A stretch of 37,997 bases of DNA. Source: Oscillospiraceae bacterium. GTDB lineage: Bacteria; Bacillota; Clostridia; Oscillospirales; Ruminococcaceae. The notes below the pieces were generated by a model that ran no database searches, had not been told where the DNA came from, and worked only from the letters and a program-made list of their open reading frames with translations. How positions within the stretch are numbered: position 1 is the stretch's first letter; every line of letters begins with the position of its first letter. Where the stretch lies: assembly GCA_017435045.1 (NCBI GenBank), contig JAFSFT010000018.1:1-37997 (forward strand). Direction: 5' to 3'. Shown here piece by piece: positions 1 to 37,997 of the stretch. Position numbers and translations under genes: made by a program.

Positions 1-67
1 CTGTCCGAGATAAAAATCTTTTTTGTACGTTCAAACCGTTACCTAAAAATTTGCCTATAAAAACAGA

Positions 68-94
68 AAAAACCCTGATAAAATCAGAGTTTTT
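68..94 (-). terminator. Rho-independent terminator of tRNA-Leu
   Basis: Read on the minus strand, an imperfect hairpin (CTGAT/ATCAG core extended by A/T pairs and one G-U pair, 3-nt loop) runs into a T-rich tail. It lies 32 bases beyond the tRNA 3' end, where a terminator for a single tRNA transcript is expected. Confidence 0.7.
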
Positions 95-125
95 CTGTGG
101 CTATATCTTTTTTGTAGCCCTTTGA

Positions 126-209
126 TGGTGCGGGCGAAGGGACTTGAACCCCCACGTCGTAGACACCAGATCCTAAGTCTGGCGCGTCTGCCAATTCCGC
201 CACGCCCGC
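126..209 (-). tRNA. tRNA-Leu (anticodon UAG)
   Basis: On the minus strand the 7-bp acceptor stem GCGGGCG/CGCCCGC encloses a D arm containing GGCGGAATTGGCAGACG. The anticodon stem CCAGA/TCTGG has loop CTTAGGA, giving anticodon TAG, which reads CUA and other CUN leucine codons. A variable arm of class II length (TGTCTACGACG region) and a T arm with GGTTCAAGTCC follow. The discriminator base is A, and the 3' CCA is encoded (TGG at 126-128 on the plus strand). The long variable arm and the anticodon agree on leucine. Confidence 0.96.
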
Positions 210-219
210 GAATAATAAA

Positions 220-243
220 GGTGCTGTGTTGGATAACAGCACC
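220..243 (-). terminator. Hairpin between the phosphate transporter and tRNA-Leu
   Basis: A perfect 8-bp inverted repeat GGTGCTGT/ACAGCACC with an 8-nt loop is followed on the minus strand by TTTATTATT. It can end transcription from the Na/Pi cotransporter. It also sits exactly at the predicted +1 of the tRNA promoter at 249-277, so it would form the extreme 5' end of the tRNA precursor. The T tract is interrupted, so terminator strength is uncertain. Confidence 0.5.
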
Positions 244-248
244 TAATT

Positions 249-277
249 ATTATATCGTTTTACAATCTGTCTGTCAA
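249..277 (-). promoter_or_regulatory. Consensus sigma-A promoter for tRNA-Leu
   Basis: On the minus strand TTGACA (277-272) is followed by a 17-base spacer and TATAAT (254-249). Both boxes match the consensus perfectly and the spacing is ideal. The -35 box begins one base after the stop codon of the Na/Pi cotransporter and points at tRNA-Leu, so the tRNA is very likely transcribed independently and strongly. Confidence 0.85.
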
Positions 278-2026
278 TTAAATTTTATACTGACTTCTCA
301 TATTGTTGAGAAGAGCATAGTATGTTTCTGCGTTGTCACGTTTGAGATTTTTAACATAGTGATGTGGAGCAAAGCTGTCTGCTTCTGCTTCTATAAGAGC
401 GATAGCAATGTTGGAGCAGTGGTCAGCAATTCTCTTGCAGTTGTTGAGCAGGTCAGAAAGAACAAAGCCCAGTTCAATTGTACAGCTGTTGTTTTTAAGT
501 CTTTCGATATGAAGGTTTTTGATTTCTCTTGCCAGCTCGTCAATAACACGTTCCATTGGCTGAACACTGTATGCAGCTTCGGCATCGTCCTTAACAAAGG
601 ATTCCATTGTAAGGGAAAGAATTTCAAGCACAGCATCCTTGAGCACTTTAATTTCTTCGTTGGCTTGTGAGGAGAACTTGATATTTTTGCTGTTCATTTC
701 TTCACTGAGGCGGGAGATAGCAAGTGCATGGTCACTGATTCTTTCAAAGTCACCAACAATATGGAGAATTTTTGTAAGTTCAGTACTGTCTTTTACGCTG
801 AGGTCCTGTGCGGAAACCTTGAGAAGATATGTGCTGAGAGTATCTTCGTATTTGTCCACTTTCTTTTCGCTGTGAACAATTTCTTCTGCTGTTTCAGGGT
901 TCCATCTGTCAAGCAGGGAGATGGATTTGATAAGGGAAGTACTTGCTTCACTTGCCATATTGCGGAGAGCTTTTTTACTCTGTTCAATAGCAATGGCAGG
1001 TGTGTTGATAAGACGTTCGTCCAGAATCTGGAATTTTTCTCTTTCGTTTTCCACATCCTTGATTGTCAGATATGCAAGCTTTTCAAGTACACGGTTAAGC
1101 GGAAGAAGTATTGCTGTTGCTGTTACGTTAAAAAGTGTGTGAATAACAGCGATGCCTGCTGCGTTGATGCTGTCGTTGATAAAGGAGAAGTGAACAACAG
1201 CATTAAGTGCATAGAAGCCTATCATAAAGCCTACAGAGCCGATAAGGTTAAAGTAGAAGTGAACAACTGCTGTACGTCTTGCGTTTTTGTTCGCACCAAA
1301 GCAGGAGAGCAGGGCAGTTACACAGGTACCGATGTTCTGACCCATAATGATTGGAAGTGCACTGCCGTATGTTACAGCACCTGTAACGGACAATGCCTGC
1401 AAAATACCTACGGAAGCGGATGAGGACTGGATAATTGCTGTGAGAACAGCACCTACAATCATACCGAGAACAGGGTTTGTAAAGAGTATGAACAGCTGTG
1501 TAAATTCAGGAACATTTGCAAGAGGCTTTACAGCACCGGACATAAGGTCCATACCTGTCATAAGAATAGCAAAACCAAGCAGAATTACACCCACGTTTTT
1601 CTTTTTGTCGCTTTTAAGAGCCATATACATAATAATGCCGATAAAAGCAAGGATAGGGGCAAATGTAGATGGTTTCATCAGAGTCATAAAGAAGCTGTCG
1701 CCCTGAATGCCGGACAGAGACAGAATCCATGCTGTTACTGTTGTACCAACGTTGGCACCCATAATAACACCGATGGCCTGACGCAGTGTCATGAATCCGG
1801 AGTTTACAAAACCAACCACCATAACTGTTGTTGCGGAAGAAGACTGTATTACAGCAGTTACAACCACACCAAGAAAGAAGCCTTTGAGCGGGCTGGATGT
1901 AAGTTTTTCAAGAATGGAGTGGAGTTTGCTGCCTGCCTGTTTTTCCAGAGCCTTGCCCATAACGTCCATCCCGTAAAGGAACATTGCAAGACCGCCAAGC
2001 AGAGTGAATACATTAAAGATACTCAT
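278..2026 (-). CDS. Na+/phosphate cotransporter family protein with PhoU-like C-terminal domain
   Basis: The 582-residue product belongs to the NptA/YjbB family of sodium-coupled phosphate carriers. Two Na/Pi-cotransporter repeats are visible, each with the signature QSSS (residues 61-64 and 200-203) followed by a GxNxGT motif (GANVGTT and GQNIGTC). The membrane half ends near residue 320. The remaining ~250 residues are helical and charged, with the heptad-rich pattern of PhoU domains (for example DFERISDHA), implying control by phosphate status or by the Pho machinery. The start is preceded by GAGGAAA. A possible Pho box lies upstream (2107-2146). The family carries out Na+-driven phosphate movement; direction (uptake in most bacteria, export proposed for E. 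coli YjbB) cannot be read from sequence. Confidence 0.93.
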   Translation of the reverse strand: MSIFNVFTLLGGLAMFLYGMDVMGKALEKQAGSKLHSILEKLTSSPLKGFFLGVVVTAVIQSSSATTVMVVGFVNSGFMTLRQAIGVIMGANVGTTVTAWILSLSGIQGDSFFMTLMKPSTFAPILAFIGIIMYMALKSDKKKNVGVILLGFAILMTGMDLMSGAVKPLANVPEFTQLFILFTNPVLGMIVGAVLTAIIQSSSASVGILQALSVTGAVTYGSALPIIMGQNIGTCVTALLSCFGANKNARRTAVVHFYFNLIGSVGFMIGFYALNAVVHFSFINDSINAAGIAVIHTLFNVTATAILLPLNRVLEKLAYLTIKDVENEREKFQILDERLINTPAIAIEQSKKALRNMASEASTSLIKSISLLDRWNPETAEEIVHSEKKVDKYEDTLSTYLLKVSAQDLSVKDSTELTKILHIVGDFERISDHALAISRLSEEMNSKNIKFSSQANEEIKVLKDAVLEILSLTMESFVKDDAEAAYSVQPMERVIDELAREIKNLHIERLKNNSCTIELGFVLSDLLNNCKRIADHCSNIAIALIEAEADSFAPHHYVKNLKRDNAETYYALLNNMRSQYKI

Positions 2027-2106
2027 AATTGTTTTTCCTCAGAAATCTGTGTTTGTAAAATTATATAGTAGGCAGAATGCCGACGGTAATAAGTTTAATA
2101 TCTTTG

Positions 2107-2146
2107 TGTAAATGATGTATGCAGAGTTTTGTAAAGTTTATGTAAA
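2107..2146 (-). promoter_or_regulatory. Candidate Pho box upstream of the Na/Pi cotransporter
   Basis: On the minus strand three exact TTTACA hexamers occur at 2146-2141, 2135-2130 and 2112-2107. The first two starts are 11 bases apart and the third lies 23 bases on, about two more 11-base turns. The Gram-positive PhoP box is a tandem of TT(A/C/T)ACA-like repeats spaced about 11 bases, so the position and spacing fit PhoP control of a phosphate transporter. The region is AT-rich, so some repeats could arise by chance. Confidence 0.45.
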
Positions 2147-2174
2147 ATAGACTGAACTCTGTGTGAATAAAAAA

Positions 2175-2205
2175 CAGAGCCTTGCCATTGTGCGGCAAGG
2201 CTCTG
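2175..2205 (-). terminator. Rho-independent terminator of hom
   Basis: A perfect 12-bp stem (CAGAGCCTTGCC and its complement) with a 7-nt loop is followed on the minus strand by TTTTTTATT. It lies just beyond the hom stop codon. Confidence 0.9.
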
Positions 2206-2222
2206 ATAAAAATTATATATAT

Positions 2223-3368
2223 TTATATAAATCTTGCAACAAATACAGAATTTTCCCTGTATGTAAGGATATGTATTTTTGCAGGGGTTGTTTCTTTGGT
2301 TATAACAACAGTACCGTTTTCTGACGGGATTTCCTCTTCAATAATATCGCCAGGCAAAGCTTTGTAATTGTCGCATTCCTTTGGTATGCGGATATAGTAC
2401 TTACCTTTTATAATTTCTGCTTTTTCAAAAGTATTGCCAAATGCAATGTCGTAAGCATTATCTGTGTTTATATCAATTATATCCTGAACAATGGCATTTC
2501 CTGTAGGCAGACCGCCTGCACCCTGGCCATACAGCTTTACTTCGCCTATAGTTTCGCCGTAAAGGCAGGTGATATTATAGTTTTTAGGCACGTTTGCCTC
2601 AACGGTGTCGCAGCCGAGAAGCACAGGTTCAACAACAGCGTCAAAACAGTCACCACTGCGTTTTGCAGTGGCAAAAAGCTTGCAGACAAGGCCGTTTTCT
2701 TTAAACCAGTCTATATCTGCTTTGGAAATGTGGCGTATGCCGCACTGCAGAATACTGTTTACATCCACAGGACATCCAAATGCAATGGAGGCAGAGATGG
2801 CACATTTGTTGCGTACATCGTCGCCGTCAATATCTGCAGAAGGGTCGGCTTCCGCATATCCGAGCTCCTGTGCGGTTTTAAGCACATCTTCAAAATCCTT
2901 ACCCTCACTTGTCATTGCAGAAAGGATAAAGTTGGAGGTGCCGTTCATTATGCCGTGCAGGGAGGTAATTTTGTCAATTCTGCCCACACGCTGCAGGTTT
3001 TTAATCCACGGAATACCGCCGCCGCTGGTGGCTTCCACCATAAATTTAACGCCGTTTTCTTTGGCTGCGGCAACAAATTCTTCAAAATATGCAGCAACAA
3101 CAGCTTTGTTTGCGGTTACAACGTGTTTTTTTGCATTGAGAGAGGCGAGAATGTACTCTCTTGCAGGATGCAGACCGCCTATAGCTTCCACAACAAGGTC
3201 GATATCACTGTCATTTTCTATGTCGGAAAAATCCAGTGTCATACAGTCCATGGTTTTCTTTGCAGGATTGCGGATAAGAATTTTTGTAACTTTATATTCC
3301 GGCAGTTTTTTCAGAATTTCATATACACCGCCGCATACAACACCAAAGCCTAAAAGAGCAATATTCAT
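2223..3368 (-). CDS. hom: Homoserine dehydrogenase
   Basis: The product reduces aspartate-4-semialdehyde to homoserine with NAD(P)H, the branch point towards threonine and methionine. The 381-residue protein has an N-terminal Rossmann motif (GFGVVC, residues 7-12), TANKAVV (85-91), the family signature GGGIPWIKNLQR (116-127), GIMNGTSNFIL (139-149) and the catalytic-domain block ELGYAEADPSADIDG (168-182). It lacks the C-terminal ACT domain of many ~430-residue Gram-positive forms, so feedback inhibition by threonine through that domain is not expected. I chose the ATG at 3368 rather than the one at 3380 because GGAGGT lies between them with 7-base spacing. The third glycine of GxGxxG is Cys12. 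No thrB, thrC or aspartokinase gene is nearby; it appears to be a single-gene unit ending at 2175-2205. Confidence 0.94.
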   Translation of the reverse strand: MNIALLGFGVVCGGVYEILKKLPEYKVTKILIRNPAKKTMDCMTLDFSDIENDSDIDLVVEAIGGLHPAREYILASLNAKKHVVTANKAVVAAYFEEFVAAAKENGVKFMVEATSGGGIPWIKNLQRVGRIDKITSLHGIMNGTSNFILSAMTSEGKDFEDVLKTAQELGYAEADPSADIDGDDVRNKCAISASIAFGCPVDVNSILQCGIRHISKADIDWFKENGLVCKLFATAKRSGDCFDAVVEPVLLGCDTVEANVPKNYNITCLYGETIGEVKLYGQGAGGLPTGNAIVQDIIDINTDNAYDIAFGNTFEKAEIIKGKYYIRIPKECDNYKALPGDIIEEEIPSENGTVVITKETTPAKIHILTYRENSVFVARFI

Positions 3369-3438
3369 TTTGACCTCCATATAAAATTTGAGATGATATA
3401 TTAATAATACATTATTTATCTGGTTTATTCAACAGAAA

Positions 3439-3463
3439 ACGACGGGGAAAGTATCCCCGCCGT
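3439..3463 (-). terminator. Rho-independent terminator of the peptidoglycan-binding protein gene
   Basis: On the minus strand a 10-bp GC-rich stem (ACGGCGGGGA/TCCCCGTCGT, one G-U pair) with a 5-nt loop is followed by TTTTCTGTTG. Confidence 0.85.
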
Positions 3464-3490
3464 TAATTGTTTAATGTATTGCGGCTTATT

Positions 3491-4054
3491 TTACATCTTT
3501 ATAACCTTGTTGAATTCGGGAATCATGCTTGCCCAGGTGTTTCTGCCCACTTTGCCGTCTATGGAAAGGTTGTATGCGGACTGATAACCTGCCACCGCAA
3601 GTGCGGTGTTGGCGCCGAATCTGCCGTCTACAGTAAGGTTTGGCCAGGTGTAGTTATACATTTTTCTGATTGCATTCAGATAACTCTGTATAAATCTTAC
3701 ATGGTCTCCGCTGCTGCCTGCAGACAGCACACCGGGATATTTTGTTGTAACATCCAGCGGACGGTATGCAGCTACGGAAAGGTATACAGCCACAATAGCA
3801 TTCCACGTATTTTTGCCGATTACGCCGTCAGCTGCAAGGGAAAACTGCTTCTGAAAGCGTGTCACGGCATTTCTTGTTGCGGCACCGTATTTTCCGTCTA
3901 CGGAAAGTCGGTTTACTCCTGTATAAACCACACCCAGGCCATTGAGATACTGCTGCATAACAGTTACGTTGCTGCCGCTGGAGCCAATCCGCAGAGGTGT
4001 ACCGGGATAAACAGGGTATGTGTTCTGTGTTGTGTTTGTATTTGTTTCAGACAT
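3491..4054 (-). CDS. Small protein with two peptidoglycan-binding (PG_binding_1) domains
   Basis: The 187-residue product consists almost entirely of two PG_binding_1 repeats. Each starts with a YPG(T/V)L-like segment and runs through VxxxQxYLN (about residues 28-40 and 121-130), LSVDGKYGAATR or LTVDGRFGANTA, and DGxxGxNTW (96-104 and 168-176). No signal peptide, transmembrane segment or catalytic domain is visible; the N-terminus is a short Ser/Asn/Thr-rich tail. The start has an excellent GGAGG 9 bases upstream. Such stand-alone modules are common in spore-forming Clostridia, where many bind cortex or wall. How it would reach the wall without a signal is unclear (release on mother-cell lysis, or a non-classical route). 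Its precise role is unknown. Confidence 0.85.
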   Translation of the reverse strand: MSETNTNTTQNTYPVYPGTPLRIGSSGSNVTVMQQYLNGLGVVYTGVNRLSVDGKYGAATRNAVTRFQKQFSLAADGVIGKNTWNAIVAVYLSVAAYRPLDVTTKYPGVLSAGSSGDHVRFIQSYLNAIRKMYNYTWPNLTVDGRFGANTALAVAGYQSAYNLSIDGKVGRNTWASMIPEFNKVIKM

Positions 4055-4137
4055 GGTAAAAATCCTCCTTTACAGATATTTTATGAAACGGCACATATAA
4101 AGGTGCAGAAAGGCAAGGGGGATAAACTGAAAAGAGG

Positions 4138-4166
4138 TTGACTTTTCAATATCTATTTGAGACAAT
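4138..4166 (+). promoter_or_regulatory. Candidate promoter for the ABC-F gene
   Basis: TTGACT is followed by a 17-base spacer and GACAAT, about 60 bases before the ATG. The -10 box is imperfect but the -35 box and spacing are good. Confidence 0.45.
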
Positions 4167-4229
4167 GTTATATGTATAATTATGTTTAAAAAATAAGTTT
4201 ATATATTATTTCAGTTAAAGGAGAAAACA

Positions 4230-5828
4230 ATGTTATCAGTTAAAGACCTTACACACGAGTTTGACGGACAGACTCTGTTTAAAGATGTTAACCTTGATTT
4301 TAAAGAGGGCAACTGCTACGGTATCATCGGTGCAAACGGTGCAGGTAAATCCACACTGCTCAAATTCCTTTCAGGCCAGCGTGAGCCTACAAAGGGCGAA
4401 ATTTTTCTTGATAAAAACGCAAGAATGTCTGTTCTGGAACAGGACCACTTTAAATTTGACGAATATTATGTAACAGACGTTGTTATTATGGGCAACCCCC
4501 GTCTTTACGAAATTATGAAGGAAAAGGACGAGCTGTACAACAAACCAGATTTCAGTGAAGAAGACGGCGAAAGAGCAGCAGAGCTTGAGGGCGAATTTGC
4601 AGAGCTGGACGGCTGGGAAGCTGAAGCAGAGGTACTCCAGCTGCTCAACGGCCTTGGTGTGGATAAGGAAAACCACTACACACAGATGAAAAACCTCAAT
4701 GGCCGTGACAAGGTTAAGGTTCTTTTGGCAAAAGCACTTTTCGGCAAGCCAAGCATCATCCTGCTGGACGAACCTACCAACCATCTTGATATTGATGCTA
4801 TTGCATGGCTGGAAGAATTTATTATAGATTTTCCTGGTACAGTGCTTGTTGTATCCCACGACCGTCACTTTCTCAACGCTGTATGTACACACACTGTTGA
4901 TATCGACTACAACAAGGTTAAAATGTACGCAGGCAACTACGACTTCTGGTACGAATCCAGCCAGCTGATGAATCAGCTTATCAAAAACCAGAACAAGAAA
5001 AAAGAAGAAAAAATCAAACAGCTGGAAGAATTTATCCGCCGCTTCTCCGCAAACAAATCCAAATCCAAGCAGGCTACATCAAGAAAGAAAATTCTTGATA
5101 ACATTCAGCTTGAAGAAATGCCTGCTTCCAGCAGAAAATATCCGTTTGTAAACTTTGTGCAGGACAGGGAAGTTGGCAAGGACGTGCTTGAAGTGCGTGA
5201 CCTTACAGTTACAATCGATGGCGTAAAGGTGCTTGACAACGTATCGTTCTACATCAACCGCCTTGACAAAATCGCCCTTGTCGGTGACAACGAGGCAGGT
5301 CAGACAGCACTTTTCAAGGTGCTCAACGAGGAAATTACACCGGACAGCGGTTTCTTTAAATGGGGTGTAAGCACATCAAGAAGTTACTTCCCTAAAGACA
5401 ACACAGAGTTCTTTGAAGGCAACGACATGAATCTTGTTGACTGGCTGCGTCAGTATTCCAAAGACCAGACCGAAAGCTTCCTCAGGGGCTTCCTCGGCCG
5501 TATGCTGTTCAGCGGTGACGATGTTTACAAAAAAGTAAATGTTCTCTCTGGCGGCGAAAAGGTAAGATGTATGCTGTCCCGCATGATGATGAAAGAGGCA
5601 AACGTTATTATGCTTGACCAGCCTACTAACCACCTTGACCTTGAATCCATCACAGCGGTTAACAATGGTATTGCAGACTTTAAGGGCACAGTGCTGTTCT
5701 CCAGCCATGACCATCAGTTTATCGAAACTATTGCAAACCGAATTATCGAAATCAAGGAAGACGGCTCCATCGTTGACAAGCTTATGACCTACGATGAATA
5801 CCTTGAATACAAACAGGCAAACAAATAG
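4230..5828 (+). CDS. ABC-F family ATPase (YkpA/YbiT-like), ribosome-associated type
   Basis: The 532-residue soluble protein has two ABC domains and no transmembrane segments, the ABC-F layout. The first domain carries Walker A GANGAGKST (34-42) and LLDEPTNHLD (178-187), but its signature is NLNGRDK (155-161) instead of LSGGQ. A charged linker (about 250-300), the position of the P-site tRNA-interacting arm, joins the domains. The second domain has an intact LSGGEK (439-444), a broken Walker A (GDNEAGQT, 352-359, Gln for the Lys) and LDQPTNHLD (462-470, Gln for the catalytic Glu). So the site formed by first-domain Walker A with second-domain LSGGE looks active and the other looks dead. Family members act on ribosomes in translation quality control or antibiotic protection; resistance cannot be inferred. 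The start follows AAAGGAG. Confidence 0.92.
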   Translation: MLSVKDLTHEFDGQTLFKDVNLDFKEGNCYGIIGANGAGKSTLLKFLSGQREPTKGEIFLDKNARMSVLEQDHFKFDEYYVTDVVIMGNPRLYEIMKEKDELYNKPDFSEEDGERAAELEGEFAELDGWEAEAEVLQLLNGLGVDKENHYTQMKNLNGRDKVKVLLAKALFGKPSIILLDEPTNHLDIDAIAWLEEFIIDFPGTVLVVSHDRHFLNAVCTHTVDIDYNKVKMYAGNYDFWYESSQLMNQLIKNQNKKKEEKIKQLEEFIRRFSANKSKSKQATSRKKILDNIQLEEMPASSRKYPFVNFVQDREVGKDVLEVRDLTVTIDGVKVLDNVSFYINRLDKIALVGDNEAGQTALFKVLNEEITPDSGFFKWGVSTSRSYFPKDNTEFFEGNDMNLVDWLRQYSKDQTESFLRGFLGRMLFSGDDVYKKVNVLSGGEKVRCMLSRMMMKEANVIMLDQPTNHLDLESITAVNNGIADFKGTVLFSSHDHQFIETIANRIIEIKEDGSIVDKLMTYDEYLEYKQANK

Positions 5829-5851
5829 GCCGCTGTTATGTAAAAATGCAA

Positions 5852-5880
5852 CTATCCCCGCAGTAAAAATGTGGGGATAG
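5852..5880 (+). terminator. Hairpin after the ABC-F gene
   Basis: An 8-10 bp stem CTATCCCC/GGGGATAG with a ~13-nt AT-rich loop lies 23 bases after the stop. The following tract (CTTTGGTTAT) is only weakly T-rich, so termination may be partial. Confidence 0.55.
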
Positions 5881-5916
5881 CTTTGGTTATAAAGTAATTA
5901 TTAAGAAGGTGAGAAT

Positions 5917-6627
5917 ATGGAAAAGCAGAACAGAATATTCGCAGCTTTTAAAACAGCTTTTCCTTATACAATTCCTGTTCTGACGGGATTTTTATTTCTT
6001 GGCATATCCTATGGTGTGCTTATGAGTGTTTCGGGCTTTCCTTTGTGGTGTCCGCTGCTTATAAGCTGCATTGTATACGGCGGTTCTCTGCAGTTTGCGG
6101 CAGTTGCAATGCTGCTTTCCGCCTTTGCACCTGTAGAGGTGCTTGCGGTTGCACTTGTGGTGCAGGCAAGACATCTGTTTTACGGCATTACAATGATGGA
6201 AAAATTCAAGGGTACGGGCTGGAAAAAGTTTTTTCTTATATTCGGTATGAGCGATGAAACCTTTTCCATAAACTGCTCAACAGAACCTCCTGCGGACATT
6301 GACCGCCCATGGTTTATGCTGTGGGTTACAATTCTTGACTGGTTTTACTGGGTTGGCGGCACGGCAATCGGTGCGGGGATAGGCAACTTTATCACATTCA
6401 ACACCGAGGGCCTGGATTTTGCCATGACAGCAATGTTTGTGGTTATATTTATTGAACAGTGGCTCAAGGATAAAAAACACTGGTCTGCATTTATCGGTAT
6501 GGCGGCATCTGTCGTGTGTCTTGTGTTATTCGGGGCAGACAGTTTTCTTATTCCCACAATGCTGTGCATTCTGCTGCTGCTTGGAATATTCCGCAAGCCT
6601 ATAGAAAGGGCGGGTGAAGAAGAATGA
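5917..6627 (+). CDS. azlC: AzlC family branched-chain amino acid exporter, large subunit
   Basis: The 236-residue hydrophobic protein matches the AzlC/YgaZ family (LIV-E), which exports branched-chain amino acids and some analogues together with AzlD. Visible features are the N-terminal [20 protein letters not shown] block, the conserved [16 protein letters not shown] segment (about 87-102), the GMSDETFSI motif, and about six to seven membrane segments. Length fits the family (230-250). An AAGGTGAG ribosome site precedes the ATG. The last codons overlap azlD in an ATGA arrangement, indicating translational coupling. Confidence 0.93.
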
Positions 6628-6959
6628 TTATAATGAACAACACACAGATTGTAATTTCCATACTTCTGCTTACCCTTGGCACAATGCTTACACGCTTTCT
6701 GCCTTTTGCAGTTTTCAGAGAAAATAAAGAAGCACCAAAATTTGTACAGTATCTGGGCAAGGCATTGCCTGCGGCAATTTTCAGTATGCTGGTGGTGTAC
6801 TGCCTAAAGAATGTTCAGCTGTTCAGCGGCAGTCACGGCCTGCCCGAGATTATAGCCATAGCGGTAACTGCAGGGCTGCATCTGTGGAAAAGGCAGATAC
6901 TTCTTTCCATTGCAGGCGGCACAGTTGTATATATGATACTTGTGCAGATGATTTTTTAA
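6624..6959 (+). CDS. azlD: AzlD family branched-chain amino acid exporter, small subunit
   Basis: The 111-residue membrane protein has about four hydrophobic segments and the AzlD hallmark [15 protein letters not shown] followed by [14 protein letters not shown]. It is the obligate partner of AzlC. The annotated ATG overlaps the azlC stop by four bases; an ATG nine bases later (MNNTQ) is an equally plausible start because the purine-rich GGTGAAGAAGA lies better spaced before it. Confidence 0.92.
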
Positions 6960-6984
6960 ATATTACATAAAACGGAGAAAAAAT

Positions 6985-7713
6985 ATGGAACTTAAAGAGA
7001 TGATTTATCACCGCAAGTCCTTCCGCAGCTACGACAGCAATCAGACAGAAATCAACACTCTGCGTAAGATAGAGGATTTTATAAAAAATGCCAAAAGACT
7101 TTATCCGCAGGAAAAGCTTTCCTGGGAAATTATCGGTCCCGAAAAGATAAAATGTATTCTTCCGTGGCGTGCACCCCACAATATTGCGATATATGCCGAA
7201 AGAAACACAAAGGCACTTGTAAATCTGGGCTTTGTGTTTCAGCAGGTTGATCTATATATGCAGAGCATAGGCCTTGGCACCTGCTGGCTGGGAATGGGCA
7301 AAATTGCAAATACAGCAGGGGAGGAGTTCACCGACCACAGCGGGATGAAATGCGTTATGATGATTGCATTTGGCAGCTCAGAGGAGGCATATCGCAGTGA
7401 CATTGCACAGTTCAACCGCAAAAGTCTTGCAGAAATTTCAGACACAGAGGACACAAGGCTGGAATGTGCACGCCTTGCACCAAGTGCAGTAAACAGCCAG
7501 CCATGGTATTTTATTCACGATGGAAAGGTTATCCATACCTATTGTATGGACAGGTTTTTCCGAAAACAGGTTTTAGGAGATATGAACAAGATGGATGTGG
7601 GCATATCCCTTGCGCATATATATCTTGAGAATGAAGAAAGCTTTAATTATTTTACAGCAGAAGATGCACCTGAACAGAAAGGCTATCTGTATATAGGAAG
7701 CTTTGAAATATGA
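6985..7713 (+). CDS. Nitroreductase-like protein (TM1586 type)
   Basis: The 242-residue product resembles the putative TM nitroreductase family, in which two nitroreductase-like halves are fused in one chain. The first half opens with the typical IYHRKSFRSYD and contains NLGFVFQQVDLYMQSIGLGTCWLG. The second half contains RLAPSAVNSQPWYF, the segment that binds the FMN phosphate in this superfamily, and ends with MDVGISLAHIYLE. It probably binds flavin and reduces a small substrate with NAD(P)H; the substrate is unknown. It follows azlD by 25 bases and probably ends the azlCD transcript, just before a strong terminator. A functional link to amino acid export is only contextual. Confidence 0.82.
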   Translation: MELKEMIYHRKSFRSYDSNQTEINTLRKIEDFIKNAKRLYPQEKLSWEIIGPEKIKCILPWRAPHNIAIYAERNTKALVNLGFVFQQVDLYMQSIGLGTCWLGMGKIANTAGEEFTDHSGMKCVMMIAFGSSEEAYRSDIAQFNRKSLAEISDTEDTRLECARLAPSAVNSQPWYFIHDGKVIHTYCMDRFFRKQVLGDMNKMDVGISLAHIYLENEESFNYFTAEDAPEQKGYLYIGSFEI

Positions 7714-7732
7714 TTTCATATTGCAAAAAAAT

Positions 7733-7762
7733 ATCGGTATCCCGAGTGTAAGGGATACCGAT
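7733..7762. terminator. Bidirectional Rho-independent terminator
   Basis: A perfect 11-bp stem ATCGGTATCCC/GGGATACCGAT with an 8-nt loop is flanked by AAAAAAA on the left and TTTTTT on the right. It can end both the plus-strand azlCD-nitroreductase transcript and the converging minus-strand transporter gene. Confidence 0.92.
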
Positions 7763-7775
7763 TTTTTAATTGTAT

Positions 7776-9044
7776 TTATGCGTGTATAAGCCAGATAAGA
7801 ATATAGCCTGTGATAACAGCACATAATGTAAAAGGAATACCAATACTCATAAATTCCTTTGCAGAAACCTCGTGACCTTCTTTTCTTAAAATACCTCCTG
7901 CGGCAATATTTGCAGATGCACCTACGGGTGTAATATTACCGCCAAGTGTTGCACCTGCCAAAAGGCCAAAATACAGTACGGTAGGGTCTACGCCAAGCTT
8001 CAGGGAAATTGAACTTACAACAGGAAGCATGGTTGCAACATAAGGTATGTTATCTATAAAGGCAGAAACAACAACCGAGAACCATACAAGGATTGTGTAT
8101 ATAAGGAAGATGCTGTCGCCGCTGATTAGGATAAACAGATTGCCTATATCTTCGATAAGACCAACATTTGTTATACCCTGAATGATAATAAACAAACCAC
8201 CCAGCAGAAGCAGTGTCTGAAAGTCCACAGATTCAAGAGAATTTTTAACAACACCCTTTGTTTTATTTATCATTATTTCATAAATCAGTGCAAATACGAA
8301 AATGAGGATGCAAAGCATACCGTTTGTTGTTGCAGGCTTATCCGGAATAAAGGATGCCACAATCAGCGAGACAACGGTTGCAACAAGTGCAATGGAAGGG
8401 AAGATATTTGTAACCTTTGTAACAGGCATCTCCTCGATGCGGTTGTTTTCTTTTCGGAATATGAAATACAGCACGGGTATTGTAGCCGATGCACCGGCCT
8501 GAACGATAAAGAACATACCGAGCTTTCCGTCCATAAAGAAAAAGTCCAGAAAATCCATACCTGCATAGCCGCCCAGCAGAATGCTTGTAGTGTCGCCCAC
8601 CAGAGTGGCAGCACCCTGCAGGTTGGAGGAAACTGCAACGGCAAGCACAGGCTTTACAGGGGAAACATTAAATTTTTTTGCAATTGCCACTGCAATAGGT
8701 GCCAGCATAAGCACAGTTGCCACATTGTCAATAAAAGCGGATACAAGCCCTGCAAACAGTGCCATAACAATAAAAACAAGTTTTACGTTTTTAATTCTGT
8801 TTATAAGCAGTTCAGAAATTTTGTTTGGCATTTTTGACTCGATAAACAGATATACTGTACCCATTGTGCCAAACAGCATCATAATAATGTTCCAGTCAAC
8901 GGCATAAAATGCTTCGCCTGCACCAACAACGCCCAAAGCAATATACACAGCGGCTACTGCAGCTGCAAAATAATGCCTGCGGCTGGGGATGTAAAGCATA
9001 AGAATATATGTAAGTGCAAATAGAGCGATAACAAGTATCTTCAT
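7776..9044 (-). CDS. SLC13/CitMHS-ArsB superfamily (ion transporter) permease
   Basis: The 422-residue polytopic protein has about 11-12 membrane helices and the two inverted-repeat signatures of the ion transporter superfamily: SAFIDNVATVLMLAPI (about 102-117) and SAFIDNIPYVATMLP in the second half. Each is followed by a Gly/Asn-rich re-entrant segment (LQGAATLVGDTTSILLGG; GATLGGNITPVGASANI). The SxFxDN hairpins and NxTPxGAxAN pattern are closest to the ArsB/P-protein/NhaD-like branch, so candidate substrates are dicarboxylates, arsenite or Na+/H+. No ars genes are nearby. The start is preceded by GGAAA. It is a single-gene unit ending at the shared terminator. Confidence 0.86.
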   Translation of the reverse strand: MKILVIALFALTYILMLYIPSRRHYFAAAVAAVYIALGVVGAGEAFYAVDWNIIMMLFGTMGTVYLFIESKMPNKISELLINRIKNVKLVFIVMALFAGLVSAFIDNVATVLMLAPIAVAIAKKFNVSPVKPVLAVAVSSNLQGAATLVGDTTSILLGGYAGMDFLDFFFMDGKLGMFFIVQAGASATIPVLYFIFRKENNRIEEMPVTKVTNIFPSIALVATVVSLIVASFIPDKPATTNGMLCILIFVFALIYEIMINKTKGVVKNSLESVDFQTLLLLGGLFIIIQGITNVGLIEDIGNLFILISGDSIFLIYTILVWFSVVVSAFIDNIPYVATMLPVVSSISLKLGVDPTVLYFGLLAGATLGGNITPVGASANIAAGGILRKEGHEVSAKEFMSIGIPFTLCAVITGYILIWLIHA

Positions 9045-9206
9045 AGACTGTGTTTCCTTTTTGTAGTGTCTGGTGAGATTTTACGGTGTTGTCATAAAGC
9101 AAATATCACATTTTATATTAAGAATATTATCAAAATATATAATATATTGTCAATTAAATGGGTAACAATTAAACTGTGAAAAAAGTACGATAATGGATAA
9201 ATAAAA

Positions 9207-9238
9207 ATGCTGACATATTAAAAGTAATATGTCAGCAT
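9207..9238 (-). terminator. Rho-independent terminator of the beta-CASP gene
   Basis: A perfect 14-bp stem (ATGCTGACATATTA and its complement) with a 4-nt loop is followed on the minus strand by TTTTTATTT. It lies 22 bases past the stop of the minus-strand metallo-beta-lactamase gene. Confidence 0.88.
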
Positions 9239-9260
9239 AATTAAATATGGAAAATTCAGT

Positions 9261-10856
9261 TTATCTGTCCCATTTATCACACAAAGCTTCAATCTGGCTG
9301 GTAAATTTTGCAAGGTCCTTGTTTGCACCGCCTTTGTTGCGCTGAATAACAGCAGCAAGGCGTTTGCCTGCAGCAACAAGTTTGCTGAATACACTGTCAG
9401 CACGTACAGTTGCTGCAGATTTTTTGGTTATTGCAACAGGATCGGCAATAACTTCGTACCTGTTTTCCGCAAGGTCATAAACGGCACCTGAATAAGGGGC
9501 TGTTGCATCAAAGCCTCTGTCAACAAGCTGCTGTGTAAAATCGTTTACAGCATCATCGTCACCGTGAACAACAAACACCTTCTGAGGCTTGTTCTGAATT
9601 GCTTCAACCCAGCGCAGAAGACCATTGTTGTCAGCATGGCCGCTTATGCCGTCGAGATGAAGAATTTCTGCTTCAACATCGATGGTTTCGTTGAACAGTT
9701 TAACTGTAGGTGCACCGTCATAAATTTTTCTGCCGAGGCTGTTTATTGCCTGATATCCAACAAACAGAATTGTGCTTTCGGCTCTCCACAGGTTGTGTTT
9801 AAGATGATGACGCACACGGCCTGCTTCACACATGCCGCTGGCAGACAGAATAACCTTTGGTGCAGTGTCAAAGTTTATCATTTTGGATTCTTCTGCGGAA
9901 ATGGCAACTTTGAGACCGTCAAACTGCAGAGGATTTGCACCGCGTTCCAGCAGTTCGTTCATTTCTGTGTCAAAGAAATCAGAGGTGCCTGCCTTGAAAA
10001 CGTTTGTTGCTTCAATTGCAAGCGGACTGTCTACATATACAGTGAAGTTTTCCGGTTTTACCAGCCCTTTTTCTTTTATTTCTCTGAAGAAATAAAGCAT
10101 TTCCTGAGTTCTGCCAACTGCAAAGGATGGGATAACTACGTTGCCGCCGCGGGCAAAGGTGCGGTTTAGAATTTCGGAAAGGGATTTTATATAGTCAGGT
10201 TTTTCACCGTGGTTTCTGTTGCCGTATGTGGATTCCATAACAACAAAGTCAGCAGTGTCTATATACTGAGGATCGTTGATGATAGGCTGGTTGATGTTGC
10301 CGATATCGCCCGAGAATACAATCTTCTTTGTAACGTTGTTTTCGGTTACCCACACTTCAATGGAAGAGGAACCGAGAAGATGACCTGCATCAATAAAGTT
10401 TACCTCCACGCCATCGCAGAGAGCAAATTTTTCTTTATATGTGTGCGGCACAAACATTTCAAGTGCGGCAACTGCATCATCCATGGAATACAGCGGTTCA
10501 ACCATTTCCTTGGCTGCACGTTTGTTTTTTCTGTTGCGCCATTCTGCTTCAAATTCTTGAATATGTGCCGAGTCACGCAGCATTATGTTGCACAGGTCCA
10601 TTGTGGAATCTGTGGAGTGTATTTCGCCTTTGAAACCGCGTTTTACAAGAAGTGGAATATGGCCCGAATGGTCAATATGTGCATGTGTTAAAAGCACATA
10701 GTCAATTTCTCTTGCAGCAACAGGCAAATCCACGTTTTCAAAAACATCTTTACCTTGTTCCATACCGCAGTCAATCACAATTTTTTTGCCTGCAGCCTCC
10801 AGCAGTATAAGACTGCCTGTAACCTCGTGGCAAGCACCTAAAAAAGTAAGTTTCAT
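9261..10856 (-). CDS. Metallo-beta-lactamase fold RNase (beta-CASP/RMMBL, CPSF-like)
   Basis: The 531-residue protein has the zinc-site motif HAHIDHSGH (58-66), DAGHLLGSSS, FSGDIG, and the beta-CASP block ILSASGMCEAGRVRHHLKH. These are followed by the C-terminal RMMBL motifs GISGHADNNGLLRW and VHGDDDAV. Together they define CPSF73/YSH1-like nucleases that cut RNA with two zinc ions. It differs from RNase J by lacking that family's dimerisation domain; instead about 80 Lys/Ala-rich residues follow the fold and may bind RNA. I start at 10856 because GGAGGT sits 6 bases upstream; an in-frame ATG 51 bases earlier lacks this site. It is monocistronic with its own terminator. Confidence 0.9.
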   Translation of the reverse strand: MKLTFLGACHEVTGSLILLEAAGKKIVIDCGMEQGKDVFENVDLPVAAREIDYVLLTHAHIDHSGHIPLLVKRGFKGEIHSTDSTMDLCNIMLRDSAHIQEFEAEWRNRKNKRAAKEMVEPLYSMDDAVAALEMFVPHTYKEKFALCDGVEVNFIDAGHLLGSSSIEVWVTENNVTKKIVFSGDIGNINQPIINDPQYIDTADFVVMESTYGNRNHGEKPDYIKSLSEILNRTFARGGNVVIPSFAVGRTQEMLYFFREIKEKGLVKPENFTVYVDSPLAIEATNVFKAGTSDFFDTEMNELLERGANPLQFDGLKVAISAEESKMINFDTAPKVILSASGMCEAGRVRHHLKHNLWRAESTILFVGYQAINSLGRKIYDGAPTVKLFNETIDVEAEILHLDGISGHADNNGLLRWVEAIQNKPQKVFVVHGDDDAVNDFTQQLVDRGFDATAPYSGAVYDLAENRYEVIADPVAITKKSAATVRADSVFSKLVAAGKRLAAVIQRNKGGANKDLAKFTSQIEALCDKWDR

Positions 10857-11035
10857 ATTACGACCTCCATTCTTACCACATAAATATTTATTATGAATAT
10901 TATACACCGGTTTTGTGAAAAATTATAGTAAAAAGATAGATAAAATATGCAGAATATTTTTGTATAAAGGTTGTAAACGATTGAATTAAATGTTAAACTG
11001 TTTTACATAGTTTTAAAGTAAAAAAGGGAAAAGTT

Positions 11036-11911
11036 ATGAAATACTATCTTTATGTGATTTTATCCATGATAACCTGGGGTTCTCTGGGGATCTTTGTAAA
11101 AAATATACCGCTTTCCAGCGTGCAGATTTCCCTGGCAAGGGCCTTTGTGGGCAGTCTGTTTCTGCTTGCAGTATATATTCTGCAGAAAAACAAAATGGAT
11201 ATGCAGAATCTGAAAAAATATCTGCCCCATCTGCTTTATGCAGGCTTTGCAATCGGCTTTAACTGGGTGCTGCTTTTTGAGGCATACAACTATGTGCCTG
11301 TAAGTATAGCAACACTTACATATTACTGTGCACCTGCTTTTGTTATCATTGCATCGGCATTTGTGCTTAAGGAAAAGCTGACAAACGCAAAGATTATTGG
11401 CGTTGTTACAGCTATGGTTGGTATGGCAATGGTAAATCTGCAGTCCTTTGAGGTGGGCTCGGCAAAAGGTGTTATATTCGGCCTTATGTCTGCTGTGCTT
11501 TATGCCTCTGTAACCATCACCAACAAAAAGGTTAAAGGCTTCAGCGGTCTGGAGGTTACACTTATCCAGCTTGCCTGTGCATCGCTTGTGCTTATTCCAT
11601 ATACAATGGCAACAAGTTCAATTGGCGAAATATTCACAATTGATTTAAAGGGTATGATATTCCTTGCAATTCTCTGTCTTTTCCATACAGGTGTTTGCTA
11701 CTGGCTGTACTTTATGTCGCTGCAGAAAATGCCTGCGTACTCAATTGCAATGCTCAGCTTCCTTGACCCTGTATCCACACTGTTTATGTCGGCAATTTTC
11801 CTCAACGAAAATATGACACCTGTGCAGATGGCGGGTGCATTTGTAATTATCGGCGGTGCAATGCTGTGCGAAATCTGGCAGCATAAAAAGGATAAAAAGC
11901 TGCAGAAATAA
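11036..11911 (+). CDS. EamA/DMT family transporter
   Basis: The 291-residue protein has ten predicted helices in two five-helix EamA repeats, the drug/metabolite transporter layout. Repeat 1 opens with the typical ITWGSLGIFVKNIPLSS and ends with LKEKLTNAKIIGVVTAMVGM. Repeat 2 covers GVIFGLMSAVLYASVTITNK to FLNENMTPVQMAGAFVIIGG. Substrates range from amino acids to nucleotides and cannot be assigned here. The ribosome site is modest (AAGGGAAAAG). It is a single-gene unit bounded by the terminator at 11934. Confidence 0.9.
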   Translation: MKYYLYVILSMITWGSLGIFVKNIPLSSVQISLARAFVGSLFLLAVYILQKNKMDMQNLKKYLPHLLYAGFAIGFNWVLLFEAYNYVPVSIATLTYYCAPAFVIIASAFVLKEKLTNAKIIGVVTAMVGMAMVNLQSFEVGSAKGVIFGLMSAVLYASVTITNKKVKGFSGLEVTLIQLACASLVLIPYTMATSSIGEIFTIDLKGMIFLAILCLFHTGVCYWLYFMSLQKMPAYSIAMLSFLDPVSTLFMSAIFLNENMTPVQMAGAFVIIGGAMLCEIWQHKKDKKLQK

Positions 11912-11933
11912 ATTTCAGTATTTATATAATTAA

Positions 11934-11975
11934 AAACGGGACTTTTCAGAGCTCAGGCTCTGTAAAGTCCCGTTT
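11934..11975. terminator. Bidirectional Rho-independent terminator
   Basis: A 12-bp outer stem AAACGGGACTTT/AAAGTCCCGTTT carries an inner CAGAG/CTCTG stem and a short loop. Plus-strand read-out continues into GTTTTTGC and minus-strand read-out into TTTTTAATT. It separates the converging EamA gene and the small minus-strand gene. Confidence 0.9.
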
Positions 11976-11982
11976 GTTTTTG

Positions 11983-12402
11983 CTAAACGGCAAGACCGTG
12001 AACGATGTTAAACCATACATCGCCGTTTTTTATTCTATAGCCCCGGTAACTGCTGTCAAAGGCATCGTATATATGATAGTAACCGGAATCATAAAGGAAT
12101 AAAAAATAATAACTGTCATTATATGTCAGATATATGCTGTATGCATTTTCGCCAAGCTTATAAGAAGTGATTTTTTGTTTTCCACTGTAGGTTTTCAGTA
12201 AATGAAGGATGTGCTCAAGATATTCACAGTCAACTTCTTCAGTTATATCTGTATGGCAGCCGACCCTGTCTATGTACTGTACTGACAAAACAGATATATC
12301 CTGTTCTGCATCAAAAAAAGTTTTCGACGCAAATCTGCGGAAAGCGAAAAAAGCAATTACAGCAAGTGCCAAAGCAATAATTATCTTATTCTTTTTGCTC
12401 AT
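11983..12402 (-). CDS. Small membrane-anchored protein of unknown function
   Basis: I do not recognise this 139-residue product. It begins MSKKNKIIIALALAVIAFF, a lysine-rich tip followed by one hydrophobic segment (about 6-20), so it is probably an N-terminally anchored protein with an extracytoplasmic domain of ~115 residues. That domain is Tyr-rich and beta-like (YSIYLTYNDSYYFLFLYDSGYYHIYD) and has a single Cys pair (positions near 49 and 58) that could form a disulfide. The start at 12402 is preceded by CGGAAG; an in-frame ATG at 12450 would run into the upstream gene's end and lacks a good site. It lies about 50 bases after the YbaK gene and is likely co-transcribed with it. Confidence 0.65.
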   Translation of the reverse strand: MSKKNKIIIALALAVIAFFAFRRFASKTFFDAEQDISVLSVQYIDRVGCHTDITEEVDCEYLEHILHLLKTYSGKQKITSYKLGENAYSIYLTYNDSYYFLFLYDSGYYHIYDAFDSSYRGYRIKNGDVWFNIVHGLAV

Positions 12403-12452
12403 ATTATACTTCCGATACTGCTGAAAAGCACAGGCAGCTGAAAAAAGCAAGG

Positions 12453-12929
12453 TTAACCCTCAATCAGCTTTGTCACATCAACCCATTCGTCAGCTTTGCT
12501 CAAAGCAAAAAGTTCATCAGGTGTAAGCTCGATTGCACTGTTGGAGGAACCGCAGGCAGGGTATACTGTCTCGTATTTCTTCACACTTTCGTCAATATAG
12601 ATGCCGATAACCCCTTCTTTAACTGCAAAAGGACAGACACCGCCAACTGCGTGGCCGATAAGCTCAACCGCTTCATCTGTTGTAAGCATCTTTGCTTTGA
12701 GGCCGAATTTGTGCTTGTATTTGGAGTTGTCGATTTTTACATCGCCTGCTGTCACCACAAGGATACATCCCTCGTCTTTTTTAAAGGAAAGAGTTTTTGC
12801 AATTCTGCCCGGTTCAGTGCCAAGGGCCTGTGCGGCCAATGCTACTGTAGCACTGGAAACTTCAAATTCCAGTATATCATTCTCTCTGCCAAACTCTTTC
12901 ATATATTCTCTAACACGTTCAATAGACAT
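12453..12929 (-). CDS. YbaK/EbsC family aminoacyl-tRNA deacylase
   Basis: The 158-residue protein matches the YbaK/ProX-like editing family, which hydrolyses mischarged tRNAs (classically Cys-tRNA-Pro) in trans. Hallmarks are PGRIAKTLSFK (the conserved lysine near residue 49), the LVVTAGDVKID segment, and AVGGVCPFAVKEGV, the GGxxPF loop that lines the acyl pocket. It ends with YPACGSSNSAIELTPDEL, typical of the family. The start is chosen at the ATG 9 bases after GAGG. It heads a likely two-gene unit with the downstream small membrane protein. Exact tRNA specificity is not evident. Confidence 0.9.
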   Translation of the reverse strand: MSIERVREYMKEFGRENDILEFEVSSATVALAAQALGTEPGRIAKTLSFKKDEGCILVVTAGDVKIDNSKYKHKFGLKAKMLTTDEAVELIGHAVGGVCPFAVKEGVIGIYIDESVKKYETVYPACGSSNSAIELTPDELFALSKADEWVDVTKLIEG

Positions 12930-12979
12930 AATAAAACCTCGCAAAATGAAATATAAATATATCTTATCATCAAAAAATG

Positions 12980-13096
12980 ACAACTGCAATATTTACAACT
13001 AAAAGTTGTGATAAAATATTGAAAATACAACTAATAGATGTTAAAATATAATTAAATATACGAAAAGTGCGATAATAAGGTATCAGTTAACAACTG
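12980..13096. repeat. Repeated ACAACT / AGTTGT elements in a divergent promoter region
   Basis: The region between the YbaK gene (minus) and the radical SAM gene (plus) contains ACAACT at 12980, 12995, 13027 and 13090. Two of these lie in palindromes: ACAACT-AAA-AGTTGT (12995-13009) and CAGTT-AAC-AACTG (13084-13096). The outer palindromes flank the candidate plus-strand promoter. This could be a set of operator sites for one regulator; the protein is unknown. Confidence 0.4.
13019..13047 (+). promoter_or_regulatory. Candidate promoter for the radical SAM / DUF4130 operon
   Basis: TTGAAA is followed by a 17-base spacer and TAAAAT, about 94 bases before the GTG start. A second TATAAT-like element follows directly. 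The site lies among the ACAACT repeats. Confidence 0.4.
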
Positions 13097-13140
13097 TAGG
13101 GATGAAAAACAAGGAAATATGCAGAAAAGAGGGATATGTT

Positions 13141-14085
13141 GTGGATATGTTTGAAAAGCTTAAAATACTTACTGATGCAGCAAAGTACGATGCATCCTGT
13201 TCCTCCAGCGGCACGGACAGAGGTGCAGGCGGCAGTGTAGGCAGTGCAGCGGCCTGCGGTATCTGCCACAGCTGGTCTGCAGACGGCAGATGTATCTCGC
13301 TTTTAAAGGTGTTGTATACAAATTACTGCGAGTTTGACTGTGCGTTCTGCATAAACCGCAAAAGCAACGACGTAAAGCGTACTGCCTTTACACCAAGAGA
13401 GCTGGCGGATTTAACCATAGATTTTTACAAACGCAACTATATAGAGGGGCTGTTTTTGTCCTCCGGGGTAATAAAAAACGCCGACTATACAATGGAGCTT
13501 ATCATCGAGGCAATCCGTATTCTTCGTTATGAATACGGATTTAACGGATATATTCATTCAAAGGTTATCCCGGGTACAAGCCCTGAACTGGTGGAGGCCA
13601 TAGGGCTGCTGGCAGACAGGGTAAGTGTAAATATTGAGATGCCAAGTGCCGAAAGTCTGGCAAGGGTGGCACCCGACAAATCCAAGGCAAAAATACTTAC
13701 ACCAATGCGTGCAATTCAAAGCAGGAAGGAGCAGGCAACACAGGAGCTTGCCCTGTACCGCCACGCACCGAAATTTGCACCTGCAGGACAGTCCACCCAG
13801 ATGATTGTGGGGGCAAGTGAGGAAAGCGACCTGCATATTCTGCGGCTTACACAGGGATTATATGATAAATACAAGCTGAAAAGAGTGTACTTTTCGGCAT
13901 ATATTCCGGTGAACAACGACAGAAATCTGCCCGCACTGGACACAAAGCCGCCGCTTCTGAGGGAACACCGTCTTTATCAGGCAGACTGGCTGCTGCGTTT
14001 TACAAATTCCGTGCAGAGGAACTGCTGGATGATGAACATACAATGTTCAATGAATTTCTCGACCCCAAATGCAACTGGGCACTGA
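13141..14085 (+). CDS. Putative DNA modification/repair radical SAM protein, 5' part of a frameshifted gene
   Basis: This is the radical SAM core of the family found beside, or linked to, uracil-DNA-glycosylase-type proteins (TIGR03916 type). From the GTG start the [4Fe-4S] motif CEFDCAFC places cysteines at residues 63, 67 and 70. The region before it (KYDASCSSSGTDR, GICHSW) and after it (LFLSSGVIKNADYTMELI, YIHSKVIPGTSPELV, RVSVNIEMPS) follows the family. I start at GTG 13141 because GAGGG lies 7 bases upstream; the ATG at 13102 has no usable site. The true frame is lost at a TTTT run (13998-14001), after which this reading continues out of frame to 14085. Adding one T restores RFYKFRAEELLDDEHTMFNEF and joins it to the next entry. 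Confidence 0.85.
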   Translation: MDMFEKLKILTDAAKYDASCSSSGTDRGAGGSVGSAAACGICHSWSADGRCISLLKVLYTNYCEFDCAFCINRKSNDVKRTAFTPRELADLTIDFYKRNYIEGLFLSSGVIKNADYTMELIIEAIRILRYEYGFNGYIHSKVIPGTSPELVEAIGLLADRVSVNIEMPSAESLARVAPDKSKAKILTPMRAIQSRKEQATQELALYRHAPKFAPAGQSTQMIVGASEESDLHILRLTQGLYDKYKLKRVYFSAYIPVNNDRNLPALDTKPPLLREHRLYQADWLLRFTNSVQRNCWMMNIQCSMNFSTPNATGH

Positions 14086-14450
14086 ACAATATGCATCTGT
14101 TTCCCGTAGAGGTAAACACCGCCCCATACGAGCTGCTGCTGCGTGTACCGGGGATAGGGGTGACCAGTGCAAGGCGGATAGTATACGCAAGAAAAGCGGC
14201 ATACCTTGATTTTGACGGACTTAAAAAAATAGGGGTGGTGCTTAAACGAGCTCAGTTTTTTATAACCTGCAAGGGAAAGGCTGCAAAGTATGTGAAGATA
14301 GACCGTGACTATGCCGAAAAATATCTTATAGCAGGGGAACGGCAGCCCGATTTTTCAACGGTGGAGCAGACCAGCCTTTTTGATGTGGGCTTTGCACCAC
14401 GTACGGTTACAGGAGAGGATGTGTTCAAATGCGTCAGCGGACAGATGTGA
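14043..14450 (+). CDS. Putative DNA modification/repair radical SAM protein, 3' part (helix-hairpin-helix domain)
   Basis: This is the C-terminal part of the same protein, in the next frame. In-frame homologous sequence begins at 14001 (TAC AAA TTC), well before the first ATG at 14043. It contains the family junction LDPKCNWALNNMHLFPVEVN and a helix-hairpin-helix DNA-binding motif, LLRVPGIGVTSARRIVYAR, followed by a conserved tail. The downstream frame is fully open and conserved, so the lesion is recent, a sequencing or assembly error in a short T run, or a recoding site. There is no ribosome site for independent translation at 14043. The 3' end overlaps the DUF4130 gene. Confidence 0.8.
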   Translation: MFNEFLDPKCNWALNNMHLFPVEVNTAPYELLLRVPGIGVTSARRIVYARKAAYLDFDGLKKIGVVLKRAQFFITCKGKAAKYVKIDRDYAEKYLIAGERQPDFSTVEQTSLFDVGFAPRTVTGEDVFKCVSGQM

Positions 14451-15181
14451 TTTTTGTGTACGACGGCAGCTTTGACGGCTTTCTCTGCTGTGTGTACGAA
14501 TACTATTATTCATCTTTTAACCCGGTGGAAATTATCTGCGAGGACGATATACATGCCAGTCTTTTTCAGCTTGTCACCATAACCACCGATACCTTTAAGT
14601 CTGATAAGGTAAAAAAGGCTATAGAGGAAAAAATATCTGTATACTCCCTGCGTTTTGTAAGGGAGTGTCTGCTGTGCTATGGCAAGGAAAAGGAAATACA
14701 TATGCTGAGATATATAGTAAAAGGCTTTAAAAAGGGGGCACAGGTACACCGCCTTGCAGGTGATGATGATGTAAGCTGGCTGCTTAAAGCACATAACCAT
14801 CTTAAAAGAGAAAAGCATCTGTATCTTGGTATAGTGCGTTTTTACAAGGCAAATGATGCGTACATATCGGTTATAACCCCCAAAAACAGACTGCTGCCTC
14901 TTATGGCTTATCATTTTACCCAGCGTTTTGCAAACCAGAATTTTATGATTTACGATGCCACCAACAAGGAAGCACTGCTCTATTACGAAAAGCAGGCGGC
15001 AATTGTAAAAGCCGACAATGTGCAGTTGCCTGAAATTGCAGACGAGGAACTTGCTGTGCAGAAGCTGTGGAAGCTGTTTTACGATACAATTGCAATAAAG
15101 GAAAGGTACAACCCGCGCTGCCGTATGAATTTTATGCCAAAGCGTACATGGGACCTGCTGCCCGAGATGAAAGATTTGTGA
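14429..15181 (+). CDS. DUF4130-family DNA metabolism protein, partner of the radical SAM protein
   Basis: The 250-residue product matches the family (TIGR03915/DUF4130 type) nearly always encoded next to the radical SAM DNA-repair-like protein. It begins with the typical VIFVYDGSFDGFLCCVYEYYYS and ends with YNPRCRMNFMPKRTWDLLPEM, near the usual C-terminus. It is predicted soluble; the reaction is unknown, and a DNA modification or repair role is inferred from the partner and from fusions to UDG-like domains in other species. The ATG at 14429 has AGGAGAGG upstream; a GTG at 14447, giving the family's usual short N-terminus and a four-base GTGA overlap with the upstream stop, is the alternative. 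No UDG domain is present here. Confidence 0.88.
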   Translation: MRQRTDVIFVYDGSFDGFLCCVYEYYYSSFNPVEIICEDDIHASLFQLVTITTDTFKSDKVKKAIEEKISVYSLRFVRECLLCYGKEKEIHMLRYIVKGFKKGAQVHRLAGDDDVSWLLKAHNHLKREKHLYLGIVRFYKANDAYISVITPKNRLLPLMAYHFTQRFANQNFMIYDATNKEALLYYEKQAAIVKADNVQLPEIADEELAVQKLWKLFYDTIAIKERYNPRCRMNFMPKRTWDLLPEMKDL

Positions 15182-15187
15182 TATTTG

Positions 15188-15217
15188 TTGACAGTAAAAA
15201 TATATAAATTATATAAT
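15188..15217 (+). promoter_or_regulatory. Strong promoter for the ABC exporter operon
   Basis: TTGACA (15188-15193), an 18-base spacer and TATAAT (15212-15217) give two perfect consensus boxes immediately after the DUF4130 stop codon. The predicted start of transcription is near 15224, leaving a leader of about 75 bases. Confidence 0.8.
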
Positions 15218-15237
15218 TATATTGTTAACAATTATTT

Positions 15238-15303
15238 ATGATGAAAAAGTGCTGTTCGGGAAAACGGCACACAGCAGAAAGGCGGGTAGATATATTACAT
15301 TGA
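15238..15303 (+). other. Possible leader mini-ORF overlapping the exporter start
   Basis: An ATG-ATG pair opens a 21-codon frame (MMKKCCSGKRHTAERRVDILH) whose TGA stop overlaps the TTG start of the exporter (TTGA at 15300-15303). It begins about 13 bases after the predicted transcription start and has no clear Shine-Dalgarno. It may be a regulatory leader peptide that couples translation to the exporter, or a chance frame. Confidence 0.3.
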
Positions 15304-17078
15304 AACACATTTATAAACATATCAAAAAGTATTTACCTTTAGTGGCATTGTCAATTGTATTTCTTGCTATGCAGGCAGTATGCAACCTGATGATGCCAAA
15401 TTTGATGAGTGATATCGTAAACGTTGGCATTCAGGATTTTGCAATGCAGATAGCTACAGCGGACAATGCGGCAGCAGAACTGCTTAAAAATCAGCAGATG
15501 CATTATATCCTGACAGTTGGGCTTAAAATGCTGGTTGTGGCACTGCTTACAGTGGCGGTGGACCTTGGCATACATCTTGTAAACAGCTTCAGCGGAACTG
15601 GTATGTCCAGAGACCTGCGCAGGGCGGTGTTTTCTAAAATTGAAAGCTTCTCCAGCCAGGAATACAGCGAATTTTCAACAGCATCCCTCATCACAAGAAC
15701 AACCAATGATGTACAGCAGATACAGATGCTGTTCACAATGGGGTTAAGAATGATATTCTACGCACCAATTATGGGTGTAGGTGCTGTGTTTATGGCTGTG
15801 GAAAAGGCACCGTCAATGGCATGGATAAACGTACTTACGGTTGTTGCGGTTACTGTGCTTATGACCATAAACTTTTTGCTTATGTCGTCAAAATTCAAAG
15901 TGCTGCAAAGCATCGTTGACCGTCTTAATCTTACAGCAAGGGAAAGTCTTACGGGTATTCTTGTTGTGCGTGCGTTTTCAAAGCAGAAGCACGAGGAGGA
16001 AAAGTTTGACGATGTAAACCGTGAGTATGCAGCCACAAACCTGTTTATAAACCGTGTTATGTCGGTTATTATGCCTACACTTACATTGCTGCAGAATCTT
16101 ATTCCTGTTCTGATTATTGTGGTTTGTGCAGACAAAATAGCACAGAGTACAATGCAGGTAGGCGATATGATGGCGTTTATCCAGTATTCTGCAACCATTA
16201 TGCAGTCCTTTATGATGATTTCCATGATGTTTGTAATGCTGCCAAGGGCAAAAGTTTCCATCACACGTATTGCCGAGGTTCTCAGCAGGAAAAATGCAAT
16301 TGTGGAAACAGAAAACCCTGTAAATGCGGATTTTGACCGATGCACACTGGAATTTGACAATGTAAGTTTTAAATATCCTGACGGGGAGGAGTATGCACTT
16401 GAAAATGTATCATTTATCTCCAACCCGGGCGAGGTTACAGCAATTATCGGTTCCACAGGCTGCGGCAAATCCAGTCTTATCCAGCTTATTCCGCGTCTGT
16501 ACGAGGCTACAGAAGGAGAAGTAAAGATTAATGGAATAAATATAAAAAATTTCCGCCTTGCAGACCTGCGTGAACTTATCGGATATGTTCCGCAGAAAAG
16601 CCAGCTGTTTTCGGGCACAATAAAATCCAACCTCTTTGTCGGTGACGAAAATGCCACACAGCAGAATATTGAAGATGCGACAAAAATTGCTCAGGCTTAC
16701 GATTTTATTATGGAAAAGGATGAACGGTTTGACGAGCCGATAAGTCAGGGCGGCACCAACCTATCGGGCGGTCAGCGGCAGAGAATGGCAATTGCAAGGG
16801 CGCTTGTAAAAAATGCACCAATATATATTTTTGACGACAGCTTTTCGGCACTTGACTTTAAAACCGATGCAAACTTAAGAAAGGCCTTAAGGGAAAATTT
16901 AAGCGAGGCAAACATTATAATAGTAGGTCAGCGTGTGGCCAGCATTATGGATGCAGACCGTATTCTTGTTATGGACGAGGGCAGAATTGTGGGGCAGGGC
17001 ACACACAGCCAGCTGCTTGAAAGCTGTACGGAATACAGAGAAATTGCATACAGCCAGCTGTCAAAGGAGGAGATGTAA
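15300..17078 (+). CDS. efrA: Heterodimeric ABC exporter, degenerate-site subunit (EfrA-like)
   Basis: The 592-residue half-transporter has an N-terminal six-helix exporter domain and a C-terminal ABC domain. The N-terminus MKHIYKHIKKYLPL followed by MMPNLMSDIVNVGI is typical of the EfrA/BmrC/TM287 branch. The nucleotide domain has Walker A GSTGCGKSS (about 384-392), signature LSGGQRQR (about 487) and Walker B IYIFDDSFSALD (about 508-519). There Asp replaces the catalytic Glu, as expected for the non-hydrolytic site of heterodimeric exporters. I infer a TTG start at 15300, since upstream in-frame starts lie at or before the predicted transcription start; GGCGGG is 13 bases away, so initiation may depend on coupling. 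The partner gene follows after one base. Substrates of this group are usually lipophilic drugs. Confidence 0.88.
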   Translation: MKHIYKHIKKYLPLVALSIVFLAMQAVCNLMMPNLMSDIVNVGIQDFAMQIATADNAAAELLKNQQMHYILTVGLKMLVVALLTVAVDLGIHLVNSFSGTGMSRDLRRAVFSKIESFSSQEYSEFSTASLITRTTNDVQQIQMLFTMGLRMIFYAPIMGVGAVFMAVEKAPSMAWINVLTVVAVTVLMTINFLLMSSKFKVLQSIVDRLNLTARESLTGILVVRAFSKQKHEEEKFDDVNREYAATNLFINRVMSVIMPTLTLLQNLIPVLIIVVCADKIAQSTMQVGDMMAFIQYSATIMQSFMMISMMFVMLPRAKVSITRIAEVLSRKNAIVETENPVNADFDRCTLEFDNVSFKYPDGEEYALENVSFISNPGEVTAIIGSTGCGKSSLIQLIPRLYEATEGEVKINGINIKNFRLADLRELIGYVPQKSQLFSGTIKSNLFVGDENATQQNIEDATKIAQAYDFIMEKDERFDEPISQGGTNLSGGQRQRMAIARALVKNAPIYIFDDSFSALDFKTDANLRKALRENLSEANIIIVGQRVASIMDADRILVMDEGRIVGQGTHSQLLESCTEYREIAYSQLSKEEM

Positions 17079-17079
17079 T

Positions 17080-18954
17080 ATGGCAAATACAAATGCAAGA
17101 TTTGCAGCTCCTCAGGGAAGACCGGGCGGTGGTCCAGGCGGCGGTGGTCCTGCCGTACTTCGCGGAGGCGAAAAAGCAAGGGATTTTGGCGGCACTATCG
17201 CAAAGCTGCTTAAATATCTCAACAAATATAAATACCTAATGGTCGTGGTTATGTTTATATCGCTGTTTTCCAGCATATTCGGCATAATCGGCCCAAAACT
17301 TATGGGTAAGGCAACCGATGTTCTATACAAGGCCGTGGAAGACGGATTTGTCACAGGAAGAATTGTTATAGACTATACAGCACTTTTCAGAATAATTGCA
17401 CTTATGGTTATTCTGTATGTGATTTCCTATCTGTTCAGCCTTGTACACGGCTTTATTATGGCGAAAATTTCCAACAGCATTACCTATACACTGCGAAAGG
17501 ATGTTGTTGCAAAGATAAACCGTATGCCGCTTAACTATTTTGACAGGGTGTCTACAGGCGATGTGCTGTCCCGCATTACCAACGATATAGACAGCATCAG
17601 CCAGTCGATAAGCGAGTCTATAACCAGACTTATCTCCACGGTGACACTGCTTGTTGGTTCTCTGGTAATGATGCTGTCCATTTCCTGGGTGATGACACTT
17701 GTGGCGGCAGTTACAATACCTGCGTCGGTTTTTGTAATCAGCAAAATTGTGCGTTACAGCCAGCCACTGTATAAAAAGCAGCAGAAGAGCCTTGGCATGG
17801 TAAACGGTCACATCGAGGAGATGCTGTCTGCCCATACGGTTGTAAAAACCTTTAACCTTGAGGACGATTCCATAGAGCAGTTTGACATCTATAACGAAGA
17901 ACTGCGTAACAATGCGTGGAAGAGCAACTTTGCGTCCCATATGATGATGCCTCTTACAAACTTTGTGTCCCATGTGGGATACATTCTGGTTTGTATTGTG
18001 GGTGCGGTTATGGCGAATATGGGAAGAATTTCGGTAGGTGATATTCAGTCCTTTATTCAGTATGTAAAAAATTTTTCACAGCCGGTACAGCAGATAGCAA
18101 ATATCTCCACAATGCTGCAGAGTGCTGTTGCCTGTGCGGAAAGAGTTTTTGAGTTTCTTGAGGAAGACGAGGAAGAAAAGGACAAAGCAGACAGTGCTTC
18201 CACAGAAAATATAAAGGGAACTGTTGAGTTTAAAAACGTAAACTTCGGTTATGAACCGGGCCAGAAGGTTATCGACAACTTCACACTCAGGGTTGAAAGC
18301 GGCGAGAAGATTGCACTGGTTGGTCCTACGGGTTCGGGCAAAACCACCGTTGTAAAGCTGCTTATGCGATATTACGAAATTGACAGCGGCGAAATTCTTA
18401 TCGATGGTATTAACATCATGGATTTTGCAAGAAACGACCTGCGAGAAATGTTCGGTATGGTGCTTCAGGATACATGGCTGTTCAAAGGCTCCATAAAGGA
18501 CAATATAGCTTACTCGGAGGAAGATGCTGCAATGGAGGATATAATCCATGCGGCAAAAATGAGTCAGGCACATCACTTTATAAAAATGCTGCCTAAAGGC
18601 TACGACTTTGAGCTTAACGAGGAAACCTCCAACATTTCTCAGGGACAGAAACAGCTGCTTACAATTGCAAGGGCATTTCTGCAGAATCCAAAGATTCTCA
18701 TCCTTGACGAAGCTACATCATCCGTTGATACAAGAACAGAGGTGCATATCCAGAAAGCTATGGAAAATCTTATGGAAAACAGAACCAGCTTTGTAATTGC
18801 ACACCGCCTGTCCACCATCAGGGATGCGGATAAAATCCTTGTTATGGATGCGGGCAGAATTGTAGAGGTAGGCAGACACGAAGAATTGCTTGCAAAGGGT
18901 GGATTCTACGCAAAACTTTACCAGAGTCAGTTTGAAAATTTACAGGAAGACTAA
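17080..18954 (+). CDS. efrB: Heterodimeric ABC exporter, catalytic subunit (EfrB-like)
   Basis: The 624-residue half-transporter pairs with the preceding subunit. It starts with a Gly/Pro-rich cytoplasmic tail (RPGGGPGGGGP, about 14-24), then six helices, then an ABC domain with Walker A GPTGSGKTT (about 415), signature ISQGQKQ (about 519, a known variant of LSGGQ in these partners) and Walker B LILDEATSSVDTRTE with the catalytic Glu intact. The two subunits together give one competent and one degenerate ATP site. The ATG at 17080 has AAAGGAGG 9 bases upstream inside the end of the previous gene. A strong terminator follows directly. The role is probably export of amphipathic compounds. Confidence 0.92.
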   Translation: MANTNARFAAPQGRPGGGPGGGGPAVLRGGEKARDFGGTIAKLLKYLNKYKYLMVVVMFISLFSSIFGIIGPKLMGKATDVLYKAVEDGFVTGRIVIDYTALFRIIALMVILYVISYLFSLVHGFIMAKISNSITYTLRKDVVAKINRMPLNYFDRVSTGDVLSRITNDIDSISQSISESITRLISTVTLLVGSLVMMLSISWVMTLVAAVTIPASVFVISKIVRYSQPLYKKQQKSLGMVNGHIEEMLSAHTVVKTFNLEDDSIEQFDIYNEELRNNAWKSNFASHMMMPLTNFVSHVGYILVCIVGAVMANMGRISVGDIQSFIQYVKNFSQPVQQIANISTMLQSAVACAERVFEFLEEDEEEKDKADSASTENIKGTVEFKNVNFGYEPGQKVIDNFTLRVESGEKIALVGPTGSGKTTVVKLLMRYYEIDSGEILIDGINIMDFARNDLREMFGMVLQDTWLFKGSIKDNIAYSEEDAAMEDIIHAAKMSQAHHFIKMLPKGYDFELNEETSNISQGQKQLLTIARAFLQNPKILILDEATSSVDTRTEVHIQKAMENLMENRTSFVIAHRLSTIRDADKILVMDAGRIVEVGRHEELLAKGGFYAKLYQSQFENLQED

Positions 18955-18961
18955 AAAAGAT

Positions 18962-18989
18962 TGCACCGGAGTACCCGGTGCAGTTTTTT
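18962..18989 (+). terminator. Rho-independent terminator of the ABC exporter operon
   Basis: The stem TGCACCGG/CCGGTGCA with a 5-nt loop, one base, then TTTTTT, starts 7 bases after the efrB-like stop. Confidence 0.92.
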
Positions 18990-19022
18990 ATCGGATTTAC
19001 TTTATAATATTAAGATTTTTTC

Positions 19023-19051
19023 TTGAAATTTGTCGCAGACTATTATATATT
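19023..19051 (+). promoter_or_regulatory. Candidate promoter for the DUF1508 gene
   Basis: TTGAAA, a 17-base spacer and TATATT lie about 45 bases before the GGAGG-preceded ATG. Confidence 0.5.
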
Positions 19052-19095
19052 AAAAGTAAGAAGAATTGTTCCGCAGATTTAAAGGAGGAAACATT

Positions 19096-19464
19096 ATGGG
19101 TAAATTTGTAGTTCGCAAAACAAACACAGGCATTAAATTTGACTTGAAGGCAGGTAACGGCGAAGTTATCGCTACAAGCGAAGTTTATACAACAGAAGAC
19201 GCTTGCAGAAACGGCATTGAAAGTGTTAAAAAGAATGCTCCTGTTGCTGCAGTTGAAGACCAGACAGTTGAAGGGTTTGCAGCAGAAAAACATCCTAAAT
19301 TTGAAGTTTATGAAGACAAAGGCGGCGAATACCGTTTCCGTCTCAAAGCTACAAACGGCCAGATTATTGCAGTTAGCGAAGGATATAAAGCAAAAGCAAG
19401 CTGTATGAACGGTATTAAATCCGTAAAAGAAAATGCTCCTGAAGCACCTGTAACAGAAGAATAA
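19096..19464 (+). CDS. YegP-like protein with two DUF1508 repeats
   Basis: The 122-residue protein has two tandem DUF1508 units. Each has the FxLKAxNGxxIAxSExYxxxxxCxNGIxSVKxNAP pattern (about residues 15-49 and 72-106), including the paired NGIESVKKNAP and NGIKSVKENAP. The linker is acidic. It is small, soluble and well expressed judging by its strong GGAGG site and codon use. Members of this family are stress-associated small proteins of unknown biochemical role. It is monocistronic between its own promoter and terminator. Confidence 0.92.
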   Translation: MGKFVVRKTNTGIKFDLKAGNGEVIATSEVYTTEDACRNGIESVKKNAPVAAVEDQTVEGFAAEKHPKFEVYEDKGGEYRFRLKATNGQIIAVSEGYKAKASCMNGIKSVKENAPEAPVTEE

Positions 19465-19478
19465 TTTCCGATACATAA

Positions 19479-19510
19479 AAAAGACTTCCCGTAATATCGG
19501 GAAGTCTTTT
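19479..19510. terminator. Bidirectional Rho-independent terminator
   Basis: A 13-bp stem AAAAGACTTCCCG/CGGGAAGTCTTTT with a 6-nt loop has A and T runs on either side. It lies between the converging DUF1508 and DUF4364 genes. Confidence 0.92.
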
Positions 19511-19540
19511 GACGTTTAAGGGATTGTTTATGCTGCAGTT

Positions 19541-20131
19541 TTACTGTCTTCCGAATTTTTCAAGGAAATCCTTGTACATTGCCGGATTTTCAGTTGTAAT
19601 GCCCAGTACGCACTTGAAAATATCCTGACCATATTTTATAAAGTTTTCTTCTGCAAGTTTTGCACTTTTTTCGTCCGGCATATGCAGATTGAAGGAAAAC
19701 AGGGTAAAATCGTTGTCAGAAATAGTGCAGTTGAGGTTATAGCCTCCGTTTTCGAGAGGGGTAATGGCGGTTTTGTTCTGTCGTTTGAGGGATTCGTACT
19801 GCAGAATTTCTATAACTGCCTTGTAGGCACGTTCCTTTACGGAAAAGGGCAGTGCTTTTTCAAGCTGACGGCTTATATCTTTGCCTTCTTCGGTTATAGA
19901 ATACACACCGTACTCTTCGGTTATAATATTCTGTGAAGCAAGGTGGGACAAGGCGTCCTGAAGCTCGAAATAGTTTACAAGCTGCTGACCAATAAGGGTG
20001 TCAATAATCTGCTGTGAAGTAAGCGGCTGTTTTGCATTTGTCAGAAGATAACATACAAGAATTTTAATTTCTGTTCTGTCGGTCAGGCCGCCAAATCTTA
20101 CACCTGCGGAAAAAGCAGTGTTATCATTCAT
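19541..20131 (-). CDS. DUF4364 family winged-helix-like protein
   Basis: The 196-residue protein resembles the Firmicutes DUF4364 family. The N-terminal half reads as a winged helix: TEIKILVCYLLTNAKQPLTSQQIIDTL, then LQDALSHLASQNIITEEYGVYSITEEGKDI, a helix-turn-helix followed by a wing. The C-terminal half (about 105-196) is a mixed alpha/beta domain with NLNCTISDNDFTLFSFNLHMPDEKSAK. It is probably a DNA-binding regulator, target unknown. AGGAGGT precedes the ATG. It is divergent from the aldolase gene and could control it, but no evidence beyond position supports that. Confidence 0.82.
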   Translation of the reverse strand: MNDNTAFSAGVRFGGLTDRTEIKILVCYLLTNAKQPLTSQQIIDTLIGQQLVNYFELQDALSHLASQNIITEEYGVYSITEEGKDISRQLEKALPFSVKERAYKAVIEILQYESLKRQNKTAITPLENGGYNLNCTISDNDFTLFSFNLHMPDEKSAKLAEENFIKYGQDIFKCVLGITTENPAMYKDFLEKFGRQ

Positions 20132-20172
20132 AATATACAGACACCTCCTATAAAATGTTATTTACTTTAAAT

Positions 20173-20201
20173 ATTTTACTATTTTTAAATTAACTTGTAA
20201 A
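20173..20201 (-). promoter_or_regulatory. Candidate promoter for the DUF4364 gene
   Basis: On the minus strand TTTACA (20201-20196), a 17-base spacer and TAAAAT (20178-20173) precede the AGGAGGT ribosome site. Confidence 0.4.
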
Positions 20202-20207
20202 GAACTA

Positions 20208-20236
20208 TTGTAAAACTGTTTTTGATATGATAGAAT
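20208..20236 (+). promoter_or_regulatory. Promoter for the fructose-6-phosphate aldolase gene
   Basis: TTGTAA, a 17-base spacer and TAGAAT lie 54 bases before the ATG. They are back to back with the minus-strand promoter, their -35 boxes separated by six bases. Confidence 0.5.
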
Positions 20237-20290
20237 TACTTGGTAAAGTTATATCAGTTGATATATTATATCAAAGTGGAGGAATAAAAA

Positions 20291-20938
20291 ATGAAACTTT
20301 TTATCGATACAGCTAATGTAGAAGAAATCAAAAAAGCTAACGACCTTGGCGTTATCTGCGGTGTTACAACAAACCCATCCCTTATCGCTAAAGAAGGCAG
20401 AATTTTTGAAGAAGTTGTAAAAGAAATCACATCTATCGTTGATGGTCCAATTTCTGCAGAAGTTATCTCTCTTGAAAGCGAAAAAATGGTTGAAGAAGCT
20501 CTTGAACTTGCAAAAATTCATCCAAACATCGTTATCAAGCTTCCAATGTGCATCGAAGGTCTCAAAGCAGTTAAAATTCTTTCTGCAAAAGGCATCAAAA
20601 CAAACGTTACACTTATCTTCTCTGCAACACAGGCATTGCTTGCTGCAAGAGCAGGTGCAACATATGTTAGCCCATTTGTAGGCCGTCTTGATGATATTGG
20701 CCAGGAAGGTATCAACCTTATCAGCGAAGTTGCAGAAATCTTCAACATTCACGGTATCGAAACAGAAATCATCTCTGCTTCCATCAGAAACCCAATCCAC
20801 GTTACATCTTCTGCTCTTGCAGGTGCTCACATTGCAACTGTTCCATACAAAGTTATCGAACAGATGACAAAACACCCACTTACAGGTGCAGGTATTGCAA
20901 AATTCCTCAAAGACTGGGAATCTGTACCAAACAAATAA
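20291..20938 (+). CDS. fsa: Fructose-6-phosphate aldolase / small transaldolase
   Basis: The 215-residue protein is of the FSA/TalC subfamily (usual length 213-222). It starts [13 protein letters not shown] with the conserved Asp6 and has [13 protein letters not shown] (24-36), the Schiff-base lysine in VIKLPM (Lys83) and [24 protein letters not shown] and a C-terminal [16 protein letters not shown] complete the barrel. It either transfers dihydroxyacetone units in the non-oxidative pentose phosphate pathway or cleaves fructose-6-phosphate; the two activities cannot be separated by eye. Codon choice is strongly biased and the GGAGGA site is strong, suggesting high expression. DUF1622 follows 20 bases later. 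Confidence 0.95.
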
Positions 20939-20958
20939 TCAATAAAGAGGTAATGTAA

Positions 20959-21342
20959 ATGTTGGAGCATTTGTTACATGATTATCTGCCTGTGCTCATA
21001 CACATTATTGAGATTATAGGTATTTTTATTATAGTTACAGGTGCGTTAAAAGCATTTAAGGATTATCTTATAGCCTTTTTCAAAGACGGCAACACATCGG
21101 AGCTTCGCCACGACCTTGGCACAGCTATGGTTACCGGGCTTGAATTTAAAATGGCTGCAGAAATCCTCAGAACTGTTATTGTAAGAACATGGGAAGAAGT
21201 TGCCATGCTGGGTGCTATTGTAGTGCTGCGTGAAATTCTGTTCTTCTTCATCAACAAGGATATTAAGGAACACAATAAACAACACTGTGAAGAAGCATCT
21301 GAAAACAAAAAAATAACAGGCATTAAAATTGAAAGAAAATAA
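20959..21342 (+). CDS. DUF1622 family membrane protein
   Basis: The 127-residue protein matches DUF1622. It has three hydrophobic segments (about 10-30, 57-75 as a weaker one, and 82-98), the conserved central block FKMAAEILRTVIVRTWEEVAMLGAIVVLREIL, and a Lys-rich cytoplasmic tail with a His/Cys pair. The biochemical role of the family is unknown. GAGGT precedes the ATG and it probably rides on the aldolase transcript. A hairpin separates it from the antiporter operon. Confidence 0.88.
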   Translation: MLEHLLHDYLPVLIHIIEIIGIFIIVTGALKAFKDYLIAFFKDGNTSELRHDLGTAMVTGLEFKMAAEILRTVIVRTWEEVAMLGAIVVLREILFFFINKDIKEHNKQHCEEASENKKITGIKIERK

Positions 21343-21366
21343 CCTTTCATACTTGCAAAGAAACAT

Positions 21367-21401
21367 AATCCGTGCAATGCGTTTTTTCGCTTGCACGGAT
21401 T
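21367..21401 (+). terminator. Hairpin between DUF1622 and the Mrp-like operon
   Basis: An 11-bp stem AATCCGTGCAA/TTGCACGGATT with a 13-nt loop containing TTTTTT lies 24 bases after the DUF1622 stop. The T run after the stem is short (ATTTC), so it may be a weak terminator. The remaining bases up to 21489 are AT-rich with TATA-like elements (around 21463-21476) that could hold the operon promoter, but no good -35/-10 pair stands out. Confidence 0.5.
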
Positions 21402-21489
21402 TCAAATGTTTAAAACAGGGTTTAATATGATATCAATTTATTGAATCTGACCCGGTCTATATATAAATTATAAATTTTAGGAGATAAAA

Positions 21490-21963
21490 ATGTACATTTT
21501 ATTACTGTTGTTCTGGATAATTCTCAACGGTAAAATCACATTGGAGATTTTTGCTTTCGGTGTTGTTTTTGCTGCTGCGATTTTCTGGTTTATGTGCAAA
21601 TTTCTCGATTACTCACCAAGATATGAACTTTGTGTGGCAAGAAATATAATCTGGATTCTTACATACTTTGTAGTGCTGATTATCGAGATATTCAAATCTG
21701 CCATTGCGGTGTATAAACGTGTATACAGTAAAAAAATTGAAATTCAGCCACAGATGGTGTTTTTTGATGTTGATATAGAAAGCGAATTCCTCCGCTTTGT
21801 TTTGGCAAACTCAATTACACTTACACCGGGTACAATTACTGTGGATGTTACTGACAATCATTTTTGCGTTCATGCATTGGACTATACACTTGCAGAAGGC
21901 ATAGAAAATTCTGTTTTTATAAAAATGCTTAAAATTATGGAGGAAAACTGCTGTGGCTGTTAA
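21490..21963 (+). CDS. mrpE: Mrp/Mbh-type cation antiporter subunit E (MnhE/MbhA-like)
   Basis: The 157-residue protein opens the antiporter operon. Two or three N-terminal hydrophobic segments (1-40, 50-70) precede a small cytoplasmic domain with the family signature LANSITLTPGTITVDV and VHALD. Subunit E packs at the end of the Mrp/MBH sodium module. GGAG precedes the ATG. The C-terminus overlaps the next gene by 11 bases. Confidence 0.93.
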   Translation: MYILLLLFWIILNGKITLEIFAFGVVFAAAIFWFMCKFLDYSPRYELCVARNIIWILTYFVVLIIEIFKSAIAVYKRVYSKKIEIQPQMVFFDVDIESEFLRFVLANSITLTPGTITVDVTDNHFCVHALDYTLAEGIENSVFIKMLKIMEENCCGC

Positions 21964-22294
21964 AATTTATGACGGTTTTGTTATCGTTATGCTCGTAGTA
22001 CTGGCACTTGTGGTGTTCGGTTACTTTATCAGAACAATTCTCGGCCCTCATTTTTCTGACAGGCTTCTTGCAGTAAACAGTATCAGCACAGTTGTAATGC
22101 TGTTTATCTGTTTTATCGCAGTAATGCAGGGCGAAAACTATATTATTGATATTGCTCTTATCTATGCAGTGCTGGGCTTTGTTTCTGTAATTATTCTTTG
22201 TAAAGCATATCTCAGAAGTCACCACAAAGAAAAGGCAAATGACCTTAAAAACTTAAAAGAAAAGGTAAACGAAGTAGAAGGAGGGGCAGAGTAA
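21953..22294 (+). CDS. mrpF: Mrp/Mbh-type antiporter subunit F (MnhF/MbhB-like)
   Basis: The 113-residue protein has three helices and the MrpF core GPHFSDRLLAVNSISTVVML followed by IDIALIYAVLGFVSVIIL. In Mrp structures the Asp in this segment belongs to the sodium path. A charged Lys/Glu-rich tail (about 82-113) extends beyond the usual ~90 residues. It starts with GTG, 8 bases after a GGAGGAAAA stretch lying within the end of the previous gene. Confidence 0.92.
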   Translation: MAVKIYDGFVIVMLVVLALVVFGYFIRTILGPHFSDRLLAVNSISTVVMLFICFIAVMQGENYIIDIALIYAVLGFVSVIILCKAYLRSHHKEKANDLKNLKEKVNEVEGGAE

Positions 22295-22295
22295 T

Positions 22296-22619
22296 ATGAT
22301 AAGACTTATTCTTTCCGCACTTTTTATCTTCGCAGGTGTTAATGTAATTATCACCGCTTTGGTAGGCAACTACCGATTCAGCTATGTGCTCAACCGTATG
22401 CAGGTTGGTGCAACAGCTGACACAATGGGTGCTATACTTGTTCTCATTGGTCTTATAATCAAAATCGGCATCAATATGATAAGCATAAAAATGATTATTA
22501 TGATTATCTTCTTCTGGGTTGCAAGCCCTGTGTGCTCACACTTCCTTGCAAGAACAGAAGCAATTGCCAACGAAGATATTCTTGATGAATGTGAGGTAGT
22601 AAGACATGATAACATTTGA
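22296..22619 (+). CDS. mrpG: Mrp/Mbh-type antiporter subunit G (MnhG/MbhC-like)
   Basis: The 107-residue, three-helix protein has the MrpG signature LNRMQVGATADTMGAILVLIGLII and ends with ASPVCSHFLARTEA. It starts one base after subunit F with GGAGGGG upstream. The last 14 bases overlap the following gene. Confidence 0.92.
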   Translation: MIRLILSALFIFAGVNVIITALVGNYRFSYVLNRMQVGATADTMGAILVLIGLIIKIGINMISIKMIIMIIFFWVASPVCSHFLARTEAIANEDILDECEVVRHDNI

Positions 22620-22866
22620 GATTATTCTGCTTATATTCCTCATAATATGCGCTATTGCTACATGCTTTGCAAAGAATCTTTTTTCTACTGTACTGATTTT
22701 TGAATCTTACAGTGCAATTATGTGTGTTATATGGCTGCTGCTGCGTTCTCCGGACCTTGCAATTACAGAAGCAGCAGTAGGTGCAGGTGTAACAGGTGTG
22801 CTGTTCTACATAACACTTAAAAATGTAAACAAGCTTAAAGAGGAGGATGAACCTGATGAAGAATAA
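22606..22866 (+). CDS. MbhD-like subunit (DUF4040)
   Basis: The 86-residue, three-helix protein carries the DUF4040/MbhD motif RSPDLAITEAAVGAGVTGVLFYITL. In conventional Mrp this segment is part of the C-terminal extension of MrpA; here, as in archaeal membrane-bound hydrogenases (MbhD), it is a separate polypeptide. The acidic tail EEDEPDEE is encoded in the sequence that supplies the ribosome site of the next gene. Confidence 0.88.
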   Translation: MITFEIILLIFLIICAIATCFAKNLFSTVLIFESYSAIMCVIWLLLRSPDLAITEAAVGAGVTGVLFYITLKNVNKLKEEDEPDEE

Positions 22867-23755
22867 CAGATACATCACCGCTTTCAAGCGTTTTATGGAC
22901 GGCGAAACTTCTTTTGAACCAAAAATTAAGGAAACAGAAGCTCGCAGAGAGTCCACCCACAAAGAAAAATCTATTTCAGAAAGATATGCGGTATGGCACG
23001 ATAAAAACGGTTACAAGCTGTTCAAACGTGCATATGTTGCGATAGGATGTCTTATTGCAGGCTGTATTATAGCAACACTTCTGCTTACAGTTTCATACCT
23101 TCCGCCATATGGCGAAGCAGGCAATCCTGTAAACAATGAAGTTACAGAAAGATACATCGAAAAAGGTATGGAAGAAACAGGTGCAGTTAACATCGTTGCA
23201 GGTGTTATCCTTGACTACCGTGCATTCGATACATTCGGCGAAAGCTGTGTACTTTTTGTTGCTGCATGCAGTGTTATGATGTTGATGAAAAAGGACAAAA
23301 AGGGCAAGAAGGAAGAAGAACTTCAGAACTACAACCCAAAACGTGACCCTGTTATCAAACAGCTGGCTATGGTTTTGGTACCGTTCAACCTTATGCTTGG
23401 TATTTACGTTGTATTCAACGGACATCTTTCACCGGGCGGCGGCTTTTCCGGCGGTGCAATTATGGGCGCAAGCCTTATTCTCTTCTCATCCGCTTACGGT
23501 TACAGAAGAGTAAGACCAATCTTTACAGAAAAACTTATAAAAATTGTAACTTTTGTTTCTCTTACATTCTATGCAGTTGCAAAAGGTTACTCTTTCTTCA
23601 CAGGCGCAAACCACCTGCACTCAATTATCAATCCGGGTACACCTGGCAGAATTATGTCCGCAGGTATCATCCTTCCGCTTAACATAGCTGTTGGTTTTGT
23701 TGTTACAATGACAATGTACAGCTTCTACGCATTATTCACAAAGGAGGAAATTTAA
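22856..23755 (+). CDS. Fused MbhE-like and MrpB-like antiporter subunit
   Basis: The 299-residue protein joins two subunits. After a soluble N-terminal tail (about 1-50) comes a membrane segment and the MbhE block ending VAGVILDYRAFDTFGESCVLFVAA. A Lys-rich linker (about 145-165) then leads to the MrpB domain with FNGHLSPGGGFSGGAIMGASLIL and four helices. In many operons these are two proteins (MbhE, MbhF), or MbhE belongs to MrpA. I start at ATG 22856, 8 bases after AGGAGG; the ATG at 22847 abuts the ribosome site. Confidence 0.88.
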   Translation: MKNNRYITAFKRFMDGETSFEPKIKETEARRESTHKEKSISERYAVWHDKNGYKLFKRAYVAIGCLIAGCIIATLLLTVSYLPPYGEAGNPVNNEVTERYIEKGMEETGAVNIVAGVILDYRAFDTFGESCVLFVAACSVMMLMKKDKKGKKEEELQNYNPKRDPVIKQLAMVLVPFNLMLGIYVVFNGHLSPGGGFSGGAIMGASLILFSSAYGYRRVRPIFTEKLIKIVTFVSLTFYAVAKGYSFFTGANHLHSIINPGTPGRIMSAGIILPLNIAVGFVVTMTMYSFYALFTKEEI

Positions 23756-23756
23756 A

Positions 23757-24134
23757 ATGGGTCCTAATTTATTTGTGAACTACTACGAAGCTACAGCGAT
23801 GATTCTGTTCGGTATCGGATTTACAACAATGCTGCTTCACCCTAATCTTATCAAAAAGATTATCGGTCTTAACATTATGGATACAGCTATCTACCTTTTC
23901 CTTGCAGCAAAAGGCTATATCCACGGCAAGCTTGCACCAATCATCGTAAACGGTGATCTGGCAATGGAAACATACATCAACCCAATCCCAAGCAGCCTTG
24001 TTCTTACAGGTATCGTTGTTTCGGTAAGTGTAACAGCCATCTCTCTGTCTCTTGTACAGAAACTTTACAGAAAATACAATACTCTCGACATAGATGAAAT
24101 TATGTTCAAAGCAGGACAGGAGGAAGAAGAATAA
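23757..24134 (+). CDS. mrpC: Mrp/Mbh-type antiporter subunit C (MnhC/MbhG-like, NuoK homologue)
   Basis: The 125-residue protein has three helices and the NuoK/MrpC pattern ILFGIGFTTMLLHPNLIKKIIGLNIMDTAIYLFLAA, then DPIP-like NPIPSSLVLTGIVVSVSVTAISLSLV. It links the small-subunit part to the antiporter-like subunits. GGAGG precedes the start; one base separates it from the previous gene. Confidence 0.93.
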   Translation: MGPNLFVNYYEATAMILFGIGFTTMLLHPNLIKKIIGLNIMDTAIYLFLAAKGYIHGKLAPIIVNGDLAMETYINPIPSSLVLTGIVVSVSVTAISLSLVQKLYRKYNTLDIDEIMFKAGQEEEE

Positions 24135-24135
24135 T

Positions 24136-25620
24136 ATGCCATTTATAGCTAACTTCCCTTTCTTCTGTATACTGATTACAATGTTTGGCGGTATCCTTAC
24201 ATCCATGGTAAACGGTAAATGGGCATTCCGCATCAACACAGTAATCATTACAGCAACACTTGTTCTCAACGGCACTTTGCTGATGTTTTTAATCAAAGAC
24301 CCACAGTACTTTACATTTATGATGGGTCACTATCCTGCTCCTTGGGGTAACGAAATCCGTTTCGGTCCTCTTGAAGCACTTATGGGCACAGTATTCTCCT
24401 TTGTAACACTTTGCTCCCTTATTTCCGGCAAAGATGAGGTTTTCCACGATGTAAAACCAAGAAATCTTCATTATTTTTACATAATGATTAACCTCTTGCT
24501 TTCATCCCTCTTTGCGCTTATCTACACAAACGACTTGTTTACAGCATACGTATTTGTTGAAATCAACACAATCTGTGCATGTGCAATCGTTATGGCAAAA
24601 GAAAACGGCAAAACCCTTGCGGCAACACTCAGATATCTTATTATGAGCTTGCTCGGTTCCGGTTTGTTCCTGCTTTCAATCGTACTTACATACGATATTA
24701 CAGGTCAGCTTCTTATGGTTCCTGCACACGAAGCATTCCAGAGAATTTTTGCAACAGGTGAATATCAGATTCCTCTCACAATCATTCTCGGTCTTGTATG
24801 TGTTGCAATGGCAATCAAAAGTGCGCTTTTCCCATTCCACACATGGCTCAGCCACGCACACGGCAGCGCAACAACAGCATCCAGTGCTATCCTTTCCGGT
24901 CTTGTTCTCAAAGGCTATATCATTATGCTCATCAAGATTATCGTTAGGGTAGTAGGTCTTGAAGTTGTTGTTCAGCTCAAAGCGGTTAACATTCTCTTTG
25001 TGATGGCTGTTCTGGCAATGATTATCGGTTCTCTTGATGCTATCAAGGAAAACCATATCAAACGTATGATTGCTTTTTCCTCTGTTGCACAGATGGGTTA
25101 CATCTACATGGGTATCGGTCTTGGCAATATGGCGGGTCTTATCGTAGCATGTTTCCACATCATTGTACACGCAATCACAAAACCAATGCTCTTTAGCTCC
25201 GCAGGCGGTCTTGCATCAGCAAGCGGACACAAAAAGGATTTTGCAAGCCTTAAGGGTGCGGCATACCGCAATCCTATCGCTGCAGCAGCATTTCTCATTG
25301 GCAGTCTGTCTATGATTGGTATTCCGTTCTTTGCAGGCTTCGGTGCAAAATACTACCTGTCCATGGCAGCTATCGGTATGGGTGCAAAAATGTGGGTTGT
25401 ACTTTTTGCACTTGCAGTAAGTACAGTGCTCAACGCAATCTACTACATCAGAGTTATCTCTATCATCTTCAGCAAAACAGAGGGTGAAGTTGTTGAAAGA
25501 CACAAAAATGCTCCATCCTATACCTTTGCAATGACAGTGTTTATTATAGTTAATGTTTTACTCGGCCTTTTCTACCAGCCTGTAATGGATGTAATTACAG
25601 TTGGTATGGGTCTGTTGTAA
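24136..25620 (+). CDS. Antiporter-like subunit 1 (MrpD/MbhH-like, NuoL/M/N superfamily)
   Basis: The 494-residue protein has about 14 helices. The ion-path residues of this superfamily are present: TM5 Glu142 (YVFVEINT), TM7 Lys228 (AIKSALFPFHTWL), TM8 Lys259 (SGLVLKGY) and TM12 Lys405 (GFGAKYYL). The loop SHAHGSATTASSAILSG is a His/Ala variant of the common A(H/Y)xxAPxxASA. The ATG at 24136 follows AGGAGG; longer forms start inside the previous gene without a site. Its position after C suggests the MbhH/MrpD place in the complex. Confidence 0.92.
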   Translation: MPFIANFPFFCILITMFGGILTSMVNGKWAFRINTVIITATLVLNGTLLMFLIKDPQYFTFMMGHYPAPWGNEIRFGPLEALMGTVFSFVTLCSLISGKDEVFHDVKPRNLHYFYIMINLLLSSLFALIYTNDLFTAYVFVEINTICACAIVMAKENGKTLAATLRYLIMSLLGSGLFLLSIVLTYDITGQLLMVPAHEAFQRIFATGEYQIPLTIILGLVCVAMAIKSALFPFHTWLSHAHGSATTASSAILSGLVLKGYIIMLIKIIVRVVGLEVVVQLKAVNILFVMAVLAMIIGSLDAIKENHIKRMIAFSSVAQMGYIYMGIGLGNMAGLIVACFHIIVHAITKPMLFSSAGGLASASGHKKDFASLKGAAYRNPIAAAAFLIGSLSMIGIPFFAGFGAKYYLSMAAIGMGAKMWVVLFALAVSTVLNAIYYIRVISIIFSKTEGEVVERHKNAPSYTFAMTVFIIVNVLLGLFYQPVMDVITVGMGLL

Positions 25621-25636
25621 GGAAAGGACGGTAGAT

Positions 25637-27109
25637 ATGGAATTTTTAACTGTATTCGCAATTATCCTGCCAATCCTTTCCGGTGCAGGACTGCTGTTCT
25701 CCAAAATAGAGGAGTACAAAGAGGTTAACAACTTCTCCACAGCGGTTATCGCTGTTACAGCCGCTGTAACAGTGCTTTCCAACATAGTAAACTTTGGCAA
25801 AAGCTGTTCTGTGTTACGTCTGCCAATGGGCATGACACTGGGCTTTTCCGTAGATGCACTTGCAGCAATTTTTTCCACAATGTTTGTGGCAGTATGGCTG
25901 CTTGTAAATATCTACAGCCGTGAATATTTCAAGACACAGCCTAATGTAAAACGCTTTATGGGCTTTTACCTTATGGCTATGGGTGCGGTTATCGGCGTTG
26001 CATATGCAGAAAACCCATTTACATTCTATACATTCTTTGAACTTATGAGTCTGACAAGCTTTGTGTTTGTACTCAGCAATCAGTCCAGAAACAGCATTGC
26101 AGCAGCCAAAAAGTATATTTATTATTCCATCTTTGGTGCTCTCTGCGGCCTTGTTGCAATTATGGCATTCTATGGCAGCGACCTTATCGGAACAAAAAGC
26201 TTTGTTGCAGGCGGCAGCCTTGTAAGAGAACTTGGCGGCAGAATGCCAATGGTTGCGGTTATCGTGTTTATTGCAATTATAGGCTTCAGCTGTAAGGCAG
26301 GTATGTTCCCGCTGCACTCCTGGATACCATACGCTTATGTACAGTCTCCTGCACCTGCAAGTGCTGTACTCAGCGGTGCAATTGCAAAAACAGGTGTCCT
26401 TGCAATTATCAGAATTGTATATTTTGTTGTTGGTGCAGATGTGCTGCGTGGCAGCTGGGTGCAGTTTGCGGTGCTTGCACTTTCCACAGCGACAATCTTT
26501 ATGGGCTCCATGATGGCTTATAAGGAAAAACTTTTCCAGCGCCGTGTGGCATACTCCAGTGTCAGCCAGGTTTCCTATGCTGTATTTGGTGTTATGACAC
26601 TTTCAGGCCTTGGTCTTGCAGGTGCAATCCTGCAGATTATCTTCCATGCTTTGTCCAAAAATGTGCTGTTCCTCACATCAGGTGCAGTTACATACAGGAC
26701 AGGCAGAGCATATGTGGGCGAATTTACAGGTCTTGGCAAGGCAATGCCAAAAACCTTTGCTCTTTTCACACTTGCAGGTATGTCCCTTGCAGGTGTACCG
26801 CTGACAGGCGGTTTTATCAGCAAATACTATCTGGCACAGGCAGCACTCGGAAACAATTTCGATCTGCTTGGCAAAATCGGCTTTGTGGCAATTATGGTTT
26901 CCGCATTGCTTACAGCAGGCTACATCTGGTCTGTAAGCAGCAAGGCTCTCTTTGCACACAAGGACCTTGAAATTACAGAAAACTGCGATATCAATGTTAC
27001 AATGTTTGTTCCTATGCTTATCCTTACAGCACTTATCTTTGTAATAGGCGTATGCCCATCAGCTGTAATGGAAGTTATCAACAGCGTTGTCGCATCGGTT
27101 GGCTTGTAA
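25637..27109 (+). CDS. Antiporter-like subunit 2 (NuoL/M/N superfamily)
   Basis: The 490-residue, ~14-helix protein retains TM5 Glu135 (YTFFELMSLTSF), TM7 Lys220 (CKAGMFPLHSWIP), TM8 Lys251 (SGAIAKTGVL) and TM12 Lys396 (GGFISKYYLA). The YVQSPAPASAVLSG loop is canonical. It is clearly different in sequence from its three neighbours, so it is not a recent duplicate. The start at 25637 follows AAAGGACGG. Confidence 0.92.
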   Translation: MEFLTVFAIILPILSGAGLLFSKIEEYKEVNNFSTAVIAVTAAVTVLSNIVNFGKSCSVLRLPMGMTLGFSVDALAAIFSTMFVAVWLLVNIYSREYFKTQPNVKRFMGFYLMAMGAVIGVAYAENPFTFYTFFELMSLTSFVFVLSNQSRNSIAAAKKYIYYSIFGALCGLVAIMAFYGSDLIGTKSFVAGGSLVRELGGRMPMVAVIVFIAIIGFSCKAGMFPLHSWIPYAYVQSPAPASAVLSGAIAKTGVLAIIRIVYFVVGADVLRGSWVQFAVLALSTATIFMGSMMAYKEKLFQRRVAYSSVSQVSYAVFGVMTLSGLGLAGAILQIIFHALSKNVLFLTSGAVTYRTGRAYVGEFTGLGKAMPKTFALFTLAGMSLAGVPLTGGFISKYYLAQAALGNNFDLLGKIGFVAIMVSALLTAGYIWSVSSKALFAHKDLEITENCDINVTMFVPMLILTALIFVIGVCPSAVMEVINSVVASVGL

Positions 27110-27124
27110 GGAGGGGACAGACGT

Positions 27125-28594
27125 ATGAATAATTATCTTGTTTTACTGCCTGTACTGCTTCCTCTGGCATTGGGCTATGCATCATTGCATATAAGATTTG
27201 AAAATGATGAAAAACGCACAAAATACTCAATAATCTGCACAGCAATCAACAGCGTAATCGTATTTGCGATGCTTTTTGCAATGAGAGAAACATCTGTAAA
27301 TGTATTCAGCTTTACAGACACTCTCAACATCAGATTTAAAATTGACGGTCTCGGCTGTGTTTTTGCAGGTATGGTAAGCTTTTTGTGGCCTCTTGCCACA
27401 ATTTACGCTTCCGAATATATGAAGCACGAAGGCAAAATGCAGAAGTTCTTTGCGTTTTACCTTATGACATTTGGTGTTACTGTAGGTCTTGCGTTCAGTG
27501 CAAATATGCTTACAATGTATCTTTGCTACGAAGCACTTACATTTATCACACTTCCGTTGGTTATGCACTCAATGGACAAACGTGCAGAGTATGCAGGTAA
27601 AAAATACCTTATCTACTCTGTTGGCGGTGCAAGCCTTTCCTTTGTAGGCATGATGCTTATGATGTTCTACAACGGCAGCATTGAGTTCGCATACGGCGGT
27701 GTTGTAACAGTAAACGAACCTGTTCTGCTTGTTGCATATCTGCTTATGTTCCTTGGCTTCGGCGTAAAAGCAGCAGTATTCCCGCTTCACGGCTGGCTGC
27801 CTGCAGCTTCCGTTGCACCAACAACAGTTACAGCACTTCTTCACGCTGTTGCAGTTGTTAAAGCAGGTGTATTTGCAATTATGCGTACAACTTACTACTT
27901 CTTCGGCCCTGATTTCCTCAGAGGTACATGGGTACAGAACGTGGTAATGACAATGGCCATCATCACAGTGTGCTTCGGTTCCTGGTCTGCTGTAAGAAGC
28001 CGTCACCTCAAACGCCGTCTTGCTTATTCCACAGTAAGCCAGCTGGCATATATCGTATTCGGCATTACACTTATGACCGCGGACAGCTTTAAAGGCAGTA
28101 TGAGCCATATGCTGTTCCACGGTATTGTAAAGATTGTACTGTTCTACACAGCAGGTGCAATTCTCTATACAAACCACAAGGAATTTGTGGACGAAATTGA
28201 AGGTTTTGCACACAAGATGCCAAAAACCTTTGCTCTCTTTACAATTTCTTCTGTTTCCCTTATCGGTATTCCGCCGCTTGCAGGTTTCCTTTCCAAATTT
28301 ACACTTGCAACAGCAGCAGTAAGGGAAATGAGTGCAGAAAACATCCTGCCGTTCCTCGGTGTATGTGCACTGATGTTCTCTGCATTTATGACAGCAATTT
28401 ATCTTCTGGAAATTATCACAAAGGCATACTTCCCATCCAAAGGCTTTGATATGGAAAGCCTTGACCACGTTAAAGAAGCACCTGCAAAACTGTGGGGACC
28501 TATGGCGGTTATCACAGCCGTAATGGTTTCTGTAACATTCTGGGCAACACCTTTGTTCAGTTTCCTTGAAACAGTAGCGAAAGGAGTATTTTAA
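27125..28594 (+). CDS. Antiporter-like subunit 3 (NuoL/M/N superfamily)
   Basis: The 489-residue, ~14-helix protein retains TM5 Glu136 (LCYEALTFITLPLV), TM7 Lys215 (GVKAAVFPLHGWLP), TM8 His240 and Lys246 (ALLHAVAVVKAGVF), and TM12 Lys391 (GFLSKFTLA). The sequence ASVAPTTVTALLHAVAVVKAG is closest to the MrpA/NuoL-like type in this loop. AGGAGGGG precedes the start. It ends 2 bases before subunit 4. Confidence 0.92.
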   Translation: MNNYLVLLPVLLPLALGYASLHIRFENDEKRTKYSIICTAINSVIVFAMLFAMRETSVNVFSFTDTLNIRFKIDGLGCVFAGMVSFLWPLATIYASEYMKHEGKMQKFFAFYLMTFGVTVGLAFSANMLTMYLCYEALTFITLPLVMHSMDKRAEYAGKKYLIYSVGGASLSFVGMMLMMFYNGSIEFAYGGVVTVNEPVLLVAYLLMFLGFGVKAAVFPLHGWLPAASVAPTTVTALLHAVAVVKAGVFAIMRTTYYFFGPDFLRGTWVQNVVMTMAIITVCFGSWSAVRSRHLKRRLAYSTVSQLAYIVFGITLMTADSFKGSMSHMLFHGIVKIVLFYTAGAILYTNHKEFVDEIEGFAHKMPKTFALFTISSVSLIGIPPLAGFLSKFTLATAAVREMSAENILPFLGVCALMFSAFMTAIYLLEIITKAYFPSKGFDMESLDHVKEAPAKLWGPMAVITAVMVSVTFWATPLFSFLETVAKGVF

Positions 28595-28596
28595 TT

Positions 28597-30546
28597 ATGA
28601 ATGTTAGAATGATTCTTTTGCTTATGGTTTTTGTTCCTGTGCTTATGGGTTTTGTACCATTTGCGGTAAAGGACATCAAAAAACTTAACCTTATGATGGT
28701 TGCAGTTTCCATTGCTGAATTTGCAGCCTGCCTCTATATGATGTTCAACCTTTCAATGGTTGACAGTCAGGTGGTTTCACTCACCTGGTTTGCAGGCGTG
28801 GGTGTAAACTTCAAAATCAACGGTTTTGGTATTCTCCAGGCAGTTGCAACCAGCCTTATCTGGATTGGTTCCAGCGTATTTTCTGATGAATACTTTGACC
28901 ACGCACCGCAGAATCTCAGAAGATATTACAGCTTCTGGGCAATCACATTCGGTGCAACACTGGGAATCTTCCTTGCAAATGACCTTTATACAGTGTTCAT
29001 CTTCTTTGAAGCTATGTCCTTTGCAAGCTATCCGCTGGTTGTTCACAATCAGGATAAAGATTCCATCGACGCAGGCAACAGCTATCTGTCTGTAGCGGTA
29101 ATCGGTGGTCTTGCAACACTTGGTGGTATCTTCTGGCTTACATCTGTTACAGGGACAGCAGTTATCGACGAACTCTCCCTTGCAGCAACAGCTTTTGAAA
29201 ATGAAAACGTACTCTTTATGGTTGCGTTCCTCATCTTCTTTGGTTTTGCAGCAAAAGCAGGTATGTTCCCGCTTAACGGCTGGCTGCCAAAAGCTCACCC
29301 TGCAGCACCTGCACCTGCCAGTGCCGCACTTTCCGGTATACTTATCAAAACAGGTGTGTTCGGTGCAATTGTGGTTACAAGCCGCATTATGAGAGGCAAC
29401 GAAAAATGGGCAATGTTTGTGCTTGTTATCGGTATACTCACAATGTTCCTTGGTGCACTGTGTGCATTTATGTCCACAAACCTTAAAGAAACTCTGGCAT
29501 ATTCTTCCATGTCACAGATTGGTTTTATCGTAATTGGTGTTGCAATGACACAGTTCCTTGGCGAACACGGTGCAATTGCAGCCTACGGCACAGTGCTGCA
29601 TATGATAAACCATACAATGATAAAACTTGTGCTCTTTACCTGTGCAGGTATTGTTTATCAGAACACACACAGCCTTAATCTGAACGAAATTCAGGGCTTC
29701 GGCAAAGGCAAAAAGGTGCTTACAGCCTGTTTTGGCACAGCAGCACTTGGTATTATGGGTGTTCCTTTCTTCAACGGTTACATCAGCAAAACTCTGCTCC
29801 ACGAAGGTATTGTGGAACATATCCACCTCCTTCACGAAGTACACGGTGCAACAGTTTTTTTCCAGTTTGCAGAAGTTATCTTCCTTGTAAGCGGCGGTTT
29901 TACAGTGGCATATATGACAAAACTGTTTATCTGCCTGTTTGTAAAAAATCCTGCAAAGGAATGGCATCTGCACAAGCCTTACGTTTCCAAACGTACCGCT
30001 GTTGTTATCAGTGCAGTTTCCGCACTTATCTTTGTGTTCGGTGCTTTGCCGCATCAGACACTTGATAAGCTTGCAGAACTCACAAGCGACTTTATGGGTG
30101 TTCACGCACTTGACCACGCTGTGCATTACTTCAGTTGGGTAAACCTCAAAGGTGCTGTAATCTCTCTTGCAATCGGTGCAGTGCTCTACTTTGCTGTTGC
30201 ACAGTTTACAGTTATCACAAAGGATAAAAAATACATTAATCCTTGGAACCAGAAGCTTACAGTGGAAAACCTTGTGTGGAGACCATTGGTGTTTACAGTT
30301 CTTCCGAATGTTCTCGGTTTTATCGGCCGTGTTATCGACAAGCTTCCTGAAATGGTACTGCTTATCATCCGCAAGCTGTTCTTTACGGATGCAAAGGTGC
30401 CTGTTACATTCTGGGAAGGCAAGAAGACAAAGGAAGAAGAGGGAATACCGGAGATGACATTCCGCATCACAGAAAGCCTTACATACAGCCTTTTGCTGTT
30501 TGGTCTTGGTCTTGTTGTAACGATTATCTATCTGTTTGTGGCTTAA
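28597..30546 (+). CDS. Antiporter-like subunit 4 with long C-terminal extension (NuoL/HyfB-like)
   Basis: The 649-residue protein has the usual 14-helix core with TM5 Glu138 (IFFEAMSFASYPLV), TM7 Lys220 (AAKAGMFPLNGWLP), TM8 Lys251 (SGILIKTGVFG) and TM12 Lys398 (NGYISKTLLHEG). About 150 extra residues follow: a further helix (LKGAVISLAIGAVLYFAVAQF is its region), a probable amphipathic segment (LGFIGRVIDKLPEMVLLIIR), a charged stretch and a final membrane anchor. That order resembles the lateral-helix extension of NuoL, MrpA and hydrogenase-4 subunit B, so it may be the distal subunit that clamps the others. It is the last gene of the operon. Confidence 0.92.
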   Translation: MNVRMILLLMVFVPVLMGFVPFAVKDIKKLNLMMVAVSIAEFAACLYMMFNLSMVDSQVVSLTWFAGVGVNFKINGFGILQAVATSLIWIGSSVFSDEYFDHAPQNLRRYYSFWAITFGATLGIFLANDLYTVFIFFEAMSFASYPLVVHNQDKDSIDAGNSYLSVAVIGGLATLGGIFWLTSVTGTAVIDELSLAATAFENENVLFMVAFLIFFGFAAKAGMFPLNGWLPKAHPAAPAPASAALSGILIKTGVFGAIVVTSRIMRGNEKWAMFVLVIGILTMFLGALCAFMSTNLKETLAYSSMSQIGFIVIGVAMTQFLGEHGAIAAYGTVLHMINHTMIKLVLFTCAGIVYQNTHSLNLNEIQGFGKGKKVLTACFGTAALGIMGVPFFNGYISKTLLHEGIVEHIHLLHEVHGATVFFQFAEVIFLVSGGFTVAYMTKLFICLFVKNPAKEWHLHKPYVSKRTAVVISAVSALIFVFGALPHQTLDKLAELTSDFMGVHALDHAVHYFSWVNLKGAVISLAIGAVLYFAVAQFTVITKDKKYINPWNQKLTVENLVWRPLVFTVLPNVLGFIGRVIDKLPEMVLLIIRKLFFTDAKVPVTFWEGKKTKEEEGIPEMTFRITESLTYSLLLFGLGLVVTIIYLFVA

Positions 30547-30604
30547 CAGAGTTATCTTTGGTATGCAGATATCCTGCAAGATAAATCAATAAAATAAAAA
30601 ACAA

Positions 30605-30657
30605 GGCTCCGTAAAGGGTGTTCTCTTATGTGTAACACCCTTTATACGGAGTCTTTT
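30605..30657. terminator. Rho-independent terminator of the Mrp-like operon, probably bidirectional
   Basis: An 18-bp stem GGCTCCGTAAAGGGTGTT paired with AACACCCTTTATACGGAGTC (2-base bulge) ends in TTTTTG on the plus strand. On the minus strand it is followed by TTGTTTTTTATTTT, so it can also end the converging S1-domain gene. Confidence 0.92.
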
Positions 30658-30691
30658 TGTGTTTAAGCAGATTTTTGTTCAATAAATAAAT

Positions 30692-30719
30692 TTATATTTG
30701 TGCTTTTATATTTGTGTTT
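30692..30719. repeat. Two tandem 14-base repeats
   Basis: TTATATTTGTGCTT is followed directly by TTATATTTGTGTTT (13 of 14 identical), between the operon terminator and the S1-domain gene stop. No function is evident. Confidence 0.5.
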
Positions 30720-30743
30720 ATCAAAAATACAGATAAAAGTATA

Positions 30744-31646
30744 TTAAAAATATGTTTCTATATTTTTATGGCAGTTTTCTGTTGAATATTTCCAGTGCTT
30801 AACAGTGCCATCTGTCTGAAAATAGCGTATTTCAGGAAAAAACTGTTCGCCCTTAAGAGTGCTCATAATCACCAGCTTTATCTTCATTTTATCGGGCAGA
30901 ATATTTTTTATGTAAACATTGACCACATCGCCTATTTCTATGCCTTCGCAGCTTTCTGCAAGGCCTGCAAGGTTAGGGGCAAGCTCTATAAATATGCCGT
31001 AGCTTTCTATGCTTCGTACGATGCCTGTTGTTGTGGTGCCTGCCCTGAAGTATGCGGCGTTTTCCAGCCATGTACCCAGAAGTTCCTTGTGTGTCAGCAC
31101 AATTCTGCCGTTGGCATCACAGCTTTTTATGCAGGCATATATATTCTGTCCAACAGTAAACCTGTCGGCAGGGCTCTGGATGCGTGAAACCGATATAAAA
31201 TCAATGGGCAGCAGGGCACTGATGCCGTATCCTATATCACAGAACACTCCAAAGCGGTCTATATGTGTTACACAGCAGGGGATAACAGCACCCGGGCAAA
31301 GTTTGCTTATATAATTGTCGTATGCAAGCTGCTGTGCCTTTCTGCGTGATATTTCAAATATATATTCGCTGCCTTTTCTTTTTACATCGGTTATCACAAA
31401 GCACACAAACCTGTTTACCCTTGTAGCTATGGCGGCTTCCTTGATACATCCTTTTTCAAAAGACAGATATACTTCGTTGTTGGGCATAAAGGCCTCGTAT
31501 CCGCCAAGATTGAACCGCAGCCCTTTTCCTCTGTCATAAACCAATGCTCTGGCAAACAGCACCTCGCCGTTTTCATAGCTGTCCAGCAGGCTTTCAAGGC
31601 AGAAAGGGGATGGAGCGGTTATGTTGGTCTCCTGCATATATTCCAT
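30744..31646 (-). CDS. S1 RNA-binding domain protein (RpsA-like)
   Basis: The 300-residue soluble protein has three S1-type OB folds at about residues 22-105, 116-190 and 202-268. The second and third are the clearest (PGAVIPCCVTHIDRFGVFCDIGYGISALLP; AGTTTTGIVRSIESYGIFIELAPNLAGLAES). It resembles the short ribosomal protein S1 homologues of Firmicutes, which bind mRNA or act in RNA turnover rather than being required for initiation. GGAAGG lies 8 bases before the ATG. It is divergent from the DUF951-prfA operon. Confidence 0.9.
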   Translation of the reverse strand: MEYMQETNITAPSPFCLESLLDSYENGEVLFARALVYDRGKGLRFNLGGYEAFMPNNEVYLSFEKGCIKEAAIATRVNRFVCFVITDVKRKGSEYIFEISRRKAQQLAYDNYISKLCPGAVIPCCVTHIDRFGVFCDIGYGISALLPIDFISVSRIQSPADRFTVGQNIYACIKSCDANGRIVLTHKELLGTWLENAAYFRAGTTTTGIVRSIESYGIFIELAPNLAGLAESCEGIEIGDVVNVYIKNILPDKMKIKLVIMSTLKGEQFFPEIRYFQTDGTVKHWKYSTENCHKNIETYF

Positions 31647-31725
31647 AGATAATACCTTCCTTAAATAGTCGTTTTTTACTAAATATATGCTGCAAAAAAA
31701 TGATATAATACTTTAAATTATCCAA

Positions 31726-31754
31726 TTGCAAACAACCGCTTGTTATGATACAAT
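31726..31754 (+). promoter_or_regulatory. Promoter for the DUF951-prfA-tsaC-coaE gene run
   Basis: TTGCAA, a 17-base spacer and TACAAT lie 33 bases before the DUF951 ATG. Confidence 0.6.
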
Positions 31755-31786
31755 TATTCTGAGAAAATTTGGGCGGGTGAAAAAAT

Positions 31787-31972
31787 ATGGACGTAAAAGT
31801 AAATGATATTATAGTTACCAAAAAGCCTCATCCCTGTCAGAACAGCGAATTTCTGGTTCTGCGTATAGGTGCCGATTTTAAAATTCGCTGCACCAAGTGC
31901 GGACGTGAGGTTATGATTCCACGCTCAAAAATTGAGAAGAATATCAAAAAGATTATTACACCGCAGGAATAG
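31787..31972 (+). CDS. DUF951 family small zinc-ribbon-like protein
   Basis: The 61-residue protein is a full-length DUF951 member: VNDIIVTKKPHPCQNSEF, RIGADFKIRCTKCGREVMIPR and the C-terminal EKNIKKI. The CTKC pair together with the upstream Cys (KPHPC) could bind a metal. The function is unknown; in Firmicutes it is a conserved small protein near housekeeping genes. The site GGGTG precedes the ATG; prfA follows 52 bases later. Confidence 0.92.
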   Translation: MDVKVNDIIVTKKPHPCQNSEFLVLRIGADFKIRCTKCGREVMIPRSKIEKNIKKIITPQE

Positions 31973-32024
31973 CCGGTAATCTTTATCTGTAACACTGTTA
32001 ATAATTTTAAATGGAGATATATAG

Positions 32025-33101
32025 ATGTTTGAAAAACTTGTAGACGTAAAAAACAGATATGACGAAATCAACCAGCTGCTTATGGACCCTACAGTTATCA
32101 ATGATAACAAGAGATATAAGGAGCTTATGAAGGAGTATAAAAACCTTACACCTATCGTGGAAAAATTTAACGAATACACAGCGGCAAAGAACAACTTTGA
32201 AGAAGCAAAGGAAATGCTGGACGAAGGCGGCCTTGATCCTGAATTCAAGGAAATGGTTCAGATGCAGTACGAAGAAGGCAAGGAAGGCATGGAAAAATGC
32301 GGCGAAGAGCTTAAAATTCTCCTCCTTCCAAAGGATGAAGATGACGACCGCAACGTTATCATCGAAATCCGTGGCGGTGCAGGCGGCGAGGAAGCAGCAC
32401 TCTTTGCATATAACCTTTACCGTATGTACAATATGTATGCTGATACAAAGGGATGGAAAACAGAAATCCTTTCCCTCAACGAAACAGAGCTTGGCGGTTT
32501 TAAGGAAGTTTCCTTCTCCATCGAGGGTGACAGTGTATACAGCCGTTTTAAATTTGAAAGCGGCGTTCACCGTGTGCAGCGTGTGCCTGATACAGAAACA
32601 CAGGGCAGAATCCACACATCCACAGTTACTGTTGCTGTAATGCTGGAGGTTGATGATGTTGAAATTGACATCAACCCTGCAGACCTTAAAATCGACACTT
32701 TCCGTTCCTCTGGTGCAGGCGGTCAGCACATCAACAAAACTTCTTCTGCTATCCGTGTAACCCATCTGCCGACAGGTCTTGTTGTTGAATGTCAGGACGA
32801 ACGTTCCCAGCACAAAAACAAGGATAAGGCTCTCAAGGTTCTCCGCAGCCGTCTTTACGATATCGAAAAGGCAAAACAGGATGCAGAGGTTGCAGAAAGC
32901 CGTAAAAGTCAGGTTGGTACAGGCGACAGAAGCGAACGTATCAGAACCTACAACTATCCGCAGGGCCGTCTGACAGACCACCGTATCGGTCTTACACTTT
33001 ACCGTCTTGAACAGATTCTCAATGGCGACCTTGACGAAGTTATCGACAGCCTTGTTACAGTAGACCAGGCAGAAAAGCTGAAAAGATCAGAGGAAAACTA
33101 A
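32025..33101 (+). CDS. prfA: Peptide chain release factor 1
   Basis: The 358-residue protein is RF1. It contains the codon-recognition loop [14 protein letters not shown] (PDT at 188-190, the PxT type of RF1 that reads UAA and UAG, not the SPF of RF2) and the peptidyl-tRNA hydrolysis motif [15 protein letters not shown] (GGQ at 232-234, whose Gln is the PrmC methylation site). Length fits the family. The PrmC methyltransferase gene that often follows is absent; tsaC starts at the last base of the stop codon. Confidence 0.97.
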
Positions 33102-34111
33102 TGGAAACCTTGCTGGCAAAGCCATCAAAAGAAATAGTTGACAAAGCTTGTGAACTTATAAGTGACAGGCAGGTAGTTGCATTGCCTACAGAGACTGTTT
33201 ACGGCCTCTTTGCCGATGCGACTGATTCTGTTGCCTGCGAAAACATATTCAAAGCCAAGGAAAGACCTATGGACAATCCGCTTATTGTCCACATCTGCGA
33301 TTATAAAATGTTGGGAAAGGTTGCGGCGGAAATCCCCGAAGATGCAATGAAACTTGCAGAAGCCTTCTGGCCGGGTCCGCTGACAATTATCCTTAAAAAG
33401 ACAGCCCTTATTCCTGACGAGGTAAGTGCAGGTCTTGATACAGTTGGCATCCGTATGCCGCAGAACCCTGTTATTCTGGAAATTATTTCCAGAACAGGGC
33501 TTCCGCTTGCAGGTCCAAGTGCAAACCGCTCGGGCAGACCAAGTCCTACAAATGCAAAATATGTGTATGAAGACCTTAAAGGCAGAATACCAATGATAGT
33601 GGATGGCGGCAGCTGCGGTGTGGGTGTGGAATCCACAGTGGTGTCCCTTGCAACAGAAACACCTGTTATCTTCCGCCCGGGTTTTGTTACACAGGCACAG
33701 ATAAGCAAGGTGCTGGGCAAAGAGGTGCAGCTTTCCAAAGGCATAACCGAAGAACTTATGAAGGATGAGAAGGTGCTTTCTCCGGGGCTTAAACATAAGC
33801 ATTACGCACCAAAGTGCGAGGTTACAATTATCAATGCGTCTTTTGAAAAATATAAGGAAAAGGTAGAAGCAGACGGTGCGGTTGCACTGTGCTTTGAAGA
33901 ATATATTCCAAACCTCAGCTGTCAGGCTGTTGCTTACGGCAGAGAAAACGACAGTGCATCTCAGGCTACAGGTATCTTTACAGCACTGCGTCAATTGGAT
34001 GAAATAGGAGCAGAAAAGGCCTATGCAATTATGCCGTCAATGGATGGTGTAGGTCTTGCGGTTTATAACAGATTACTGCGTTCAGCAGAATTCAGAGTGG
34101 TGAACTTATAA
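33101..34111 (+). CDS. tsaC: L-threonylcarbamoyladenylate synthase (Sua5 type)
   Basis: The 336-residue protein makes threonylcarbamoyl-AMP from threonine, bicarbonate and ATP for the t6A37 modification of ANN-decoding tRNAs. The YrdC domain (about 10-200) shows LPTETVYGLFADA (28-40), FKAKERPMDNPLIVHI (50-65), PGPLTIILKK and GPSANRSGRPSPT. The C-terminal Sua5 domain (about 230-336) follows SPGLKHKHYAP, making it the long Sua5 rather than short TsaC form. It overlaps prfA by one base (TAATG). Confidence 0.95.
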   Translation: METLLAKPSKEIVDKACELISDRQVVALPTETVYGLFADATDSVACENIFKAKERPMDNPLIVHICDYKMLGKVAAEIPEDAMKLAEAFWPGPLTIILKKTALIPDEVSAGLDTVGIRMPQNPVILEIISRTGLPLAGPSANRSGRPSPTNAKYVYEDLKGRIPMIVDGGSCGVGVESTVVSLATETPVIFRPGFVTQAQISKVLGKEVQLSKGITEELMKDEKVLSPGLKHKHYAPKCEVTIINASFEKYKEKVEADGAVALCFEEYIPNLSCQAVAYGRENDSASQATGIFTALRQLDEIGAEKAYAIMPSMDGVGLAVYNRLLRSAEFRVVNL

Positions 34112-34113
34112 TA

Positions 34114-34713
34114 ATGAACAAAAATATAGTAGTTGCTCTTACAGGGCAGAGCGGTGCAGGCAAATCCAGCCTTGGCAGATACTTTGTTTCACAGGGATAC
34201 ACAGTTATCGACTGTGACGAGGTGGCAAAGGATATCCACAGTGATGCTGAATGTCAGGCAGAGCTTTGCATTGCCTTTGGCGATGACATAGTAAAAGATG
34301 GTGCAATAGATAAACCGCTGCTGGCAAAAAGAGCTTTTTCAGATGCAGAAAGTCTCAGTATACTTACATCTGTCACACATCCGTTTATAATTAAAAGTAT
34401 ACTTGAAGCGGTGGAAGATGCTTTTGACAACGGCGAAAGCATTGTAATTGTTGACGGTGCGGTTATAATCGGGCACGAATTTGAAAAATACTGCGACAAA
34501 TTTATTGTGGTAACCTGCGACAGGGAAAAACAGTATGAAAGACTGGTTTTAAGGGATAATATAACCCGTGAACAGGCGGTTAACCGCATTGCAAAACAGA
34601 CAAAGCTGGAAACCTTGTTGAACAGGGCGGATTTTGTTGTGTACAACAACGGAACACAGCAGGAGATGGAAAACCAGGGGGCTTACATCTTAAGAACTCT
34701 CAATAAAATGTAA
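34114..34713 (+). CDS. coaE: Dephospho-CoA kinase
   Basis: The 199-residue P-loop kinase catalyses the last step of CoA synthesis. Walker A is GQSGAGKSS (11-19), followed by FVSQGYTVIDCDEVAKDIH, the substrate-binding Asp motif, and the LID region RLVLRDNITREQAVNRI. It starts two bases after tsaC and is followed closely by the transglycosylase, a pairing also common in other Firmicutes. Confidence 0.93.
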   Translation: MNKNIVVALTGQSGAGKSSLGRYFVSQGYTVIDCDEVAKDIHSDAECQAELCIAFGDDIVKDGAIDKPLLAKRAFSDAESLSILTSVTHPFIIKSILEAVEDAFDNGESIVIVDGAVIIGHEFEKYCDKFIVVTCDREKQYERLVLRDNITREQAVNRIAKQTKLETLLNRADFVVYNNGTQQEMENQGAYILRTLNKM

Positions 34714-34726
34714 AGGAGCTTACATT

Positions 34727-35302
34727 ATTAAATTTTTAAAATTTTTAATTGTAATCGTGCTTGCAGTAACAGCGGTATTTTATGTAAAAGGGTTTATCGA
34801 AAAAGAAATGCTGGAAATCAGATATGCACAGTATCCGCTGAAATACATGGATATAGTTGAAAAGTATTCCGAGGAATACGGTGTGGATAAATATCTGCTG
34901 CTGTCACTTATCAAGACAGAAAGCGGTTTTGACCCGAATGCAAAATCCGATGCAGAAGCTATCGGTCTTACACAGATTACAGAAATTACATTCGACTGGA
35001 TAAAAAGCAAGATGCGTCCTGATGAGGAATATGTGTTTGAGGACCTGTACAATCCCGACACATCAATACGCTTCAGTGCGTTTTATCTTTCAAAAACGCT
35101 GGAACGCTATTCCGGCGACAAGGATACCGCCATGGCGGCATACCACAGCGGCTGGGGCACAGTGGACAGCCTGCTGGAAGAATACGAAACTGAAATTTTA
35201 ACGGAATTTCCATATCCGCAGATGGCAAATTACGTTTATAAAATAAACAAAGCATACAGTTCTTATATGGAACTGTATGTAAATACAGAAGGAGAAATTT
35301 AG
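34727..35302 (+). CDS. Membrane-anchored lytic transglycosylase (Slt/MltE-like) with a probable AUU start
   Basis: The protein cleaves peptidoglycan glycan strands to anhydromuropeptides. The SLT domain shows the catalytic Glu in LSLIKTESGFDPNAKSDAEAIGLTQI, then the typical NPDTSIRFSAFYLS and MAAYHSGWG. The first in-frame conventional start is GTG 34757, which has no ribosome site and cuts into the membrane anchor. Upstream, AAAGGAG (34712-34718) is 8 bases before ATT 34727, whose reading gives IKFLKFLIVIVLAVTAVFYV, a complete anchor. I therefore call an AUU start (191 residues); the 181-residue GTG form remains possible. It is outside the cytoplasmic membrane, anchored by the N-terminus. Confidence 0.85.
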   Translation: MKFLKFLIVIVLAVTAVFYVKGFIEKEMLEIRYAQYPLKYMDIVEKYSEEYGVDKYLLLSLIKTESGFDPNAKSDAEAIGLTQITEITFDWIKSKMRPDEEYVFEDLYNPDTSIRFSAFYLSKTLERYSGDKDTAMAAYHSGWGTVDSLLEEYETEILTEFPYPQMANYVYKINKAYSSYMELYVNTEGEI

Positions 35303-35303
35303 A

Positions 35304-36692
35304 ATGAAAAGTGCTAAAGAACTGCAAAAAGAACTGACATTTTCTGTTGAACACATTTCCAGAACAAAACCGGAAATGCAGGCAAAGGCCTTTGAATTCT
35401 GCGAAGGCTACAAAGACTTTCTGTCCGCTAGCAAAACAGAACGTGAAACAGTAAAAAACATGATCGAAATGGCAAAAGCCGAAGGTTATGAAGAGTATAA
35501 TCCTGAAAAAATCTACAGTGCAGGTGACAAGGTTTATCTCAACAACCGCAACCGTGCACTTATCCTTTCCACAATCGGCAAGGTAACAGTTGACAATGGT
35601 ACACATATTGTTGCAAGCCACATCGACGTACCACGTCTTGACCTCAAGCCACAGCCACTTTATGAAGCAAGCGAAATCAGTTATCTCAAAACACACTACT
35701 ACGGCGGTGTTAAAAGATATCAGTGGGGTGTAACACCTCTTGCTCTCCACGGTATTATCTACAAAGAAGACGGCACATTTGTTGAAATCAATGTAGGCGA
35801 AGACGAAAACGACCCTGTTTTCTGCATTTCTGACCTTCTGCCACACCTTGCAAAGGACCAGAGAGAACGCAAGATGGGCGATGTTCTCAAAGGCGAAGAA
35901 ATGAACGTTATCGTTGGTTCCCTCCCATTTGAAGGCGAAGATATTAAGGAAGCAGTTAAACTTGCAACACTTGTATACCTCAACGAAAAATACGGTATCA
36001 CAGAAAAAGACTTCCTCCGTGCAGAAATCGAAGTTGTTCCTGCAGGAAAGGCAAGAGACGTTGGTTTTGACAGAAGCATGGTAGGCGGTTACGGCCACGA
36101 CGACCGTGTTTGTGCATACACATCCCTTATGGCAGAACTTGAAACAAAGAACCCTACAAAAACAACACTTGCTGTTTTTGCAGACAAGGAAGAAATCGGT
36201 TCCACAGGTGCAACAGGTCTCTGTGCAGATTATCTTAAAAACTTTATCTGTAACCTCGCAATGATGCAGGGTGTAAACCAGTTTACTGCACTTCAGAACT
36301 CCAAGTGCCTCTCCGCAGACGTTGGTGCAGCATATGACCCAACATTTGCAGATGTATACGACCCGCTCAACTCCTGCTATATCAACAAAGGTACTGTGCT
36401 TACAAAATACACAGGTTCCGGCGGCAAGGGCGGCACAAACGACTGCGGTGCTGAATTTATGGCAGAGATGATCAGCCTGTTTGATGAAAAAGGCGTTTGC
36501 TGGCAGAGCCAGGAACTTGGTAAAATCGACCAGGGCGGCGGCGGCACAGTTGCACGCTTTGTTGCAGAATGCGACATTACAACAGTGGATATCGGTGTGG
36601 CTGTTGTATCCATGCACGCACCGTTTGAAATTGTTTCCAAGCTGGACGTTTACGCAACATACGAAGCATTTGCTGCATTTGTTAACAGATAA
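35304..36692 (+). CDS. M18 family aminopeptidase (aspartyl aminopeptidase type)
   Basis: The 462-residue protein is a zinc aminopeptidase of family M18, releasing mainly acidic N-terminal residues. Metal and catalytic motifs are ASHIDVPRLDLKPQPLYE (His106 and Asp108 region), MVGGYGHDDRVCAY, ADKEEIGSTGATG with the catalytic Glu pair, and a C-terminal VVSMHAPFEIVSKLDVY. Length and motif order fit the 430-490 residue family. GGAG precedes the ATG and codon use suggests high expression. It starts one base after the transglycosylase and ends the run at a strong terminator. Confidence 0.95.
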   Translation: MKSAKELQKELTFSVEHISRTKPEMQAKAFEFCEGYKDFLSASKTERETVKNMIEMAKAEGYEEYNPEKIYSAGDKVYLNNRNRALILSTIGKVTVDNGTHIVASHIDVPRLDLKPQPLYEASEISYLKTHYYGGVKRYQWGVTPLALHGIIYKEDGTFVEINVGEDENDPVFCISDLLPHLAKDQRERKMGDVLKGEEMNVIVGSLPFEGEDIKEAVKLATLVYLNEKYGITEKDFLRAEIEVVPAGKARDVGFDRSMVGGYGHDDRVCAYTSLMAELETKNPTKTTLAVFADKEEIGSTGATGLCADYLKNFICNLAMMQGVNQFTALQNSKCLSADVGAAYDPTFADVYDPLNSCYINKGTVLTKYTGSGGKGGTNDCGAEFMAEMISLFDEKGVCWQSQELGKIDQGGGGTVARFVAECDITTVDIGVAVVSMHAPFEIVSKLDVYATYEAFAAFVNR

Positions 36693-36718
36693 CATATAGC
36701 AAAATGCCTAAAAAACAT

Positions 36719-36756
36719 CACCATTTCCTCCCAAAAAGGGGAAATGGTGTTTTTTT
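36719..36756 (+). terminator. Rho-independent terminator of the prfA-M18 run
   Basis: The stem CACCATTTCC/GGAAATGGTG with a short loop and a T7 run lies 26 bases after the M18 stop. Confidence 0.93.
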
Positions 36757-36799
36757 GTCCAAATTTTGTACGATTTATTATTTTTTTGTTAAAAAAGGC

Positions 36800-36828
36800 T
36801 TGTAAAATTTCTTTATTTTATATATAAT
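36800..36828 (+). promoter_or_regulatory. Strong promoter for hppA
   Basis: TTGTAA, a 17-base spacer and a perfect TATAAT lie 50 bases before the hppA start, downstream of a strong terminator. Confidence 0.7.
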
Positions 36829-36878
36829 TGTTAGGCATTGAATTTTATGTATTATTATTTCAACAGGAGGAATTAGTT

Positions 36879-37997
36879 GTGAATTTGATGTTTTTAGCAG
36901 TAGCAGCTGGCGCTCTCGCTCTCATCTTTGCTTTTGTGCTTACATCCAGAATTAACAAACAGGATGCAGGCACAGAAAGAATGAAAGAAATCGCTGGCTC
37001 AATTGCAGAAGGCGCTAGAGCTTTCTTGTTTGCAGAATATAAAATCTTGGTTATTTTTGCAGCAGTACTTTTCGTTGTTCTTTGTTTCATCAGAAACGTT
37101 CCTACAGCACTTTGCTTTGTTGTTGGTGCAGTATTCTCCACAATCGCAGGTTACTGTGGTATGAACGTTGCTACAAGAGCTAACATAAGAACAGCAGCTG
37201 CAGCAAAAGACAGCGGTATGGCAAAAGCTTTGTCCGTAGCATTCTCCGGTGGTGCTGTTATGGGTATGTGCGTTGTAGGTCTCGGCCTTCTTGGTGTTGC
37301 AGCTATCTATGCAATCACAGGCAACGCTGACATTCTCTTCGGCTTCTCCCTTGGTGCTTCTTCCATCGCTCTCTTTGCACGTGTTGGTGGCGGTATCTAT
37401 ACAAAAGCTGCTGACGTTGGTGCTGACCTTGTTGGTAAAGTTGAAGCTGGTATCCCAGAAGACGACCCACGTAACCCTGCAGTTATCGCTGACAACGTAG
37501 GCGACAACGTAGGTGACGTTGCTGGTATGGGTGCTGACTTGTTCGAATCTTATGTAGGTTCCCTCATCTCCGCTATGACACTTGGTCTTGTTTGGGCTAA
37601 CTCCAACACAGTACTTATCGATGGCGGCGCAGTTATCTTCCCAGTAATGCTTTCTTCCCTCGGTATTGTTGCCTCTATCCTCGGTACATTCTTTGTACGT
37701 GGTAAAGAAGGCGGCAGCCCACAGAAAGCACTCAACATGGGTGAATACTCTGCTGACGCAATCGTAGTTATCGGTGCATTTGTTCTCGCTAAAGTATTCT
37801 TTGGCACATTTGCTCCAGCTCTTGCTATCATTGCTGGTCTTATCCCAGGTCTCCTCATCGGTATTGTTACAGAAATCTACACATCCGGTGACTACAAATC
37901 CGTTAAGAAAATTGCTGAACAGTCCGAAACAGGTCCTGCTACAACAATTATCTCCGGTCTTGCAGTTGGTATGATGTCCACAGCAGTGCCTATCATC
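36879..37997 (+). CDS. hppA: Membrane-bound proton- or sodium-translocating pyrophosphatase, 5' part (cut by window end)
   Basis: The frame is open from GTG 36879 (AGGAGG 8 bases upstream) through the last base, giving 373 codons of a protein usually ~650-700 residues long. It couples PPi hydrolysis to cation pumping. The PPi-binding motifs ARVGGGIYTKAADVGADLVGKVE and DNVGDNVGDVAGMGADLFESYVG are intact. The DLFE spacing places the gate Glu as in Na+-PPases and K+-dependent H+-PPases, so the pumped ion cannot be decided; the residues for K+ dependence lie beyond the window. N-terminal helices begin immediately. An internal ATG at 36888 is an alternative start. Codon use is very biased, indicating high expression. 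Confidence 0.95.
   Translation, partial: MNLMFLAVAAGALALIFAFVLTSRINKQDAGTERMKEIAGSIAEGARAFLFAEYKILVIFAAVLFVVLCFIRNVPTALCFVVGAVFSTIAGYCGMNVATRANIRTAAAAKDSGMAKALSVAFSGGAVMGMCVVGLGLLGVAAIYAITGNADILFGFSLGASSIALFARVGGGIYTKAADVGADLVGKVEAGIPEDDPRNPAVIADNVGDNVGDVAGMGADLFESYVGSLISAMTLGLVWANSNTVLIDGGAVIFPVMLSSLGIVASILGTFFVRGKEGGSPQKALNMGEYSADAIVVIGAFVLAKVFFGTFAPALAIIAGLIPGLLIGIVTEIYTSGDYKSVKKIAEQSETGPATTIISGLAVGMMSTAVPII

Follow-up and report, generated by a model that had tools for sequence, protein, structure and literature searches.

A clostridial Mrp-type operon with four antiporter-like subunits and a split MrpA, probably a stand-alone cation/proton antiporter

Mrp antiporters of groups 1 and 2, from Bacillus, Dietzia and Vibrio, have a single-protein MrpA and two antiporter-like subunits. 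Group 3 Mrp is described in outline in the available text of PMC8415708, which defines it by the lack of a fused mrpA, with mrpD alone or sometimes in several copies. According to the same text, Pyrococcus furiosus mrpEFGBB'CD is a stand-alone group 3 Mrp whose deletion points to Na+/H+ exchange; it has the order E-F-G-(MbhD,MbhE)-B-C-D, with neither a fused mrpA nor a redox module. The P. furiosus MBH and MBS complexes, as far as described there, share the small subunits but carry a hydrogenase or sulfane reductase arm and one or two antiporter-like subunits.

We analysed a window of 37,997 nucleotides from an Oscillospiraceae bacterium (contig JAFSFT010000018.1). It contains an operon that resembles the P. 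furiosus group 3 Mrp in gene order and in the lack of a fused mrpA and of a redox module, but encodes four antiporter-like subunits (D1 to D4) instead of one. Its MbhE is fused to B, as in MBS, whereas the group 3 Mrp of P. furiosus has MbhD fused to MbhE. All ten open reading frames were confirmed at 21490-30546, and the tight packing proposed in an earlier note on this DNA is borne out by intergenic gaps of -20 to +16 bases. The features are as follows:

21490..21963, + strand, MrpE/MnhE, 157 aa (PF01899, E 9e-31)
21953..22294, + strand, MrpF, 113 aa (PF04066)
22296..22619, + strand, MrpG, 107 aa (PF03334)
22606..22866, + strand, MbhD, 86 aa, matching the start of the C-terminal half of MrpA (PF13244)
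22847..23755, + strand, MbhE-MrpB fusion, 302 aa for the frame given, with 22856 the probable start (PF20501 and PF04039)
23757..24134, + strand, MrpC/NuoK, 125 aa (PF00420)
24136..25620, + strand, D1, antiporter-like, 494 aa (PF00361, residues, tree)
25637..27109, + strand, D2, antiporter-like, sister of D3, 490 aa (PF00361, tree, residues)
27125..28594, + strand, D3, antiporter-like, sister of D2, 489 aa (PF00361, tree, residues)
28597..30546, + strand, D4, MrpA-N/NuoL-like antiporter subunit, 649 aa (PF00361, residues)
30603..30658, + strand, intrinsic terminator, hairpin and T run (folding energy -29.2 kcal/mol, z -7.8)

The Pfam families, in operon order MNHE, MrpF_PhaF, PhaG_MnhG_YufB, MbhD, MbhE+MnhB, Oxidored_q2 and four times Proton_antipo_M, agree with the earlier reading of E, F, G, MbhD, an MbhE-MrpB fusion and C followed by four NuoL/M/N-like proteins. 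Subunits E, F, G, B and C thus lie in one operon with antiporter-like D/A proteins, as in other Mrp (CPA3) systems. Shine-Dalgarno-compatible starts were found for D1 and D2 at the positions listed, and probably for the MbhE-MrpB fusion at 22856. Since D1-D4 share 25-33% pairwise identity, they are indeed four distinct proteins. The strong terminator was recovered by folding (stem 30603-30655, then the T run) and was missed by a simple terminator scan. Anti-phage defence models gave zero matches to D1 and D4. The sole ATP synthase c subunit match in the window's genome was below cut-off, beside transporter-like reading frames, and was taken as chance.

The TM5 Glu and the TM7, TM8 and TM12 Lys are present in D1 (E142, K228, K259 and K405, numbered from 24136), D2 (E135, K220, K251 and K396), D3 (E136, K215, K246 and K391) and D4 (E138, K220, K251 and K398). 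They share the same four alignment columns in all four proteins, so the claim that each subunit keeps its key residues holds, with no misalignment at the sequence level. We then counted these residues in distinct rows from four-D loci, dropping duplicate rows of one genome (L008/L064, L009/L052 and L016/L101). All four were kept in 78/78 rows of D1 and 85/85 of D2. D4 kept the Lys residues in 85/85 and the Glu in 84/85, the remaining row being a gap from a split reading frame. D3 kept its Glu and the Lys residues of TM7 and TM12 in 91/91 rows, while its TM8 position held Lys in 77 rows and Asn in the other 14. The TM8 residue is also replaced, by Tyr, in the middle subunit M of loci L015, L155 and L156. 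Therefore, not each copy need be a full pump. This loss of the TM8 Lys favours one complex in which the extra subunit has a structural or regulatory role and leaves the H+/cation ratio unaltered. We consider this rather unlikely, and the retention of the TM5 Glu, TM7 Lys and TM12 Lys in all four D subunits, in every gap-free distinct row, argues against it.

The earlier note had stated that MrpA is absent. This is correct in that the operon reading frames include no full-length mrpA or mrpA-B fusion, but MrpA is present in split form as D4, MbhD and MbhE. By fold, D4 resembles the N-terminal half of MrpA or NuoL, its best solved match being MrpA, tied with NuoL, and MbhD plus MbhE correspond to the C-terminal half of MrpA. 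D4 has TM15 at 514-539, a lateral helix at 556-595 (40 residues) and a last helix at 619-648. MBS chain 6u8y_E aligns over both the E and the B part of the MbhE-MrpB fusion. The NuoL-like N-terminal part and the MbhD and MbhE domains that mark an Mrp system are therefore all found, on separate genes. Compared with group 1 and 2 Mrp, functions are alike and D4+MbhD+MbhE equals MrpA by domain and fold, but MrpA is split and the antiporter-like subunits are four instead of two. The operon fits the group 3 definition as worded in the available text of PMC8415708.

In sequence alignments, the MBH cation-site residues are retained as MbhD E55, C D42 and F D66. E55 aligns with E69 of the MBH MbhD and is present in 67/67 distinct rows, and MrpC D42 aligns with D37 of MbhG (72/72). 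MrpF has D36 in 61/63 and D66 in 63/63 distinct rows; D128 of the MbhE-MrpB fusion is found in 68/69, the other row being a gap. However, two positions count against cation/proton antiport. The position of MbhG H41 is Tyr or Phe in 71/72 distinct rows, and MbhD has Gly 59 where MrpA has E706 (67/67 distinct rows), E55 lying one turn earlier.

Next, we considered whether a redox arm is encoded elsewhere. The earlier note had found no redox module in the operon, and the Pfam families agree. Moreover, NuoB (PF01058) and NuoH (PF00146) were not found at E 0.1 in the window's genome, which is 85.9% complete and in which PF00361 has exactly four matches, D1-D4. The search for a redox arm covered NuoH in the window's genome only and NuoB in 17 genomes with the full set of D subunits (10 with tandem four-D operons, G107 on two contigs, 4 of type I and 2 of type II). 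PF01058 was found in 0/17, ten of which are 97-100% complete, and was likewise missing from G121 and G126, where a partial operon lies at contig ends. It was present in 5/5 comparison genomes that have PF00361 genes elsewhere, about 3 kb or less from a PF00361 match. Among 86 loci (three genomes counted twice), reading frames of at least 100 aa within 4 kb revealed no conserved neighbour gene, the commonest flank family occurring in 7/86. The other suggestion of the earlier note, a membrane arm of a redox complex assembled in trans, thus found little in its favour; such a complex would be linked to ferredoxin or NADH, with its peripheral arm encoded elsewhere. The best solved sequence match of each of D1, D2, D3 and D4 is an MBH or MBS chain, and the incomplete genome leaves some room for it. 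RnfD-type PF03116 occurs in 14/15 carrier-set genomes, but since it is near universal in the order (137/147 genomes), it is uninformative and an Rnf association was dismissed. Given the missing PF01058, PF00146 and neighbour gene, we regard a redox arm in trans as very improbable.

We therefore favour the stand-alone alternative: the ten gene products probably assemble into one cation/proton antiporter complex of the Mrp type (CPA3, group 3). The Mrp families, the single-copy small subunits and the failure to find a redox arm all support it. C, MbhD, MbhE-B, E, F and G would form a central cation-handling module. D1 would adjoin it in the MrpD/NuoN position, followed in a row by D2 and D3, and D4 would be the distal MrpA-N/NuoL-like end with the lateral helix. 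Protons would pass through the D subunits and the cation, probably Na+ and possibly K+, through the E/F/G/B/MbhD-E module, the two flows being charge-coupled along the central axis without a redox partner.

To see how the cassette arose, its relatives were surveyed. All ten genes occur in the same order in 53/80 fetched loci, and the same cassette is common to many gut Clostridia, Butyricicoccus and Hungatella being among the cultured carriers. Clostridia besides the carriers have a three-D form, D1-M-D4. Such operons were found in Peptoclostridium acidaminophilum, in 13 further genomes (the D1 frame is broken in one of them) and on a Natronorubrum plasmid. Their order is E-F-G-MbhD-MbhE-B-C-D1-M-D4 and they are stand-alone like the window's operon, but have three D subunits. 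The clostridial ones keep MbhE and B separate, unlike the window's fusion, and on the haloarchaeal plasmid one DUF4040 gene replaces the MbhD/E pair. In the tree, D2 and D3 are sisters with support of 100/100 inside the M clade, which also contains the one rhizobial MrpD1 included. The three MrpA, represented by their first 620 residues, cluster with E. coli NuoL, away from D4. The fourth subunit of four-D operons like the window's (type I) thus arose by duplication of the middle subunit M of a three-D ancestor. A fourth subunit was apparently added twice, as another lineage (type II) seems to have gained a different one independently. The type II extra subunit sits on a long branch (that of L150 reads in two frames, and its 419-aa piece alone was used). 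AU tests, framed once the tree was known, reject its grouping in a single clade with D2 (p 0.0005) and likewise with its own family's M (p 0.004).

The duplicate origin of D2 and D3 would also suit two functional units that share the central module, e.g. the classical pair D1+D4 beside a complex with D2+D3 that is alternative or depends on conditions. In the same direction, the Synergistales MAG L085 has D3 without D1, D2 and D4 within about 10 kb. In G140 (L019), D1 was recognised as a fragment only, beside a D2-like protein and a D4 of reduced length, and neither D3 nor the small subunits were recognised; this locus is decayed or reduced and was excluded from the four-D count. However, among the 80 loci every one with flanking room on both sides has the complete set D1-D4, Synergistales rows apart. 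Since the operon has a single copy of every small subunit (C, MbhD, E/B, E, F and G), two separate complexes, which the earlier note had named as a refutation, are unlikely, and we judge the two-unit arrangement improbable.

Support for a longer array from the length of the lateral helix is mixed. The TM15-TM16 span of D4 did not differ between type I four-D loci (median 139 in 83 distinct rows; 101 in the window) and three-D loci (134, n=11), which would again suit two units. The two type II spans are 197 and 215, compared with 148 in the only three-D sister, L148; the ten other three-D spans are 111-171. Elongation as a sign of subunits in series is thus seen in type II and absent from type I. 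The lateral helix, of 40 residues in the window's D4, has 63 in the Hungatella D4, with confidence falling. A fourth or fifth antiporter-like subunit was also gained by 2M complex I (Nitrospira), green complex I (rhizobia) and Complex_I_3 (Manganitrophaceae). These are redox driven, unlike the complex proposed here, and two of the three have a lateral-helix insertion of about 26 residues; one is 2M complex I, whereas the type I spans are not elongated. In the available text of PMC9040806, extra pumps in complex I are argued to increase the ions per turnover. Four D subunits in series in one complex, each moving one proton per cycle, might exchange 3-4 or more H+ per cation, compared with about 2 in ordinary Mrp. 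This gear change would have evolved twice in anaerobic Clostridia, by duplication of the middle subunit in type I and by a different subunit with a longer lateral-helix region in type II. We propose it tentatively, as a possibility short of an even chance.

Group 3 Mrp is already known, and one or two pump-like subunits are the usual number; the form with four appears to be new. The nearest description, in the available text of PMC7784846, is a group 3 locus of Ca. Nitrospira alkalitolerans with mrpA-G and two more mrpA/mrpD-like genes. It belongs to a different phylum, carries nhaB and bicA, and was compared by description only. Our check for an earlier account of this exact operon found group 3 in outline in the accessible texts and no study of a stand-alone four-D Mrp of Clostridia, a weak negative as most subscription journals lay outside the search.

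How many ions a single antiporter-like subunit moves, in complex I as in MBH or Mrp, is a long-standing question. Stand-alone three- and four-subunit complexes without a redox arm are a natural test of one-ion-per-subunit models, and group f48, with one three-subunit and two four-subunit relatives side by side, offers a natural comparison of what a pump subunit contributes. The cassette points to a gut Clostridia ion pump with no study found in the literature searched, probably a large membrane complex in which sodium (or potassium) is exchanged against protons.

The operon consists of ten genes with intergenic distances of -20 to +16 bases. Pfam names their products MrpE, F, G, MbhD, an MbhE+MrpB fusion and C, followed by four Proton_antipo_M (PF00361) proteins, D1-D4. 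The kinds given by NCBIfam agree, with no curated cut-off exceeded among the matches listed. The tight packing, the gene content and the strong terminator described in the earlier note were borne out.

20959-21342, + strand: DUF1622 gene encoding a small protein, directly upstream of the operon
21490-30546, + strand: ten-gene Mrp-type operon
30603-30655, operon end: terminator hairpin with T run (fold -29.2 kcal/mol, z -7.8)

Besides DUF1622, a transaldolase-like gene is positioned 5' of the operon, and an S1-domain gene lies 3' on the opposite strand. We found no conserved flank genes, the commonest flank family occurring in only 7 of 86 loci.

D1-D4 share 25-33% pairwise identity. The TM5 Glu and the TM7, TM8 and TM12 Lys each fall into one alignment column with E. 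coli NuoL/M/N, HyfB/D/F and annotated MrpA/MrpD, some of which deviate there (NuoM, for example, has Glu at TM12 and NuoL has Thr at TM8). Across the distinct rows from four-D operons, all four residues are kept in D1 (78/78) and D2 (85/85), while D4 keeps the Lys in 85/85 and the Glu in 84/85, the remaining row being a gap. D3 keeps them in 91/91 rows except at TM8, where 77 have Lys and 14 Asn. Since the key residues are kept, all four subunits look able to carry protons, D3 being the least strict. The TM8 Asn was observed in L037, L028, L068, L072 and 10 further loci. In three operons with three D subunits (L015, L155 and L156) the matching residue of the middle one, M, is Tyr.

The distribution was surveyed with a 13-row D3 alignment as query against named genomes. 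At least 593 stretches were found, every one encoding a relative, and the best 80 were taken as loci. Of these, 53 contain all ten genes in identical order and two have them with one flaw (an ORF-start overlap in L077, D3 in two frames in L090). Another 22 end early at the contig or fetched-flank end, including L064, with D4 also in two frames, and L097, where E-G were unrecognised within the remaining 1.2 kb. The last three, labelled Synergistales or Synergistaceae, have D3 and no other D seen. In these (L085:9932-11416, L100 and L087) a lone D3-like subunit has an rRNA methylase gene on one side and sensor kinase genes on the other. No other Mrp subunits were recognised within the fetched stretches, which cover about 10 kb either side in L085, only upstream in L100, and too little to judge in L087. 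Carriers, as labelled, include Hungatella hathewayi, Butyricicoccus pullicaecorum, a Clostridium symbiosum MAG, and MAGs labelled Blautia, Oscillibacter and many Lachnospiraceae and Oscillospiraceae. A complete cassette in a MAG labelled Muribaculum (L071), no Clostridium, is likely a binning error.

PF00361 matched in 31 of 147 sampled genomes of the window's order, with four in tandem in 10 of those 31 (D1 cut in G072, D4 in two frames in G056). G107 has all four D split over two contigs, G121 and G126 have a partial operon at contig ends, and G135 has a three-D operon. In the reduced or decayed G140 locus (L019:951-4611), D1 is present as a fragment and D4 in shortened form, together with a D2-like protein, while D3 and small subunits were unrecognised. 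None of the 8 other listed members of the window's own family gave a PF00361 match. Across the phylum, a D4 relative reached E <= 1e-80 in 63 of 398 genomes, the newly found ones being candidates by score. Only G875, the window's genome (G000), G185 (a checked three-D genome) and G626 exceeded 590 bits.

The earlier note had also considered the operon as the membrane arm of a redox complex assembled in trans. In the window's genome, with 1.88 Mb and a completeness of 85.9%, PF00361 matched exactly the four operon genes, and a search for an orphan arm with the NuoB and NuoH families gave no match. All 15 genomes of a carrier set lacked NuoB (PF01058), namely the 11 in which all four D are present plus G121, G126, G140 and G135; it was present in 5/5 comparison genomes, about 3 kb or less from a PF00361 match. 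In a second set of 27 genomes, it was missing from four checked genomes with operons like the window's (type I) and two checked ones with a different extra subunit, X (type II), as well as from G498, G159 and G195, which are probable four-D genomes with gene order not checked. With G121, G126 and G140 excluded, NuoB is missing from 17/17 four-D genomes, which speaks against the redox-arm reading. PF01058 was present in 10 of the 27, namely 8 of the 12 three-D genomes that were checked and the unchecked G455 and G452, with no match under 100 kb from the operon on one contig. An Rnf association through PF03116 (RnfD type; 14 of 15 in the carrier set) was dropped, since this family is background in the order, occurring in 137 of its 147 genomes. 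The window's genome has a second NQR2/RnfD-type match (G000:C40:18953-19834, a 430-aa frame) besides one on C51, and it perhaps belongs to an Nqr-like complex.

The three-D operons have the order E-F-G-MbhD-MbhE-B-C-D1-M-D4, with MbhE and B as separate genes. They occur in Peptoclostridium acidaminophilum and 13 further genomes (L015, L139 with a broken D1 frame, L140-L148, L155, L156). A haloarchaeal plasmid (L162:1224-9626) carries E-F-G-DUF4040-B-C-D-D-D, three antiporter-like genes in the order of the Clostridia type. In a tree of 108 rows and 490 columns (LG+C20+F+G4), D1-D4 of 11 type I operons formed one clade each (100/99 or better). D2 and D3 are sisters (100/100) and are nested in the clade of M proteins with support of 100/99; support for joining them more closely to the L107/L140 group is weak (83/33). 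Type I D1 and D4 group with their three-D counterparts. By these sequence relationships, type I is therefore the product of an M duplication.

Type II was seen in another family (L149, G277; L150, G201), with X between M and D4. In AU tests framed after the tree was seen, D2+X as one clade (p-AU 0.0005) and X with its own family's M (p 0.004) were both rejected. The exact position of X is unsure because it has a long branch and only two rows, but we favour a second, independent gain of a fourth subunit. Rhizobial MrpD1 and the second haloarchaeal D were placed in the M clade, and rhizobial MrpD2 paired with the third haloarchaeal D. These MrpD1 and MrpD2 belong to a rhizobial plasmid complex I (L108:8923-15310), which links green complex I to three-D Mrp operons. 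A variant in L157 and L158 has E-F-G-MbhD-MbhE-B-C-D1 followed by two D4-like subunits.

For complex I with extra pumps, PMC9040806 describes a ~26-residue insertion in the terminal subunit's lateral helix in Nitrospira and Manganitrophaceae, and rhizobial forms without it. The D4 TM15-TM16 span has a median of 139 in type I (83 distinct rows; 101 in the window) and 134 in three-D operons (n=11; 84-88 in a divergent group, n=3). In type II, where D4 is lengthened before the lateral helix, it is 197 and 215 versus 148 in the three-D sister. Judged by this span, the data support a longer array in type II; type I, close to three-D, may or may not have one. The modelled lateral helix has 40 residues in the window D4 and 63 in Hungatella D4, the latter with falling confidence.

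The operon fits group 3 Mrp as that group is defined in outline. The stand-alone Mrp of P. furiosus has the same gene order, but one D instead of four. Ito's review mentions odd Mrp clusters with duplicated mrpD in anaerobes and cyanobacteria, and a Nitrospira paper two extra mrpA/D-like genes besides mrpA-G. In paper searches of an open-access library, we found no account of the four-D cassette of Clostridia.

PMC8415708 reports Na+ uptake and H+ export under acid for the one-D P. furiosus Mrp; PMC7419157 describes Bacillus-type Mrp as working in the opposite direction and gives a presumed H+/cation ratio near 2 for ordinary Mrp. Kinship with Mrp and MBH suggests that protons would pass through the D subunits and the cation through the E/F/G/B/MbhD-E side. 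The single copy of each small subunit gene argues for one predicted complex. If each cation is exchanged for n protons, the cation-motive force is, at equilibrium, n times the proton-motive force. A higher n would therefore allow a weak proton-motive force to build a steep Na+ gradient, or more H+ to be exported per Na+.
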